Part shown: positions 1 through 64,000 of the stretch, piece after piece
Layout: each line of letters begins with the position of its first letter
Position numbering within the stretch: position 1 is the stretch's first letter
Assembly: GCA_024401435.1 (NCBI GenBank)
Contig: JAKSLB010000009.1
Span: 37,023-101,022, forward strand
Length of the DNA: 64,000 nt
Reading direction: 5' to 3'
DNA from: Paludibacteraceae bacterium
GTDB lineage: Bacteria > Bacteroidota > Bacteroidia > Bacteroidales > Paludibacteraceae
Program-made: the position numbers and the translations under genes
Notes under the pieces: model-generated
Database searches by the model: none
Seen by the model: only the letters and a program-made list of their open reading frames with translations
What the model was told of the DNA's origin: nothing

Positions 1-1093
1 ATTGCATCATGTATTGTAGTAATCCCACAGTCTTTAAACAGACTGATTTACCTCCTGCATTAGGACCAGAAATAAGTAAAATACGTTGTTCTTTATTTAA
101 TTCAATAGAAAGGGGTATCACATCTTTCCCTGAGGCTTTGTGAGTTAAGTAGAGAATGGGATGTTTAGCTTCACTCCAATCAATGATTGTTTCTTTCCCA
201 ATTTTGGGAAGTGTCGATTCCGTTTCAATAGCAAAGATGGCTTTGGAACGTATGAAATCTATTTGCCCTAAGAAAGAGTAGGAGTCAAGCATTTCAGGAA
301 TGCGAGGCCTAATTTCATTGCTGATGTTGGTTAATATTTTGATAACTTCTCTTTTTTCTTCTGCTATTAGTTCTTTTATTTTATTGTTGATTTCGACTGC
401 ACTTTCTGGTTCGATAAAGACTGTTTTTCCCGTGGCTGATTCGTCATGCACAATACCTTTTATTTTCCTTTTATGTGCGGGATTTACTGGAATTACAAGA
501 CGTCCGTCTCGAATAGCTGGTTTGGTATCTTTGTCGATGAATCCATCCAGTTGTGCCTTTTGGAGAATAGCAGATACAGCTTTAGAAATGCTACTTTGAG
601 CAGAAAATATATTTCTTCTAATGTTAGCAAGCTCAGGAGAAGCATTATCTTTTATGTTGCCAAACTTATCTAGTATTTTATCTATCAAGCGAATTACATC
701 AGGAAATGTGAAGACGTCTTTTGTTAAATCTTTCAGATAAAAGTATTCACTTTCCTCTTTCTCTTGGAAAAATTTTGTGATAAGGCCAATTGTTTCAAGA
801 GAACGTCTAAGATCGAATAGTTCGTTCTCTTCAATATACATACCTTCTATGGAAATCCTGGTTAAGCTTTCACGAACATCGTAGAATGAGTCTAAAGGAA
901 AATCTTCTGCTTGAGTGATGATTTGAACAAATTCATTTACTAGATTTAAATCGGTTATGATTTTGTCATAATTGTTTTGAAAAATGATGTTGTCAATCCA
1001 TTCATCTCCTAAAGAGGATAGAGTATGATTGTGTAATATTTGTCGTATTTTAGTAAAACCTGTTTTTACTTCGAAATTATCAGGGTAAATCAT
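1..1093 (-). CDS. mutS2: Endonuclease MutS2, N-terminal part (runs off the window start)
   Basis: The reverse strand reads from an ATG at 1093 to the window edge, giving 364 codons without a stop. The protein begins MIYPDNFEVKTGFTKIRQIL and passes through MutS-type core and clamp regions, including the stretch IVHDESATGKTVFIEPE that is typical of MutS2. It reaches the Walker A loop GPNAGGKS at about residues 341-348 just before the edge. MutS2 is a MutS-family ATPase without the mismatch-recognition domain; it suppresses recombination and/or acts in ribosome rescue. The rest of the ATPase and the C-terminal Smr nuclease domain would lie outside the window. It is transcribed in the same direction as the giant gene but is separated from it by a strong terminator hairpin. 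Family assignment is secure. Confidence 0.93.
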   Translation of the reverse strand, partial: MIYPDNFEVKTGFTKIRQILHNHTLSSLGDEWIDNIIFQNNYDKIITDLNLVNEFVQIITQAEDFPLDSFYDVRESLTRISIEGMYIEENELFDLRRSLETIGLITKFFQEKEESEYFYLKDLTKDVFTFPDVIRLIDKILDKFGNIKDNASPELANIRRNIFSAQSSISKAVSAILQKAQLDGFIDKDTKPAIRDGRLVIPVNPAHKRKIKGIVHDESATGKTVFIEPESAVEINNKIKELIAEEKREVIKILTNISNEIRPRIPEMLDSYSFLGQIDFIRSKAIFAIETESTLPKIGKETIIDWSEAKHPILYLTHKASGKDVIPLSIELNKEQRILLISGPNAGGKSVCLKTVGLLQYMMQ

Positions 1094-1112
1094 TCTGTTA
1101 AAAAACTTAATA

Positions 1113-1146
1113 AAACGAGGTGCACATATAAATGTGTACCTCGTTT
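1113..1146 (-). terminator. Rho-independent terminator after the giant surface-protein gene
   Basis: Two 15-base arms, 1113-1127 (AAACGAGGTGCACAT) and 1132-1146 (ATGTGTACCTCGTTT), pair over all 15 positions with one G-T wobble around a four-base loop. On the reverse strand the hairpin is followed by a T-rich stretch. It lies between the giant gene's stop at 1166 and the mutS2 start, so it closes the surface-protein operon. Confidence 0.85.
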
Positions 1147-1165
1147 CTTGTTATTTAGTTATAGA

Positions 1166-4100
1166 TTATCGAATCAATTGAATAGCACCTTTTTTCTCGC
1201 CTTTTTTCTTCAAGCCTTTAAAGATACTCTTGTAATTCACCACATAACCATATACGCCCCAAGGACATTTGTTTCCATGTTTGTCGGTACCATCCCAAGC
1301 ATCATCTTGACTATGACCTTCAAATACGATTGTACCTTGTCTGTTGTAGATGATGAATGACATTTCTGTGATGAATTCAGTACTGAAGAAATGGAAATCG
1401 TCATTTAGACCATCACCATTAGGTGTAAAGGCATTAGGAGCCCATAAGCCTTTCCATACATAGACGTATTCATCCTTTTCATATTCACATCCGTTTGTTG
1501 CTAATGCATAAGCATGAACAAGGAAGGAATCCTGGTCAACACGAGGGTATTTGTATACGGTGTCTCTTACATGCAAAATATCATCATTTCCTGGGTTCCA
1601 TACCCATTCAACTACTTCAAATGGATATTCAGCCTGCATATGGATGACAGGGTTTTCTTCTTCGATAACCTTTGGAGTAACCAAGAATTCCATAGCTTTT
1701 TCTTTGGTTTGCTCAACTGTATAGCTAACACTGTTCTTACATCCATATTCGCTTGTTCCAGTAACAATAACTTCTGTTTCTTCTGTTAATACAGTTTTAA
1801 CATGACTGTTAATGCTATCTAATGGAGTTATCTCTGCATAAGGTATGGACTTCCACTGATATGTCTTAGCACCTTCAACACCTAATTCTACATTTGTATT
1901 ACCATCAGGACATCCTATAATCTTATCATCAATGATGTGGATTCTAGGAAGATCATGGACAGTGACATCAAAGTACTTGTCTGCAGAACAACCCTGCCAG
2001 TTCTCACCCCACAAATGGAATCTTGTTGATTTACTTAATTTGTAAGATATTTCACTAGTGGAGTCTCTTGTTGACCAATAATATTTGGCAGCACCCATTG
2101 CATTGATTCGGGCAATATCACCTGCACAGATATCACTATCACCTTCTATTCTAAGAATTGGAAGATCTTTTGTGGTAATATTGAATGTTGTAGAATCAGA
2201 ACATTTACCGAGTGAAACTGTTAACATAACTTTTGTTGTGTCTTGTATAGGTTTGTATGTTAAATGACCACCCAAGAAGGACTTAGCGTTATTGTCATTG
2301 TAAATTGTCCATATGAAGGTGTCTCCACCTTGAGCTGTCAATTGTACATTTTCGCCTTTACAAACATCTTTCGCACCATCAATTACGATTTCAGGTGGGT
2401 CTGTGACACTAATCTCTTTGTATACAATGTTTTGACATCCGTTAGTGTCAACACCTGTAACGAAAATTCCAGATTCTCTATTGATTGGAATTGTAACAAA
2501 ACCTTCATATTCAGTTTCGTAATCTGTACAACTTTCATCACGTCCCCAATGGTAATTTCTAGCATTACCTTCGGCATGCATTGTTAAACTTTGACCTCTA
2601 CAAACTGAATTTTCGCTCTTGATTTCAAAATTAGGTTTTGGATTAACAGTAACAAAAAACGATGTTGTATCAGTACATAAGTTTTCACTGATTCCTTTTA
2701 ATTTGTATATCGTGCTTACAGTAGGATATACTTTTATGATAGAATCCGTATTTCCATTGTACCATTCATAGTATTTTGCACCAGATGCTTTTAATGAATC
2801 AATTTCACCATAGCAGATTTTTGAATGACCAGAAATAGAGATTTCCGGACGCTTCAAAATTTCAACTGAAATAGAATCTGTTGTAGAACATCCATTTGTT
2901 GTTCCTGTGACTTTGTAAGTTACGAAACCAGTATCTTTAGGTGTGTCTGATATTTGGTTAGTAGAAGATCCTATTTCCCATTTGTATTCGTTTGCACCAA
3001 ATGCGGAAATGTTTAATCCCTCATTTTGACAAATTGATTTAGGTGCAATAAACGATAGAATAGGGTATTCTTTACTTGTAACAGTTGTATATAAGTCACT
3101 CGAACAATTCTTATCATCTGTTGCAGTGATCTTGAATGTAGTGTTATTGTTAATGTTTGCTGTGATTGTTGAAGTTGATTTGGAAATGGTTGCACCGTCT
3201 TCGTCCCAACTCCAATTGTACTCATACACTTTGTCTGTATTGCTAACGCTGGTCAATTCAGTTGTTAAACCTTTACAAACAGATTTCTCTCCTTCGATTC
3301 TGAAATCTGGTAATGGATTGATTACGACTGTATGACTGGCAGTATTAGAACAGCCATGTTCGTCTGTTCCAACAACAGTGTATGTCATGGTACTTAATGG
3401 TGTAGCTGTTAGCGTTTCAGATTGAAGACCATTACTCCATACATATGTGCTGGCACCAGAAACTGTGAGTTTGATAGGATCATTGATACAAACTTCAGAT
3501 TCTCCATCAATGTTGATAGTAGGAAGAGGCAATACATTGACTGGAATAGTTTCTGTTGCTGTACAACCCTCTAAATAACCAACGACAGTAAATGCTGTAT
3601 TGCTTGTTGGCATGGAATTAAGAGTATTTCCAGTTGAATGATTTTCGTCATCCCATTCATAACTATTAGCACCGAGTACTGTGATGGTTGCAATTTCTCC
3701 TAAACAGATAGGACTATTGGTTGCATAAGTAAGTACAGGAATGTCTTTCTTTCTTACTTGTTTTGTAGCAGAAGAAGAACAATTGTTAGTATCTGTACCT
3801 ATCACAGTATAAATTTGTGTTGTAAGAATGTTTGGTCTGATTGTGTCAGTAGTTTCCTTTGTTGACCAAACATAGGTGTTAGCACCTTTAGCAACAAGTT
3901 GTGCTGTTTCATTGTAGCAGATTGCTGCATCACCTTCAATAGTTACGACTGGCAATGGATTGACAGTAACTTTGAATGAATCTTTGGATTCACAACCATT
4001 GTTACTCTTACCAATTACATAATATTCCGTTGTCATTGTTGGTTTAGCATTAATGCTCTTTGTTCTTGAACCTTCACTCCAAATATAAGATGCAGCTCCG

Positions 4101-7100
4101 TTTGCTTCCAAGAATACTGTTTGGTTAAGACAAATAGCATTTGTCTTACAAAGAATCTTCACATCAGGTAACTCCCACATTTCAATTGTTTTACTTTCTT
4201 CTGTAGTACAGCCATTGGTAGTACCATACACGGTATATGTGCGAGTAGCGTTGATTGTGTCTGAAATGTTGTTTTCAGTTCTTCCATCATCCCATACGTA
4301 AGATGCAGCTCCAGTGGCTGTTAAAGTAGCTATGTCGCCAGAACATATAGCATTAGGCGCATTGATTTCAACAATAGGATAATCTTTGGTCTTAATGTTT
4401 TTAGTTCTGTAAGAAACACATCTGTTACTATCTTCAGCTTTTACTGTAAATTCTTGGTCATTGTCGATGGCAACCATGATGGAATCACCTTTTGTATTTG
4501 AATGAGATGTCCATGTATAGGTTGCTGGATCACCTTCAACCCATAATGTGTCAATATCACCTTTACAAACTAACTCTTCTCCCTTGATTTCAAAAGATGG
4601 AAGAGGGTTGACGTATACAATGAATTCAGCTTCATTTTGACATCCAAATTCGTCTTTTCCTGTTACATGGTAGGTCGTTTCTACCAAAGGATGAACAGAA
4701 ATGTTGTTGCTGGTTGATCCTGTATTCCATGTGTATTTGTCAGCTTCACCACCATTTCCTTTCAATTTGATGCTGTCATTCAAACATATATGGTCATTTC
4801 CACTTTCAGACTCAATTGAAATAATAGGAAGTTCTTTTACTTCTATTCGTACAGAATCTATTGTTGTACAACCGTTTGTTGAACCTTCAACAACATAAGT
4901 CGTATCTTTTTCTGGAACATCAACAAAACTACGTTGAGTGATTTCTTTGTCGCTTCTCCATTTGTATGTGCTTGCACCTTTGACAGATACAATTGCAGAA
5001 TTTCCTTTACATACATATGCAGGATTGTCAAATTTCAAAATAGGATATGCTTTTGCAGAAACAGTACGTTGAGTATTGTTATAACATCCAAATTCATCTG
5101 TAACTTTTAGATAGAATGTTTGCTCTTTTGAAATGGTTGTTTTTAATGTGTCTTTATTGTCAAAGTCAGCATAACCATTCCATTTGTATTCTTTAATTGT
5201 AAAGTCTTCTGTGGTTTTAGCAATTAATTCGAACGAATCATTTTCACAAATATTAGATACACTTTCAATTTCAATTAATGGTATTGGATGAACGATAACA
5301 TTCGTATCAGCCTTGTTTTGACAACCATATTGGTCTATACCAACGATACTATAATCTGTTGTGTTCGCAGGCGAAACGATAATGTTGTCTTTGGTTTCTT
5401 TTGTATTCCAAATATAATTACCATTCATACCAGCACCTTCTCCAACAAGTTTGATTCTTCCTTGACCTTTACAAATTTCGTTTGATTCGTCATTATTATC
5501 AGCATTGTATGCTTTGATACTGATAATAGGAAGTTGTCTTACTTTTATTTCTACCGAATCGGTAGTAGAACATCCATTGGCAGTTCCTACTACTGTAAAC
5601 ACAGTGTCTTGTGTTATGACGTCTGTTCTAAAGTTCTTCGTAGAATAGTCATTTTCCCACAAATAAGAGGTTGCACCTTTCACTGAAATCGTTGTTCTCT
5701 CACCATAACATACATAATAGTCTGCTATACCAAAACTTAATTCAGGATGATCAATCTTCTTCACATCGTAAGAGTTTTGATAGTGACATCCATTGATATC
5801 AGTTACGGTTACATAGAATGTTGTGTCAGATGTGATGGTTGCAGTGATAGATTCAGTATCATATGAAAGAGTATCTACTCCTGATGCATCTTTGATCCAA
5901 TCATATCTTACCGCATCCTTGGCAGATGCTAATAATGTGACTGTAGAGTCGTAGCAAGCTGATTTCTCACCTACAATAGCTAAATCGGCAGGAAGAGAAT
6001 TAACTGTTACAGAATGTGTTGCAGTGGATTTACAACCAAATTCATCCGTTGCTGAAATTTCGTATGTCTTATTGACAATAGGAGCTTCCGTTATGATTGG
6101 ATTGCTTTCTCCATTGTGTCTCCATTTATAAATTAAGTCACCTCTGTTTTCAACTTCATTAGGTGTTGCAGTTAATGTAACAGAATCGTTTAGACAGATA
6201 ACACTGTCACCCGTGATTTTAAAGATTGGTAATTGAAGTGTGTCAATATGAATGGTGTATGGAGTGACACAACCATTTGTCGTACCTTCAACAATGAAAT
6301 CTTTAGGAGCATTTAAGATGTCAGAGAAGGAGTTTCCATTGGATCCGTCTTCTGTCCATACATAATTTTCAGCACCGCTTACATATAAGGTGATGGCACC
6401 ATTGACACAAACACTATCTCTACCTGTTGTTGTCTTATGACTTAATATAGGATATTCTTTTGCTTTAATTACAAAGGATGCAGAATCGATACAAGAGTTG
6501 GCGTCTTTTACAACTAACCAATATGTGTATGAATCATCAGTAATTTGAGTTTTATAACTACTTTCATTTGCATTTTCGATGGCTACACCATTCATATGCC
6601 ATTCGTATTCTGTAGCAGTGCTTGCAACAGCTTTTAATTCTGTTGAATCGCCTCTACAAACGAACTCGTCAGCTTGGATGGCAACAGAAGGTAATGAATT
6701 GACGAATACTTTAATTGTATCATAGTTCTTACAACCATTGCTATCGATACCAGTTACAGAGTATGAACTTTCGCCTGTGATGACAGGTGTAACGTAGATA
6801 GAGTCATCTGAACTACCTGTATTCCATTTGTATAAATTAGATTCACCACCAGTAGCAACAAGTTTGGCTGGTTGACGAAGACATATATTATCAATTGGGT
6901 TGATCTTAATGTTCGGCAAATCCCAAACTTTGATTATAGTATCGATTACTGATGTACAGCCATTTGTTGTACCTTCAACATGGATAGCAGTATCTTTTCT
7001 TATATTTTCCAAACGAAGATAGTTGGAAACTTGAGAAGCATCGTTATTCCACTTGTATCCATTTGTGGCACCAGCAACATAGATAGTTCTTGATTCGTTG

Positions 7101-10100
7101 TAGCAAACGTAGTTTGTATCCATTCTAAGTGTAAGAACAGGATAGTCTTTTACTTTTACTTTTATTTCCTTTTTGTTCTTACATGTGTTTGCATCTTGAG
7201 CCCAAACAACGAATGACGTATCTTGATTAACACTATGTGTGAATGTGTTGCCAGATTTATATTCACCATTTCTGTCATCTTCCCATACGTAAGTTAAGTC
7301 ACTTTCACTAGCGGTGATTGTTGTTTCTGAACCACGACATATAGGAGAAATGCTTGAAAGAGAGAATTGTGGTAAGTTGTAAATAGAGACTATGGCTGAT
7401 GTCTTTCCAACACATCCATTAGGATCAACACCTCTTACATTATAAACGGTTGCAGATGTAAGATTTGGTGTGGTGAATACGCATGTGTCTTCGGATGCAC
7501 CATCCCATCTGTAAGTGATGTCTGTTCTTCCATTAACTTCATTTGCAACAAGTATTGCACTATCACCATAACAGATAGCTTGGTCTTCTGCTGTTAATAC
7601 CGGTAATGGTAACATTGTTACTTCTATAGAGTCTTTCGTCTCACATAAAGTTGAACTAGTAGATGTTGCTGTAACAATAAATTTATTCTTTTCTTCTGTG
7701 ATTTCTTTTTGAATAAATCTTTCCGTTTCACCTGTATTCCATAAGAATGTTGCATCTATGTCTGATTTGACTTCAATGTATGTTTGATTCATATAACATA
7801 CGTTATTGTCAAATTTAGCGAATGTTATCGTAGGGTATGGATTAGCTTTGATAACGTGAGAAACTACTGTTTCACATGCAATTCTTCCGCTTAGTTTACC
7901 TTTGACATTAAGAATGGTGTCTTGGAAAATATTCATTATGAATTTTTCCTTTCCTTTGGTTGTGCCTAACAAGTTGTCATGAGAATCGTACCATTCGTAT
8001 AGAAGGTCTATGTCGCTACCATTTAATTCAATGTCATTGTTAATACAGATTTCATTAGCACCTTCAATGAAGAATGTAGGATTCTTGACAATGTTGACGT
8101 TGATACCTGTGTTTCCTATACAGCCATTTTCGTCTTTTGCATATACTTCATGATAGGTATCTGCGCTAGCATAAATAGAATAAACAGTGTCATTTTCTCT
8201 GTAATCATTATTATTCCACTTGTAAGACCATCCTTTTATAGGATTTTTGATTTTCAATTCTGTTTGAGAACCAAGACATACAGATATTTTTGGCTCATTT
8301 ACGATTTTCACTTTAGGACTTGGATATGTGTGTACGAAGAAAGCAGAGTCTTTTGTACATCCATTAACTGTTCCTTGTACGTTTATTTCCAATGAATCAT
8401 AGTAAATGTCAAATGTTTTGAAGTTGTTATAAGTAGACATTACATAACTTGATCCAAGTTTCCATTCGTATTTAGCGGAACGATTCATACCGCTGATGTT
8501 TACACCATTACCATAACATACTGTGTCATAAGTAATGTTTAATGTTGGTATTTGTTTCGTGTTAATGACAATAGAAGAACTATCGACGCAACCCAATTCG
8601 GTTTTTCCGTATACGACGAATTCACTTACATCTGGATAAGATCCCATTACAAATGAATGTTCAAATTCATCTTTGTAAGACGATTCTTCTCCGTGACCTT
8701 CCCAACTATATACAATGTCTTTGTTCTCAGCTGAAATCGTAACATCTGAGTTTTCACAGACACTCTTGTCAAATTTGAATTTTAATGAAGGCAATGAGTT
8801 GACTGTTACGGTTGCAGAAGCAGTAGCTTTACAATGGTTAATGTCTTCTGCCGTTACATTGTAGATGCTTGTCATCTTAGGAAGATCTTTCAACCAATAT
8901 TCTGCTGGCGTTTCTTCTGTAGCAACAGATGTTTTGACCATTTTTTGATTGGTTTCATTTTCCCATACATATGTGTATAAACCATCTTGGGTTTCTAATG
9001 TAACTGAATCTCCATAACATATTGTAGCATCATTCAATGATATGATAGGGTTGTCTATTCCTTTCAAAGAAATTTCCTTGCTTGAAACACAACCTTCTTT
9101 TGTTGCATAAACGATGAAGTTTTCAGTATCCTCGGTTACCATTCTGTATATGGTATTAGTAAGAGAAACTTCATTTCCTGTTGCATCTTTCCAATAGTAA
9201 CTATCTGCATCACCACCAACAGCAACTGTTGCATATGAGCCTTTGCAGACGGTATTGTCGTTGTTTATAATTTCAATCGTTGGGTTAACTTTTTCTTTGA
9301 TCTCATAAGAGATGGTCGTGTCACACATTTTACCCATATTGTCAATTGCTGTGAGATAGATTATGGTGTCTTGTGTGATGGTTAATCGAACATCCATACC
9401 GTTACCGATTATGTTATCGTTCTTGTCTTTCCAAGTGAATTTGTAATCACCATCGAAAGAGTAATTTGCATATAAGGTAACGATTGAGTCTTCACAAACA
9501 CGATTGTCTCCTGTGATGTAGAATTTAGGACGTTGTTGAAGTCTAATAATAATATCATCAGTTCCTTCACAACCTTTAGCATCTTGTCCCCATAATGTGT
9601 GAATTTCTCCGTCTTCAGTTGGTCTGATCTCGTAGAAGTTCTCGGTTGTGATAGGTTTTCCATCCCATTTGTATTTTTCACCGCCAGAAGCATAAAGTTT
9701 TAATGTGGATTGAGTACAAGCCGTATCTGCTTCAGCATTATTGTCAATCAAAATGGTTGGTAATGTGAAGGTGCCTATTTCGATTTGGGCTGTTGAAGAA
9801 CAACCATTCTTAGTACCATATACATTAATAGTTGCTTTGTCGTATATGTTTTCTGTTGTGTATGTAGATCCTGTCTTCTCAGAATCTGAATTCCAAACAT
9901 AAGTGGTTTGGTAGTTAGATTGAGATGAAGTATCAGATACCGTTAGTAATGCTGGAGAACCATTACAAACAGAGTCTCCAGAAATAACTAATTTAGGATT
10001 TGGTTTCTTAAGAAGTTGATATGTTACAGTATCTGAGACACAGCCTTTACTGTTCATGGCAACTACTTTGTATGTAGTGTCTTTTGTTACAGCTGAAGGT

Positions 10101-13100
10101 TGATACTTAGATTTGTCTGTATAAGTTCCATTCCAATTATAGGAAAGAATCTCTTCTGCATTTGCCGAAATCACAACTGAAGAGTCCTCGCAAACATATG
10201 TTTTTGCAGGAATAGTGAATTCTGGTAAATAATTGATTTTAACAATTACACTATCCGTTCTCTTACAAGAGTTTTTGTCTGTACCTTCTACAACAAATTT
10301 TGTTGTTTCTAATGGTTGTTTGACAATAGTTGAAGTGTTTCCATCAAGAATATTTTCCCATGAATAAGCTTGCATATTTGCACCATCAGCAATAAGAGTT
10401 ATCTTATCTCCATAACAAATTTCAGCTATGTGTGATGCGGAAATTTTTATGTCATCTCCATTTTCATTTTTTGCAAGAATTTCTACAGGGGTTCCTGAGT
10501 AAACACCAATTTCAAATGTTGTATCCTTATAACAACCATTTACTTCTCCTGTTACTGTGAATTTCGTTTTACGAGTGAGTGTTTGAGAGTAGTTTCCAGT
10601 TGTTATTTCCGGATGTCCTTTCCATGTATATGAATTAGCACCAGTGATTTTGAGGTCTGCAGATGATCCTTTACATACATATTCAGGAACATTTACAGTT
10701 AATGTAGGTTGTGGTTTTGTGACAAGATTAAAGAATGATACAACGTTACAATCATCAGTCGTTTGTATTGTGGATTCTATCACAATATTGTTTGATGAAG
10801 CAACGAAATTAAGTTCTTCTTCTTCTCCTAAAATCACATTGTTTGTGGTATCTCTCCATCTTATGGATTTTATGTTGTTACCTCCAGCGATAGAAAGATT
10901 TACATTGTCACCTTCGCAATAAGCGTCTTTGCCAATGATTGTGAAGGTAGGATTAATGTAGCTAGACAATGTGTAGTAAGCCGTAGTGTCACATTGCGTT
11001 ATAGCGTCTGTTACAGTAACGGTGTAAGTAGTTGGGTCAATTGGAGCAGCAACAGTAATTCCCTTAGTTGTAGCGTTCGTACTCCATTTGTATTCATATA
11101 CACCATCAGGAATGTCCTGTCTATTCAAATCTTTTACAGAAATTTCTGTGGTTGATTCTTTACATAATGATGCAGGTCCGTCAATTTTGATTTGAGGACG
11201 ACTGTGAACATTTACATTAACGGTTGATTTGTTAGAACAACTTAGCACACCTGTTTTTAACAAGTATTGTTTGTAACCTGTTACTTCGTAATTGTATGGA
11301 TCAGATGATACGTCTTGAATAGTAGGTTCTGTCCATGATTTAGCTGTTGTTCTAGAAGAATCTGGCCAAATATAGTAATCGGCATTACTATTATCAATTA
11401 TAATAGTGACAGCTTGATTATGACATATGTCTTCTGCTTTAGGTGCAGCAGTAAAGTTTGGTTTTGCTTTAGTATCAACTGAAACTTCTTTCTCATAAGA
11501 ACAAGTCTTGCCGTTTTCTTCTCTTTCAGTTACAAGTTTAATGACATGAGTTCCTTCATTAGTGATATTAGTTTCAAAGGAAGCGTCATTGAAAGATGTC
11601 GGATTACCATCAAATGTCCATGTGTATGATTGAGGAGTAGGGTAGTCGGAAGAACTTTCTGCTTCAATTTCCAATTCACTATCGATACAGATAGCTTCAG
11701 GGTAAATTAGATTAACAATAGGCTTCTTGTTCTTCTTTACAAAGAAGGTGTCTGTTGCAGAACATTGTTTGTTGTTTCGGACGATTACAGAGTATTCTGT
11801 TAATTCTGCAGTAGGTGATACTTCTATGTTATCAGTCGTTTTATTGTTACTCCAGTTGTAGTTAACATCTTCGGATGCTGTAGCTGTTAAAGTGACAGCT
11901 TCTCCTTCACAAATATAGGCTGTTTTATTGCTTGAAATAGTATTAGCTGCAATTGATACAGAAGGATTATTGTTTACTTTTATTTCAATTGTTGTATCGG
12001 TCTGACAATTGTTCAAAGTGGCTAATATCTTATATTGCGCATCTTTTGTAGGAGTTAGCAATCGGTGATTGCTATAAATTGCTTCACTATTTAAGTTTTC
12101 AGAGTCGTAATACCATTTATAGTTGCTGTCACTGACACCTGCACCAGAAACTGTAATTGTAGTTGATTGACCTTGACAAATTTCTCTGGCTCCTGAGAAA
12201 TATAATGTAGGGTTGTTTTTCTTGGTTACAGTATATTTTTTAGACTTTCCTTCACAACCATATTTGTCGATACCTATTACAGTAAATGAACTATCGGATG
12301 TGATTGTTGGTGTGATTGTTTCTTCAGTAGAACCTGTGCTCCACTTATAAGATACAGCACCCGTAGCATACAATGTAGCTTCTGTTCCATCACAAACGCT
12401 CTTGTCTCCTGAAATTATTACATTAGGGTTAGCTTTTACAACAATAGGAATGATATTGCTTCCGATACAACCATGAGCGTCTGTAACTTCCACTTCAAAT
12501 TTATATGGAGTGGTAGTGTTGGTTAATTTGTAGGTTGTTGTAGTGCTCTCATTCGTAGAAGTAACGTAATTGCTCTTCCAGTTGTATGAGAATGGAGCTT
12601 CACCTGCAGGTGTAGCCTCTAATGTGACGTCAGTGTTGTAACATATAGTGTCTTTGTCTTCTGCAGGTTTGAGAGTTACTGTTGGAAGATCATAATACTT
12701 GGTAGTAAATGTTGTATCATGACTACATCCCTCGTTTGTGACTTTTAAAGTAATTGTTTTTTCTTTATTTACGACAAGAGGAAGTGTATTAGCCGCAGTT
12801 TTTACGGACTCTCCATCCTCTGTCCATTCATAAGATGAACCTGATAAGCTGGAGAAGGCAGTTAATGTTATTTTACCATTTAAACAAACCACATCGTTAC
12901 CTGTAATTGAGATGCTCGGATTAGGTTTTGATTTAACAGTATATGTTGCTTTGTTTTGACAATGAAGTGTAGTGTTGTCAGTGACACCAACTTCATAATT
13001 GTTAACGCCTTCGTGAGCTGTAATTTGCAATTTGTCGTTTCCGATGGCAGTTGAATCTGGTAACCAGAAATAAGTGTAGTCTGTTTGGTAGTTGTTGATT

Positions 13101-16100
13101 GTAATGAAATCTATTGAATCAGTACAAACTTTTTCATTACCTGTTAATGAAATTTCTGGTAAGGCTTGAATCTTCACTGTATGCCATGCCGTATCAGAAC
13201 AACCATCTTTTGTGCCTACGACATAGTAAGTTGTTTCTGTTAATGGCTTAACTGTGTTTGCATTTGCAGTTATACCATTATTCCATTTATATGAGGTTAC
13301 TTCTACAGAGGAAACTTCTCCATATGCATGTAAATCTATTTCTGAATTGTAACAAATTGTTGATTCCCCGTTCTTTTGATTTTCAATTGTAACGTTTGGA
13401 ATTTCGTTTGTTATTACGGCAATTGTTGTATCAAATGAACAACCTTCAGATGACTCTAAATAGATAGTATAATTTTTGCTTTCTGTAGGAGTCAATCGTA
13501 ATGTGATAGGAGAGGTTGTTTCATATTCGTTGTCTCGACTAGCTAATATGTTACCACCAGAGTTTCCTAAAATAGTCAAATCGATAGAGTTACCTAAACA
13601 TACAGGTTTGTTACCAAAGATTTGAATGTTAGGATTTTGCTTCGTTGTAACTTCTATTATTTGAGAGTTAGAACACGTTGCATCGTTAGTTGTTTCACTT
13701 ACTTCAACTACATATTTGGTGTTGTTAGAAATGGTTTGCTTTAATGTGTCACGACCAATTTCTGCACCCTTGTTTCCTTCGGCACTTTCATCATAACTAT
13801 ACCAAATAACGTTTTGATTGTCTTCTACGTAAAGTTTGACATTGTCTGTTACATCAGGACATACATTTGTATTACCAGAGATTGAAATAGAAGGAAGAGA
13901 GTTGACAATTACCTCAACTGGCATTGTGCTGTAACAACCTTTAATATCAGTAACTTTTGATGTGTAAGTTCTAAGTCCTGTTTGAGATGGATGTATGGTC
14001 AATTTGTTTTCTGAAATTGACATGCTGCTTCCATCTTTGTCAGCATTCCATGAATAGGATAGGTTTCCTCCATTTGGATTTGTGGCAATGACAGTCAATT
14101 CTTTAGTCTCATTAATACACATTGCAAATGGATCAATTGCTGTTATTGATGGAAGTTCAAGCGGTGTGATTGATCCTGTCTTTGTTGATGAACAATGACC
14201 TAATTTACCAGTAACGCTAAAGTCTTGTTTTTGATTGACTTCATTAAAGTCTATATAAGATCCCGTTTGACTCATATGCTCTGATCCTATAGACCATGAC
14301 CAGTCAAAAGAAGTACCGCTTGTGTTGACCGTAAGGTTGACTCTTGCGTTTTGACCTTTACAAACATCCGTAGCGTTGATTGTAAAATCAGGAACTGCAG
14401 CTACTTTAACTGGATAAGATTTCTCTGATTTACATGTTAAGTCATCATTAATTTTTTGAGAAGCAACAACTTTGAATGTAGAGTTTTGTGTTATTGTCGG
14501 TGATATACGACTACCTTTCTCGGTTTCTGTTGCAGACAATTCATTGCTGTTGCTAAACCATTGGAATGTGTAATTTGTTCCGACAGCTTCTAATGAGATG
14601 CTTTCATTGTTACATACCGTATTGTCTGTAATGTCATCATTTCTAATGATAACAAAGGAAGGATTTGGATGTATGGTGATTTCTTTACTAGAATCTTTTA
14701 CACATCCATTTTGGTCTTCAACCGTTACATTATAAATACCTGTCTTGCTTACTTCGATTGGGTTTTCGTTTTGTGCGTGACCTATCCATCTAATCTTAAG
14801 ATTGTTGTCTGGATTTAATACTTGAACAAGAGTAGGATTGCCTTGGCATGTGTCTTTACCTACTATTTCAAATGTAGGAAGTTCCAATGCTTTTATTGTT
14901 ATAGTTGAATCTGTAGAACAGGTAATTCCATTGGAAGTATAAAATCCTTTTACAGATAAATTGCTTTCACCTTTACTTGTTGGAGTATAGGTGTTATCAA
15001 GGTAACCTTTTTCTTTGTTTTCCCATTGAATGGCTACACCAGGACCTCCATTGGCTGTTAATTTAATAGAAGAACCTTCACAAACAGTACGATTGAGAGG
15101 CGTAATTGTTAGAGTAGGGTTCTTGATGACATTTACAGCAAATATGTCTGATCTTGATTCACATTGATTTTGATCTTTTCCACTGACAGACACTTGGATA
15201 ATGCCTGGTTGACAATCACTTAGAACTATACCCTCAGGATTGTGAGTGTATTCAGAAATAGTGGTTGATGATGGATCGATAGTCCATTCTAATGTGCCTT
15301 CTCCGTCTGTTGTTAATGTGACAGATCCGTTTTCACATATGGCTGGTTCACCCGCTATATTGATAGGTTGCGGAACATAGATTTTAACGGTTTGCGATAT
15401 TGTATTGGTACAGCCATATTGATTAGTGGCTGTAACTTGGTATGTCGTTTGATCAGTTGGAGTATCGTTTATGCTAGTTACATTTGTTAATGGAGTTCCT
15501 GTGTTGCTGCTCCATGAGTAGGTCGTTTTATTTAGCGTACCAGCTTCTTCTGTGTTGTCTTTTGCATACAATGTGATTGTTGTGTTAGGACAAACAGTTG
15601 TGTCTTTGCCGATAGTTAATGTTTCTCCCTTACTGCCTAATAAAACGATTTCAGGTTTAATGTTAGGCTTAATTGTAACTTCAGATTCAATGGCACATTC
15701 ATTAAGAGAGGCTGAGAACTTAAATGTTGTGTCTTTTGTTATTCCATCTGCAGATTCCCATGAGAAGTTGTTTTGTGAATTATCTGGCCAAATATAGAAG
15801 TCGGCTTCACTGTTCGCTTTATCTACAGAAATAATACCTTTCTCTCCATAACATATGTTAGGAGCATTTACACTTATAGTAGGTAATTTCTTAGCATTTA
15901 CAGTTTTTGTGGCAGAATTCTCACAACCATAAGAGTCTTTGAATTTTAGTAAATAGGTTGTGGTTTCTGTTAATAATTTTGTTAATGAGAATGTGTTACC
16001 AACCAATGTTGTATCACTTCCATTGATTGTAAACCATTGATAATCGGAATAACTTGAAGGAGAGGCTGTGAGTGTGATTTCATCATTGATACATTCTTCA

Positions 16101-19100
16101 TCCTTACCTTCAATATTGATTCTCTCTTCATTATATACATTAACTTCGAATACGCCTTTGTTTTTACAATTGTTGGCATCTTTAACAGTCACAGAATATA
16201 TCTGTTTCTTTCTTGAAGATGCAGAAACTGTGATTTCGTTGGAAGTCTCGTGAGTACTCCATTGGTAAGTAAGTCCACTGTCGTCTGAGTCACTCGCTTT
16301 TAAGTTTAAAGAACCGTTAAGACATATAGTCTCTGTTGCAGAGTTGACTTTTGGTAAATCATTTACATGAATTTGGAAGAATGTATCTGTATAACAAATG
16401 CCCGATTCTGCATGAATTTGGTATTTGTGACTTTCATTAGCTTTTGAGAATGTGATAGGAAGTGAGTTGGCAATCACACTATCTTCTGAAACCCATATAT
16501 ATCGATCGGCACCAGATAATCTGACAATATCTTCAGTTCCTTCACAATTTGTATTACCTAAGACTGTAATACTAGGTTTGTCAACTTTCTGTATTGTATA
16601 TTCTTCTGACTTTTTACATCTAGATGCATTGTATGCCTCTGCAACCATTGTGACAGAATTCATATCTTCAGTTACGGTAAATTGATAACTGTTAGAATTT
16701 GATTTTACTATTTGTGAAGTTGTTTCATCAATTTTCTTATACCAATTTAAACTATCGTTACCCGTAGAGTTCAGAATGGATGCATTGAGTGTAACATCAT
16801 TTCCAACACAGGTTGCACCTTGTTGTGTGATTTGTAAGATAGGCAATGCATTTACTGTTATTGTTACATCTTTCTTTGTTGAACAACCTTTGCTGTCAAC
16901 TGCGGTTGCAGTGTATGTTGTTGTAGATGTTGGTTGAATGGTAACATTTCCGTTTATGTCAGGAGTAGAAAGCCCTTGATTCCATGTTATTGTGTATAAG
17001 TTGGAATTAGTAGCATTTAATGTTGCTTTGTCACCCGAACAGATTGCCATATTATTAGACACTGCAAATTCAGGAAGTTTGTTTACTGTGACAGTTGTGC
17101 TGTCTTTCTTTTTACAACCTTTTTCAGATGTTGCTTCAACAATGAATTTTCTGTTGTCAGTTAACGATTGAGTAATTGATTTTGCATTGTTTACATTTCC
17201 TCTTCCGTTAGCATCATTCCATTCCCATTGGTATTGGGTCGTTGCAACATAATTCTTAATGCTTATTGTGTTAGATTGTCCAGCACAAGCTATGTTGTAA
17301 TCGAATTCGATTGTTGGATTTGAATTTACTTTAACTTCGTAAGTGGCTGTGTTTGAACAGTAGTCATTGAAACCTGTTACTCTATAGATAGCACCTTCTT
17401 CCGCATTTGTTATTGTATATACATCTTTGTTCGCATTCGAACTAATAGTTGTGAAATCACTAGCTCCATTTGCTTTTGTTTCCCATGTATATTGGTTATT
17501 TCTTGATCCTGTGGAACCTTCAGCTTTGAGTTCGATTTCTGATTGCTCGCATATTTCCTCTGATCCGTTTGTTTTTCCATTGATAGTAATGATTGGATTA
17601 GGATTTACAATTACATTGAATGTGTTTTCTGATTCACATCCATTAGCGGATTCTGCATGAGCAATATATGCAAATGTGCCAGTTGTTTGTGGCTTGACAT
17701 CGATGTTGTCGGTTCCTAATGCACCCGTATTCCAACGTGTTATATTAGCATCTGTAGTTTTTGCCTTGATGTTGACTTGTTCATTAAGACAGATGTTGAT
17801 TTCATTAATGTCGTTTGTTGTCGTTCCATCTTTTGTGGCATCAAAAGTGATGATAGGAAGCTTGTTGATTTTTATTTGAATTGTTGTGTCTTTTGAACAA
17901 CCATTATAGTATGCTATGATAGGATATTCAGCATATTCACCATCAGCAGTGGTTGCTACTATGTTGGATAATGTTCTAGTAGAACCTGTAACAATATCAT
18001 CGTTTTTCCATGTGATAGATGTCGCGTTGTTGACAGTGACTTGAAGATTTTGACCTTCACAGACATTCAGCGTTCCCCAATCAGGTCTTACTTCATCTTT
18101 TACGGTCACTGTATGTTCAACAGGTAAACTAACACATCCTGTTTTCGCTCCTTCTACCTTAAATGTCGTTGTGGTAGAAAGATCAGTAGTATAAGTGGAT
18201 CCTGTCGTAGCTTGATCCACATTATTTAACGACCATTTATAGACATCAGCTCCAGAAGCTTCTATTATGGCAGTCTCATTTTGACAAATTGTGGCTGGCC
18301 CTTTAATTGTAACGTTAGGACGTTCTTGTACTAGTATGTTAACAATGGCAGTAGATTGACAAGTTAAATTTTGTTGCTTAGTCTTGTCACTTTTATATGT
18401 CTTACTTGAAGTAACAGTATATTTCTGTAAACCTACAGAAGTGGCTGTTAATGATATTTGATCGTCATTGGTGGTTGAATTCCATTGGTAATTTGATCCA
18501 TCGCCCGATGCTGTTAATACATCGGTATCTAAATAACATAAAGTATCAGCTTTTGTTAAATAGTCGAAGTTTGCTTCTTTGTTTGTTGATATTTGAATTG
18601 TTGGATTGCTTAATACATAAGCCGTTATTTCGATAAAGTCTGACAAACATCCGTTTTTAGATCCTCTTACTTTGTAACTTCTATCTGCATTTAATACTTC
18701 AGAATAAACAGATCCTGTTGCAACAGTATCTTTACCATTCATATTAAAATGCCATTCGTAGAAATCGGCATCACCCACTGCTTTGACGGTTGATAATGTT
18801 CCTTCGCAAGAGAATGTGTCTCTAACAGTAAATGAAGGGAAAGGTTTTGTTATTATTGTATAGTTAGCACTACCAGGACACCCGTAGATTGGTAACGAAC
18901 CCGTTATTTTATATCTTGTCGTATCTGAAATGATACCTGTATTATATGTATTGGTAGTGTTACTTTCAATCACATCGTTTTTGTACCATGTGTATTGACT
19001 AATGCCTTGCTCTGTGTTTTGTTGACTGGTGGCTGTTAGATTGATACTATTGCCTTCACAAATGATCGTATCTCCAGATGTATGACCATTGATGTATAGA

Positions 19101-22100
19101 ATCGGATTTTCAATGATTGTTATATCTTTTGAATAAGTTCCTGTACAAGAATTATTGTCAATGACAGTAATGATACATTTTGTTGGATTGCTGGTTGGCG
19201 TGACATTTATCGCATCGCTTTTATCATTTGAAATATTCCATTGATAATCGGTAATATGAGCATCAGGAGAAGCAAGAGTTACATTTGTTCTTAAATTTAA
19301 GCTCATATCACGACAAACTGTGTCTGCACTGATAATAGTAACCTGTGGATTGTCAAATACTTTAACAACTAATGTTTTTTGAGTTGTACAATTATTGGCC
19401 GTAACTTTTGCTATAAATTCGTAATTTCTAACTTCTGTTAGTTCAACTTTGCGAATTTCTTCATTTGCATTAACAATATTGGCTTCATGATCTATCCATT
19501 CAATGTTACCATTAGAAGAAGATGCAGCCGTCAATTCAATGGTGCTATTTTTACAAGCATGATCTACACCAGTGATTGTCAAATCTGGTGCATCGTTAAT
19601 GACGATTTCGTGAAGTTCAGGAAGAGAAACACATCCGAACGTGTCTTCTACAATTACTTGATAAATGGTTGTTTTATCTAGAGTAGGGAGGTTGAAAGAA
19701 ATCTCATTGCTACTATTTGTTTCGTTAATGGTATTTCCATTGCTATTATTCTCACATGTCCATTGTCTTATTTGTCCGCTTTCCCTATTAGATGTTGCTG
19801 TCATTGTAATATTGTTCATGCCAGCGCAATTGTCCCCAGTATGAACAATATTTATTTCTGGTTTCTTTATCCAAAGTACTTCTTTAGGATCTGAATTTGC
19901 AGGACATCCATTTGGATCGGTGATGTTTAATCTGAAGTCTGTGTTTCCAGAAAGTGCCATTTCAGTAGTTTGAGCACTATTTCCTCCTTGTGGTAACCAT
20001 GTGAAATCTTTTATGTCAGCATTATCTACAAGTGTATTGTCCTTGTCATATATTTTAGCGTTCAATTGAATTGTGCTTCCTTCACATACATGGTTAGCAC
20101 CTTCGATCTTAACTGTATAATTAGGGAATACGTTGATTGCAAATGTGTCTTCACTAACACATCCATATGTTGATGTAGCAACTGCGACGAAACGTTTTTG
20201 ATCGTTTAGATTACCTGTGTTATGGTAACTTTTATTGTCTCCAGTTGTCGTAAAATTATTCTCAGAAGTTTCTTCAAACCATTCCCAAGATTGAATGATT
20301 GCATCTGAGGTGTTCTTAGCTGTTAAGTTCGTTGAGTTGTTGTTACAAATAGAATGCTCGCCATCTATGGTTACTACAGGTTTTGGTCGTGCAGTGATGA
20401 AGATTTCGGCAGAACTGCTACATGTTACTTGTTCACTATTTTTGGTGTGGATTTCTTTACCTGATACGATGTATTTGTCGGATTTGGTAATGATAGGATT
20501 TATGATATTACAATCTCCAGCATGACATTTAGTATCCTTAGAGTCATTGTATTTGTTACTTTCATTTTCTTCGCTTATATACCATTGATATGTAAGATTT
20601 GTAGAACTTGTTGCTTCTAATAAAAGAGCATCTCCTGTACAAGCACTATTCTCTCCTTTAATGGAAATGCTAGGAGGTAAAAGAACATCAAACTTATGTA
20701 CTGCTTCATTTGTACATCCGTTTTTGTCAGTTAATATAATCTTAACGGAATCGACTGCACCCGTTGCGATTGTTCTCAATGTCTTCTCTTCGCTACCTGT
20801 ACTCCATTGGTATAGAGAATCTGAGTTGTTTGCAGCACTTGCTGTTAAGTTGATAGAGTCTCCCTGACAGAAAATGTGGTTACCGCTAATAGTGACATCT
20901 GGTCTTTCGTTGATGTTGAATTTAACTTGCAAAGTGTCTTTACATCCATTTTCTTCTCCAATTACGTATATTGTATAGTCAGTGGCAGTTGATGTTTTGA
21001 TGTCATTATCAATGAATCTTGTTGAGGATCCTTTTACGACACCGCTACCGTCTACACTTGTTAACCATTCATACGAAGCTGCACCATCAGCAGAAATACT
21101 AATTCCTTCACCTCGACAAATGTCTTTGGCATCTGTTGTGACATTTGGCTTTTGGTAAACAATTACTGAATATGTTTTGTATGAATAACAGCTGTTTTCG
21201 TCGTATCCTGTTACTGAAAATTGAGTTGGACTTGATACGGGCGCTTGAATGATAGAACTATCGCTATTATATACGATATCAGATTCGGAAATAGCTGTGT
21301 TATAATTCCAATCACAATGTTTTAATGTGTTATTGGCTGTCGCCGTTAATTCTACAGTTTCTCCAGAACAAACAGCTGGATTTCCTGTAATAGTGATGAT
21401 TGGAAGTTCGTTGACTTTTACTGTAAATTCTGCGTGACCGTCACAACCACCCGATTGCGCTTTACCAACAACATAGTATGTTTGGTCGGAAATAGGTGTT
21501 ACGTTGATTGTGTTCGTAGTTACACCCATACCAGTCCAGTTCCAATCAGAGATGGCTACTTTTGTACTTTTAGCAGTCAATGTTGCTACGCCTTGACCTT
21601 TACAAATGTTGCTGTCACCTTCAATGATAATTTCAGGCTGCTCTTTGATCGCTATATCAAATGAATGGGTGTTTTCACATCCGTCTTTTACACCTTTAAC
21701 AGTATAGGTGATTAATCCGCAACCATTGCAATCAGGGTAATCAACTAATGTTCCATATACATCAGGTATTTCCTTCACCAAACTGTCCTTATACTTGTAA
21801 GACCATGTATATTGGTTTTGCTCGCCTCCAGTTGGTGCTATGGTGACTTGTGAGCCTTCGCAGACTTCGGTAGGGCCTATGTGACTAATGTTTGGAACAG
21901 GTTTGACGGTTACTTGGGTTTTGGATTCTCCCTCACATCCGTTTGCATCTGTTGCTTTTACGTATATGTCTATATCATTATTGATAGGAATACCAATTTT
22001 GTTTTCTGTCGTTCCTCTAGAATACCATATAGTATCATGAACGGATGAACCTAAAGAGAACCATTTATATAATGCAAAATTAGGCTCAGCAATAATTGTA

Positions 22101-25100
22101 TCGATTGTTCCTGGACAAACTCTAGGATAAACGGGAGCTACACTGAAAATAGGTAAGTCGTATACTTCAATAGATTTCGTTGCAGAGCTGGAACATGTAC
22201 CATTGTCCCAATTGATTGTGTATGTAGAACTTGCAACTGGAGTTATGGTTAGCGTTTTGCTGCTCGTTTTATTTACATCATTCCATTGGTATTTAATTGT
22301 TCCACTGCCATGAGCAGGATCGTGAGAGTAGTCTGCTGTATCTTGAGCAGAGAATGAAATTGATTTTCCTCTACAAATTCCGTCTGGACCGATTATCTTG
22401 ATTTCTGGTATTTTATAGACGGTGATTGGAACATCTTGCTCTAATGTACAGAATGTATCTGTATAGAATACATATGTTTTTAATTTGTATACACTTGATA
22501 CAGGAGGTTCATTAATAGAACTTTCCGTTGGAACTCTTAACATCTGTCCGTATGTGTCACCTCCATCTTTAATCCACTGACAAGAATCCACGTTGTATAC
22601 GTTGATAATGACATTCTTGTCTGCACAAACAGGGGATGGTGCTGGAATTGTCGGATTAGGTTTCCTTCTAACTGTTAATTGTTTTTGAATGGTGTTATCA
22701 CAACCTAATTGGTTTCTTCCTGTTAATGTATAGTAATAATAATCAGGTGTGTTATTGGACACTTCTATGGTTGCTGCATTGGCTATTTGTGTATTATTAG
22801 TATACCATTTGTATGAAGATGTTTCTGAACCAGATAATCCTTGGGCTGTCCATGTGACAACGTCACCTTGACATATTGCAGAAGGTCCATCGATTGTTAG
22901 ATCGGGTAATGGTTTAACATTGACCCAAATGCTATCAGAAACATTACATCCGCTTTTGGCAGTAACTATATATTGTGTGGTATCTGTTGGACCAACATTG
23001 ATTTTTTTGCCTGTTTCCGTGTTACTCCATGTATATTCATCTACAGCAACAGGAGAACCAGCATCGTTGATTTCGATGTCTGTTGTTTGACCTTTACAGA
23101 TGTCGATTTGATATCTACCATCTTTTTTAGTGACATTTTTAAAAGTGAAAGAAGGAACATCTTTTATCGTTACCGTGAAATTTTTGTGATATACACATTG
23201 TTGGTTTCCAATGACAACATTTCCCTCTAATAAGTCTTCCTTACGAGAAATTTCAACACAATAATTTCCTTCGTTTCCAAATATTCCTTCAATATCAAAA
23301 TATTGGCTGTTGTTGGTTGAGTCTTGAATGATGGTTCCTTCACATTTGCCATTGGAACATCCCCCTGTACATTTTTTCCATATATAACGATTGTTAGGAT
23401 CGTTATAGTTCGTTACTTGTAATTGAGATGTCGTATTTTTACATATGTCGAGTGTGCCTGCTAATTGGATATCAGGTTGAGGTTGAACTTTAAATGGTTT
23501 TGTGTATGACATTGTACATCCTTTTGCCGTTTGTACAGTTAGTGTCATGTCGTATTTACCTTGATTGGCATCGGTCCATTCAAATATACCTTGTGGATTT
23601 TTTATGCTATTGTCGTTATTAACATCATCTATGGTGTAGGAAGTTAATGTTCCAGATTTTCCATGATGGTCATCGTATTTCCAAGTCCATTTAACAATGG
23701 TATCAGGTTCAATGTAAGACCCATCTTGTAGAATTTGGGTTATGTGCGATTTGTCTGTAAATGTGACATTGTTATAACAAGCATTACTGCTTATGACATC
23801 CATTACAATTGGATCTTTTGCAATACGTGTAGAAATGGAAATATCTGCACAATCGGAATTAGAACCTTTTATAGTGCATATATAATCTACATCTTGTATT
23901 TCTGAACGTTTAACGTATGCATAGTAATTTGTATAAGCCTTACCACTCTCGTCGACGAGACTAACACCATCGGAGGTTTTCCATATATAATGACCTTCTC
24001 CAAAACCTTCAGGCACGGCTATTCTAACTTTGTCATTTGGATTGCTTGGATCTGGACAGTTTTCCACATCAATCTTCAATTCCATTGTTTCACCTGTAAG
24101 GTAACCATAGGCTGTGTGACCTCCTGCCATTACACGTTTGGTTACATCGACATTTGTTCTGTTACAACCAGAGTAGTAACAAGTCCATTGATTCCATCCA
24201 TTGCTACAATTGTATATTGCAGTGGCACATTTATTTAATTTTACATTACCATTTCCGTAATCTGTAATACCTGTTGAATTTGCATGACATGTATTACAAT
24301 TATTACAAACGTATAATTCTAGTAGACAATCATGCACATATCCTTCAATAACAACTTCAGAACCAATGAAATCTCTTAAATCATAAATATTGGTTGTCCA
24401 TGGCTTGTATGTTAGATTGTTTGAACTTGCTCCTGTATAGCAATCTCCATTGTTTTTTTTGGATAATGAAACTAATGTGTTATCATTACTACTCGCATCT
24501 CCGCAATATTGTCCGCAAGGCAATACTCGTGTTCCATTGTCTGCTGTTACATTCAAACACATACCTGGATGCTCATCTCCAAAGTGCGCACCAGCATCTG
24601 TGTTAGGCTCAGAAAGAACGCTTGCGAAGCATAATTTTAATAATGTACTTTTTGGAGTGACTTTAAAACGATAGACTAGTTTTTCTGCCATTGCCCTTTT
24701 CTGCCAATTTCCTGGTGAAATATAATCATATAATATTTCTGCATCGCCTGTACTTCCTACAATACCTGCTGCTTTGAACTCATTGGGCAATCTTTGTAAC
24801 GACTTCCCGTTACACCACATGTTTACATCGTTTCCCTGCGATGTTACTACACTAAATGTACCGTGTATTTCTTCGTTGGATCCAAAATCATAACTTTCTT
24901 CTGTTCCTGATTGATTTGGTGTTCCGTAGGGACTATCTTGAATAAGATATTTTACATGACCTTTTCTACTATTGTATAGGTATGAATCACCATCACCATT
25001 TTTTAATGTCCAAACTTCTTCATTAGGTACTGAGGTTGCATCAGGTGAATTGGTATAGATGTTCGGACTGTTGAAATCCATAAAATCGGCGGGACCAAAA

Positions 25101-25258
25101 TAGGCATAATATCGTTCCCAGTTGGCAAATGAACCAAATGAAAAATCTAGATTTGGTGTATCTTCATTTTTCGCAAAAAGATTTTCTGCGCAAAATAATG
25201 ACAATATAACAATAAAAAAACTTCTTAGTATTCTATTTTCTAAGTTTGCTTGTTTCAT
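1166..25258 (-). CDS. Giant (8030 aa) Ig-like-repeat surface protein with T9SS type-B sorting domain
   Basis: This is an uninterrupted 24-kb reading frame. Residues 1-29 look like a signal peptide (hydrophobic core FFIVILSLFC, likely cut after NLFA). Residues about 30-480 form a cysteine-rich N-terminal region with clusters such as CNNCNTCH, whose family I do not recognise. A PKD-like segment (about 490-600) leads into about 90 tandem units of about 80 residues. Each unit has a start like LPxxxIxGxxxIC.G..., a central YxW and a second Cys (often NGC or FGC), which suggests Ig-like folds with one disulfide. The last ~95 residues (APNAFTPNGDGLNDDF onward) match the gliding-motility-associated C-terminal (CHU_C, T9SS type-B) domain. 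By family knowledge it is exported by T9SS and held at the surface, probably as an adhesin or filament; the ligand is unknown. A PorP/SprF gene and an OmpA-type gene precede it in the same direction. Confidence 0.92.
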   Translation of the reverse strand: MKQANLENRILRSFFIVILSLFCAENLFAKNEDTPNLDFSFGSFANWERYYAYFGPADFMDFNSPNIYTNSPDATSVPNEEVWTLKNGDGDSYLYNSRKGHVKYLIQDSPYGTPNQSGTEESYDFGSNEEIHGTFSVVTSQGNDVNMWCNGKSLQRLPNEFKAAGIVGSTGDAEILYDYISPGNWQKRAMAEKLVYRFKVTPKSTLLKLCFASVLSEPNTDAGAHFGDEHPGMCLNVTADNGTRVLPCGQYCGDASSNDNTLVSLSKKNNGDCYTGASSNNLTYKPWTTNIYDLRDFIGSEVVIEGYVHDCLLELYVCNNCNTCHANSTGITDYGNGNVKLNKCATAIYNCSNGWNQWTCYYSGCNRTNVDVTKRVMAGGHTAYGYLTGETMELKIDVENCPDPSNPNDKVRIAVPEGFGEGHYIWKTSDGVSLVDESGKAYTNYYAYVKRSEIQDVDYICTIKGSNSDCADISISTRIAKDPIVMDVISSNACYNNVTFTDKSHITQILQDGSYIEPDTIVKWTWKYDDHHGKSGTLTSYTIDDVNNDNSIKNPQGIFEWTDANQGKYDMTLTVQTAKGCTMSYTKPFKVQPQPDIQLAGTLDICKNTTSQLQVTNYNDPNNRYIWKKCTGGCSNGKCEGTIIQDSTNNSQYFDIEGIFGNEGNYCVEISRKEDLLEGNVVIGNQQCVYHKNFTVTIKDVPSFTFKNVTKKDGRYQIDICKGQTTDIEINDAGSPVAVDEYTWSNTETGKKINVGPTDTTQYIVTAKSGCNVSDSIWVNVKPLPDLTIDGPSAICQGDVVTWTAQGLSGSETSSYKWYTNNTQIANAATIEVSNNTPDYYYYTLTGRNQLGCDNTIQKQLTVRRKPNPTIPAPSPVCADKNVIINVYNVDSCQWIKDGGDTYGQMLRVPTESSINEPPVSSVYKLKTYVFYTDTFCTLEQDVPITVYKIPEIKIIGPDGICRGKSISFSAQDTADYSHDPAHGSGTIKYQWNDVNKTSSKTLTITPVASSTYTINWDNGTCSSSATKSIEVYDLPIFSVAPVYPRVCPGTIDTIIAEPNFALYKWFSLGSSVHDTIWYSRGTTENKIGIPINNDIDIYVKATDANGCEGESKTQVTVKPVPNISHIGPTEVCEGSQVTIAPTGGEQNQYTWSYKYKDSLVKEIPDVYGTLVDYPDCNGCGLITYTVKGVKDGCENTHSFDIAIKEQPEIIIEGDSNICKGQGVATLTAKSTKVAISDWNWTGMGVTTNTINVTPISDQTYYVVGKAQSGGCDGHAEFTVKVNELPIITITGNPAVCSGETVELTATANNTLKHCDWNYNTAISESDIVYNSDSSIIQAPVSSPTQFSVTGYDENSCYSYKTYSVIVYQKPNVTTDAKDICRGEGISISADGAASYEWLTSVDGSGVVKGSSTRFIDNDIKTSTATDYTIYVIGEENGCKDTLQVKFNINERPDVTISGNHIFCQGDSINLTASAANNSDSLYQWSTGSEEKTLRTIATGAVDSVKIILTDKNGCTNEAVHKFDVLLPPSISIKGENSACTGDALLLEATSSTNLTYQWYISEENESNKYNDSKDTKCHAGDCNIINPIITKSDKYIVSGKEIHTKNSEQVTCSSSAEIFITARPKPVVTIDGEHSICNNNSTNLTAKNTSDAIIQSWEWFEETSENNFTTTGDNKSYHNTGNLNDQKRFVAVATSTYGCVSEDTFAINVFPNYTVKIEGANHVCEGSTIQLNAKIYDKDNTLVDNADIKDFTWLPQGGNSAQTTEMALSGNTDFRLNITDPNGCPANSDPKEVLWIKKPEINIVHTGDNCAGMNNITMTATSNRESGQIRQWTCENNSNGNTINETNSSNEISFNLPTLDKTTIYQVIVEDTFGCVSLPELHEIVINDAPDLTITGVDHACKNSTIELTAASSSNGNIEWIDHEANIVNANEEIRKVELTEVRNYEFIAKVTANNCTTQKTLVVKVFDNPQVTIISADTVCRDMSLNLRTNVTLASPDAHITDYQWNISNDKSDAINVTPTSNPTKCIITVIDNNSCTGTYSKDITIIENPILYINGHTSGDTIICEGNSINLTATSQQNTEQGISQYTWYKNDVIESNTTNTYNTGIISDTTRYKITGSLPIYGCPGSANYTIITKPFPSFTVRDTFSCEGTLSTVKAVGDADFYEWHFNMNGKDTVATGSVYSEVLNADRSYKVRGSKNGCLSDFIEITAYVLSNPTIQISTNKEANFDYLTKADTLCYLDTDVLTASGDGSNYQWNSTTNDDQISLTATSVGLQKYTVTSSKTYKSDKTKQQNLTCQSTAIVNILVQERPNVTIKGPATICQNETAIIEASGADVYKWSLNNVDQATTGSTYTTDLSTTTTFKVEGAKTGCVSLPVEHTVTVKDEVRPDWGTLNVCEGQNLQVTVNNATSITWKNDDIVTGSTRTLSNIVATTADGEYAEYPIIAYYNGCSKDTTIQIKINKLPIITFDATKDGTTTNDINEINICLNEQVNIKAKTTDANITRWNTGALGTDNIDVKPQTTGTFAYIAHAESANGCESENTFNVIVNPNPIITINGKTNGSEEICEQSEIELKAEGSTGSRNNQYTWETKANGASDFTTISSNANKDVYTITNAEEGAIYRVTGFNDYCSNTATYEVKVNSNPTIEFDYNIACAGQSNTISIKNYVATTQYQWEWNDANGRGNVNNAKSITQSLTDNRKFIVEATSEKGCKKKDSTTVTVNKLPEFAVSNNMAICSGDKATLNATNSNLYTITWNQGLSTPDINGNVTIQPTSTTTYTATAVDSKGCSTKKDVTITVNALPILQITQQGATCVGNDVTLNASILNSTGNDSLNWYKKIDETTSQIVKSNSNSYQFTVTEDMNSVTMVAEAYNASRCKKSEEYTIQKVDKPSITVLGNTNCEGTEDIVRLSGADRYIWVSEDSVIANSLPITFSKANESHKYQIHAESGICYTDTFFQIHVNDLPKVNSATETICLNGSLNLKASDSDDSGLTYQWSTHETSNEITVSASSRKKQIYSVTVKDANNCKNKGVFEVNVYNEERINIEGKDEECINDEITLTASPSSYSDYQWFTINGSDTTLVGNTFSLTKLLTETTTYLLKFKDSYGCENSATKTVNAKKLPTISVNAPNICYGEKGIISVDKANSEADFYIWPDNSQNNFSWESADGITKDTTFKFSASLNECAIESEVTIKPNIKPEIVLLGSKGETLTIGKDTTVCPNTTITLYAKDNTEEAGTLNKTTYSWSSNTGTPLTNVTSINDTPTDQTTYQVTATNQYGCTNTISQTVKIYVPQPINIAGEPAICENGSVTLTTDGEGTLEWTIDPSSTTISEYTHNPEGIVLSDCQPGIIQVSVSGKDQNQCESRSDIFAVNVIKNPTLTITPLNRTVCEGSSIKLTANGGPGVAIQWENKEKGYLDNTYTPTSKGESNLSVKGFYTSNGITCSTDSTITIKALELPTFEIVGKDTCQGNPTLVQVLNPDNNLKIRWIGHAQNENPIEVSKTGIYNVTVEDQNGCVKDSSKEITIHPNPSFVIIRNDDITDNTVCNNESISLEAVGTNYTFQWFSNSNELSATETEKGSRISPTITQNSTFKVVASQKINDDLTCKSEKSYPVKVAAVPDFTINATDVCKGQNARVNLTVNTSGTSFDWSWSIGSEHMSQTGSYIDFNEVNQKQDFSVTGKLGHCSSTKTGSITPLELPSITAIDPFAMCINETKELTVIATNPNGGNLSYSWNADKDGSSMSISENKLTIHPSQTGLRTYTSKVTDIKGCYSTMPVEVIVNSLPSISISGNTNVCPDVTDNVKLYVEDNQNVIWYSYDESAEGNKGAEIGRDTLKQTISNNTKYVVEVSETTNDATCSNSQIIEVTTKQNPNIQIFGNKPVCLGNSIDLTILGNSGGNILASRDNEYETTSPITLRLTPTESKNYTIYLESSEGCSFDTTIAVITNEIPNVTIENQKNGESTICYNSEIDLHAYGEVSSVEVTSYKWNNGITANANTVKPLTETTYYVVGTKDGCSDTAWHTVKIQALPEISLTGNEKVCTDSIDFITINNYQTDYTYFWLPDSTAIGNDKLQITAHEGVNNYEVGVTDNTTLHCQNKATYTVKSKPNPSISITGNDVVCLNGKITLTAFSSLSGSSYEWTEDGESVKTAANTLPLVVNKEKTITLKVTNEGCSHDTTFTTKYYDLPTVTLKPAEDKDTICYNTDVTLEATPAGEAPFSYNWKSNYVTSTNESTTTTYKLTNTTTPYKFEVEVTDAHGCIGSNIIPIVVKANPNVIISGDKSVCDGTEATLYATGAVSYKWSTGSTEETITPTITSDSSFTVIGIDKYGCEGKSKKYTVTKKNNPTLYFSGAREICQGQSTTITVSGAGVSDSNYKWYYDSENLNSEAIYSNHRLLTPTKDAQYKILATLNNCQTDTTIEIKVNNNPSVSIAANTISSNKTAYICEGEAVTLTATASEDVNYNWSNNKTTDNIEVSPTAELTEYSVIVRNNKQCSATDTFFVKKNKKPIVNLIYPEAICIDSELEIEAESSSDYPTPQSYTWTFDGNPTSFNDASFETNITNEGTHVIKLVTEREENGKTCSYEKEVSVDTKAKPNFTAAPKAEDICHNQAVTIIIDNSNADYYIWPDSSRTTAKSWTEPTIQDVSSDPYNYEVTGYKQYLLKTGVLSCSNKSTVNVNVHSRPQIKIDGPASLCKESTTEISVKDLNRQDIPDGVYEYKWSTNATTKGITVAAPIDPTTYTVTVTDAITQCDTTAYYTLSSYINPTFTIIGKDAYCEGDNVNLSIAGGNNIKSIRWRDTTNNVILGEEEELNFVASSNNIVIESTIQTTDDCNVVSFFNLVTKPQPTLTVNVPEYVCKGSSADLKITGANSYTWKGHPEITTGNYSQTLTRKTKFTVTGEVNGCYKDTTFEIGVYSGTPVEILAKNENGDDIKISASHIAEICYGDKITLIADGANMQAYSWENILDGNTSTIVKQPLETTKFVVEGTDKNSCKRTDSVIVKINYLPEFTIPAKTYVCEDSSVVISANAEEILSYNWNGTYTDKSKYQPSAVTKDTTYKVVAMNSKGCVSDTVTYQLLKKPNPKLVISGDSVCNGSPALLTVSDTSSQSNYQTTYVWNSDSEKTGSTYTTENIYDKATINVYGTKNGCSSTAQIEIGTFTLPTILIDNNAEADTACTQSTLKLYASGGEKYKWDGKPITTENFYEIRPTEDGEIHTLWGQDAKGCEGTDDIIIRLQQRPKFYITGDNRVCEDSIVTLYANYSFDGDYKFTWKDKNDNIIGNGMDVRLTITQDTIIYLTAIDNMGKMCDTTISYEIKEKVNPTIEIINNDNTVCKGSYATVAVGGDADSYYWKDATGNEVSLTNTIYRMVTEDTENFIVYATKEGCVSSKEISLKGIDNPIISLNDATICYGDSVTLETQDGLYTYVWENETNQKMVKTSVATEETPAEYWLKDLPKMTSIYNVTAEDINHCKATASATVTVNSLPSLKFKFDKSVCENSDVTISAENKDIVYSWEGHGEESSYKDEFEHSFVMGSYPDVSEFVVYGKTELGCVDSSSIVINTKQIPTLNITYDTVCYGNGVNISGMNRSAKYEWKLGSSYVMSTYNNFKTFDIYYDSLEINVQGTVNGCTKDSAFFVHTYPSPKVKIVNEPKISVCLGSQTELKIKNPIKGWSYKWNNNDYRENDTVYSIYASADTYHEVYAKDENGCIGNTGINVNIVKNPTFFIEGANEICINNDIELNGSDIDLLYEWYDSHDNLLGTTKGKEKFIMNIFQDTILNVKGKLSGRIACETVVSHVIKANPYPTITFAKFDNNVCYMNQTYIEVKSDIDATFLWNTGETERFIQKEITEEKNKFIVTATSTSSTLCETKDSIEVTMLPLPVLTAEDQAICYGDSAILVANEVNGRTDITYRWDGASEDTCVFTTPNLTSATVYNVRGVDPNGCVGKTSAIVSIYNLPQFSLSSISPICRGSETTITASESDLTYVWEDDRNGEYKSGNTFTHSVNQDTSFVVWAQDANTCKNKKEIKVKVKDYPVLTLRMDTNYVCYNESRTIYVAGATNGYKWNNDASQVSNYLRLENIRKDTAIHVEGTTNGCTSVIDTIIKVWDLPNIKINPIDNICLRQPAKLVATGGESNLYKWNTGSSDDSIYVTPVITGESSYSVTGIDSNGCKNYDTIKVFVNSLPSVAIQADEFVCRGDSTELKAVASTATEYEWHMNGVAIENANESSYKTQITDDSYTYWLVVKDANSCIDSASFVIKAKEYPILSHKTTTGRDSVCVNGAITLYVSGAENYVWTEDGSNGNSFSDILNAPKDFIVEGTTNGCVTPYTIHIDTLQLPIFKITGDSVICLNDSVTLTATPNEVENRGDLIYKWRHNGESNPIITEAPIVNKTYEISATDEFGCKSTATHSVTVNSLPADLAIVGEKSACYDSTVTLLASAKDAVRYDWIKDASGVDTLSYDTESITATITSDTTFYVTVTDINGCHYQNSYDVKKIDHPELSFGIADYYVCYGERTTISVKGATSYLWENDYSTKNFRTDVITQDTVFTVVGTANGCSTTDSVEIKVRQLPIISIKAYNADNNDESNEICKGQGRIKLVGEGAGMNGNYIWNTKETKDNIIVSPANTTDYSIVGIDQYGCQNKADTNVIVHPIPLIEIESVSNICENDSFELIAKTTEDFTIKEYKWNGYADFDNKDTLKTTISKEQTFYLKVTDEFGCYNNTQRTVSAKAYPILKFDNPAYVCKGNSAIVSVKGASTYKWRSDKEITQRSFVDVPEKDTTYVVEGSTNGCTTIDSVRIEVKELPIISIESESGNDHICLNDSIKLKGNGGEADKYTWNTGSTSNNISVHPLVETTYHVTGKDEFGCQNEAEFIVYVNPLPSFEIKGEELVCKGDIDTLWVEGDPATYTWTSHSNTKGDSIMVAIDNDQEFTVKAEDSNRCVSYRTKNIKTKDYPIVEINAPNAICSGDIATLTATGAASYVWDDGRTENNISDTINATRTYTVYGTTNGCTTEESKTIEMWELPDVKILCKTNAICLNQTVFLEANGAASYIWSEGSRTKSINAKPTMTTEYYVIGKSNNGCESKDSFKVTVNPLPVVTIEGDAAICYNETAQLVAKGANTYVWSTKETTDTIRPNILTTQIYTVIGTDTNNCSSSATKQVRKKDIPVLTYATNSPICLGEIATITVLGANSYEWDDENHSTGNTLNSMPTSNTAFTVVGYLEGCTATETIPVNVLPLPTINIDGESEVCINDPIKLTVSGASTYVWSNGLQSETLTATPLSTMTYTVVGTDEHGCSNTASHTVVINPLPDFRIEGEKSVCKGLTTELTSVSNTDKVYEYNWSWDEDGATISKSTSTITANINNNTTFKITATDDKNCSSDLYTTVTSKEYPILSFIAPKSICQNEGLNISAFGANEYKWEIGSSTNQISDTPKDTGFVTYKVTGTTNGCSTTDSISVEILKRPEISISGHSKICYGEIDSLKASGAKYYEWYNGNTDSIIKVYPTVSTIYKLKGISENLCTDTTSFFVTVNPKPNFEIKSENSVCRGQSLTMHAEGNARNYHWGRDESCTDYETEYEGFVTIPINRESGIFVTGVDTNGCQNIVYKEISVTDPPEIVIDGAKDVCKGENVQLTAQGGDTFIWTIYNDNNAKSFLGGHLTYKPIQDTTKVMLTVSLGKCSDSTTFNITTKDLPILRIEGDSDICAGDIARINAMGAAKYYWSTRDSTSEISYKLSKSTRFHLWGENWQGCSADKYFDVTVHDLPRIHIIDDKIIGCPDGNTNVELGVEGAKTYQWKSIPYAEITPLDSINSHVKTVLTEETEVIVTGTSEYGCKNSVSYTVEQTKEKAMEFLVTPKVIEEENPVIHMQAEYPFEVVEWVWNPGNDDILHVRDTVYKYPRVDQDSFLVHAYALATNGCEYEKDEYVYVWKGLWAPNAFTPNGDGLNDDFHFFSTEFITEMSFIIYNRQGTIVFEGHSQDDAWDGTDKHGNKCPWGVYGYVVNYKSIFKGLKKKGEKKGAIQLIR
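1700..23490 (-). repeat. About 90 tandem coding repeats (Ig-like units) in the giant gene
   Basis: Reading the translated gene, I counted 90 consecutive units by their opening pattern: a hydrophobic residue plus Pro, a beta-strand, then the first Cys in contexts such as ICxG or VCxG. Units are mostly 75-85 residues (about 240 bp). They are diverged at both protein and DNA level, so this is an old expansion rather than a recent slipped array. Boundaries are approximate and the count is manual. Confidence 0.85.
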
Positions 25259-25416
25259 AATTCTCTAACATTTAATAGGTTAAATGTAATTATCCCTATT
25301 ATGGATTATAAATTGAAAGGTAGATTTTTTTTCTGTCTTATCCTAATATTTATTAATGATTATAAATATTTTTTATTCTATTTTTAGAAAATGTAAAATA
25401 TTTTGATATAAATCAA
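25259..25416 (-). other. AT-rich spacer between the PorP/SprF gene and the giant gene
   Basis: This 158-base, very A+T-rich spacer is the longest gap inside the surface-protein operon. I find neither a clear TAnnTTTG promoter element on the reverse strand nor a convincing hairpin, so transcription may continue from the upstream genes. A mRNA-level control element cannot be excluded. Confidence 0.4.
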
Positions 25417-26325
25417 TTAATTTTTGTGTCTTGTCTTTGGAATCCTAAAAGATAGAAATATTTCATGCGTGTTGCTTGGTAATGTGTTGTTACTTCCTAG
25501 TCCACATTCATAGACATATCCAAATCTGAATATTTGATATTCAAAGCCTAACATAATCGATAAATAGGATGGGTTACATTTGTTGACAAGATCTGGTCTC
25601 CATGAAAATCCTCCCCAAAACAATCTGTGATAAAAAACTAAAAATCCTAAATCGGCTAAATGAACTTTGTTTCGATTCATGTATCCTAAATCAATCATTA
25701 AGTCCCAATCTGTATTGATGTTTTGTGTATGAATGGCATATCCATAAAAATGACGATCGGAAGAATAGGAGGTGGATTGATTGTTTTGAATGTGTGTACA
25801 CGAAATACCAAATGTCCAATTCATAGAGTTTAATTCAAATCCTAAATTGAAATCGGGTGTTACTTCTTTCTCTTTGTCAGAAGATAAATTTAACTCTTTT
25901 CGTTCTCCTTCAAATTCTAAGGTGTTCATTGTAGGATCATATACTCCAACAAACAATCCTGCTGATATACCCATGGAAAGAATCCATTTGGGATTTAAAT
26001 CAATTTGATAAGAATATTCTGCTTTAATTTCTGTCGTGCTGTGTCCTATGCCTAAGGCATCGTATGAGAGTGAAAAACCAATGCCTGACTGTGCTTTGGG
26101 GAAATAATTGGTGGCATTCAGCAAAATGGTATGTGGCGCATTGTCAACTCCTAACCATTGTAATCTGCCGAGTAAAAACAGATCGATGTCTCCTGTGTTT
26201 CCAATTCCAGCTGGATTAATGTTGCCCCTCGAAAATGTTTGTTGTGTGAAAAGAAAGTCTTGCTGTGCTGTCATGGTTTGATGACAACATATGGTGACTA
26301 ATATGAGAAAAAGGATCTTTTTCAT
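25417..26325 (-). CDS. PorP/SprF family type IX secretion membrane protein
   Basis: The protein has 302 residues with a signal peptide (MKKILFLILVTICCHQTMTA, cut before QQDF). The family hallmark follows at once: QDFLFTQQTF with a downstream NPAGIG, then alternating beta-strands consistent with an outer-membrane barrel to the C-terminus. PorP/SprF proteins accompany T9SS type-B cargo; in Flavobacterium johnsoniae SprF is needed for export of the adhesin SprB. Its position immediately before the giant CHU_C-domain gene suggests it is the dedicated export or anchoring partner of that protein. Its ATG overlaps the stop of the preceding OmpA-type gene by four bases, which implies translational coupling. 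Confidence 0.88.
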   Translation of the reverse strand: MKKILFLILVTICCHQTMTAQQDFLFTQQTFSRGNINPAGIGNTGDIDLFLLGRLQWLGVDNAPHTILLNATNYFPKAQSGIGFSLSYDALGIGHSTTEIKAEYSYQIDLNPKWILSMGISAGLFVGVYDPTMNTLEFEGERKELNLSSDKEKEVTPDFNLGFELNSMNWTFGISCTHIQNNQSTSYSSDRHFYGYAIHTQNINTDWDLMIDLGYMNRNKVHLADLGFLVFYHRLFWGGFSWRPDLVNKCNPSYLSIMLGFEYQIFRFGYVYECGLGSNNTLPSNTHEIFLSFRIPKTRHKN

Positions 26326-27065
26326 TCTTCTTTTCGTACTTTAATTTCTACTCTTCGATTTAATTGATGTTCTTTCTCGTTTTTGGCATGCGGTATGGCT
26401 AATTCCAATTCGCTTCTGCCTATCATTCGTAGTCGTTTTGCATCTACACCCCTGCGAAGTAGTACATTGTAAACTTTTAACGAACGTCGCTCGGAAAGTT
26501 TTTGATTGTAAGCTACGGTTCCTCGTTCATCTGTATGTCCAATCACATCAAAGTTTTTTCCTTTGTGATAATCGATAAAACTCATGATGGTGTCAAACTC
26601 AGAGGTATAGTCTGTGATAAAATTATCTTGGTCGAATATGAAATAGACGATGCATGTATTAATGTCAGGACGTTCTACCAACGATGTTTTCTCATTTTCG
26701 TTGTTTTCCGATGTTTGATTTTCTGTACTACTAGCTATTTTATTATCGTTGTTTGAATTATCGAAAGTAGAAGAATCTGTCGGACTATTATGGGTTGTGT
26801 CATTGCTTTGTGCAATTGGAGTTGCATTGGACGATAGTGTAGGCATAGAGTCTGCTGCTAATGTGTCTTTTTCTAATGGGGACTCTATTGTGAGAGTATC
26901 GACAGATAGTGTATCTTGTTGCTCCTCTTTTCCTTCATTCATGACGGGGTATCGCCAACTTCTGTAAAATAACGATGATCCTTGCTCGGTGATTCGCTCT
27001 TTGTTTTTGGCAAAAGAGACGACCGAGCAACTGATGAGTAACAAGATAAAACAGTATCGTTTCAT
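26322..27065 (-). CDS. OmpA-family peptidoglycan-binding protein
   Basis: The protein has 247 residues: a signal peptide at 1-19 (MKRYCFILLLISCSVVSFA), a low-complexity Ser/Thr/Asn/Glu-rich linker at about 50-125, and an OmpA C-terminal domain at about 132-247. The domain carries the diagnostic GHTDERGTVAYNQKLSERR segment (Asp and Arg for diaminopimelate binding). There is no N-terminal barrel, so it probably serves as a periplasmic link from the outer membrane to peptidoglycan. It is co-directional with and overlaps the PorP/SprF gene. An OmpA protein next to PorP/SprF and a type-B cargo is a recurring arrangement in Bacteroidota, and I infer that it anchors the PorP-adhesin assembly to the cell wall. 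Confidence 0.87.
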   Translation of the reverse strand: MKRYCFILLLISCSVVSFAKNKERITEQGSSLFYRSWRYPVMNEGKEEQQDTLSVDTLTIESPLEKDTLAADSMPTLSSNATPIAQSNDTTHNSPTDSSTFDNSNNDNKIASSTENQTSENNENEKTSLVERPDINTCIVYFIFDQDNFITDYTSEFDTIMSFIDYHKGKNFDVIGHTDERGTVAYNQKLSERRSLKVYNVLLRRGVDAKRLRMIGRSELELAIPHAKNEKEHQLNRRVEIKVRKEE

Positions 27066-27068
27066 TCT

Positions 27069-28322
27069 TTATCTTTTCTTGAAACTGTGTATTTTAAATA
27101 ACTCTTCAAATCTCATATAGATTCCAGCTGCATAATCTACAGCTGATTCATCTATGTCGTAATAGGCTTGAATTTCAAACCCGAAGTTGAATCCTTTGAT
27201 GTAATAATTGTAGCATGCTTTCCCTGTTATCATATGTCTATAACGTCTTTCAAAAGAATCATCAAAATAGGCTCTGGATTGGAATAGATAACTTCCTCTT
27301 CCTGAGATGAATTTATCTCCATACCAATATCCTACATTTGCTTTCCAATGGTGTGCTTTCGTTGTTCTGTTAGCAATACATATTTGAGGGTAAACACCAA
27401 ATCCGTCTTTGTAATGTGTGTGTATATGTTCTTCGTTGGACCGATTAGAAAAGAAAAAAACTGGTATGTCTGGTGTTAATGTGATTTTGTTAAGCTTGAT
27501 TTCCATGTTTACACCCATTGCTACATTCATGAGCGTTTCGATACATGTGTCTTCAACCGCATCTATTTGTCCTCCTCTGTGATTCATCATTAGGTGAACG
27601 GGAATGTTGATTTCTGTGTTTTTTGAAGATTGAATGTGAAAATCATTTTTCCATCCGAATGTGAATCGCTCTTGAAAATCAGATCCTGGGACAATGAAGT
27701 CTTCCCAGTTGCACCACATATCGGTTGTCCATATTTTTGTGTTTGCTATAGCTTCCAATCCCATTTCTTGATTGTCATAAAAATATCTGTCGAAATCATA
27801 CATTGGTTCGTAGAGCATGTGCTTTGCACCATTTCCTAATGAACCTCCGACAAGAGAAAACCATTTGGTGGGTTTGAATTCTAATGAAATAATAGGTGAT
27901 ATTTCTCTAATTGTCTTATGATCTCCTGCAATTCCCATTATGTGAATACCTGCTTGTATGATGGCTTTCTCGTTGATTTTATAGAGAAAGGTGGGGTCGA
28001 AGTTGAATCCTAACGAAGTGTAACCTTTCGTGTAGGGTAAAAAATATTCTGCATCACGTACAAATGTCGTGGTGGTAGGAATGAAATATAATGTACGATT
28101 TTCCTCGTGTTTATAATCGGAGGGATGTGTAGCAAGACTTAGTGGCAGAATTTGTTGAGGTGGAACGGAGTTGTAGAAGACTTCTTCGTTTGAAATAAAA
28201 TCATGATGTGTTGGGGTGAATGGTGTGTCCAACTTCTCACCATCTGCAAAAACACATGAGAGAGAGACAAACCAAAATGTAATAAATACAATACTTTTTT
28301 TTATCATTGCTTGTTTTTTCAT
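27069..28322 (-). CDS. Putative outer-membrane beta-barrel protein, first gene of the surface operon
   Basis: From the ATG at 28322 the protein has 417 residues (MKKQAMIKKSIVFITFW...). An in-frame TTG at 28337 lies inside the upstream terminator hairpin and is unlikely to be used; the ATG at 28307 (MIKKS) is another possible start. A signal peptide ends near SCVFA. The mature part is rich in alternating aromatic/polar strands typical of an outer-membrane barrel and ends with charged residues. I do not recognise a named family. It lies only three bases before the OmpA-type gene, so it is very probably co-transcribed with the OmpA, PorP/SprF and giant-adhesin genes and may be a further component of that assembly. 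Confidence 0.7.
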   Translation of the reverse strand: MKKQAMIKKSIVFITFWFVSLSCVFADGEKLDTPFTPTHHDFISNEEVFYNSVPPQQILPLSLATHPSDYKHEENRTLYFIPTTTTFVRDAEYFLPYTKGYTSLGFNFDPTFLYKINEKAIIQAGIHIMGIAGDHKTIREISPIISLEFKPTKWFSLVGGSLGNGAKHMLYEPMYDFDRYFYDNQEMGLEAIANTKIWTTDMWCNWEDFIVPGSDFQERFTFGWKNDFHIQSSKNTEINIPVHLMMNHRGGQIDAVEDTCIETLMNVAMGVNMEIKLNKITLTPDIPVFFFSNRSNEEHIHTHYKDGFGVYPQICIANRTTKAHHWKANVGYWYGDKFISGRGSYLFQSRAYFDDSFERRYRHMITGKACYNYYIKGFNFGFEIQAYYDIDESAVDYAAGIYMRFEELFKIHSFKKR

Positions 28323-28336
28323 GATGATAGAAAACA

Positions 28337-28368
28337 AAGGCGTTGGAACTTGATTGTACCAACGCCTT
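28337..28368 (-). terminator. Terminator hairpin after proS
   Basis: A perfect 10-bp inverted repeat (AAGGCGTTGG at 28337-28346 and CCAACGCCTT at 28359-28368) with a 12-base loop is followed on the reverse strand by TTTGTTTTC. It lies between the proS stop (28380) and the start of the next gene (28322), leaving only about 14 bases between hairpin and ATG. Confidence 0.82.
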
Positions 28369-28379
28369 GTGTAAGGTTA

Positions 28380-29861
28380 TTAATATGCTCTTGCAAATAA
28401 TACTCTGCATTTAGACGGTTTACCAGTAACCATGCATTTGCCTGGTTGCTTGTCATCGTCCAAATAGGTATCGAAAGGAACACAGCGAATAGTTGCTTTT
28501 GTTTCTTCCTTGATTTTGGCTTCTGTTTCTGGTGTACCATCCCAATGAGCCAAAATGAATCCACCTTTTTCAATTTCTACTTTGAATTCATCATAGCTGT
28601 CTACCTTCTTAATCATTGAATTACGATAGTTGAGAGCTTTGTTAAAGATGTTCTTTTGAATTTCATCCAATAAGTTTTTGATGTAGTTTTCGATGCCATC
28701 CATTGAGATGTTCTCTTTGGTGAGAGTATCACGACGCGCAACCTCGATTGTGTTGTTTTCGAAATCTCGAGGACCTACAGTCAAACGAACGGGAACACCC
28801 TTTAATTCGTATTCTGCAAATTTCCATCCTGGTGTTTTTGAATCATCAGAATCATATTTGACGGAGATGCCTAAAGCCTTCAAATTAGCTATGATAGAAT
28901 CTATCTTAGCCTTCATATCGTCAGTCAACTTTTTGAATGCAATAGGGATGATGACAACCTGAATTGGTGCCAAATTAGGTGGCAATACTAAACCATTATC
29001 ATCGGAGTGAGTCATGATTAAGGCACCCATTAAACGAGTGGATACACCCCAGGAAGTAGCCCATACATAATCTAATTTTCCTTCTCTTGTTTGAAATTGA
29101 ACGTCGAATGCTTTTGCAAAGTTTTGACCTAAGAAGTGTGAAGTTCCCGATTGTAATGCTTTACCATCTTGCATCAATGCTTCGATTGTGTAAGTGTCAA
29201 CCGCACCTGCGAAACGTTCAGTCTCTGATTTTACTCCTTTGATAACTGGCACTGCCATGAAATTTTCAACGAAGTCACCATAGACGTTCAACATCTTTTG
29301 AGCTTCTGCTTCTGCCTCTTCGTAGGTCTCGTGGGCTGTGTGTCCTTCTTGCCACAAGAATTCAGCTGTGCGAAGAAACAAACGAGTACGCATTTCCCAA
29401 CGAACTACATTAGCCCATTGATTGCATAAAATAGGAAGGTCTCTGTAAGATTGAATCCAGTTTTTATAGGTGTTCCAAATGATTGTCTCTGAGGTTGGAC
29501 GAACGATAAGTTCCTCTTCCAATTTAGCTTCAGGATCAACAACCACACCGGTTCCGTCTGGATTGTTTTTTAATCTGTAGTGGGTAACGACTGCACATTC
29601 TTTTGCAAAACCTTCAACGTGGTCAGCCTCTTTGCTTAAAAATGATTTCGGAATGAAAAGCGGGAAATATGCATTGACGTGTCCGGTCTCTTTAAACATC
29701 CTATCCAACTCGTTGTGCATCTTTTCCCAGATTGCATAACCGTATGGCTTGATAACCATACAACCTCTAACTGCGGAGGTCTCTGCCAAATCCGCTTTGA
29801 TAACTAAGTCGTTATACCATTGTGAGTAATCCTCACTGCGTGGTGTTAATTCTTTTGCCAT
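28380..29861 (-). CDS. proS: Prolyl-tRNA synthetase (archaeal/eukaryote-type)
   Basis: The protein has 493 residues and begins [20 protein letters not shown]. The frame extends to a TTG at 29888, but the ATG at 29861 matches the family N-terminus. Class II motifs are visible: motif 2 around [20 protein letters not shown], then the [20 protein letters not shown] motif 3 region. An anticodon-binding domain and a C-terminal zinc-type extension ending in RAY follow, as in the shorter ProRS form without an editing insertion. It charges tRNA-Pro with proline in the cytosol. It is followed by its own terminator, although the next four genes run in the same direction. Confidence 0.96.
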
Positions 29862-29896
29862 TTTATATATGTTTGTATCTAATCTCAATAAAGTTG

Positions 29897-29904
29897 CAAA
29901 GATA
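29897..29904 (-). promoter_or_regulatory. Likely -7 box of the proS promoter
   Basis: The reverse strand reads TATCTTTG, a perfect match to the Bacteroidota TAnnTTTG box, 36 bases upstream of the proS ATG. I find no good TTG -33 element at the usual spacing. Confidence 0.5.
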
Positions 29905-30161
29905 AGAAATTGAATTAAGATTTTAGAGTTAAGCGTTAAGAAATAAAAGTTGAGAATTAAGAATTCAAATTTCTTAAGGAAATTTCTATAAATTGCTTTG
30001 TGGTGATTTTGAGGATTTGTTTGAAATTTTTGAAAAATCGGGGAATTTATAGATGTACCCTTGTGTTAAAACAATGCTTTAATTGTGGTGATATATCAAA
30101 AATTATAAAGAGGTTTGTAATGTTTTATGCATTGATTTCTTTTGTCAATTGATTGAGGGTG

Positions 30162-30192
30162 TTGATAATATGAATAAAATGGTGTATTTTTG
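30162..30192 (+). promoter_or_regulatory. Bacteroidota-type promoter of the ion channel gene
   Basis: TTG at 30162-30164, a 20-base spacer, and TATTTTTG at 30185-30192 fit the primary sigma-factor consensus TTG-N19-21-TAnnTTTG. The ATG of the channel gene lies 23 bases further on, giving a short leader. Confidence 0.7.
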
Positions 30193-30215
30193 CATAAACG
30201 AAAGAATAAACACAT

Positions 30216-31010
30216 ATGATAGCAGGATTTCTTAAGAAGTTTTTTTTGAATGATAAAATCATTTATGGTTTTATATTGATAAATGCTTTGGCTATTTATC
30301 TACAAGAAAGTGATAAGTCATGGGCATGGATGGAAAATGTCGAGTTTTTCTGTGCTTTGTTTTTCTTGGTTGAGATGATTTGTAAGATTCGAGAATATGG
30401 ATTTAAGGAATATATGAAGAGTGGATGGAATCGGTTGGATTTCACGTTGGTTTTGTTAAGCATTCCATTCTTGATACAATTTGTGTATCCAATTCAGTTG
30501 GTTAATCTTTCTGTCTTGTTTGTCCTTAGATTGATGCGTATTTTCCGATTGCTGCGTACTGTTCATTTGTTCCCAGGTATTGCTAAGATTGCTTCAGGAT
30601 TCAAATTGGCCATTAAACAGTCGTATGCTTTGCTACTTAGCTATTTTGTTTTGATTGTTATTTTCGGGTTGATTAGTTGTGGATTGTTCGGAGAAATAGC
30701 TCCTGAATATTTTGATACTCCAGCCAATTCTGTTTATTCGGTTTTCCGAATGTGTACGATTGAGGGATGGTATGAGATACCTAATCGTATTGCAGAGGTG
30801 ACAACCCCCTTTATTGGACGATTGTCAACTATCTATTTCTGCGCAATCTTGATTATGGGTGGTATTATTGGAATGTCTTTTATCAACTCTGTTTTTGTGG
30901 ATGCTATGGTCAGTGATAATAATGATGATGTGAAAGAACAGTTGAATCGAGTAGAACAACAATTAGCAGAAATGAAAAAATTGTTAGAAGAGAAAAATAA
31001 CGATAAATAA
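30216..31010 (+). CDS. Voltage-gated, single-domain ion channel (BacNaV-like ion transporter)
   Basis: The protein has 264 residues with the six-helix layout of a one-domain voltage-gated cation channel. S4 shows arginines every third residue (R105, R108, R111, R114). The pore segment carries the filter TIEGW at 181-185, comparable to TLESW of bacterial sodium channels. A heptad-rich tail at about 237-260 (VKEQLNRVEQQLAEMKKLLE) would form the tetramer's coiled coil. Such channels conduct Na+ or other cations across the inner membrane; the Gly in place of Ser in the filter leaves selectivity open. It has its own promoter and starts a run of co-directional accessory genes. Confidence 0.88.
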   Translation: MIAGFLKKFFLNDKIIYGFILINALAIYLQESDKSWAWMENVEFFCALFFLVEMICKIREYGFKEYMKSGWNRLDFTLVLLSIPFLIQFVYPIQLVNLSVLFVLRLMRIFRLLRTVHLFPGIAKIASGFKLAIKQSYALLLSYFVLIVIFGLISCGLFGEIAPEYFDTPANSVYSVFRMCTIEGWYEIPNRIAEVTTPFIGRLSTIYFCAILIMGGIIGMSFINSVFVDAMVSDNNDDVKEQLNRVEQQLAEMKKLLEEKNNDK

Positions 31011-31039
31011 TTTTTTTGAATTTTTAGTTTGAATATTCT

Positions 31040-31609
31040 ATGAACGTGTTGATTATTAATGCCAGTCCTCGTAAAAATGGATTGATATCTCAAATGCTCT
31101 CTATTATGGAAGAGGATGCTGTGCAACATGGTGCTATAGTCAAACGGATTGTGGCGAATGATTGTGTGGTTCGTCCCTGTGTGGGATGTATGGCTTGTCG
31201 GAAGAAGGGTGCTTGTGTCTTACCAGAAGATGATGCGCAACGTGTGTTATCTATGATTCAAGCTGCTGATATGGTCATTGTGGGTGCTCCTTGTTATTGG
31301 GGTAATATTCCAGGCCAATTAAAACTGATATTCGATCGCATCGTGTATGGTATGATGCGTGATACAGACCGTTTCCCTGAGCCTTTGATGAAAGGAAAGA
31401 AGGCCGTATTTGTCTGTACCTGTACGACTCCATTCCCATTTAATATTCTATTCAAGCAATCACGTGGTGCTGTTAATGCATTAAAAGAAATATTCCATTA
31501 TGCTGGCTTTTCGGTAATAAAGATTATCGAACGAGGTAATACAGCAAAAGATACACAATTGACGGAGAAGGATATTAAGAAATGTAAATCAATAAATTGG
31601 AACGTGTAG
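31040..31609 (+). CDS. Flavodoxin-fold NAD(P)H-dependent oxidoreductase
   Basis: The protein has 189 residues. The N-terminus MNVLIINASPRKNGLISQML is the FMN-phosphate loop of the NADPH-dependent FMN reductase/iron-sulfur flavoprotein group. A Cys cluster (CVGCMACRKKGACVLPEDD, about residues 53-71) and the GAPCYWGNIPGQLKLIFDR segment are typical of family members with a ferredoxin-like or iron-sulfur insertion. It probably transfers electrons from NAD(P)H to FMN and a small acceptor; the substrate cannot be read from sequence. Its stop is immediately followed by the ATG of the next gene (TAGATG), so the two are co-transcribed. Confidence 0.85.
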   Translation: MNVLIINASPRKNGLISQMLSIMEEDAVQHGAIVKRIVANDCVVRPCVGCMACRKKGACVLPEDDAQRVLSMIQAADMVIVGAPCYWGNIPGQLKLIFDRIVYGMMRDTDRFPEPLMKGKKAVFVCTCTTPFPFNILFKQSRGAVNALKEIFHYAGFSVIKIIERGNTAKDTQLTEKDIKKCKSINWNV

Positions 31610-32017
31610 ATGAATGATATAATTATAAAAGAGGTTCATGAGTATACTGAATCTCAGTTGGCTGATTTGTTTTTATCTGTTGAGTGGTCCTCTGGTCATT
31701 TCCCGAACAAATTGAAGATTGCTATGCAAAATTTCAAGACTGTTTTTTCTGCATGGGATGGAGATTGTTTGGTAGGTATGATTTGTGCAATGGATGATGG
31801 TGTGATGAATGCTTATGTTCATTATCTATTGCTACGCCCTGAGTATCAAGATAGGGGAATCGGGAAACAATTGGTAGAAAAAGTGAAAGAACGATACAAA
31901 GACTATTTGAGAATTGTCGTTGTGGCATATAATGCAGAAATCGGCTTTTATGAAAATTGTGGTTTCAAGAAAGCTGATGATGCAAGTCCGATGTTTATAA
32001 CGGATTTGTGGACATGA
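31610..32017 (+). CDS. GNAT family N-acetyltransferase
   Basis: The protein has 135 residues, the size of a single GNAT domain. The acetyl-CoA binding motif A is clear (LLLRPEYQDRGIGKQLVEKV, with Q/R-x-x-G-x-G/A), followed by a strand and FYENCGFKKADD, the usual motif B. It would acetylate an amine using acetyl-CoA in the cytosol; the substrate is unknown. It starts at the base after the stop codon of the flavodoxin-fold reductase, and the two may act together or simply share a transcript. Confidence 0.88.
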   Translation: MNDIIIKEVHEYTESQLADLFLSVEWSSGHFPNKLKIAMQNFKTVFSAWDGDCLVGMICAMDDGVMNAYVHYLLLRPEYQDRGIGKQLVEKVKERYKDYLRIVVVAYNAEIGFYENCGFKKADDASPMFITDLWT

Positions 32018-32096
32018 GATGGGTTAGGTGTATTTGCAATTGACTTTTGATGTAACCAGCGAAGCTTATTGTGGTAAAAATCAAACAAAGGTAGGT

Positions 32097-32576
32097 TTAG
32101 TTAATCATATAATAAATCAGACAACTAACAATAAATATGATTGATGAAATTCCATAAAAGCGACATACAGATTTAAAATACTTTAATGCAGATGTTATGT
32201 GTTCTGTTATCCCTTCTTTTAGATATAATTTTATACATTGACTTGACTTAAAAAGATTGATAGATGGAATAATCATTAGAATACCTAATCCGATTACTGA
32301 AATTCCGTATAAAACATTATGCTTTAAAACAACGGAAAAGAAGATTCGTAAAGGACTCCAAAACGGACGGTCCATCATCAAAAAGATACCTGCGCATATC
32401 ATCAGTATGCTGCTGATAAAACCAATAGCGAAAAAAAACAAAAACCATTTTTGTGTCGATTTTAAATGAAATATACACAGCTCCTTGCTTTCTGCCATAT
32501 TTGAAGATGAATGGTTGATCGTATCTGTATACTCTTTTCCTTGAATATTATTATCTTGTTTTTCTATTGATTCCAT
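32097..32576 (-). CDS. Small membrane protein of unknown function, three predicted helices
   Basis: The protein has 159 residues. A polar N-terminus of about 40 residues precedes three hydrophobic helices at about 44-67 (FLFFFAIGFISSILMICAGI), 85-108 and 140-158. The arrangement resembles the small Bacteroidota membrane proteins grouped as DUF5362, but I cannot confirm that without a search. It is convergent with the GNAT gene and divergent from the TfoX-like gene. It has no signal peptide and no catalytic motif. Confidence 0.6.
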   Translation of the reverse strand: MESIEKQDNNIQGKEYTDTINHSSSNMAESKELCIFHLKSTQKWFLFFFAIGFISSILMICAGIFLMMDRPFWSPLRIFFSVVLKHNVLYGISVIGLGILMIIPSINLFKSSQCIKLYLKEGITEHITSALKYFKSVCRFYGISSIIFIVSCLIYYMIN

Positions 32577-32885
32577 ACGTTATGATTTTTTATTTGTATT
32601 TTGTGCTTTGAATAAGTTATTTCTAAATTTTACTTAATTTATGAAGATGCATTAAAATAAAATTTTATGATATTGATCGTCGTAACAAAAATATATGAAT
32701 TTGTGTTTTTTGAAAAATTTTTTTTGAAAAGGTTCATTGTGTAGATTAGATATAGAAGTTGTGATTGATAACACCATAATACACTGGGTAGGTTATTTGA
32801 CAATATATGCATGAATAGCGATTCTCAATCGTTGTATGAAACAGAACTTTTTTGTTTCTTTGCATACAGAAAATATTAATAAAAT
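32577..32885. other. Divergent intergenic region, small membrane protein / TfoX-like gene
   Basis: This is 309 bases of very A+T-rich DNA without a plausible gene. On the reverse strand a TATTTTTG box lies at 32686-32693. On the forward strand TTG (32832-32834), a 20-base spacer and TTTCTTTG (32855-32862) form a slightly imperfect promoter 23 bases before the ATG at 32886. Nothing else is recognisable. Confidence 0.45.
32686..32693 (-). promoter_or_regulatory. Possible -7 box for the small membrane protein gene
   Basis: The reverse strand reads TATTTTTG, a match to TAnnTTTG about 110 bases upstream of the ATG at 32576. No -33 TTG is seen at the right distance, so this is tentative. Confidence 0.3.
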
Positions 32886-33203
32886 ATGTCGTGCTCGATA
32901 GATTATATTGAATATGTATGTAGTCAGTTGTCGTCTGTAGGCGAAGTTCGTTCTCGTAAGATGATGGGTGATTATTTGATTTACATAGATGAAAAACCAG
33001 TCATCATAGCTTGTGATAACTTGTGTTATGTGAAAAAAGTACCTGAAATAGAATCTTTAATGGTTGAGGCTGAATGTGGTTTTCCCTATCCGGGTGCGAA
33101 AGAACATTATATACTAGATATTGATCATAAAAAAGAGGCGATGATGGTGGTGAAAATCTTACGGGATGTCTTGCCATATCCAAAACAAAGGAAGAAAAAA
33201 TAA
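32886..33203 (+). CDS. TfoX/Sxy N-terminal-domain protein
   Basis: The protein has 105 residues, comprising only the TfoX N-terminal domain. The pattern G-E-V-R-S-R-K-M-M-G-D-Y-L-I-Y followed by D-N-L-C-Y-V-K-K and GFPYPGAKEHYILD matches the family. In gammaproteobacteria full-length TfoX/Sxy activates competence genes. Stand-alone N-terminal versions such as this are common in Bacteroidota and their role is unknown. A five-base gap to the DUF5131 gene suggests a shared transcript. Confidence 0.82.
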   Translation: MSCSIDYIEYVCSQLSSVGEVRSRKMMGDYLIYIDEKPVIIACDNLCYVKKVPEIESLMVEAECGFPYPGAKEHYILDIDHKKEAMMVVKILRDVLPYPKQRKKK

Positions 33204-33208
33204 CGAAG

Positions 33209-33985
33209 ATGAGTTCTGATTTATTTATAGAATGGAATCCGTGGCATGGCTGTACGAAAATCAGTCCTGGCTGTAAATATTGTTATGTTTATCGTCAGGA
33301 TGAAATGTATGGTAGTCAGACAGCAAGCAGTGAATGTAGAAAGACATTGGCATATAATCTTCCAATTAAGAAGAAAAGAGATGGAAGTTACAAAATTCCG
33401 TCAGGTAAGATGATTTTTACATGTTTTACTTCTGATTTTCTTTTGAAAGATGCGGATGAATGGCGTTCAGAATGTTGGTTGATGATCCGAGAACGACAAG
33501 ATTGCTTGTTTTATTTCTTCACCAAACGAATAGATCGCTTTTGTGATTGCATTCCTGATGATTGGGGTGATGGATATGAAAATGTTTTAGTGGGTTGTAC
33601 TGTGGAAAATCAGACAATGGCTGATTACAGGTTACCTATTTTTCTGGAAGCTCCGATTAAACATAAATCAATAACGATGGCTCCGTTACTTGAGAAAATA
33701 GATATTTCAAATTATTTGAATGAAACAATTGATGAGGTGTCTGTCGGTGGAGAGTCGGGTTATGATGCTCGTCCGTGTGATTATGAATGGGTGTTAGATT
33801 TGCGTCGTCAATGTATGGAGAAGAATGTTCCGTTTCGGTTTCATCAGACTGGGGCTCATTTTATCAAAAATGGCAAAATGTATTATGTCAAACGTTGTTA
33901 TCAGAGAGAACAGGCTTATAAAGCAAATATAGATTTTAAAATAGGAGAGGATGCAATGCCTAACCTATCTGATGTTCAGAAATGA
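33209..33985 (+). CDS. DUF5131 (phage Gp37/Gp68-like) protein with CX6CX2C motif
   Basis: The protein has 258 residues. It opens with WNPWHGCTKISPGCKYCYV, the family hallmark with three cysteines spaced CX6CX2C, and later has FFTKRIDRF, VLVGCTVENQ and SVGGESGYDARPCDYEWV. The family was named from phage proteins, but chromosomal copies are frequent. The cysteines and barrel-like layout recall radical-SAM enzymes, although the spacing differs from the canonical CX3CX2C. No substrate is known. It follows the TfoX-like gene by five bases. Confidence 0.85.
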   Translation: MSSDLFIEWNPWHGCTKISPGCKYCYVYRQDEMYGSQTASSECRKTLAYNLPIKKKRDGSYKIPSGKMIFTCFTSDFLLKDADEWRSECWLMIRERQDCLFYFFTKRIDRFCDCIPDDWGDGYENVLVGCTVENQTMADYRLPIFLEAPIKHKSITMAPLLEKIDISNYLNETIDEVSVGGESGYDARPCDYEWVLDLRRQCMEKNVPFRFHQTGAHFIKNGKMYYVKRCYQREQAYKANIDFKIGEDAMPNLSDVQK

Positions 33986-34076
33986 TTTTGAATGGAATAA
34001 TCATACACTGATGTATGGGGGAGATGCCTATGAATTTTTAGAGAGTTTACAAAATGTGATAAATCATTTAAAATAA
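33951..34076 (+). pseudogene. Short out-of-frame ORF, possible gene remnant
   Basis: A 41-codon frame (first internal ATG at 33972 gives 34 codons) overlaps the end of the DUF5131 gene and ends at 34076. Its second half reads HTLMYGGDAYEFLESLQNVI, which looks protein-like (aromatic/Gly turn, then an amphipathic helix). It could be the surviving C-terminus of a lost gene or a real small protein; I do not recognise it. Confidence 0.25.
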
Positions 34077-34085
34077 AAAGTGAAT

Positions 34086-34622
34086 ATGAGTAAGATTGTT
34101 GTTTTAGTAGGAAGTCCACGAAAGGGTGGTAATACAAGTATGTTGGTTGACTCGTTTGTTCAGGGAGCTCGCCAGCATCATGAAGTGGAAATCATTTCTG
34201 TTTCAGATGTGAAAGTTAATCCTTGTTTGGGGTGTAATGCTTGTTTTGTGGGAGAAAAACATAGTTGTGTACAACAAGATGATATGGAAAAAATTTATGA
34301 TACTTTGAAGAACGTTGATGTGCTGGTGATTGCATCTCCCGTTTATTTTTATGGTATTAGTTCTCAATTGAAAGCTGTTATTGATCGTTTGCATAATCCG
34401 ATACGAGATACCTTTAAGATAAAGAAGTTGGCACTCTTGGCGGTAGGCGCTGCTGAATTGCCAGAATTATTTGATGCGATCAAAACAGAATATCAGTTGT
34501 GTCTTAACTTTTTTAAATTAGACAATGCTGGTATGGTATTGGTAAGGGGTGTTAATGCAAAAGGTGATATTTCAGGTCATCCAGCATTACAAGAAGCCTA
34601 TGATTTAGGAATGAAAATATAG
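34086..34622 (+). CDS. Flavodoxin family protein / NADPH-dependent FMN reductase
   Basis: From the ATG at 34086 the protein has 178 residues (a GTG two codons earlier is possible). MSKIVVLVGSPRKGGNTSML is a textbook FMN-phosphate binding start. A Cys segment (PCLGCNACFVGEKHSCVQQDD) and IASPVYFYGISSQLKAVIDR follow, as in iron-sulfur flavoprotein-like reductases. It is the second such enzyme in the cluster, about 3 kb after the first; the two share layout but are clearly diverged. It probably reduces FMN or quinone-like acceptors with NAD(P)H; the physiological substrate is unknown. The hydrolase gene starts six bases after its stop. Confidence 0.87.
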   Translation: MSKIVVLVGSPRKGGNTSMLVDSFVQGARQHHEVEIISVSDVKVNPCLGCNACFVGEKHSCVQQDDMEKIYDTLKNVDVLVIASPVYFYGISSQLKAVIDRLHNPIRDTFKIKKLALLAVGAAELPELFDAIKTEYQLCLNFFKLDNAGMVLVRGVNAKGDISGHPALQEAYDLGMKI

Positions 34623-34628
34623 AGTGTC

Positions 34629-35375
34629 ATGAGATTTAAAGAGTTTGGCAATCGGAATCAGCCATCTGTGGTTTTGATACATGGTTTGTTCGTGTCGTGG
34701 GAAATATTCCTTCCAATAGTGAATGAATTGAAAAATGATTTTCATTTGATTGTACCTATGTTAGATGGCCATATTTATGATAATGGAATGTCAGAACCTT
34801 CTCTTTTTACAACGATAGATGATGAGGCACATGGTATTTGTGATTATTTGCAAAAAAATGATTTATCACAGATTTATTGTGTGTATGGCATCTCTTTGGG
34901 TGGTGGTATAGCTGCTCGTTTGACAGAACTCAACCGATGCAAGGTAAAACATCTGATTATTGATGCGGGTCCTATTTTACCTTATGGAACGATGTTCACA
35001 CTTTTTTGCTCTTATTATCAAGCTTTGAATTGTTGGTGTACGTGTCATTTTGCTACGTTGTATAAGAAATTATTTCACTCTCATTATTTTCAAGTTGCTA
35101 TAGATGAAGTTCAGAAAACATATCCCTCTGGTGGTATGCGCACACCGATTAATGTTTACAAGTCGTTGTATGCATATCAATTAACCACAATCCCAGCAGA
35201 GACAAGTGTGGAGTTTTGGCATGGTAGTAAGGAAACTTGGATCTTTCAACGTTGCGTAAACCATATTTTGAAAGTCCGTCCTGATACAACCATTATTGTT
35301 TTCCCTAAAATGCAACATGCTCAGGTTGTGATTGATAAACCTGAAATTATTGTGGAGAAAATTAGAAATAAATAA
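34629..35375 (+). CDS. Alpha/beta hydrolase
   Basis: The protein has 248 residues. The oxyanion-loop motif VVLIHGLFVSWEIF occurs at about 14-27, and the nucleophile elbow GISLGG (G-x-S-x-G) near residue 91 gives the catalytic Ser. An Asp and a His (PKMQHAQVVI) near the C-terminus complete a plausible triad. The substrate cannot be inferred. It is probably co-transcribed with the preceding flavodoxin-fold reductase. The downstream gene mazG converges from the other strand about 90 bases away. Confidence 0.85.
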   Translation: MRFKEFGNRNQPSVVLIHGLFVSWEIFLPIVNELKNDFHLIVPMLDGHIYDNGMSEPSLFTTIDDEAHGICDYLQKNDLSQIYCVYGISLGGGIAARLTELNRCKVKHLIIDAGPILPYGTMFTLFCSYYQALNCWCTCHFATLYKKLFHSHYFQVAIDEVQKTYPSGGMRTPINVYKSLYAYQLTTIPAETSVEFWHGSKETWIFQRCVNHILKVRPDTTIIVFPKMQHAQVVIDKPEIIVEKIRNK

Positions 35376-35465
35376 AGCCTTGCCTTTGTTTTTTGACCTA
35401 TACGCCTTTTTTACATTGATGCAATAGAAAATTGATTTGAAATGGAAAATCGTGGTCGGTTGCTG

Positions 35466-36260
35466 TTATTTTTTATTTTGTTCTTTTAATTTTGCTTCAT
35501 TCCAATATTGATCCATCTCTTCCAATGATAGGTCTTTTAATTCAACACCTTTTTCTATTGATTTCTGTTCTACATAGTTGAATCTTCTAATAAACTTTTG
35601 ATTGCTTTTTTCCAGTGCGTTTTCGGGATTGATTTTGTATAGTCTGGCAGCATTAATCATGCTGAACATAAGGTCACCAAATTCCTCTTCCATTTTTTCA
35701 GCATCCATATTTTTCACTTCGGCTTGTAACTCGTCGAATTCTTCTTTGACTTTGTCCCAAACATCTTCCTTTTCTTTCCAGTCAAATCCTACGTTACGAG
35801 CTTTATCTTGAATACGATAAGATTTGATTAAAGCGGGTAGAGCGTCAGGTACGCCAGATAAGACAGTTTCATTGCCATCTTTTTCTTTACGTTTGATTTG
35901 TTCCCACGTTTGTTCCACTTCGCCAGCAGTCTTGGCTGCTCCTTCTCCAAATACATGGGGGTGTCTGAATATAAGTTTCTCACAAAGCGAATTGCAAACA
36001 TCCGCAATGTCAAAATCCTCTGTTTCTGAAGCAATTTTTGAATAAAATACGATATGAAGTAAAACGTCACCTAACTCTTTACGAATCTCTTTCATGTCTT
36101 TTTTCATGATAGCATCGCATAATTCGTATGCTTCTTCAATGGTATTTGCACGAAGTGATTCGAATGTCTGTTTTTTGTCCCAGGGACATTTTAAACGAAG
36201 TTCGTCCATGACGTCCAACAAACGTTGGAATGCTTTCAGTTTTTCTTCTGTCGTATTCAT
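35466..36260 (-). CDS. mazG: Nucleoside triphosphate pyrophosphohydrolase MazG
   Basis: The protein has 264 residues with two MazG helical domains in tandem. The first (about 15-120) holds CPWDKKQTFESLRANTIEEAYEL and the metal-binding KELGDVLLHIVFYSKIA. The second (about 165-245) holds VKEEFDELQAEV and EEEFGDLMFSMINAARLY. The enzyme hydrolyses (d)NTPs to NMP plus pyrophosphate, clearing non-canonical nucleotides and modulating the stringent response. It is the last gene of a reverse-strand series that starts with purT; only 12 bases separate it from the glycosyltransferase gene. Confidence 0.94.
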   Translation of the reverse strand: MNTTEEKLKAFQRLLDVMDELRLKCPWDKKQTFESLRANTIEEAYELCDAIMKKDMKEIRKELGDVLLHIVFYSKIASETEDFDIADVCNSLCEKLIFRHPHVFGEGAAKTAGEVEQTWEQIKRKEKDGNETVLSGVPDALPALIKSYRIQDKARNVGFDWKEKEDVWDKVKEEFDELQAEVKNMDAEKMEEEFGDLMFSMINAARLYKINPENALEKSNQKFIRRFNYVEQKSIEKGVELKDLSLEEMDQYWNEAKLKEQNKK

Positions 36261-36272
36261 AATTTCATTTTT

Positions 36273-37451
36273 TTATCTCCACATAGCATCATCTTTGCTT
36301 CCTATTTGTCCAATGGTTAGAAGGTAAAGCGAAATGAGAGGTATTGCAATATCTAAAATTGGAATCAATAAAAATAAAGGCTTCTCACTCAGTAGCGTCG
36401 CACTTTTTCGTATGATGTTTACTTGCGTAATGTATCTGAACAAGAATAGTAGTGCAGTGATACCTGCTAAAATCCATTCTTGTTTGCAGAGAAATAGAAT
36501 CAATAAGAAAGTGAATATGAGATAAAAGAATATTCTTGTGATGTACTCAAAAGAGATGCTTGCAAGAATGTTTTTCTTGTATTTCTTAGTTGTCTTTAAA
36601 AGTAGTTCCTTCTGATAAAGGAAAGACTTAAGAGTATCTTTTCTGTGGGAGACTGTAATGGATTGAGGAGAGAACACGACTTTTGTATTGGTTGGCGTTG
36701 CCACTTCTTGGATGAATAGATTGTCGTCCCCTAAAATTAAATTCAGATGAGAGGAAAATGCTTTATTCTCGTAATATAAATTTTTCTTGTAGCTTATGTT
36801 GCGAGAGGTGCCTTTATACGTTTTCCCTTGAATGGCATAACCGAAATAGCTCATGGCAGATGTGATAGAATCGTATCGGATAATTTTATTAACAAAACCA
36901 TCTTCCTCGTTAACTTTACTATATCCTAATACGATATCAGTTCCATCCGTGTAATTTTGCATTATACTATGAATCCAATTCTTATTTGTAGGCTCACAAT
37001 CAGCATCCAATAATAACAGATGATCATATTGAGCTTTATTGATACCTAAATTGATACACATTTTTTTACGACTTGTGTATTTCGCATCTGTTGGTAAAAA
37101 TGTGTGATGAAGATGAGCGTATTTTTTGTCTAATTTCTCTAACAACGTATTGGTTTGGTCTGTAGATCCATCATTGACTACAATCACTTCATATTTGGGA
37201 TAGTTTTGTTCCAATACAGCAGGAAGAAATTTCTCCAAATTATCAGCTTCGTTTTGTGCACAAATGATGATGGACACAGGAGGCACTTTACGTGAATACT
37301 GAATATTTTCAGCCTTTTTATTGTATCGGATGATTCGGTTGTAATACTTGAAATAATAATACAACTGAATGATTAAAAACAAAGTAAATATCCCTAATGC
37401 AATCCAGTAATTTAAGGGAATTTCGTATAGTATGTTAATGTACTCTTCCAT
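36273..37451 (-). CDS. Membrane-bound family 2 glycosyltransferase
   Basis: The protein has 392 residues: an N-terminal transmembrane helix (about 14-33), a GT2 catalytic domain from about 52, and a cluster of C-terminal helices (about 305-385). The domain shows VSIIICAQNEADNLEKFLPA, VIVVNDGSTDQT and the metal-binding LLLDADCEP (DxD-like). The layout fits processive or lipid-linked sugar transferases of the inner membrane that use nucleotide sugars for cell-envelope polysaccharide. Donor and acceptor are unknown. It lies 12 bases downstream of lysA on the same strand, without an obvious functional link. Confidence 0.87.
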   Translation of the reverse strand: MEEYINILYEIPLNYWIALGIFTLFLIIQLYYYFKYYNRIIRYNKKAENIQYSRKVPPVSIIICAQNEADNLEKFLPAVLEQNYPKYEVIVVNDGSTDQTNTLLEKLDKKYAHLHHTFLPTDAKYTSRKKMCINLGINKAQYDHLLLLDADCEPTNKNWIHSIMQNYTDGTDIVLGYSKVNEEDGFVNKIIRYDSITSAMSYFGYAIQGKTYKGTSRNISYKKNLYYENKAFSSHLNLILGDDNLFIQEVATPTNTKVVFSPQSITVSHRKDTLKSFLYQKELLLKTTKKYKKNILASISFEYITRIFFYLIFTFLLILFLCKQEWILAGITALLFLFRYITQVNIIRKSATLLSEKPLFLLIPILDIAIPLISLYLLTIGQIGSKDDAMWR

Positions 37452-37463
37452 TATTAGTCTTTC

Positions 37464-38621
37464 CTATAGTTCTGTTGACAGATATCCTTGCGGTAATTTT
37501 CTTAAATTGTAGTTGGATGCCATGATTTCTCCATAAGCACCAGCTGAACGAATGGCAAGATAGTCACCTCTTTTTGTCTTGTTTAATTCAACATCTTTAT
37601 CAAATACGTCAGATGATTCACAGATAGGACCAACAACATCGTATGTCTCTTCCTCTAAATCGGAACTGATGTTTTCAATTCTGTGATAAGCATCGTACAA
37701 AGCTGGACGAATTAAATCTGTCATTCCAGCGTCAACGATGGCAAATTGTTTGTTAACACCTTGTTTTACATAGGTTACTTTGGTGATTAAACTACCGCAT
37801 TGAGCAACAACAGAACGTCCTGGTTCACAATGTAATTTTTGACCGTCTCTTAGTTTCAAATATTTGGTTAGAATTCTGAAATAAGATTCAAAGTCAGCTA
37901 TAGGAATGTGATTAGGATGTTCGTAATTGATTCCTAATCCACCACCTACGTTGATGTTTTTTATTTTGACACCCCATGAATCAAATTGATCTTGTAGCTC
38001 ATTAATACGAACGCACAAGCATTCGTATGCGTTTAAATCTGTGATTTGTGAGCCAATATGGAAGTGAAGTCCTAACAGATTTAAGTTCGTTGAGTTGCTG
38101 ATGAGTTGACATACGGATTGAAGTTCATCCATATTGAATCCGAATTTGTTTTCGTTCAATCCAGTGGTGATTTTTTTGTGAGTGTGTGCATCAATGTTTG
38201 GATTGACACGAATTTCAACATTAGCAATTTTCCCCTTGGCTTTTGCTAATTCATTGATGACTTCCAATTCAGGAACAGATTCAGCGTTAAAGCAGAAAAT
38301 GTCATTGTCTAATGCAATATTGATTTCTTTGTCTGTTTTCCCAACGCCTGCGAATACAATCTTACTAGCTGGAAATCCTGCATTGATGGCAGCTAAAACT
38401 TCGTTTCCACTGACACAATCGGCTCCTAAACCAGCTTTGGAAATAATGCTTAGCACTTTCTTGTTGGCATTGGCTTTTACTGCATAATGAACATCTATGT
38501 TGTTTTCTTTCGAACATCTGTTTATTAACTCCAATGTCTTGTTTAATAATTCAACATCGTAGTAATAAAACGGAGTTTCAATATTTTTGAATTTCTCAAT
38601 GGGAAAATTTCCTTTTATCAT
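37464..38621 (-). CDS. lysA: Diaminopimelate decarboxylase
   Basis: The protein has 385 residues, fold-type III PLP enzyme. K49 in VHYAVKANAN is the expected Schiff-base lysine, and HFHIGSQI, NVGGGLGINY and CEPGRSVVAQCG are the PLP and substrate motifs. CESSDVFDKD contributes the Cys used across the dimer. It converts meso-diaminopimelate to L-lysine, the last step of lysine synthesis. It follows the aspartate kinase gene with a five-base gap, so the first and last enzymes of the pathway are coupled here. The ATG at 38621 fits the family start. Confidence 0.96.
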   Translation of the reverse strand: MIKGNFPIEKFKNIETPFYYYDVELLNKTLELINRCSKENNIDVHYAVKANANKKVLSIISKAGLGADCVSGNEVLAAINAGFPASKIVFAGVGKTDKEINIALDNDIFCFNAESVPELEVINELAKAKGKIANVEIRVNPNIDAHTHKKITTGLNENKFGFNMDELQSVCQLISNSTNLNLLGLHFHIGSQITDLNAYECLCVRINELQDQFDSWGVKIKNINVGGGLGINYEHPNHIPIADFESYFRILTKYLKLRDGQKLHCEPGRSVVAQCGSLITKVTYVKQGVNKQFAIVDAGMTDLIRPALYDAYHRIENISSDLEEETYDVVGPICESSDVFDKDVELNKTKRGDYLAIRSAGAYGEIMASNYNLRKLPQGYLSTEL

Positions 38622-38626
38622 ATGTC

Positions 38627-39940
38627 TTAAAATAATTGTTTGTCTAATGCTTTTAGAGCTTCTGCTTTGTCTTTTGTTCGAATAAGGAATGAAATATTAT
38701 GTGCGCTACCACCATAAGAAATCATTCGAATTGGTAATGCTTTAAGAGCAGATAGAATATTTGCTTGGAATCCGATGTTGTTTTCGGGTAGGTCTCCAAT
38801 GACACTGACGATAGTCATGTCTTTGTGTGTGGTGACAGTTCCGAATTTCTTTAAATCATCCAATATTTCATCCAAGTGCTTGTTGTTGTCGATTGTGATT
38901 GAAACACCAATTTCTGATGTGGTAATCATGTCGATTGGAGTCTTGTAGCTTTCGAATACTTCGAAGATACGACGAAGAAATCCATGAGCAAATAACATTC
39001 GACTGGATTTGATTAAGATGGCGGTAATTCCATCTTTAGAAGCGACTGCCTCAATCTTTCCAGCATCGAAACTGGTCGAAATAAGAGTTCCTTTTATCTC
39101 TTTTTGATTAATATTTCTTAAACGTACGGGAACATTTGCCAATTTGGCTGGTAATATGCAAGTTGGATGAATGATACGTGTTAAGAAATAGGATAATTCT
39201 GCAGCTTCGTCAAAGCTTAATCTTTCAACGGGTTTTGCGCTTGGTACTATGTTAGGATTGTTGTTGTAGATTCCAACAGAGTCACTCCAAAATTCGATCT
39301 CTTCAGCTTGGATAGCAGAACCAATCAGTGCTGCAGTGTAATCATTTCCTCCTAATCCTAAATGATCCACTTCATTATAGGCATTTTGACAAATTGCACC
39401 TTCTGTGATGTAAATATCAGATTTTGCGTTCTTCTCTAATAAATTGTTCAATTCTTCTTTTATGTAGTTCACATCTGGCTCTTCGTTTTTGTCTATTTTC
39501 ATAAAAGAAAGAGCGGCAATGTTTGTCGAATTGATTTTTTGAGAAGCAAGGTATTCACCCATCAAATAAGAACATAGTTGGGCACCTTGTGCAACAATTC
39601 TTTTTTCTTCAAATAAGGTGAAAATGTCTTTTGAATAGTCACGAATAGCATCAAATTTAGCAGTAATCTCTTTCTTGATTGCTTGCTTTTTATTGTCGCT
39701 ACCAAACAATTCTTCTACTAATTGAGTGTATTTTTGTTCCAAAGCACTGATAAGTTCTTTGGCTCCATCGGGATTCTTTTTATACAGATAATCTGCAATC
39801 TCAATCAACTCTTCTGTTGTCCCGTCCATGGCAGATAGAACCACAATTTTCTTTCCTTCAGTTTTGCTGATAAGAGTAGCAACTTCTTTGAATTGCTTAG
39901 CAGATGCTAATGCAGAACTTCCAAATTTTAGTACTTTCAT
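38627..39940 (-). CDS. lysC: Aspartate kinase (monofunctional)
   Basis: The protein has 437 residues. It starts with the nucleotide-binding MKVLKFGSSALASAKQF (KFGSS in place of the more usual KFGGTS). The kinase core contains LGLGGNDYTAALIGSAIQAEE and the aspartate-binding SDSVGIYNNNP. ACT-like regulatory repeats fill about 290-437. It phosphorylates aspartate as the entry to lysine, threonine and methionine synthesis and is normally feedback-inhibited through the ACT domains. It has no homoserine dehydrogenase domain. It is preceded by a clear Shine-Dalgarno sequence, which is unusual in this lineage. The gene symbol follows the lysA neighbourhood and is therefore less certain than the function. 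Confidence 0.92.
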   Translation of the reverse strand: MKVLKFGSSALASAKQFKEVATLISKTEGKKIVVLSAMDGTTEELIEIADYLYKKNPDGAKELISALEQKYTQLVEELFGSDNKKQAIKKEITAKFDAIRDYSKDIFTLFEEKRIVAQGAQLCSYLMGEYLASQKINSTNIAALSFMKIDKNEEPDVNYIKEELNNLLEKNAKSDIYITEGAICQNAYNEVDHLGLGGNDYTAALIGSAIQAEEIEFWSDSVGIYNNNPNIVPSAKPVERLSFDEAAELSYFLTRIIHPTCILPAKLANVPVRLRNINQKEIKGTLISTSFDAGKIEAVASKDGITAILIKSSRMLFAHGFLRRIFEVFESYKTPIDMITTSEIGVSITIDNNKHLDEILDDLKKFGTVTTHKDMTIVSVIGDLPENNIGFQANILSALKALPIRMISYGGSAHNISFLIRTKDKAEALKALDKQLF

Positions 39941-39946
39941 ATAAAT

Positions 39947-39953
39947 CCCTCCT
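39947..39953 (-). promoter_or_regulatory. Shine-Dalgarno sequence before the aspartate kinase gene
   Basis: The reverse strand reads AGGAGGG followed by six bases and the ATG, overlapping the stop codon of purT. Most genes in this window lack such a site, so this strong one may support coupled re-initiation after purT. Confidence 0.6.
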
Positions 39954-41133
39954 AAATTTCCACTTTAAGTGCGTTGTACATTTTGTTAACTTTCTCTTTC
40001 GCTTCTTCTATGGATGCACCTCTCGCTAAGAGAACGGCCATTCTTCTGTGATCGTGCACTTCTGGTTTACCGAAGATGCGTATTTGTGTGTCTGGCATTG
40101 CTAATACTTCTTCCAAATTAGCAAATGAGACATTGGTGCTATCGCCACGAACCACTACGGCTTTGGATGCTGACGGACCATGGAATGCAATGTTCGGAAT
40201 AGGTAATCCTAAGATGGCTCTGACGTGAAGTGCAAATTCGGATAAATCTTGTGAAATCATGGTTACCATACCAGTGTCGTGTGGACGAGGAGAGACTTCA
40301 CTAAAGATGACATCATCGCCTTTGATAAACATTTCAACGCCAAAGATACCTCGACCCCCTAAAGCACCTGTTACTTTTTTCGCAATGTCTTGTGCTTTCT
40401 CTATTGCAGAATTGCTCATGGGTTGTGGTTGCCATGATTCTTGATAGTCACCATCTTTTTGCCAATGACCGATTGGATTTAAGAAACTAGTGCCGTCTTT
40501 GTGGCGAATGGTCATTAATGTGATTTCATAATCAAAATCGATAAATCCTTCAACAATCACTTTACCAGCACCTGCACGTCCACCTTCTTGTGCAATCTTC
40601 CAAGAATTGTCTATGTCTGATTCTGTTTTTACAACACTTTGTCCATGACCAGACGAACTCATGATTGGTTTTACAACACAAGGTATGCCGATTTCTTTGA
40701 TTGCTTGTTTGTATTCTTCATAGGTGGCAGCAAAACGGTATGGCGAAGTTTTTATACCTAATTGCTCAGCTGCTAAGCGACGAATGCCTTCTCTGTTCAT
40801 TGTCAAAAATGTTGCATTGGCAGTTGGAATAACATTGTATCCCTCTTTTTCCAATTCAACTAAAGTTGGTGTGGCAATGGCTTCTACTTCTGGAATGATA
40901 TAATCAGGTTTCTCCTCATTAATGATTTTGCGGAGCTTTTCTCCGTCTAACATGGATAATACATACGAACGATGGGCAACTTGCATGGCTGGTGCATTTT
41001 CGTATTTATCCAATGCTATCACTTCGATGCCAAGTCTTTGTAACTCGATAGCAATCTCTTTACCTAACTCTCCTGAACCACATAGAAGGGCTTTTTTACC
41101 ACCTTCTTTGAATACCGTTCCAAATTTTGTCAT
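39952..41133 (-). CDS. purT: Formate-dependent phosphoribosylglycinamide formyltransferase
   Basis: The protein has 393 residues of ATP-grasp architecture. The N-terminal Rossmann-like part contains [21 protein letters not shown]. The central ATP-grasp region contains [18 protein letters not shown] and [27 protein letters not shown], the PurT/PurK-type signature. It makes formyl-GAR from GAR, formate and ATP in purine synthesis, bypassing the folate-dependent PurN. It heads the reverse-strand series purT - aspartate kinase - lysA - glycosyltransferase - mazG. Confidence 0.95.
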
Positions 41134-41253
41134 ATTCTTAGTCGCTTAATGTTTATTATTCCCTTTGTGAAGAGTTTTTATGATAACTCTGTCGTTCCAA
41201 AGTTAATGAAATCTTTTTTCTTGTCATAAATTTTCAGGTAAGATTTATTGACA

Positions 41254-43047
41254 TTATTCATCTGATAATGTAACTAATAATTCGCGATACGAATTGAATA
41301 TTTTGGATTTCGAAACATAACCCACGTATTTTTCATTTTCATCGAAAACCGGAAGGTTCCATGCTTTCGTCTTTTCAAATATATACATTACTTTCTCCAT
41401 CGGATCGTTCAACGAAATAAAAGCTGGTGGTGAAACCATTAATTCTGACACTTTGAATCGTTTGTATAATTCGGGACGAAACATGATGTTACGTATTTCG
41501 TCCAGACTGATCAATCCTATCATCCTTTTACGTGAATCCAATACAGGGAAAATGTTTCTGTTGGATTGCGCAATTAATTTTATCACATCACCTAAATACA
41601 TGTTAGGACGCAAAGTTTGCAAATCCGTTTCGATAACATTTTCTGTTTTTAATAAGGTTAAAATGTTCTTGTCTGTGTTGTGTGTAAGTAACTCACCTTT
41701 TTTAGCCAAACGCATTGCATACAAACTATGAGGTTCAAAAGCCAATATGGTAATGTACGCGATGGTGGATGTTATCATAAGTCCAAGGAACATCTCGTAT
41801 CCTCCTGTCAACTCTGCAATAAGGAATGTCCCTGTTAATGGTGCATGCATGACACCTGCCATGACACCTGCCATACCAGCTAAAGCAAAGTATTTTTCTG
41901 TTAAATCACAAATATGAAAATGGTTAAGCACAAAGGCCATGAAATAGCCGGCAATACAACCCATGTACAAACTAGGTGCAAAAATACCACCAGTTCCTCC
42001 ACTACCATTTGTGGCTGCAGAGGCAAATATTTTAAAGAATAAGATGAGTAATAAAAACAGTGTCATCATTGTGAAATTTTCTCGGAAATTATAGAAAACG
42101 CTGTTTTGTGTAATGTCTTGTACATTTCCATTTAATAGACTTTCAATGGTGTTGTAACCTTCTCCGTATAATGGGGGAATAAAGAAGATGAGAATGCTTA
42201 GTATGAGACCACCAACAATGAGTTTGCTTGTCGGATTTTTAATGCTTCTAAAGAATCCTTCCAATTTGTTCATTCCTCTTGTAAAATAGAGAGAAACGAA
42301 TCCACATACGATGCCCAAAATCACATAATACGGAACGGTGGTTAGTTTTAATGGTTCGTTAAGTGTGAAATTGAAAAGTGGATCAGGACCTGAAAACAGA
42401 TAGGTGAATACACAGGCTGTCGCGGCTGAAATTAGTAACGGAACAATAGATGCCATTGTCAAATCGAGCATTAAGACTTCCAACGTGAATACAACACCTG
42501 CAATAGGTGCTTTGAAGATACCTGCCACTGCACCTGCTGCACCGCAACCAACTAACAACATAAGGTTCTTTTGCTCCATTCTAAACAAATGTCCTAAATT
42601 AGAACCAATGGCAGAACCTGTCAAAACAATAGGAGCCTCGGCTCCGACTGATCCTCCAAAACCAATGGTGAGTGAACTGGCTATCATGGATGACCACATA
42701 TTGTGTTTCTTGATTCTTGCTTTTCGTTGAGAAATGGCGAACATGATTTTTGTTACTCCGTGACTGATGTCATCTTTTACAAAATGTCTTACGTAAAAAC
42801 TTGCAAGAAATACACCTATTATTGGAGTCGCCAAATATAAATAGTTTAAGTTTCCTTCTGCAAAATGACTTGTGACAAGCTGATGTAAAAATTCAATCAA
42901 AAATTTTAGTATGTGTGCAGCTAAAGCACAGAAAAATCCGACGACGAGACTTAAAAATATAACGAAATGTTTCTCGCTTATATTATTTTCTCTCCATCGA
43001 AGTAGCTTTATGAATGATTCTTCGAGTTTTGATAATAGTCTTTTCAT
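41254..43047 (-). CDS. ClC-family chloride channel/transporter with CBS pair
   Basis: The protein has 597 residues: an 18-helix ClC core (about 25-450) followed by two CBS domains (about 470-595). Core motifs include GGSVGAEAPIV (gating Glu = E137), KAPIAGVVFTLEVL and GSGGTGGIFAPSLYMG. In the second of these, the residue that aligns with the intracellular proton glutamate of E. coli ClC (E203) is Val191, as in channel-type ClCs. Cl- passage is therefore likely, but H+ coupling is doubtful. The CBS pair probably senses adenine nucleotides. It is a single gene with its own reverse-strand promoter box. Confidence 0.9.
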   Translation of the reverse strand: MKRLLSKLEESFIKLLRWRENNISEKHFVIFLSLVVGFFCALAAHILKFLIEFLHQLVTSHFAEGNLNYLYLATPIIGVFLASFYVRHFVKDDISHGVTKIMFAISQRKARIKKHNMWSSMIASSLTIGFGGSVGAEAPIVLTGSAIGSNLGHLFRMEQKNLMLLVGCGAAGAVAGIFKAPIAGVVFTLEVLMLDLTMASIVPLLISAATACVFTYLFSGPDPLFNFTLNEPLKLTTVPYYVILGIVCGFVSLYFTRGMNKLEGFFRSIKNPTSKLIVGGLILSILIFFIPPLYGEGYNTIESLLNGNVQDITQNSVFYNFRENFTMMTLFLLLILFFKIFASAATNGSGGTGGIFAPSLYMGCIAGYFMAFVLNHFHICDLTEKYFALAGMAGVMAGVMHAPLTGTFLIAELTGGYEMFLGLMITSTIAYITILAFEPHSLYAMRLAKKGELLTHNTDKNILTLLKTENVIETDLQTLRPNMYLGDVIKLIAQSNRNIFPVLDSRKRMIGLISLDEIRNIMFRPELYKRFKVSELMVSPPAFISLNDPMEKVMYIFEKTKAWNLPVFDENEKYVGYVSKSKIFNSYRELLVTLSDE

Positions 43048-43089
43048 TATTCTGTCATTTTTTTCAAAAAATGAACTGCGAATTTACAA

Positions 43090-43097
43090 CAAAAATA
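43090..43097 (-). promoter_or_regulatory. Likely -7 box of the ClC gene promoter
   Basis: The reverse strand reads TATTTTTG, a perfect TAnnTTTG match, 42 bases upstream of the ATG at 43047. No convincing -33 TTG is present at standard spacing. Confidence 0.45.
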
Positions 43098-43159
43098 TTT
43101 TATATACGCCCATTTGTAATTTTTTTTGATTTTATTTCGTTACTCGATTTTATTTTTCT

Positions 43160-43167
43160 TATCTTTA
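43160..43167 (+). promoter_or_regulatory. Possible -7 box for recJ-recQ
   Basis: TATCTTTA differs from TAnnTTTG at the final base only and lies about 70 bases before the recJ ATG. No -33 element was found, so this is weak. Confidence 0.3.
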
Positions 43168-43236
43168 CAAATTGCAAGTGTCTGTACAATTACATACGCT
43201 TTTGATTTTTGAAAAATAAATAAAAAAATATATAAA

Positions 43237-44961
43237 ATGGTTAACAGATGGAATTATGTTCCTTTGTCGGCCGAACAAGAAGAACAAAAAAGGAAAATGT
43301 CTGAGGATTTGGGCATTAGTCCTATTTTGTGCCAATTGCTAGTCCAACGAGGAATAACAAATTTTGAACAGGCAAAAAGTTTTTTCCGTCCCCAATTAAC
43401 CGACCTTCATGATCCGTTCTTAATGAATGATATGTCGAAGGCGGTAGACCGTCTGAACCAAGCTCTTCGTGATAAGAAGCAGAAAATTTTGGTCTATGGG
43501 GACTATGATGTAGATGGTATAACAGCGGTAGCGTTGGTATACAAGTTTTTAACAAATAATTATGCGAATGTTGATTTCTACATTCCGGATCGATATACGG
43601 AAGGTTATGGTATATCAATCAAAGGAATCGACTATGCTGCAGAGAATAATTTCAATTTAGTTATTGCCCTGGATTGTGGTATTAAGGCTGTCGAGAAAGT
43701 TGCTTATGCCAAAGAAAAGGGTGTTGATTTTATTATTTGTGATCATCATACTCCGGAGGATGTTCTTCCGGATGCTGTTGCTGTTTTAGATCCTAAACGT
43801 TTTGATTCTACATATCCGGATTCTAATTTGTCTGGTTGTGGTGTGGGATTTAAGTTTATGCAAGCTTTTGCAATGAGCAATGGCATAGAGTTTAAAGCTT
43901 TAATGCCTTTGTTCGACTTGTTGGCTGTTAGTATTGCTTCTGATATAGTTCCCATCAATGGCGAAAATAGAATTCTTTCTTACTATGGATTGAAACAGTT
44001 GAATTCGAATCCAAGTTTGGGAATGAAGAGTATCATTGATGTTTGTGGATTGACGGGAAAGGAAATTACAATCAGTGATATCGTATTCAAAATTGGTCCT
44101 CGTTTAAATGCATCTGGTCGTCTTCAGTCTGCTACGGAAGCTGTTGAGCTACTGATTTCTAAAGATTTAGCTAAGGCAAATGAGAAAAGTAGTTGCATCG
44201 ATCAGTGTAACAAAGAACGTAAGGATTTGGATAAGAGTACAACCGATGAGGCAAATCGTGAATTGGAATCTGTGGAAGGGGTGGAAAATAATGCGTCTAT
44301 CGTAATTTATAATCCAACATGGCACAAGGGTGTTATTGGAATTGTTGCTTCTCGATTGACTGAAAAATATTATAAGCCAACGATTGTATTGACTCGTTCT
44401 AATGGTTTTGCTACTGGTTCTGGACGTTCTGTTCAGGGATTCGATGTATATAAAGCTATTGAGTCTTGTCGCGATTTGTTGGAAAATTTTGGTGGTCATA
44501 CCTATGCTGTGGGATTGACAATGAAGGAAGAAAATGTAGAGGAATTCCAACGTAGATTTGAAAAGTATGTTTCTGAGAATATTACTCAAGAGCAATGCTT
44601 ACCTCAAATTGATATTGATGCATATATTGATTTTAAAGAAATAACTCCTAAATTTTTCCGATTGTTGAAAGAGTTTAATCCTTTTGGTCCGGAAAATGCG
44701 AAACCTGTTTTCGTCACTCGTCGTACATTTGATTATGGTACCAGTCGTGTGGTCGGAAAAGATCAGGAACATTTGAAATTGGAGTTGATTGACTCAAAAT
44801 CAGAATGTATTATGAATGGAATCGCTTTCGGTCAGTCTGAATTTAATGATTATATCAAAGCGTTAAATCCAGTGGATATTTGTTATACGATTGAAGAAAA
44901 TAATTTTAATGGTAGTTCTACTATCCAATTGGTGATAAAGGATATCAAGAAGAGTGAATAG
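43237..44961 (+). CDS. recJ: Single-stranded-DNA-specific exonuclease RecJ
   Basis: The protein has 574 residues. DHH-superfamily motifs are in place: VYGDYDVDGITAVAL (about 83-97), LVIALDCGIKAVEKV, FIICDHHTPEDVLPDAVAVLDPKR (catalytic DHH), and the DHHA1 region with GVIGIVASRLTEKYYKPTIVL and GSGRSVQGFDVY. A C-terminal OB-like domain completes the usual length. It degrades single-stranded DNA 5' to 3' in RecF-pathway recombination and repair. recQ follows after five bases on the same transcript, so helicase and nuclease of the same pathway are coupled. Confidence 0.96.
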   Translation: MVNRWNYVPLSAEQEEQKRKMSEDLGISPILCQLLVQRGITNFEQAKSFFRPQLTDLHDPFLMNDMSKAVDRLNQALRDKKQKILVYGDYDVDGITAVALVYKFLTNNYANVDFYIPDRYTEGYGISIKGIDYAAENNFNLVIALDCGIKAVEKVAYAKEKGVDFIICDHHTPEDVLPDAVAVLDPKRFDSTYPDSNLSGCGVGFKFMQAFAMSNGIEFKALMPLFDLLAVSIASDIVPINGENRILSYYGLKQLNSNPSLGMKSIIDVCGLTGKEITISDIVFKIGPRLNASGRLQSATEAVELLISKDLAKANEKSSCIDQCNKERKDLDKSTTDEANRELESVEGVENNASIVIYNPTWHKGVIGIVASRLTEKYYKPTIVLTRSNGFATGSGRSVQGFDVYKAIESCRDLLENFGGHTYAVGLTMKEENVEEFQRRFEKYVSENITQEQCLPQIDIDAYIDFKEITPKFFRLLKEFNPFGPENAKPVFVTRRTFDYGTSRVVGKDQEHLKLELIDSKSECIMNGIAFGQSEFNDYIKALNPVDICYTIEENNFNGSSTIQLVIKDIKKSE

Positions 44962-44966
44962 CTTAG

Positions 44967-46895
44967 ATGAATGATAGTGAAAAATATCGATCTGTCTTGC
45001 AAAAATATTGGGGCTATTCATCTTTTAGACCTTTGCAGGAGGACATCATAGATGCAGCATATCAAGGTCATGATGTGCTTGGATTGATGCCTACGGGTGG
45101 AGGTAAAAGTATTACATTTCAAGTGCCTGCCTTATGTAAGGAAGGCACTTGTTTGGTTATCACTCCTTTGATCGCTTTGATGAAAGATCAAGTGGATAAC
45201 CTGAAAGCTAAAGGAATTCGTGCATTGACAGTTTATTCTGGAATGCCACATAACGAAATCTTACAAGCTTATGATAATTGTATTTTAGGAGATTATAAAT
45301 TTTTATATATCTCTCCTGAAAGATTGGGTACAGAACTTTTTTTGGAAAAAGTTCGTCGTATGAATATAAGCCTCCTTGTTGTTGATGAGTCTCATTGTAT
45401 TTCACAATGGGGGTATGATTTTCGTCCATCTTATTTGAAAATTGCAGAAATCCGATCTGTTCTTCCTCCTGATGTTCCTGTTTTGGCATTGACAGCAACT
45501 GCTACACCTGAGGTGGTGGAGGATATTCAAAATCAATTACAGTTTCGTCAACATTTGGTGTATACCAAAAGCTTTGCACGTAAGAATATAGCCTATGTTG
45601 TTCGTAAAACGGATGATAAAATAGGTCAAATGTTACATATTTTAAATTCTGTGCAGGGCACTTCTATCGTATATGTTCGTAATCGTAAAAAGACAAAAGA
45701 AGTTGCGGATTTGTTGAAAAATGAAGGGTTCTCGGCTGATCATTTCCATGCGGGTTTGTCACAAGAGTCAAAAGATAAAAAACAAGAAGCTTGGAAATCA
45801 GGTGAGTGTAGAGTCATTGTGGCTACCAACGCTTTTGGAATGGGAATCGATAAACCTGATGTCCGAACTGTCATTCATTTGGATTTGCCAGATACCTTGG
45901 AAGCTTATTTTCAAGAAGCGGGTAGAGCAGGACGTGATGAAAAGAAAGCATACGCTATTCTTCTTTATAATCAATCTGATATTTCTAAATTAAAAAAACG
46001 AATCTCCGATAATTTTCCTAGTAGAGAATTTATCATTCAAGTTTATAGAGAACTTTCTTGTTACTTTGAAATAGGTGTTGAAGAGGGTGATGGATTTATG
46101 CATAGCTTCAGCCTTGCTGATTTTTGTTCGGTATTCCGTTTGCCTGTATTGCAAACACATAGTGCGTTAAAGATTTTGCAACAAGCGGGTTATATAGAAT
46201 TGACAGATGAACTTAATCAGTCTTCTCGTGTGATGTTTGAAATCACCAAAGAAGAATTATATCATCAAAAGTTAGACTTTGACCCTAAATTAGATGAAAT
46301 CATTAATCTTTTATTGAGAACCTACACGGGTCTTTTTGCAGAGTTCGCTATGATTGATGAAGAGATGATGGCTCATAGACTGGATTTGTCAAGAGATGAT
46401 TTGTATCAGAAACTTTCTTTGTTGTCTAAACTTGGTATTATTAATTATGTTCCAGGAAAGAAATCACCATATGTTATTTTTTCTACTCGTAGGGTAGATG
46501 ATAAATATGTGAAAATCGGGAAAGATATTTATGAAACCAGATTGGAACGGTTCCAAGATCGCATTCAAAAAGTAATCGCTTATGTCCAAGATGAAGATCA
46601 TTGTCGCAGTAGAATGCTTTTGCAATATTTTGGGGAGATGAAATCTTCTAATTGTGGTATGTGTGATTATTGCTTAGCCAAGAAGGATATCGGAGTTTCA
46701 AATTATGAATATGAACAGTTGCGCAATCACATTTTAATGTTGTTGAAAACTTCAGCTGTTGATTATAAAGAGTTGATTGAAAAATTAAGTTACGATTCTT
46801 CCCATGTGGTTGCTGTTTTACGATATATGCAGGATGAAGAAGAAATTGAACTGACGGAGGATGGAAAATTTGTACTATCCAAAGGTGAAAAATGA
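44967..46895 (+). CDS. recQ: ATP-dependent DNA helicase RecQ
   Basis: The protein has 642 residues. Motif I is LMPTGGGKSITFQVPAL, motif II is VVDESHCISQWGYDFRPSY (DESH rather than the usual DEAH), and motif VI is YFQEAGRAGRDEKKAYA. The RecQ-Ct zinc cluster appears near residues 547-570 (CRSRMLLQYFG then CGMCDYC), followed by a winged-helix region. I do not see a convincing C-terminal HRDC domain, which fits a shorter Bacteroidota RecQ type. It unwinds DNA 3' to 5' and supplies single strands to RecJ, encoded five bases upstream. Confidence 0.95.
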   Translation: MNDSEKYRSVLQKYWGYSSFRPLQEDIIDAAYQGHDVLGLMPTGGGKSITFQVPALCKEGTCLVITPLIALMKDQVDNLKAKGIRALTVYSGMPHNEILQAYDNCILGDYKFLYISPERLGTELFLEKVRRMNISLLVVDESHCISQWGYDFRPSYLKIAEIRSVLPPDVPVLALTATATPEVVEDIQNQLQFRQHLVYTKSFARKNIAYVVRKTDDKIGQMLHILNSVQGTSIVYVRNRKKTKEVADLLKNEGFSADHFHAGLSQESKDKKQEAWKSGECRVIVATNAFGMGIDKPDVRTVIHLDLPDTLEAYFQEAGRAGRDEKKAYAILLYNQSDISKLKKRISDNFPSREFIIQVYRELSCYFEIGVEEGDGFMHSFSLADFCSVFRLPVLQTHSALKILQQAGYIELTDELNQSSRVMFEITKEELYHQKLDFDPKLDEIINLLLRTYTGLFAEFAMIDEEMMAHRLDLSRDDLYQKLSLLSKLGIINYVPGKKSPYVIFSTRRVDDKYVKIGKDIYETRLERFQDRIQKVIAYVQDEDHCRSRMLLQYFGEMKSSNCGMCDYCLAKKDIGVSNYEYEQLRNHILMLLKTSAVDYKELIEKLSYDSSHVVAVLRYMQDEEEIELTEDGKFVLSKGEK

Positions 46896-46946
46896 TATGT
46901 TAATAACTTGTTTAAAAATCTGTTTAAAGTGAATCTTCGTATAATT

Positions 46947-46976
46947 TTGTAAAGGTTGCTGAATAGATTAAATTTG
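46947..46976 (+). promoter_or_regulatory. Bacteroidota-type promoter for the HU-CCDC81 gene
   Basis: TTG at 46947-46949, a 19-base spacer, and TAAATTTG at 46969-46976 match the consensus. The ATG at 47050 lies 73 bases downstream, so the HU-CCDC81 and DMP19-like genes can be transcribed independently of recJ-recQ. Confidence 0.65.
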
Positions 46977-47049
46977 CGATGATTTTGTCTTTGTATGAAA
47001 ATGCAAAAAAAAATCATACTCAAACTCAATAAAAATAAAAGAAACAAAG

Positions 47050-47958
47050 ATGCAGGAACTATTTGATCTTATAGGTGATTTGTTGGACGCTCACACATGC
47101 GTGATTGTTCCCAATTTTGGTGGTTTCGTGACGAATGATAAGTCTGCAGAGATACATTCTGAAAATGATAGTTTTTGTCCGCCAACAAAGGAAGTCATAT
47201 TTAATCAATTGTTGACGCACAATGATGGTTTGCTTGCACAAGAATTGATGCGAAGGAACCAGCTTTCTTTTGAAGACGCTAATCGTCAGATTGCTACTAT
47301 TGTTTCTCAAATTCAACAAACTCTTGCTTCTGTTGGTACTCTAAAAGTTTCTGATTGGGGACTGTTTACGATGGAATCACAACGATTATCATTCGTTCAG
47401 ACAAGATCTTTTTTGGTTGATAAAGATGCCTTTGGATTGAACGAATTTTATTTCCCAGAACTAATGATGGAAGACAAATCGGAGGAAATCGTAGAACAAC
47501 CCAAAAGGAATTCTATGAAACCATTCTTGATTGGAACGGCTGCAACCATTGCTTGTTTGATGTTCTTCCATCCTCTTCATGATGGAATGGATGAGAATTC
47601 TAAAATGATAAACCAGTCTTCTATGATGTTGACTGGCCTTAAGTCGGAAGTTGAATTACAGACAAAAACTATAAATGTATTACAGTCGGAGTTGGATTCA
47701 TACAAAAAATCACCTGTGGGTTTCTATTTGATATTAGCTGATTTCCCTTCTAAAAATGCTGCTTATGATTATTTGGATGAAGAAGGATTGGAAGATGATC
47801 AGAGAATACAGATTATTACCATAGATAATCGTTTTTATGTTTCTGTGGCATCTTCTTTGGAAAAGAATGATTTGATGCAAAAAAAGAATAGCTTATCTAA
47901 CGACTTGTATGATTTGGATCAATCTTATGTGTTGTCAGTTGCTAAGATGAATGATTAA
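47050..47958 (+). CDS. HU-CCDC81-type DNA-binding-like protein with SPOR-like C-terminus
   Basis: The protein has 302 residues. Residues 1-140 show two HU/CCDC81-like segments (DLLDAHTCVIVPNFGGFVTN, then a second with SVGTLKVSDWGLFTM). A transmembrane helix follows at about 158-174 (FLIGTAATIACLMFF). After a coiled-coil-like stretch, the last ~80 residues (GFYLILADFPSKNAAYDYL...) resemble a SPOR domain that binds denuded peptidoglycan. This domain order is typical of a Bacteroidota envelope protein thought to act in cell-wall or division processes. The N-terminal part would be cytoplasmic and the SPOR-like part periplasmic. Confidence 0.8.
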   Translation: MQELFDLIGDLLDAHTCVIVPNFGGFVTNDKSAEIHSENDSFCPPTKEVIFNQLLTHNDGLLAQELMRRNQLSFEDANRQIATIVSQIQQTLASVGTLKVSDWGLFTMESQRLSFVQTRSFLVDKDAFGLNEFYFPELMMEDKSEEIVEQPKRNSMKPFLIGTAATIACLMFFHPLHDGMDENSKMINQSSMMLTGLKSEVELQTKTINVLQSELDSYKKSPVGFYLILADFPSKNAAYDYLDEEGLEDDQRIQIITIDNRFYVSVASSLEKNDLMQKKNSLSNDLYDLDQSYVLSVAKMND

Positions 47959-47969
47959 TCAATGAAAAA

Positions 47970-48467
47970 ATGATACAAATTTCGGATCAAGAGTTACAAA
48001 AAGCAGCCCAAAAAGGTGTGGATGAGTTCCTCTCACTTTTTATAGATGCTTATTGGAAAGAAATGAATGGTGAATTGAATGCAGAAACTATGTTGAAACT
48101 TAATGGACATCAAAATGCATTGTTAGCTTATTCTATTTTCCGTAAGGAGATGAATGATGGCGGATTTGTACAATTGATTCAAAATGGATATGGGGGATAT
48201 TTCTTCGATAATCCTTTTGCAAAAGCTATGCGTCTATTTGGCGCTAAACCATTGTCAAAACTGGTTTACGCAGCTAAGAAAATATATGATGAAAACAAAA
48301 AAGAGTTAGAACGAGAAACTACGGATGAGGAATTCCTTTCTATGTATGTTGATTTTGAGGATTTTGATGATTTAGAAGAAGAATTTTTTATGATAGAAGA
48401 GGAAACCACTTCCGCTATTGCACATTTTGTGGATGAAAACATCAATATGTTTGCTGATGTGAAGTAA
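47970..48467 (+). CDS. DMP19/DUF4375-like protein
   Basis: The protein has 165 residues. The stretch ALLAYSIFRKEMNDGGFVQLIQNGYGGYFFDNPFAKAM corresponds to the DUF4375/DMP19 core, in which GGFxQ and N-G-Y/NPF are typical. The C-terminal third is strongly acidic (VDFEDFDDLEEEFFMIEEE), which may make it a DNA-mimic or protein-binding surface; Neisseria DMP19 is a DNA mimic. The function in this organism is unknown. It lies 11 bases after the HU-CCDC81 gene and is convergent with the next gene. Confidence 0.78.
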   Translation: MIQISDQELQKAAQKGVDEFLSLFIDAYWKEMNGELNAETMLKLNGHQNALLAYSIFRKEMNDGGFVQLIQNGYGGYFFDNPFAKAMRLFGAKPLSKLVYAAKKIYDENKKELERETTDEEFLSMYVDFEDFDDLEEEFFMIEEETTSAIAHFVDENINMFADVK

Positions 48468-48530
48468 TCTTACCTAATACGTTTCGTAAAGTATTCTTCT
48501 GTTGAACAATAATCTTATTGCGTGGTTTTA

Positions 48531-50519
48531 TTAAAAAGACCAACGCATTAATCCTTTTATCATACTTGATCGATTCCCTTTTATCTCTTCGTTTGAACTA
48601 CTGATGGTTTCTCGACCATCTGTATATAGATACATTCCATAGTTGAGATAGATTTGAAATAAACGACATGGAGTCCATTTGAAATTTATATCGATCCGAT
48701 GACCTTTTCCATATAGTTGTGGCATAGAAAAGGTGTTTAGAATGTCACGTTCATAGATGTAAAATCGATTGTTGTAATCTGAAGCAACATAGTAGGCATA
48801 ATGTAGATTTAAGGTTAAATGTGGTTTTGACCATTCTCTCTGAATGTCTTCGGAAACCACCCATCCATATGTGTCGCTTCCCTCGCTTCTTATTTTGTTC
48901 GCCTCTAATAAGTTTTTTGTTTCAAAATTTCCTATTTCCCAATGATTGACATATCGTATGTATTGTTTGGTGTATCCTTGTTCAATGAGTTTTTTGTATT
49001 TGTATTTTAACTGTATGTTCATCTTCCTATGAGCGTTTATTTGTGCTTGAACTAAAAAATCTTCACCTTTTGATGGATAATTTATTTTATATTTTGCCCA
49101 TGGAAACGAAAATACATCAGCATACAATGATAACTCTAGTTTTTTTACAGGAAGTATTTTAGTCCCGATATAGAAACCTTTTTCATTCTCAGTCCTTGAG
49201 TTTTCTCCGAAAGCATGCGAAAAGTTCGCTTGGTATTCTGGTTGGTAACATCTTTGTAAAGCTAAAATGCCAATTCTAGAATTGGGTAGGATACTTATTC
49301 CATTGAGTGTCGCTAATCCTTTATTTGCATCTATGGCACATTCTCCGAAAAAAGACATTCTTTGAAAGTAATATTTATAATGAATACTTGTGTTGAAATG
49401 ATGATTTGTATTCCTTAATTTGAAATAATTATACATCACATCTGTCGGATTTAAAATGTTTGAATATTGGTAGGCAAGAAAGGTATATCCTAACTTTAGA
49501 TTTTTTTTCGTGTAGGCAAGATTGCATCCGATAACTTTTTCTGTTGCATTCAGTCTTTTGCTGATTTCATTCTCTGTACGGTGTAGTCCATCTGTTTTGA
49601 AGGATGTAATGGTAGAACCATTGATGTTTACATCTATTTTTTTACAAGATAGAAAAGTTGTTACTTCCCAGTCTTTGAATGCAAAAGTAGTTCCTAATCC
49701 TCGTAATTGCCCACATTCATTGCTTGATGTATATCGTTTTAACCCTTCGTACTGCTGAATCTCATTTAACGTATTGACAGATTTTCCAAATAAACAACTA
49801 TTCCCGATGACAAGTCCTTGCCCAAAATTTGCTTTGTAATCACCTATGTTAATCTGTTTGAATTTCCAAATGTCCTTTAATTGTAAATAAGCCGATTTGA
49901 AATCGAATATGCCATTTTTGAAGAGACCAAAAGGTTCTCCAGCATCTCTTTCTCCTAATAATCCCAAAGAAATTTTTTCTGCTGTTTGAAGTTGATATTT
50001 GAAATAATATCGACAAGGAATTCCTGCGTATTTTGTATTTCCTAAACTGTCTGGAATGTATCCTTTTTTCTTTTGCATCGTTTGTTGATATTGATTGTAA
50101 ATCAGATGTTTGCAAGTCTTGAATTCTTGTTTCCAACTCATTTTTTCTTTTTCTTGATCAATTGTGATAAACGGGAGGATATGTTTTATCTTATCATAAT
50201 CGAAATTGGGTATGTTCTTTAGCTCATATAAAGTTTGGAAAAATCCATAACTTTTTCTGTGTTGGATGATATTGTGAGCATCTATTTCATTTAAGTAGGG
50301 GAGTTGCGATAGTTCTCTTTCTGTCGCTGTGTTAAGGTTGATTTTGTTAGATCGTATGTCTTCAATAACATTGAGTAATTCTTCGTAATCAAGTTTGGTG
50401 GATTCTTCTTCCATTAAATCTTCCATATAATCAGTAAAATGGGAGGAAAATTCTTCCTCTTGCGCGTATGTTATCAAGGAGAAGAATAATGTTGTTGTGA
50501 GTAAATAAAATTTTTTCAT
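48531..50519 (-). CDS. ComEA-like HhH protein with large outer-membrane-type region
   Basis: The protein has 662 residues. A signal peptide (MKKFYLLTTTLFFSLITYAQ) is followed by an acidic segment and a pair of helix-hairpin-helix motifs at about 54-118 (KINLNTATERELSQLPYLN ... LYELKNIPNFDYDKIKHILPF), like ComEA. The remaining 500+ residues are rich in Tyr/Lys/Asn strands typical of an outer-membrane beta-barrel. HhH motifs bind DNA non-specifically, and in competence ComEA draws DNA into the periplasm. A fused HhH-barrel protein could bind DNA at the outer membrane, but this is inference. It is only 12 bases downstream of a second envelope gene on the same strand. Confidence 0.75.
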   Translation of the reverse strand: MKKFYLLTTTLFFSLITYAQEEEFSSHFTDYMEDLMEEESTKLDYEELLNVIEDIRSNKINLNTATERELSQLPYLNEIDAHNIIQHRKSYGFFQTLYELKNIPNFDYDKIKHILPFITIDQEKEKMSWKQEFKTCKHLIYNQYQQTMQKKKGYIPDSLGNTKYAGIPCRYYFKYQLQTAEKISLGLLGERDAGEPFGLFKNGIFDFKSAYLQLKDIWKFKQINIGDYKANFGQGLVIGNSCLFGKSVNTLNEIQQYEGLKRYTSSNECGQLRGLGTTFAFKDWEVTTFLSCKKIDVNINGSTITSFKTDGLHRTENEISKRLNATEKVIGCNLAYTKKNLKLGYTFLAYQYSNILNPTDVMYNYFKLRNTNHHFNTSIHYKYYFQRMSFFGECAIDANKGLATLNGISILPNSRIGILALQRCYQPEYQANFSHAFGENSRTENEKGFYIGTKILPVKKLELSLYADVFSFPWAKYKINYPSKGEDFLVQAQINAHRKMNIQLKYKYKKLIEQGYTKQYIRYVNHWEIGNFETKNLLEANKIRSEGSDTYGWVVSEDIQREWSKPHLTLNLHYAYYVASDYNNRFYIYERDILNTFSMPQLYGKGHRIDINFKWTPCRLFQIYLNYGMYLYTDGRETISSSNEEIKGNRSSMIKGLMRWSF

Positions 50520-50531
50520 AGGAACTACTTT

Positions 50532-51356
50532 TTATGAGATTTTAGTTTGTTTTTTATTCGTGAGTTGATGACAGATGTCGATAGAAAAGGAATGACCCAG
50601 GGTTTGTCTCCAATTTGCCGATAGATTAAAGTTCCATTTTTTATATTCGTATCCAATACCATATGATGGAACAATAGCAAGACCCTTGATGCCTGCTTGA
50701 AGTTTGAAATCATAGATTTTATATTCAAAACCTAAATGAATAGTTGGTGTAGCATAATTCCATAAGTCTATTTCTGAAATACAATTGATGTTGTTATAAC
50801 TTAATGTATATCCAATTGATATCCAATCTTTTAAAGATTCAATTTGATGGTTGAATAGGAATTGGTGATTGATTTTGGTGTAAAGTTTGTTATGTTCTTT
50901 GATTGTCCATTGACAGTCAATGTTAATTGTCAATGAACAGAATGTAGAGGGAGATTGTTTTCGCGTGTAATGAAATGTTGTCAATTTGAAACTACAACCA
51001 CCAATGAAAAATTCACTTAATTTTTTTGCTAATGAAGTGGAAAAATCCCATCGTTGATAATGAGGATACCCCCAAAATGTTATGTTGGTACCTATTCTTG
51101 AATGAGGGTAAAAGAATGCTGTTTCTGTGAAAAACTCGTTTAATTCTTTTTGGCAATAAAGATTTTTATGGTGAAATCTGATTTCTGAAAAGTCTTTGTC
51201 AAAGAGGGAAGGACTATATAAAGTATAACTAGAAGAGGGCAAAGTTTCTCCTTTAGCAATGCTTTCTGCATTTGTTTGTGAATGTGAATTGACAGATATG
51301 AATAAATAGTTGAATAATAAGAAAGAGAATCTGAAAACAATTGTGAGATTTTTCAT
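50532..51356 (-). CDS. Putative outer-membrane beta-barrel protein, partner of the HhH protein
   Basis: The protein has 274 residues. A signal peptide (MKNLTIVFRFSFLLFNYLFISVNSHSQ) precedes an all-beta mature part of alternating strands (for example HHKNLYCQKELNEFF, GCSFKLTTFHYTRK, IGYGYEYKK-like segments) and ends shortly after CHQL. I do not recognise a named family; the size and pattern suggest a small outer-membrane barrel. It is the first gene of a two-gene unit with the HhH-barrel gene and diverges from the DUF4294 gene. Confidence 0.65.
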   Translation of the reverse strand: MKNLTIVFRFSFLLFNYLFISVNSHSQTNAESIAKGETLPSSSYTLYSPSLFDKDFSEIRFHHKNLYCQKELNEFFTETAFFYPHSRIGTNITFWGYPHYQRWDFSTSLAKKLSEFFIGGCSFKLTTFHYTRKQSPSTFCSLTINIDCQWTIKEHNKLYTKINHQFLFNHQIESLKDWISIGYTLSYNNINCISEIDLWNYATPTIHLGFEYKIYDFKLQAGIKGLAIVPSYGIGYEYKKWNFNLSANWRQTLGHSFSIDICHQLTNKKQTKIS

Positions 51357-51426
51357 TGAAATAAAATTTTTATTGAATCTGGTATTAAAAATTATTAAAT
51401 TGAAGTCTTTGACACGTTTATTGTAT

Positions 51427-51434
51427 TATATTTG
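51427..51434 (+). promoter_or_regulatory. -7 box of the DUF4294 gene promoter
   Basis: TATATTTG matches TAnnTTTG and lies 23 bases before the ATG at 51458. A TTTGAC stretch is upstream, but at a shorter than usual spacing (15 bases). Confidence 0.5.
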
Positions 51435-51457
51435 CACGTAACATTTTGTTTTTAGTT

Positions 51458-52057
51458 ATGATTCTAACAAAAATTATTAAATACATATTGCCGTTATTCA
51501 TCGTGTTTACGGTCTATTCTATGGACGACGTAGAGGTCGGACGTAGAGTTCCTGCTTGCGTAGATGAATGTGGTGATACGATACCCAATATTTGGTTACA
51601 ACCGGTGTATGTTTTTCCGAAACTTGTTTTTAAAAATGAAAAACAAGAGAAGTTTTATTGGAGAACCGTTCGAGATGTAAAGAAAACATTACCATATGCA
51701 AAGGTTATTGGAGGAATCGTGGCAGAATGTGATAGTGTCATGTCAACTCTAAAAACAGATAAAGAACGGAAAGAATACATGAAGCAAAAAGAGGATGAAT
51801 TAGTTGCTTATTATAAACCGATTTTTAAGAAAATGACTTTGTCACAAGGTAAGATGATGATTCGATTGGTAGATCGTCAGTGTGACAAAACATCCTATTC
51901 TTTAGTGAAACAGTTCCGTGGTGGTTTTCGCGCTGTCTTTTGGCAGGGATTTGCCAAAATGTTAGGAGCCGATTTGAAAGTATCGTATGATCCTACGGAT
52001 GAGAACGATCGTATTGTGGAACGTGTTATTGTATTAGTTGAAGCAGGACAACTTTGA
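51458..52057 (+). CDS. DUF4294 domain protein
   Basis: From the ATG at 51458 the protein has 199 residues. An in-frame TTG at 51446 sits close to the promoter box and is unlikely to be used. A hydrophobic N-terminus (ILTKIIKYILPLFIVFTVYS) acts as a signal peptide or anchor. The DUF4294 core follows, with DECGDTIPNIWLQPVYVFP, RTVRDVKKTLPYAK and KFRGGFRAVFWQ-type segments. The family is nearly confined to Bacteroidota, and its function, probably in the periplasm or envelope, is unknown. It is convergent with the flippase gene, with a gap of only five bases. Confidence 0.82.
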   Translation: MILTKIIKYILPLFIVFTVYSMDDVEVGRRVPACVDECGDTIPNIWLQPVYVFPKLVFKNEKQEKFYWRTVRDVKKTLPYAKVIGGIVAECDSVMSTLKTDKERKEYMKQKEDELVAYYKPIFKKMTLSQGKMMIRLVDRQCDKTSYSLVKQFRGGFRAVFWQGFAKMLGADLKVSYDPTDENDRIVERVIVLVEAGQL

Positions 52058-52062
52058 TAGTT

Positions 52063-53514
52063 TTAATGCTTCCCCTTTATAGCAGAGATGATTTTGTTCA
52101 TAATTTCTTTCGCTATAACAGATCCTCCGAAATAACAACTAGTAAGATAGAAGGTGGCACCAACTATTATTTGTAATACAATTTTAGGATAGAGTTTAAT
52201 TGGAACGAAATTAATCAGGTAAACTATACCAGCCATTAAAATAGAGAGACCACAATAGGGAAGTATATCTTTAATTTGATCCTTTATTTTGTATACTATA
52301 ATTTTTCGAATGAAAAAAAGATCCACAATATAAGAAATCAGATTTGCAACGACGAACCCCCATAACATCCATGTTATATTGTTATGTAAAATGAATAAGG
52401 GAGATATAATTAATATATTACGAATACATTCTAATGTGAAATTTCTCTTGGGATAACCCTTTAATGTTAAAAAACCAAGATAAAAACTATGAAATGGCAT
52501 AAATGCTCCTGCAATGGCTAATATTTGAAAATAGGGAATGATATCTTTCCATTTTTCCGTCAAAATTGCAATGGTTAAATTGTCAAAACATGCCATGGCA
52601 CCAAACATTACAGGAAATATACCAAATGCAGCCATTCTGATCATTTTCCTTAAATAGTTTATTTGCCGTGTTTCATTATCATTTAATTTTGATAGAACAG
52701 GGTATGCCACTCCACAGATTGTGCTACTAATGATGTTGCTGGGTAGAAAATAGAACTTATATGCTTCTGCGTAATACCCTAATTGTTCATCTCCAAACTT
52801 ATTTCCTATGATGGGATTGTAAATATATCGAACAAAGGTGTTTAATAAAGAAGATAAAATTAAAGAAAAACTAAAAAGAAATAGTTCTTTAATGACTGAA
52901 AAATCGGGTGCGTGATTAGGTCTCCATTTACTGAAAATCCAAAGCATAATGCATTTGATAACAGCTTGTAATAAAATCTGCCATGCTAATGCCCAATAAG
53001 TGTATCCGTTGAGAATCAGTACAATGGTGACGATTCCAGATATGATGGCTCCACAAATATTAGCAATGGATAATTTCTTAAATGCCAACTCTTTCGTTAG
53101 TATGATGGTTTGAACGATACTAAAAGAGTTAAATAGGATACTTATGAATATGAATCGTGATAGGTCGACCAATTCTGGCATCTTATAAAAATTCGCAATT
53201 CGTTCTGCACAAACATATAAAAGCGCATAAAATAGTATACTGAGAAATACGTTGAAGCAAAAAATGGCTGTGTATTCATTGCTGGTGTTTCCTTTCCTTC
53301 TCACCATAGCATAAGTAAATCCACTTTCTACTAGAATGTTTGATAAAGCAGTGAATATGGCTAATGCTCCAATTAATCCGAAATCTCTTGGTGACAATAA
53401 CCTTAAGGATACAAGTCCAATGATAAAGGCAATGAACTGAAATCCTACTTTGTCAAATGCATTCCATAATAGGGAAAATATTGTTTCTTGCTTTAAGTCT
53501 TTTTTATTTTCCAT
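52063..53514 (-). CDS. Polysaccharide flippase (Wzx/WzxC-like, MOP superfamily)
   Basis: The protein has 483 residues and is almost entirely hydrophobic, with 12-14 predicted helices. It opens with LKQETIFSLLWNAFDKVGFQFI and LVSLRLLSPRDFGLIGALAI, the conserved start of the lipopolysaccharide/colanic-acid exporter family, and has SSTICGVAYPVLSKLND later. Such proteins flip lipid-linked oligosaccharides across the inner membrane. It is solitary here, with no other polysaccharide genes adjacent, so the glycan served is unknown. Confidence 0.88.
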   Translation of the reverse strand: MENKKDLKQETIFSLLWNAFDKVGFQFIAFIIGLVSLRLLSPRDFGLIGALAIFTALSNILVESGFTYAMVRRKGNTSNEYTAIFCFNVFLSILFYALLYVCAERIANFYKMPELVDLSRFIFISILFNSFSIVQTIILTKELAFKKLSIANICGAIISGIVTIVLILNGYTYWALAWQILLQAVIKCIMLWIFSKWRPNHAPDFSVIKELFLFSFSLILSSLLNTFVRYIYNPIIGNKFGDEQLGYYAEAYKFYFLPSNIISSTICGVAYPVLSKLNDNETRQINYLRKMIRMAAFGIFPVMFGAMACFDNLTIAILTEKWKDIIPYFQILAIAGAFMPFHSFYLGFLTLKGYPKRNFTLECIRNILIISPLFILHNNITWMLWGFVVANLISYIVDLFFIRKIIVYKIKDQIKDILPYCGLSILMAGIVYLINFVPIKLYPKIVLQIIVGATFYLTSCYFGGSVIAKEIMNKIISAIKGKH

Positions 53515-53711
53515 AGGACTGGAATTTTTTTTCTCTCTATGCTATTGTTGTAAACTCTTTTTAAATCACTTCCAAAAATACGAATACTATCTTACTTTCA
53601 CAAACTTTTGTTGCTTGCTTTCGTGTATAGAGATGTTTGGGTGGATCCCTTTTCATGGTTGGCAAATTTTTTTCTTTCATAAGTTTTAAATAAGTAGAAT
53701 TTTTACGGCGA

Positions 53712-53719
53712 CAAAGTTA
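53712..53719 (-). promoter_or_regulatory. Possible -7 box of the flippase promoter
   Basis: The reverse strand reads TAACTTTG, matching TAnnTTTG, almost 200 bases upstream of the ATG at 53514. The -33 element is not evident. Confidence 0.4.
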
Positions 53720-53757
53720 TGGATTTTTTAGATAGTTGGAAATATTTTAAGATTTAT

Positions 53758-53789
53758 TTGTTTCTATATAGAACAATGTCGTACTTTTG
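53758..53789 (+). promoter_or_regulatory. Bacteroidota-type promoter of the LOG - sacsin-like - nth unit
   Basis: TTG at 53758-53760, a 21-base spacer, and TACTTTTG at 53782-53789 fit the consensus. The ATG at 53834 lies 45 bases downstream. Confidence 0.65.
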
Positions 53790-53833
53790 TGAATGAAGAG
53801 AAATGTTCGTTTGTGGAATTTTAGTTTTGATTT

Positions 53834-54415
53834 ATGATAAAGAGAGTTTGTGTTTATTGTGCCTCTAGTTCGAAAGTGGCAGAAGAATATAAAAATCAAG
53901 CGTTTCGGTTAGGTCAATTGTTAGCAGAAGCAAAAATTGAAACAAAGTTTGGTTCAGGTAGCGTTGGCTTAATGGGAGAATTGTCAAAGGGCGTACTGAG
54001 TAAAAATGGTACGATTATTGGTGTCATTCCACAATTTATGGTAGATGAAGGATGGGGAAATGCTTTTGTGACTAAACAGATCGTTACCAATTCGATGCAT
54101 GAAAGGAAAAAAACAATGGTGGAGGATATTGATGCGGCAATCGCTTTGCCAGGCGGCTGTGGTACAATGGAGGAGTTGTTGGAAATCATTACGTGGAAAC
54201 AATTAGGTCTTTTCGATAAACCAATCATCATTTTAAATGTAAACCATTATTATGATGATCTCCTTCATATGATGGATAAAATTGTAGCTGAAAATTTTAT
54301 GAGAAACGAACATCTCAAAATGTGGACTGTTGTTGAAAATGCAGAACAGATTCTTCCAACAATTGAATCAATGCCAGCTTGGAGCCAAAATGCTCGCACA
54401 TTTGCTGCAATTTAA
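53834..54415 (+). CDS. LOG family protein (nucleoside 5'-monophosphate phosphoribohydrolase-like)
   Basis: The protein has 193 residues. It begins with VCVYCASSSKVAEEYKNQAF and contains SGSVGLMGELSKGVL, MHERKKTMVEDIDAAIALPGG and the signature PGGCGTMEELLEIITWKQLG. LOG proteins hydrolyse cytokinin riboside monophosphates in plants; bacterial members cleave purine nucleotides to base plus ribose 5-phosphate or remain uncharacterised. The R-K and PGGxGTxxE catalytic residues are intact. The downstream sacsin-like gene starts about 20 bases after the stop. Confidence 0.9.
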   Translation: MIKRVCVYCASSSKVAEEYKNQAFRLGQLLAEAKIETKFGSGSVGLMGELSKGVLSKNGTIIGVIPQFMVDEGWGNAFVTKQIVTNSMHERKKTMVEDIDAAIALPGGCGTMEELLEIITWKQLGLFDKPIIILNVNHYYDDLLHMMDKIVAENFMRNEHLKMWTVVENAEQILPTIESMPAWSQNARTFAAI

Positions 54416-54435
54416 AAACTTATATTTTATATACA

Positions 54436-57087
54436 TTGGAAATAAATAGTGTTTGGTTCGACCAATTACAAAAGAAAAGAAGGGTTTTAGCAGAACAATT
54501 AAAAGATCCTGCTGCTGTCGGTTTGTGGAAATCTGTAATCGATAAATATTCTGATAATGCTCATTTTGTCTATGAACTTTTACAGAATTCTGATGATGCA
54601 GAAGCAACTGAAGTACGTGTCTATATCTCTTCAAATCAAATTGAATATCTCCATAATGGCAGAATCTCTTTTTCCCTTACGGATCCTAAATTAGAAGGTA
54701 AGGAGGAGTCTGCTTCATTAGGTCATATAAATTCGATTACCTCTATTGGATCTAGTACCAAACAGGGTGGTAATAAGATCGGAAAATTTGGTGTGGGTTT
54801 CAAATCTGTATTTAAGTATACCGATAAACCTCATATTGAAGATGATAGTTTTTCTTTTGACCTTGTAGATTATATTGTTCCTGTAAAATCGAATAGAATA
54901 TCTTCTCATCGTTTAAAAGGAGAAACCTCTTTTACTTTTCCTATTTTAAATTTCATTCATAATATACCTGTTATAAAAGATCGTTTTCAAACACTTCATA
55001 ACCCATTATTGTTTCTCGATCATTTATCTAAAATAACTGTTTTTGAGGATGAAAATTTACTGTTTTCTTTTCAAAAAAATCATTTGAATGAATGGTCAAG
55101 TGGTAGTGTTAAATGTCAATTCGTTCAACTTGCTTCTCCTTCTGAAACATCCTATTTCTATTTGTTCTCTACCTTGGTAAATGATAGTAGGTTCTTTTTG
55201 TCATGTGCTCTTTTCGCTCATGAAGATGGTCGCTTGGATACATCTGCTCACGATGAACCTCTATATTGTTTTTTCCCAACAAAAGAAACTTTGGGTCTGA
55301 ATTATATTGTGCATGCTCCTTTTATGTTGACAGATAGCAGAGAAAATGTTAAGATGAATCAGCCTTGGAACGATAAGTTGTTGTATGGTACAGGTTATCT
55401 GCTTTTAAAGGCTATCTATGCTCTTACTCAAAGGAGAACGACTTCCAACGAATATGTTATTGACGATTCTGTTTTCTTGTTGTTCCCGATAAATGCTTTG
55501 GTGGAAAAACATAATATTCCTCATTTGAATATTCATGCCGCTGCTTATATGGATCATTTGGCTGAAATGAGAATTTTCCTTTCTTCCGATCATACTTATG
55601 TAGATGGTGTTCATACGTTATATTCTGTAGATAAGGATCTTCCTAATCTGTTTTTGGAAACGGAACTATATCAAATAATCCCTAATATCATTGCAAGTAA
55701 ATGGTCATTTCTTCATTTGGTTGAAAATGAACGGATTAATAAATCCGATATTGTTAAGTTTTTGGATATGACACGTTCTATCCGTTGCCATGTGGATGTG
55801 TTGACTATTTTGAAAAAAATTTCATCATCTTTGTTACAAGGCAAAACTTTAGACTGGCTAAAGGATTTTTATTCTTATTTGTCAACCAAAAAAACGCTTT
55901 GGAAAGAGAACTTGTCTGTGTTGAAAACACTTCCTTTGTTTTTTTGTGAAGATGGGGTGTGTCGAGCAGCTTATAATAGTGTGAATGATTTGCAACCATC
56001 TATATATCTTACTTCAGGTACAGAACATCATTTCGTGGCTGTTCATCCTACTTTACTGAAATACCCTAAATGTAAAGCTTTCTTTGAATATGTCGGTTTG
56101 CAAGAACCTGGTGTCGTGGCAGAGATTGTTGAAAATATTTTGCCTCTTTATTCTGCTAAAATGATTTCAACGCAGGAAGTGAAACAAATTGCTCGTCATT
56201 TGACAATGTTTTCTGATTATTATAATTCATTGCCATTCTTATCTGAAGAAAGAAAAGCTTTTATTCAGTCAGTAAAAGATGTGCCTTTTTTATTAGTGAA
56301 AGATAATGAGGGTAATTCTTCTCTTCAACCTGTTGAAGGGTGTTTTTTGAACAATTCATTGTTGACTTCCTTTTTGAAAGATGTTAAAGACGCCTATTTT
56401 TTTGAAAATGAATTCGTCATGAATGAAATAATGCCTGAAAAACGGGATGCACTATATGCATTCTTGGCTGCTGCTGGATTACATTTTGGATTGACTGTGA
56501 AGCCCGTTCGACGAGAACCATCTTTATGGATTTCGGAACAACTGAATCTTCGTCCAATATCATTACGACAGATTGATAATGGAGCTCAGGTTATCATAGA
56601 TAAGGCTTTTGTGGGAATGAACGAATTGCTGAATAAAGCTACCAAAGAACGTTCTGCTGCTTTTTTCAAATTGTTGGGTATTGAGGTGAAAAATCAAACT
56701 TCTTTTCTCTTTAGAAAATCCTTAGAAGGAGAATATCGGTATTTTGAAAAAGCAAAAAGAAATCCAACCGAGGAAATCATACGTCAAACGACGGCTATGA
56801 ATACTCTATTTCATGGTAAATGGTTGTATTCTGCATCTGGTGATTTGATTTCTGTTTCGGAAATTACAGAAACAAATCAGTTGGCACCTATTTATGATTT
56901 ATCATATTCAGATCTTTTGATTTTCTTTAATATAAAACGTTCTGACGATTTGAAATCCTTGACACAGGATCAGAGAGAAGCTGTTGAATTCGTTTCTCGA
57001 TATCAATCAAAGGGTATATCTATTCATCAAATGGAAACAATTATTGACCAATATTTAGCCTCTCATTCATCCGATGAAACAAAGTAG
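54436..57087 (+). CDS. Large protein with sacsin-type GHKL ATPase N-terminus
   Basis: The N-terminal ~200 residues contain FVYELLQNSDDAEATEV, which supplies the Bergerat-fold Asn, and GNKIGKFGVGFKSVFKYTDKP, the G-box and lid. These are the features of sacsin/HSP90-like N-terminal ATPase domains. The other ~680 residues are helical and match no family I recognise. There is no in-frame ATG before the domain. I place the start at TTG 54436 (giving MEINSVWFDQLQ), 883 residues; an earlier TTG at 54379 would overlap the LOG gene. It may be a chaperone-like or defence-associated ATPase, but neither is proven. Its end overlaps the start of nth by 14 bases. Confidence 0.82.
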   Translation: MEINSVWFDQLQKKRRVLAEQLKDPAAVGLWKSVIDKYSDNAHFVYELLQNSDDAEATEVRVYISSNQIEYLHNGRISFSLTDPKLEGKEESASLGHINSITSIGSSTKQGGNKIGKFGVGFKSVFKYTDKPHIEDDSFSFDLVDYIVPVKSNRISSHRLKGETSFTFPILNFIHNIPVIKDRFQTLHNPLLFLDHLSKITVFEDENLLFSFQKNHLNEWSSGSVKCQFVQLASPSETSYFYLFSTLVNDSRFFLSCALFAHEDGRLDTSAHDEPLYCFFPTKETLGLNYIVHAPFMLTDSRENVKMNQPWNDKLLYGTGYLLLKAIYALTQRRTTSNEYVIDDSVFLLFPINALVEKHNIPHLNIHAAAYMDHLAEMRIFLSSDHTYVDGVHTLYSVDKDLPNLFLETELYQIIPNIIASKWSFLHLVENERINKSDIVKFLDMTRSIRCHVDVLTILKKISSSLLQGKTLDWLKDFYSYLSTKKTLWKENLSVLKTLPLFFCEDGVCRAAYNSVNDLQPSIYLTSGTEHHFVAVHPTLLKYPKCKAFFEYVGLQEPGVVAEIVENILPLYSAKMISTQEVKQIARHLTMFSDYYNSLPFLSEERKAFIQSVKDVPFLLVKDNEGNSSLQPVEGCFLNNSLLTSFLKDVKDAYFFENEFVMNEIMPEKRDALYAFLAAAGLHFGLTVKPVRREPSLWISEQLNLRPISLRQIDNGAQVIIDKAFVGMNELLNKATKERSAAFFKLLGIEVKNQTSFLFRKSLEGEYRYFEKAKRNPTEEIIRQTTAMNTLFHGKWLYSASGDLISVSEITETNQLAPIYDLSYSDLLIFFNIKRSDDLKSLTQDQREAVEFVSRYQSKGISIHQMETIIDQYLASHSSDETK

Positions 57088-57742
57088 AGAAGAACGATGT
57101 ACGTATATCATTGAATTGTTGGAAAAGGAATATCCAATAGCTCCTTGTCCCTTAATCTATACGTCACCTTTCCAATTGCTGATTGCTACTATTTTGGCAG
57201 CTCGCACTCGTGATGATTGTGTGAATGCAATTGCTCCTCAGTTATTCAATCTATATCCTGATGCCAAAGCGATGGCTAAAGCATCACCCGATCATCTTTT
57301 TAAGATAATAAAAGATGTTACCTATCCTGATGCTAAAACAGATTATCTTATAAAAACATCGTCGTTGATTGATGAAAAATATAATGGAATTGTTCCCTCG
57401 GATTTTATGACATTACAATCCTTTCCTGGTGTGGGAAGGAAAACGGCAAATATGATATGTGTTGAGGCTTTTGGCATTCCTGCTTTTCCTGTTGATACAC
57501 ATATACAACGAATCTCTTACCGCCTTGGATTGACGAATTCAAATGATGTATTACATACAGAAAAACTTTTATGCCAATTCATTCCAAAAGAAGCGTGGAA
57601 GGATACCTATCGTCGGATGATTCTACATGGGAAAAACTGTTGCTCTGTTATACAACCGAAATGTGAAAAATGTTGTATTCGTCAGTACTGCGAGACTTTG
57701 AATCCATCACAAAAGGAACAACAATATTTTTTGAATTTTTAG
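57074..57742 (+). CDS. nth: Endonuclease III
   Basis: The protein has 222 residues. The HhH-GPD core has LQSFPGVGRKTANMICVEAF (catalytic Lys in GRKTAN) and FPVDTHIQRISYRLGL (catalytic Asp in VDTH). The iron-sulfur cluster motif CX6CX2CX5C closes the protein (CSVIQPKCEKCCIRQYC region). It removes oxidised pyrimidines and cleaves abasic sites in base-excision repair. The ATG at 57074 lies inside the end of the sacsin-like gene, a 14-base overlap that implies co-translation. Confidence 0.96.
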   Translation: MKQSREERCTYIIELLEKEYPIAPCPLIYTSPFQLLIATILAARTRDDCVNAIAPQLFNLYPDAKAMAKASPDHLFKIIKDVTYPDAKTDYLIKTSSLIDEKYNGIVPSDFMTLQSFPGVGRKTANMICVEAFGIPAFPVDTHIQRISYRLGLTNSNDVLHTEKLLCQFIPKEAWKDTYRRMILHGKNCCSVIQPKCEKCCIRQYCETLNPSQKEQQYFLNF

Positions 57743-57760
57743 GCTTTTATTATATCTTTG
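57731..57760 (+). promoter_or_regulatory. Bacteroidota-type promoter of ribD
   Basis: TTG at 57731-57733, a 19-base spacer, and TATCTTTG at 57753-57760 match the consensus exactly. The ribD ATG is 20 bases downstream, too short a leader for an FMN riboswitch. The -33 element overlaps the end of nth. Confidence 0.72.
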
Positions 57761-57779
57761 AATTTTCATTCATTATTAT

Positions 57780-58847
57780 ATGACAGAAGAAGAGTATATG
57801 CGTAGATGTCTGCAATTGGCAGAAATGGGGTTTGGAGAGGTTTCTCCTAATCCGATGGTGGGTGCTGTCATTGTGTGTGAAGATAGAATCATAGGAGAGG
57901 GGTATCATATGAAATATGGAGGACCTCATGCTGAAGTGAATGCAATCGCTTCTGTTTCAGATGTTTCTCTTCTAAAAAAATCAACAATGTATGTCAGTTT
58001 GGAGCCTTGTTGCCATTATGGTAAAACACCACCTTGTGCAGATTTAATCATTGAAAAAGGTATTCCTAATGTTGTGATTTGTAATCGAGATCCTTTCCCT
58101 GCTGTTGATGGAAAGGGAATTGAAAAGTTACAAGCGGCTGGCGTTAATGTAAGTTATGGTCTTTTAAACGAACAAGGGAGATGGTTAAATCGACGTTTTT
58201 TCACCTATCACGAGTCTAAACGTCCCTATGTTTTTTTGAAATGGGCAATGACTCACGATGGCTATATTGATCGTTTAAGAAAAGATGCATCTGAGTCACC
58301 TCTTCGTATTTCTACCAATGAATCTCTGATTGAGATGCATAAGTTCCGAGCTGGTGAGTCTGCAATACTGGTTGGAACGAATACAGCATTGATGGATAAT
58401 CCTTCGTTAACGGTTCGTTATGTACAAGGAAAACAACCTATAAGAATACTTTTGGATAGAGAATTAAAGGTTTCTCAGAATGCAAAATTGTACGATCGTT
58501 CGTGTATGACTTATGTGATAACAAAACAAAAACCCACGAATACGTATCCAAATATAGAATATTTGGAATGTGAATTTTTTGGTGATGGTAGGGTGAATTT
58601 AGATTCGTTATTAACTGTGTTGTATGAAAAAGGCATAGAATCTTTGATCGTAGAGGGTGGTAGATTATTTCATCAGTCATTTATTGATGCAAATCTTTGG
58701 GATGAAGTTCGAATCGAGTGCAATCATTCATTGGTCGTTGGAAACGGTGTGAAAGCACCTTCCTTTCATACGGAAAACCCTAATGTTCAAAAATATCATT
58801 ATCAGGTTATCGGTGATAATGACATTTCTTTTTATCGAAGATGTTGA
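57780..58847 (+). CDS. ribD: Bifunctional riboflavin biosynthesis deaminase/reductase RibD
   Basis: The protein has 355 residues. The N-terminal deaminase (1-145) shows NPMVGAVIVCEDRIIGEGYH and the zinc ligands in GGPHAEVNA and EPCCHYGKTPPC. The C-terminal reductase (150-355) has PYVFLKWAMTHDGYID and LIVEGGRLFHQSFI. It carries out the deamination and NADPH-dependent side-chain reduction of the pyrimidine intermediate in riboflavin synthesis. No other rib genes are adjacent. It heads a forward series with cls, the SufT-like gene and lpxH. Confidence 0.96.
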   Translation: MTEEEYMRRCLQLAEMGFGEVSPNPMVGAVIVCEDRIIGEGYHMKYGGPHAEVNAIASVSDVSLLKKSTMYVSLEPCCHYGKTPPCADLIIEKGIPNVVICNRDPFPAVDGKGIEKLQAAGVNVSYGLLNEQGRWLNRRFFTYHESKRPYVFLKWAMTHDGYIDRLRKDASESPLRISTNESLIEMHKFRAGESAILVGTNTALMDNPSLTVRYVQGKQPIRILLDRELKVSQNAKLYDRSCMTYVITKQKPTNTYPNIEYLECEFFGDGRVNLDSLLTVLYEKGIESLIVEGGRLFHQSFIDANLWDEVRIECNHSLVVGNGVKAPSFHTENPNVQKYHYQVIGDNDISFYRRC

Positions 58848-58865
58848 ATTAACAAAGTATAGTAG

Positions 58866-60287
58866 ATGATTTGGGAGATTGCATATATTGTGTTGTTTGT
58901 GGTATACGTTTATACCATATTAACTACAATACTCTTTTTGGTGATGGAAAACAGAAATCCGGTGAAATCTATTGCATGGATTTTTGTCCTTTTGTTTATT
59001 CCTGTTCTTGGCTTTATTTGCTATTTCCTTGTCGGAAAAAAGTTTAGAAAAAAACGGATTATTTCTAAACGAAGTTTTCGTTTGTTAAAAACATATGAAG
59101 CAACAGCGAATCGGGATTTGTCGGATTTGCCATTAAATGAACGACAGTTGGCAATTGCTAATTTGGCTGTTGGCAATAGTGATTCTCCGATTTTTGAAAA
59201 CAATTCTATTTCTATATATACCAATGCTTCAAAATTGTATGAAAGCATTTTTGAGGATATTAAGAATGCTAAACATCATATTAATTTAGAGTATTATATT
59301 TTCATACCTGATACTTTAGGAAGAAGAATGATGGAAGCCTTAAAAGAAAAGGCGAGAGAAGGCGTGAAAGTACGTGTGATTATTGATGATGTGGGTAGTT
59401 GGCGTTTCAAGAAACGTCATATTAAGGAAATGAGAGATGCGGGAATTGAGGTGGAAAACTTCTTGGAAGTTCGTTTGCCATATATTAGTAGCCACGTTAA
59501 TTATCGTAATCACCGTAAAATAGCTGTTATAGATGGTTTGATTGCATACACGGGAGGCATAAATATTGCAGATCGTTATATCGATGGTTTGGATTGGGGA
59601 ACATGGCGAGATACACATGTGCGTTTGGAAGGTAGTGTTGTCCTCGGCTTGCAAAAAACATTCTTTGAGGACTGGTATTTCGTAAAGCAATCTTTGATTG
59701 AAGATCAAGAGTACTATCCTCAACCACTTAAAAAAGGAAATGTTTTCATGCAAACTGTGATAAGTGGACCTGATATGCAGTGGGAATCTATTATGCAAAT
59801 TTATGTGTTGGCATTCTCGTTGGCAAGAAAGAGGATTTATATTCAAACGCCCTATTTTATTCCGCCAGAAAGTTTAATAACAGTATTGCAAAATGCCGCT
59901 TTATCAGGTGTTGACGTACGTCTTATTTTACCAAGAAAGTCTGATGCCACCGTTACATTGTACAGCTCATACTCTTTCTTAGATCAGATGTTTAAGGCAG
60001 GAATAAAAGTGTACTTTTATCAACCGGGCTTCTTGCATAGTAAGATCACGATTGTTGATGACGATATATCTTTTGTCGGTAGTGCTAATATGGATTTTAG
60101 AAGTTTCGAACAGAACTTCGAATTGAATACGATCGTGTATGATAAAGATGTGACGGGAGAATTAATTTCTATCTATGAGGAGGATTTGAACAATTCGGTG
60201 GAAGTAGAGGAGAGATATTGGAAAGTAAGATCTCTTAAAAATAGAATCAAAGAATCATTGGCAAGACTGTTTAGTCCTTTGCTGTGA
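58866..60287 (+). CDS. cls: Cardiolipin synthase
   Basis: The protein has 473 residues: two N-terminal membrane helices (about 3-24 and 36-57) and two phospholipase-D domains. The HxKxxxxD motifs are HRKIAVIDG (about residue 219) and HSKITIVDD (about residue 394), each followed by the Gly-rich GGIN / GSANMD strand. It condenses two phosphatidylglycerol molecules into cardiolipin plus glycerol at the inner membrane. It begins 18 bases after ribD. Confidence 0.94.
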   Translation: MIWEIAYIVLFVVYVYTILTTILFLVMENRNPVKSIAWIFVLLFIPVLGFICYFLVGKKFRKKRIISKRSFRLLKTYEATANRDLSDLPLNERQLAIANLAVGNSDSPIFENNSISIYTNASKLYESIFEDIKNAKHHINLEYYIFIPDTLGRRMMEALKEKAREGVKVRVIIDDVGSWRFKKRHIKEMRDAGIEVENFLEVRLPYISSHVNYRNHRKIAVIDGLIAYTGGINIADRYIDGLDWGTWRDTHVRLEGSVVLGLQKTFFEDWYFVKQSLIEDQEYYPQPLKKGNVFMQTVISGPDMQWESIMQIYVLAFSLARKRIYIQTPYFIPPESLITVLQNAALSGVDVRLILPRKSDATVTLYSSYSFLDQMFKAGIKVYFYQPGFLHSKITIVDDDISFVGSANMDFRSFEQNFELNTIVYDKDVTGELISIYEEDLNNSVEVEERYWKVRSLKNRIKESLARLFSPLL

Positions 60288-60324
60288 TGATGAAATATGA
60301 AATTCTAAAATGATGAAATATGAA
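60288..60324 (+). repeat. Short direct repeat before the SufT-like gene
   Basis: The 14-mer TGATGAAATATGAA occurs at 60288-60301 and again at 60311-60324. The second copy contains the ATG of the SufT-like gene. It is probably a local duplication of the start region; the first copy does not open a useful frame. Confidence 0.6.
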
Positions 60325-60634
60325 TGAATTTTTAGAGTTGGAAGAAAAAATAGTATCCGTTTTAAAAACAGTATATGATCCGGAAATACCCGTTGACATA
60401 TATGAATTAGGACTTGTCTATAATATAGATGTGAATGATAATGGTATAGTGAACATTGATATGACATTGACGGCACCTAATTGTCCAGCAGGAGAGTTTA
60501 TAATTGAAGATGTAAAGCAAAAGGTTGAGGGAATAGAAGGTGTAAAAGCTGCCATCATAAATTTGGTGTTTGAACCAGAATGGACAAAAGATCGTATGTC
60601 GGAAGAAGCAATGTTGGAGTTGGGTATGTTGTAA
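60320..60634 (+). CDS. SufT/MIP18-like iron-sulfur assembly factor (DUF59)
   Basis: The protein has 104 residues and is a single MIP18/DUF59 domain. It contains VYDPEIPVDIYELGLVYNID and LTAPNCPAGEFIIEDV, including the conserved Cys of the T-x-P-x-C-P motif. Such proteins help deliver iron-sulfur clusters to client enzymes (SufT, MIP18, ApbC partner). No suf genes lie alongside. It is followed by lpxH after three bases. Confidence 0.9.
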   Translation: MNEFLELEEKIVSVLKTVYDPEIPVDIYELGLVYNIDVNDNGIVNIDMTLTAPNCPAGEFIIEDVKQKVEGIEGVKAAIINLVFEPEWTKDRMSEEAMLELGML

Positions 60635-60637
60635 AAG

Positions 60638-61414
60638 ATGAATGATTCAGAAAATAAAATAGTATATTTTGCATCAGATGCTCATTTGGGACTTGATATT
60701 CATGAAAAACCGATTGAGTCTGAAAAGAGATTAGTTCGATGGCTTAATGAAATTAAGCCTACAGCCAAGGCTTTGTATTTAGTTGGGGATATGTTCGACT
60801 ATTGGTTCGAGTACAAGGATGTCGTGCCGAAAGGATATGTGCGATTTATTGGAAAGTTGGCTGAATTCGTTGATGACGGAATCCCTGTTTATATGTTTAC
60901 TGGTAATCATGACACATGGATGTTTGACTATTTTGAAAAAGAAGTCGGTGCTGTGATATATACAGATAGCATTGAAATTGAATTGGATGGTAAGAAATTT
61001 TATATTGCTCATGGTGATGGGTTGGGAGATCCAAGTAAATCCTTCCGATTTATGCGAAAATTCTTTAGAAATAAATTTTGCCAACAATTATATAAGTTGA
61101 TTCATCCGGGATTGACAATGCCATTTGGTTATGCTTGGTCTCGTCATAATAGGAAAAAGAAACTGGGGACTCCTGGAGAACAATATTTAGGAGAAGAAAA
61201 AGAATTTTTAGTCCAGTTTGCTAAAAAATATTCTCAGTCTCATGATGATATCGAGTATTATATTTTTGGTCATCGTCATATAATGCTTGATCTGAAATTT
61301 TGTGATAATAAAAGAATTATGATTTTAGGTGATTGGATTACAAATTTCAGTTATGCTTCGTGGAATGGGACAGAACTTTCTTTGAAGAAATACATTGAAG
61401 ATTCATGTAAATAG
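60638..61414 (+). CDS. lpxH: UDP-2,3-diacylglucosamine diphosphatase
   Basis: The protein has 258 residues, a calcineurin-like phosphoesterase. The metal ligands are visible in SDAHLG (DxH), VGDMFDYWFEYK (GDxFD), TGNHDTWMFDYF (GNHD), HGDG and FGHRHIM. The WFEYKDVVPKGYVR and SRHNRKK segments are typical of LpxH. It hydrolyses UDP-2,3-diacylglucosamine to lipid X in lipid A synthesis at the inner face of the inner membrane. The gene ends the forward series that begins with ribD. About 270 bases without a gene or recognisable promoter follow. Confidence 0.93.
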   Translation: MNDSENKIVYFASDAHLGLDIHEKPIESEKRLVRWLNEIKPTAKALYLVGDMFDYWFEYKDVVPKGYVRFIGKLAEFVDDGIPVYMFTGNHDTWMFDYFEKEVGAVIYTDSIEIELDGKKFYIAHGDGLGDPSKSFRFMRKFFRNKFCQQLYKLIHPGLTMPFGYAWSRHNRKKKLGTPGEQYLGEEKEFLVQFAKKYSQSHDDIEYYIFGHRHIMLDLKFCDNKRIMILGDWITNFSYASWNGTELSLKKYIEDSCK

Positions 61415-61684
61415 GTCTTATCTTGACAACTAACTTGTGTTGATGGATTTATGAGTTTGTGCTTTTCTTTGTAAATTTTTTGATAGGTGATTGATTATTA
61501 GCATTTTTGACGAGTATAATTGCGTTTCGTATAATAATATTCACAAAAAAGTTCTAAAATGAGTTAATTTTTTTTGGAATTGATAAATCTTTTATTTATT
61601 ATTGCATTAATTGTTATAAAATGGTTTTTTCGGATTGCACCGAATTTTTATGACTTAGAATAATAATATTTAATATATAAAGAT

Positions 61685-62695
61685 ATGAGAAAGGTAAGTT
61701 TATTCATTGCTTCTTTGCTTTGTGCAGGATTGATGAGCAGTTGTAACGGCAATCAGGGCGAGGATAATAATAAAAAGGGTTGTTGTCTCGTTCCTAAGTT
61801 AACAAGTATGAAATGTGAGTTCGTTCCAGATGGTGGTGAAGCTATCATTTATGGTAAGAATCTTACAGGTGCAGAAATCACCTTCCCAGGCGATTTAGTT
61901 GCAGAGATCGTAGCTCAAAACGATACGATGGTTAAGGTGATCGTTCCAGAAGGTACAAAAGAAGGTCGTATTAAGGTGAAATCAGCCAATGGACATTCAT
62001 TGTCAAAATTCTTCTTCCGTGATGGACGTAATATCATCGTTAATTTTGATAAATATTTAGCTACATGGGGTGGCTATAGTCCAATGGAGGAAGATGGTAC
62101 TTTGATTACAGGTACATTGGAAATGGGCGATTCAATTACTCCTTTCCCTAATAATGCAAAATTACCTGAACCATGCAGTGGTAATTATGGATTCCTTTAT
62201 GGTAAATATTCTAATGCTTGGTCGATGAATCAATCAGTATGGATTCAATATGTTGCTAATCCTGTTGAAGGTGGTCGTGGACCTATCTCTGTTGCAGGAA
62301 AAGTATTTGAGAAATATGATTTGGAAGAGTTGGCTTTGAGATTTGAAGTTTATGTTCCTCAAGAGGTTGCTTATAAAGGAATCAGAACTGAAATATTCTT
62401 TGGTCCAATTAACGCAGCTGATAAACATGGTCGTGACTACTCTCCAATTTACTTCTGGAAACCTTATGAGAATACTTCAGATGGTTTCTATACAGATGCA
62501 TGGACTACTGTTACAATTCCATTGACAGAGTTCTGTCACAATACTTCAAGTGATGAACCAGTTGCTGGTTATGATTACAAAAATAGTTTGAAACAAGCTA
62601 CAAACTTTAGTTTCCTTTTGTTCGGACAACCTGAAGGTGAACCACAAATCTTTATGTGTGTTGATAACTTCCGTATTGTTCCGGTTGAGAAATAA
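61685..62695 (+). CDS. Surface glycan-binding lipoprotein (SGBP-B-like)
   Basis: The protein has 336 residues. A lipoprotein signal (MRKVSLFIASLLCAGLMSSC) has its lipid-modified Cys at residue 20. An IPT/TIG-like Ig domain follows (about 40-115, with GGEAIIYGKNLTGAEITFPG). The C-terminal ~220 residues resemble the glycan-binding domain of SGBP-B-type proteins in polysaccharide-utilisation loci, with many exposed Trp/Tyr residues and a closing FMCVDNFRIVPV. It would bind polysaccharide at the outer surface. No SusC/D, hydrolase or regulator genes are adjacent, so it is an orphan here. A strong terminator follows. Confidence 0.82.
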   Translation: MRKVSLFIASLLCAGLMSSCNGNQGEDNNKKGCCLVPKLTSMKCEFVPDGGEAIIYGKNLTGAEITFPGDLVAEIVAQNDTMVKVIVPEGTKEGRIKVKSANGHSLSKFFFRDGRNIIVNFDKYLATWGGYSPMEEDGTLITGTLEMGDSITPFPNNAKLPEPCSGNYGFLYGKYSNAWSMNQSVWIQYVANPVEGGRGPISVAGKVFEKYDLEELALRFEVYVPQEVAYKGIRTEIFFGPINAADKHGRDYSPIYFWKPYENTSDGFYTDAWTTVTIPLTEFCHNTSSDEPVAGYDYKNSLKQATNFSFLLFGQPEGEPQIFMCVDNFRIVPVEK

Positions 62696-62714
62696 CAGTT
62701 TGCAACTGCAATAT

Positions 62715-62744
62715 AAAAGGAGTGGATTTTCCACTCCTTTTTTT
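62715..62744 (+). terminator. Rho-independent terminator after the glycan-binding lipoprotein gene
   Basis: An 11-bp perfect stem (AAAAGGAGTGG at 62715-62725 with CCACTCCTTTT at 62731-62741) and a five-base loop are followed by more T residues. It isolates the upstream gene from the SUMF1-fold lipoprotein gene. Confidence 0.9.
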
Positions 62745-62816
62745 GTTGATGTGAGTTCAATAATCAAATAAAATTATTAATAATGGGTACGATTCTCCAA
62801 ATCGGACGATTGTTAT

Positions 62817-62824
62817 TATATTTG
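62817..62824 (+). promoter_or_regulatory. -7 box of the SUMF1-fold lipoprotein gene
   Basis: TATATTTG matches TAnnTTTG, 33 bases before the ATG at 62858. The -33 region has no clear TTG. The box lies upstream of the duplicated segment, so the second gene copy does not carry it. Confidence 0.5.
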
Positions 62825-62845
62825 CAAAAAAGCATAGAAACAAAT

Positions 62846-62945
62846 ACAACGATACATATGAAGAAAATATTATTTGCAATCGCCACACTGCTGTTGTTGG
62901 CAAATTGCACAGGCGGACAAGGAGGGAACGAAACGGATGCCGAAT
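62846..62945 (+). repeat. Left copy of a 100-base perfect direct repeat
   Basis: Bases 62846-62945 are identical to 63901-64000, base for base to the end of the window. The unit starts 12 bases before the ATG and covers the first 29 codons of the lipoprotein gene; the offset is 1055 bases. Immediately upstream of the repeat the two flanks differ. Confidence 0.97.
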
Positions 62946-63796
62946 CAAAAGACTCGGTCAAATGCGTACTGGACACGGCTGTTCCGGCGGTCACGCAGGA
63001 AGATACGCTTCCCGCTGATTATAGTGTCAAACCTGTGTCAGACAGTGTTCAGACATTGGTTCAGGCAGACGAAGCGGAGAGTGATATGGATGCCGAGAAG
63101 GAATCCTTCACCGTGGAGGGTGTTACCTTCACAATGATAAGGGTGGAACCTGGCACCTTTATGATGGGTTGCGCACCCAATCAGGAAGAGGATGCATGGG
63201 ATGAGGAAAAGCCACGTCATCAGGTAACCCTCACCCAACCCTATTACATAGGAGAGACGCAGGTGACGCAAGCCTTGTGGCAGGCTGTGATGGGAAATAA
63301 CCCAAGTTACGTCACTGGGGATTTGCAACGCCCGGTAGAAAGAGTAAGTTGGAACGACTGCCAGGAGTTTATAGAAAAACTGAACGAGCTTACGGGAAAA
63401 CAATTCACCTTGCCGACGGAGGCACAGTGGGAATATGCCGCCCGTGGAGGAAACAGAAGCAAAGGATTCAAATATGCAGGTTCTGATGATTTGGATGAGG
63501 TGGCTTGGTGGGAGGGTAATTCAAATGAAGAGACTCATCCGGTCAAAACAAAAGCCCCTAATGAGTTGGGCATCTACGATATGAGTGGCAATGTATGGGA
63601 GTGGTGTCAGGACTGTTATGATTCTTATCCACAATCCTGTGTGACAGATCCTCTCTGTGCATCTGGCTCTCGCCGTGTGCTTCGTGGTGGTAGTTGGATC
63701 AACAATGCGCGGATCTGCCGTTCTTCGCACCGCGACTACGACTTCCCCGACTACTACAACTTCCACCTGGGGTTCCGCTTGGCGTTTGTCCCATAG
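62858..63796 (+). CDS. SUMF1/FGE-fold lipoprotein, probable DGR-diversified variable protein
   Basis: From the ATG at 62858 the protein has 312 residues. The lipobox LLLLANC puts the lipidated Cys at 17, followed by an acidic linker. From about residue 87 the SUMF1/FGE-sulfatase (C-type-lectin-like) domain runs to the end, with PGTFMMG, PVERVSWNDCQEF, LPTEAQWEYAARGG, GIYDMSGNVWEWCQD and RVLRGGSW. The first catalytic Cys of formylglycine-generating enzymes is not present, so sulfatase activation is unlikely. Residues 281-303 show the composition of a DGR variable region: I, N, H, D, Y and F at positions where such proteins have AAC-derived residues, nearly all as NNC codons, followed by LGFRL. 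It is probably a surface-displayed ligand-binding lipoprotein. The gene is visibly more G+C-rich than its neighbours and is tandemly duplicated. Confidence 0.85.
   Translation: MKKILFAIATLLLLANCTGGQGGNETDAESKDSVKCVLDTAVPAVTQEDTLPADYSVKPVSDSVQTLVQADEAESDMDAEKESFTVEGVTFTMIRVEPGTFMMGCAPNQEEDAWDEEKPRHQVTLTQPYYIGETQVTQALWQAVMGNNPSYVTGDLQRPVERVSWNDCQEFIEKLNELTGKQFTLPTEAQWEYAARGGNRSKGFKYAGSDDLDEVAWWEGNSNEETHPVKTKAPNELGIYDMSGNVWEWCQDCYDSYPQSCVTDPLCASGSRRVLRGGSWINNARICRSSHRDYDFPDYYNFHLGFRLAFVP
63698..63766 (+). other. Candidate DGR variable region (VR)
   Basis: Of 23 codons, 17 end in C, including all 13 from 63728 to 63766 (cac cgc gac tac gac ttc and so on), in a genome that favours A/T at third positions. 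Replacing bases of AAC codons at their A positions gives exactly this kind of pattern. A fixed, G+C-rich end (CTGGGGTTCCGCTTGGCG, from 63767) follows, where an initiation-of-mutagenic-homing (IMH) element would sit. No template repeat is in the window. Confidence 0.6.
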
Positions 63797-63900
63797 TTCA
63801 AAAAGCCAGAAAGACCTTTACGAGCAGGAAGGAAAGGGAGTGTCGAAAGGAGCGAGCGAAGGATGAGCCGCGGGAAAGACATGACAAAAAGGAAATTAAA
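63797..63900 (+). other. Purine-rich spacer between the two lipoprotein gene copies
   Basis: This 104-base spacer is strikingly purine-rich on the + strand (for example GAAAGGAGCGAGCGAAGG) and contains CCGCGG. It has no TAnnTTTG box and no clear terminator, so the second copy may be read through from the first. Elements acting in cis downstream of a DGR variable region would lie here, but I cannot define a stem. Confidence 0.4.
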
Positions 63901-64000
63901 ACAACGATACATATGAAGAAAATATTATTTGCAATCGCCACACTGCTGTTGTTGGCAAATTGCACAGGCGGACAAGGAGGGAACGAAACGGATGCCGAAT
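63901..64000 (+). repeat. Right copy of the 100-base perfect direct repeat
   Basis: This is identical to 62846-62945 through the last base of the window, so the true repeat is at least 100 bases and probably longer. Confidence 0.97.
63913..64000 (+). CDS. Second SUMF1-fold lipoprotein gene, 5' end only (runs off the window)
   Basis: The ATG at 63913 opens the same first 29 codons as the gene at 62858 (MKKILFAIATLLLLANC lipoprotein signal, then TGGQGG), without a single difference. The rest lies outside the window, so it cannot be said whether it is a full second copy with its own variable C-terminus or a truncated one. Confidence 0.85.
   Translation, partial: MKKILFAIATLLLLANCTGGQGGNETDAE

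Follow-up and report, generated by a model that had tools for sequence, protein, structure and literature searches.

The gene at 62858..63796 (+) of the window, the 64,000-nucleotide stretch of DNA analysed here, is very probably a rewritten target (recipient) of a diversity-generating retroelement (DGR) of the TvpA/HRDC type. The codons of its variable region (VR) follow the NNC/NNT pattern that AAC/AAT templates would give, and the evidence below supports the view that they bear the mark of adenine-directed rewriting. We give about an even chance to the reverse transcriptase (RT) and template repeat (TR) both being present in the source organism today, in which case the unread sequence past a broken contig end is the likeliest place for them.

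The frame is intact, with zero inner stops on translation, and encodes a 312-aa lipoprotein with a single C-terminal FGE-sulfatase (C-type-lectin-like) domain. Its N-terminus, MKKILFAIATLLLLANC, appears lipobox-like by eye, and the translation read in the same way places the signal peptide and lipobox at 62858..62908 (+), the last residue being Cys17 (LLANC). A Pfam search matches PF03781 (FGE-sulfatase) to residues 92-309 of 312 (E 3.4e-48), in agreement with an earlier sequence-only reading of this DNA, which had proposed a lipoprotein ending in an FGE fold and whose quoted C-terminal sequence is that of our translation. The top PDB match is TvpA of Treponema denticola (2Y3C, E 5.1e-37), and the second best, an FGE (6muj, E 8.8e-23), is weaker. 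The probable VR spans 63665..63796 (+), with bounds taken from the VR/TR pair of a relative's locus, L015, in an alignment that also includes the pair of L064; judged by sequence, the C-terminal FGE/C-type-lectin-like domain holds the VR as it does in TvpA-type DGR targets. The protein is presumably located at the cell surface, and presumably binds a ligand or partner. Its upstream neighbour (61685-62695, +) is a lipoprotein with the xyloglucan-binding domain of surface glycan-binding protein B (PF18329, E 9.4e-28).

Within the VR, a hypervariable core at 63698..63766 (+) holds 14 positions that would be AAC/AAT-type in a template. In the target the third base is C at 13 of these and T at one, a pyrimidine in 14/14. 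The codons of 63728-63766 read CAC CGC GAC TAC GAC TTC CCC GAC TAC TAC AAC TTC CAC, and a codon-by-codon rereading confirms the sequence-only observation that all 13 end in C; elsewhere in the window's 59 reading frames of 100 codons or more, the longest such run has 6 codons. Upstream in the same gene C-ending codons make up 20.7% of 276, and the probability of at least 13 C among 14 is 1.4e-8, rising to 2.2e-4 on the assumption of a pyrimidine at the third base, both values applying to positions that were picked after the alignment had been seen. GC3 of the gene upstream of the VR is ~0.50, so its third positions are not AT-rich.

The same 14 positions look different in most genus relatives. 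In six same-genome paralogues matching the frame, the counts of C-ending codons there are 0, 2, 2, 3, 4 and 5, and among 27 genus sequences one has 10 while 26/27 have at most 6. Among the matches listed, at least 9 C are found in 64 of 103 tail windows of other relatives, a set that also counts the L015 template and a small number of frames that overlap; the 171 C-terminal matches yielded 137 distinct windows in the 31-codon frame. Set against six relatives' templates, changes in the target at codon positions 1 and 2 are commoner at template A in 6/6 comparisons, with ortholog divergence mixed in. They amount to 14/30 at A and 4/32 elsewhere with the L015 template, and to 11/24 at A vs 10/38 elsewhere with that of L064, the least clear of the six. 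A weak test of third-base retention gave p 0.003 with one template and 0.2 and 0.2 with the other two, and in the same test one template gave p 0.004 for L011, a control paralogue.

Complete DGRs occur in relatives of the target. A scan of one genome per species (84,980 species) returned at least 590 matching stretches, and the best 80 of 190 confirmed loci were kept. L015 and L016 top the matches listed, each 64% identical to the target. L015 is a complete DGR: its PEGA-FGE target has the VR at 10574-10710, an HRDC gene and an RT are present, and the template (12329-12465) reads GGSWNNNARNCRVSNRNNNNPDNRNNNLGLR. Its RT carries IGNLTSQ and YMDD, which we take to be DGR-type motifs, and 19/21 of its TR/VR mismatches fall at template A. 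L064 has the same gene plan, with 11/12 mismatches at template A, and the corresponding cis counts are 22/24 in L163, 15/17 in L166, and 16/21 and 17/21 in the two targets of L165. In the genomes of 50 of the best 80 loci, an RT profile scores above 250 bits in five, at six loci, and nine more genomes have RT-profile matches of at most 118 bits only. The gene order target-HRDC-RT-TR is found at 5/6 of these RT loci (L015, L064, L163, L165, L166), and Pfam detects an HRDC domain in 5/5 accessory genes tested; the sixth locus, L164, is cut by a contig end and shows RT and TR only. With L163 on 7.2 kb and L166 on 4.1 kb, DGR RT loci often sit on short or cut contigs. The targets of the five complete loci, from Bacteroidales-type MAGs, have the target domain and the VR frame GGSW..AR.CR...R....PD......GFR in common with the window protein, are at most 64% identical to it, and in L015 and L163 carry PEGA domains where the window protein has a lipoprotein stem only. 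We infer that the window VR was written as in these target-HRDC-RT-TR loci.

Targets located apart from an RT also look rewritten in this family, since those of one genome (G017) match its templates in an A-directed manner. Relative to the L163 template, two targets off the RT contig have 16/17 (L016) and 17/19 (L027) of their mismatches at A, and L019 relative to the L164 template has 21/22; no RT was found by pattern within the 20.7 kb of L027. Each of the two DGR templates of G017 matches its own off-contig targets, so the genome may have two DGRs that each serve a remote set of their own.

Three other candidates were set aside among the relatives. Two repeat pairs, L054 6324-6379 vs 5185-5240 (56 bases, 6/7 mismatches at A) and L088 7956-7991 vs 5539-5574 (36 bases, 5/5 at A), were not counted as DGRs because neither has an RT by pattern beside it, and an RT-motif hit in L025 was judged spurious, the protein that contains it being of target type. 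L058 is of another form: at 2968-6529 it has six FGE tails in series, spaced by ~0.7 kb, of which most run on into the following domain without a break; four fit the frame, with 10-12 C at the 14 positions, and its genome (G048) has no RT match at 1e-15.

By the proposed mechanism, an RT would copy an AAC-rich template RNA, misreading its adenines, and the resulting cDNA would replace the 3' end of the target gene (mutagenic retrohoming). Template Asn codons would in this way pass from AAC to NNC, and would correspond in the window VR to I, N, D, H, Y and F; the face that the lipoprotein-anchored protein turns to its ligand or partner would then be randomised. The general mechanism is that given for DGRs in PMC8144416, trans action and DGRs with multiple targets are reported in other systems (PMC10907252), and HRDC is already named as a DGR accessory (PMC10053308), so we regard none of these traits, as described in those sources, as new.

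The sequence-only reading had placed the RT and a template repeat beyond position 64000. A search across the source assembly (3.83 Mb, 204 contigs, 93% complete) found neither, but the contig ends at 64000 within a tandem copy of the target gene. The profile RVT_1 (PF00078) has zero matches in this assembly and does detect the DGR RTs of relatives in a Pfam search, from which it follows that a DGR RT in the assembly would have been seen. Queried with the L015 RT, the assembly returns a best match of only E 0.054, with stops, and a DGR profile built from six RTs finds nothing at E 1e-40 in the source assembly or in any of 16 genus genomes. With the VR as a DNA query the sole match in the source assembly is the VR itself, the L015 TR has a best match there of E 0.305, and an A-masked VR pattern allowing up to 3 mismatches finds the VR alone in the 16 genus genomes. 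An accessory gene (Avd or HRDC) is absent from the readable sequence beside the target gene. Two genus RTs (L132 and L133) were rejected as DGR RTs because they match PADLOC retron-type profiles, as were the remaining genus RT loci, which do not match the DGR motif pattern and give nothing with the profile at 1e-40. Viral contigs yielded two distant relatives (44 and 46%), neither with an RT motif by pattern. Two observations taken together had been named by the sequence-only reading as speaking against it, namely the lack of an RT or template repeat anywhere in the genome and orthologues whose codons vary like ordinary sites; the first is what we find for the assembly. Because the assembly is incomplete and broken at this locus, the missing RT and TR denote absence from the assembly and not from the organism. 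The proposal of a DGR target rewritten by mutagenic retrohoming therefore stands in part: the TvpA-like lipoprotein, the DGR-target relatives with AAC-rich templates, and the NNC codons speak for it, and the missing RT and template against.

On its right the window runs to the end of contig C194 (101,022 bases). A second tandem copy starts at 63892..64000 (+), with its ATG at 63913, repeating 62837-62945 at an offset of 1055 until cut by the contig end; these last 109 bases are 97% identical to the first copy, with zero mismatches over the final 100. Since the contig ends just inside this copy, the sequence beyond 64000 is unreadable. Contig C129 likewise ends within a further copy, the third, which is 91% identical over 375 bases, has no lipoprotein start and is adjoined by unrelated genes. 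Near-identical copies such as these probably break contigs commonly in short-read assembly.

In the 120 bases after its stop codon the target has no strong hairpin 3' of the VR (z -0.4). All six cis targets (L015, L064, L163, two in L165, L166) have a DNA hairpin after the stop, with z from -2.0 to -7.8, and the three remote targets L016, L019 and L027 have z of -0.7, 1.8 and -1.5, a contrast of 6 vs 3 with numbers too small for a conclusion. Folding length matters to these values: 100 bases gave z -1.25 for L015 and -0.55 for the window, and 120 bases gave -2.7 for L015. Across a broader sample of 104, z falls below -2.5 in 22/56 targets with at least 9 C, 7/11 with 7-8 C and 4/37 with at most 6 C; with only 22/56 signature-bearing targets so placed, lack of a hairpin is common. 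According to PMC3240598, efficient homing in the BPP-1 phage requires a hairpin just after the VR; its DGR is alike in its adenine-directed mutagenic retrohoming, which we propose for the window target, and differs in that the window VR has no predicted hairpin. The window copy may be a target of the remote type, one of the inner copies in an array, or a recipient that is no longer live.

All 16 genus genomes hold relatives of the target, and the genus paralogues mostly lack the codon signature. The nearest genus gene (L167 8243-9745), in a genome that is 99% complete (G008), has the signature at 10/14 positions and in-frame stops, and no DGR RT is detected in that genome with the profile at 1e-40. 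Upstream of its FGE domain L167 looks protein-kinase-like by eye (GDLKPDN). Across 300 genomes of the family, the RT is found at 1e-40 in 24, target relatives at 1e-60 in 88 (which take in all 16 genus genomes), and both in 13. Of 29 loci 16 were readable, 11 of them from genomes outside the RT list, and the count of C reaches 9 or more in 8 of the 11; four of these signature-bearing loci come from genomes with a completeness of 95% or better, G008 among them. These frequencies, 24/300 for the RT vs 88/300 for target relatives, lend themselves to a broader reading, as does the finding that among the matches listed 64/103 tails have at least 9 C yet a DGR-type RT above 250 bits occurs in 5/50 genomes. 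This is that gut and rumen Bacteroidales may keep many recently rewritten DGR targets without an RT of their own, either through trans rewriting by a DGR on a mobile element or through transfer of rewritten genes, with tandem copies as a store of variants. We consider it unlikely, a plain alternative being that fragmented assemblies lie behind the RT-less pattern.

Of the other ways to account for the window gene, the one that bears most closely on the preferred reading is a case within it, so that their probabilities overlap: the target may be an orphan or relic of past DGR rewriting, or of transfer of an already rewritten gene, whose RT and TR are gone and whose VR is frozen. Its chance is somewhat short of even. 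A live DGR is opposed by the RT and TR not found in an assembly that is 93% complete, by the lack of a strong hairpin, and by the broken state of the nearest genus gene, and the missing hairpin together with that broken relative, in a genus of 16 genomes without a detected DGR RT, makes this a serious alternative. The RT-less, signature-bearing relatives in nearly complete genomes point the same way, and leftover targets are known elsewhere, strains of T. denticola without RT or TR retaining targets that are read as likely leftovers in PMC4891356. Against an orphan, the assembly breaks exactly at the target locus, the contigs that carry DGR RT loci in relatives (L163, L166, L164) are likewise often short or cut, and both the frame and the 13/14 pattern of C-ending codons are undecayed, which indicates that rewriting was not long ago.

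Two further explanations fare less well. The locus could be a tandem store, in which most of several near-identical copies are archived variants, only the hairpin-bearing copy nearest the RT is rewritten, and the others are mixed in by recombination. The second copy 1055 bases on, the third on C129 and the lack of a hairpin in the window copy all agree with such a store, but the C129 copy stands without a lipoprotein start among unrelated genes, and the array length, the other copies' VRs and any RT lie outside readable sequence; we judge it improbable. More improbable still is that the gene encodes an unremarkable lipoprotein of the FGE fold, diversified by selection alone, whose C-ending codons arose by chance or through a local bias in codon use. 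It is indeed common for FGE-sulfatase domains to occur without a DGR, as the mostly signature-free relatives in all 16 genus genomes illustrate, and formylglycine-generating enzymes belong to the same Pfam family. Chance is nevertheless hard to reconcile with the probabilities given above for the C-ending positions and with a run of 13 where the next is 6, and the closest relatives among the matches listed are DGR targets.

The preferred reading, a rewritten target of a TvpA/HRDC-type DGR, has its nearest known counterpart in the TvpA DGR of T. denticola (2Y3C). As described in PMC4891356, that system resembles the window gene in its FGE-fold lipoprotein targets with a C-terminal VR, resembles the relatives' loci in an HRDC accessory gene that overlaps the RT gene, and is alike also in that some targets lie far from the RT and others persist in strains that lack RT and TR. 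It differs in gene order, the same source placing the accessory gene between TR and RT where the relatives have target-HRDC-RT-TR. T. denticola belongs to another phylum, and RT and TR were not found in the source assembly, nor HRDC in the readable sequence beside the target gene.

If correctly read, the window gene is a further DGR target of the TvpA/HRDC kind, a lipoprotein in tandem copies from a genus in which no DGR RT was detected, and its codon fingerprint is legible from a single VR without the template. Should the RT-less pattern be real and not a product of assembly loss, these genomes would allow one to ask how long rewritten receptors are retained, and how they spread, after the machinery is lost.

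At the other end of the window, 1166-25264 (-) is one open frame of 8032 codons. Its product is a giant secreted protein in which Ig_7 (CHU_C-associated Ig-like) domains are numerous, with a C-terminal CHU_C type IX secretion signal.
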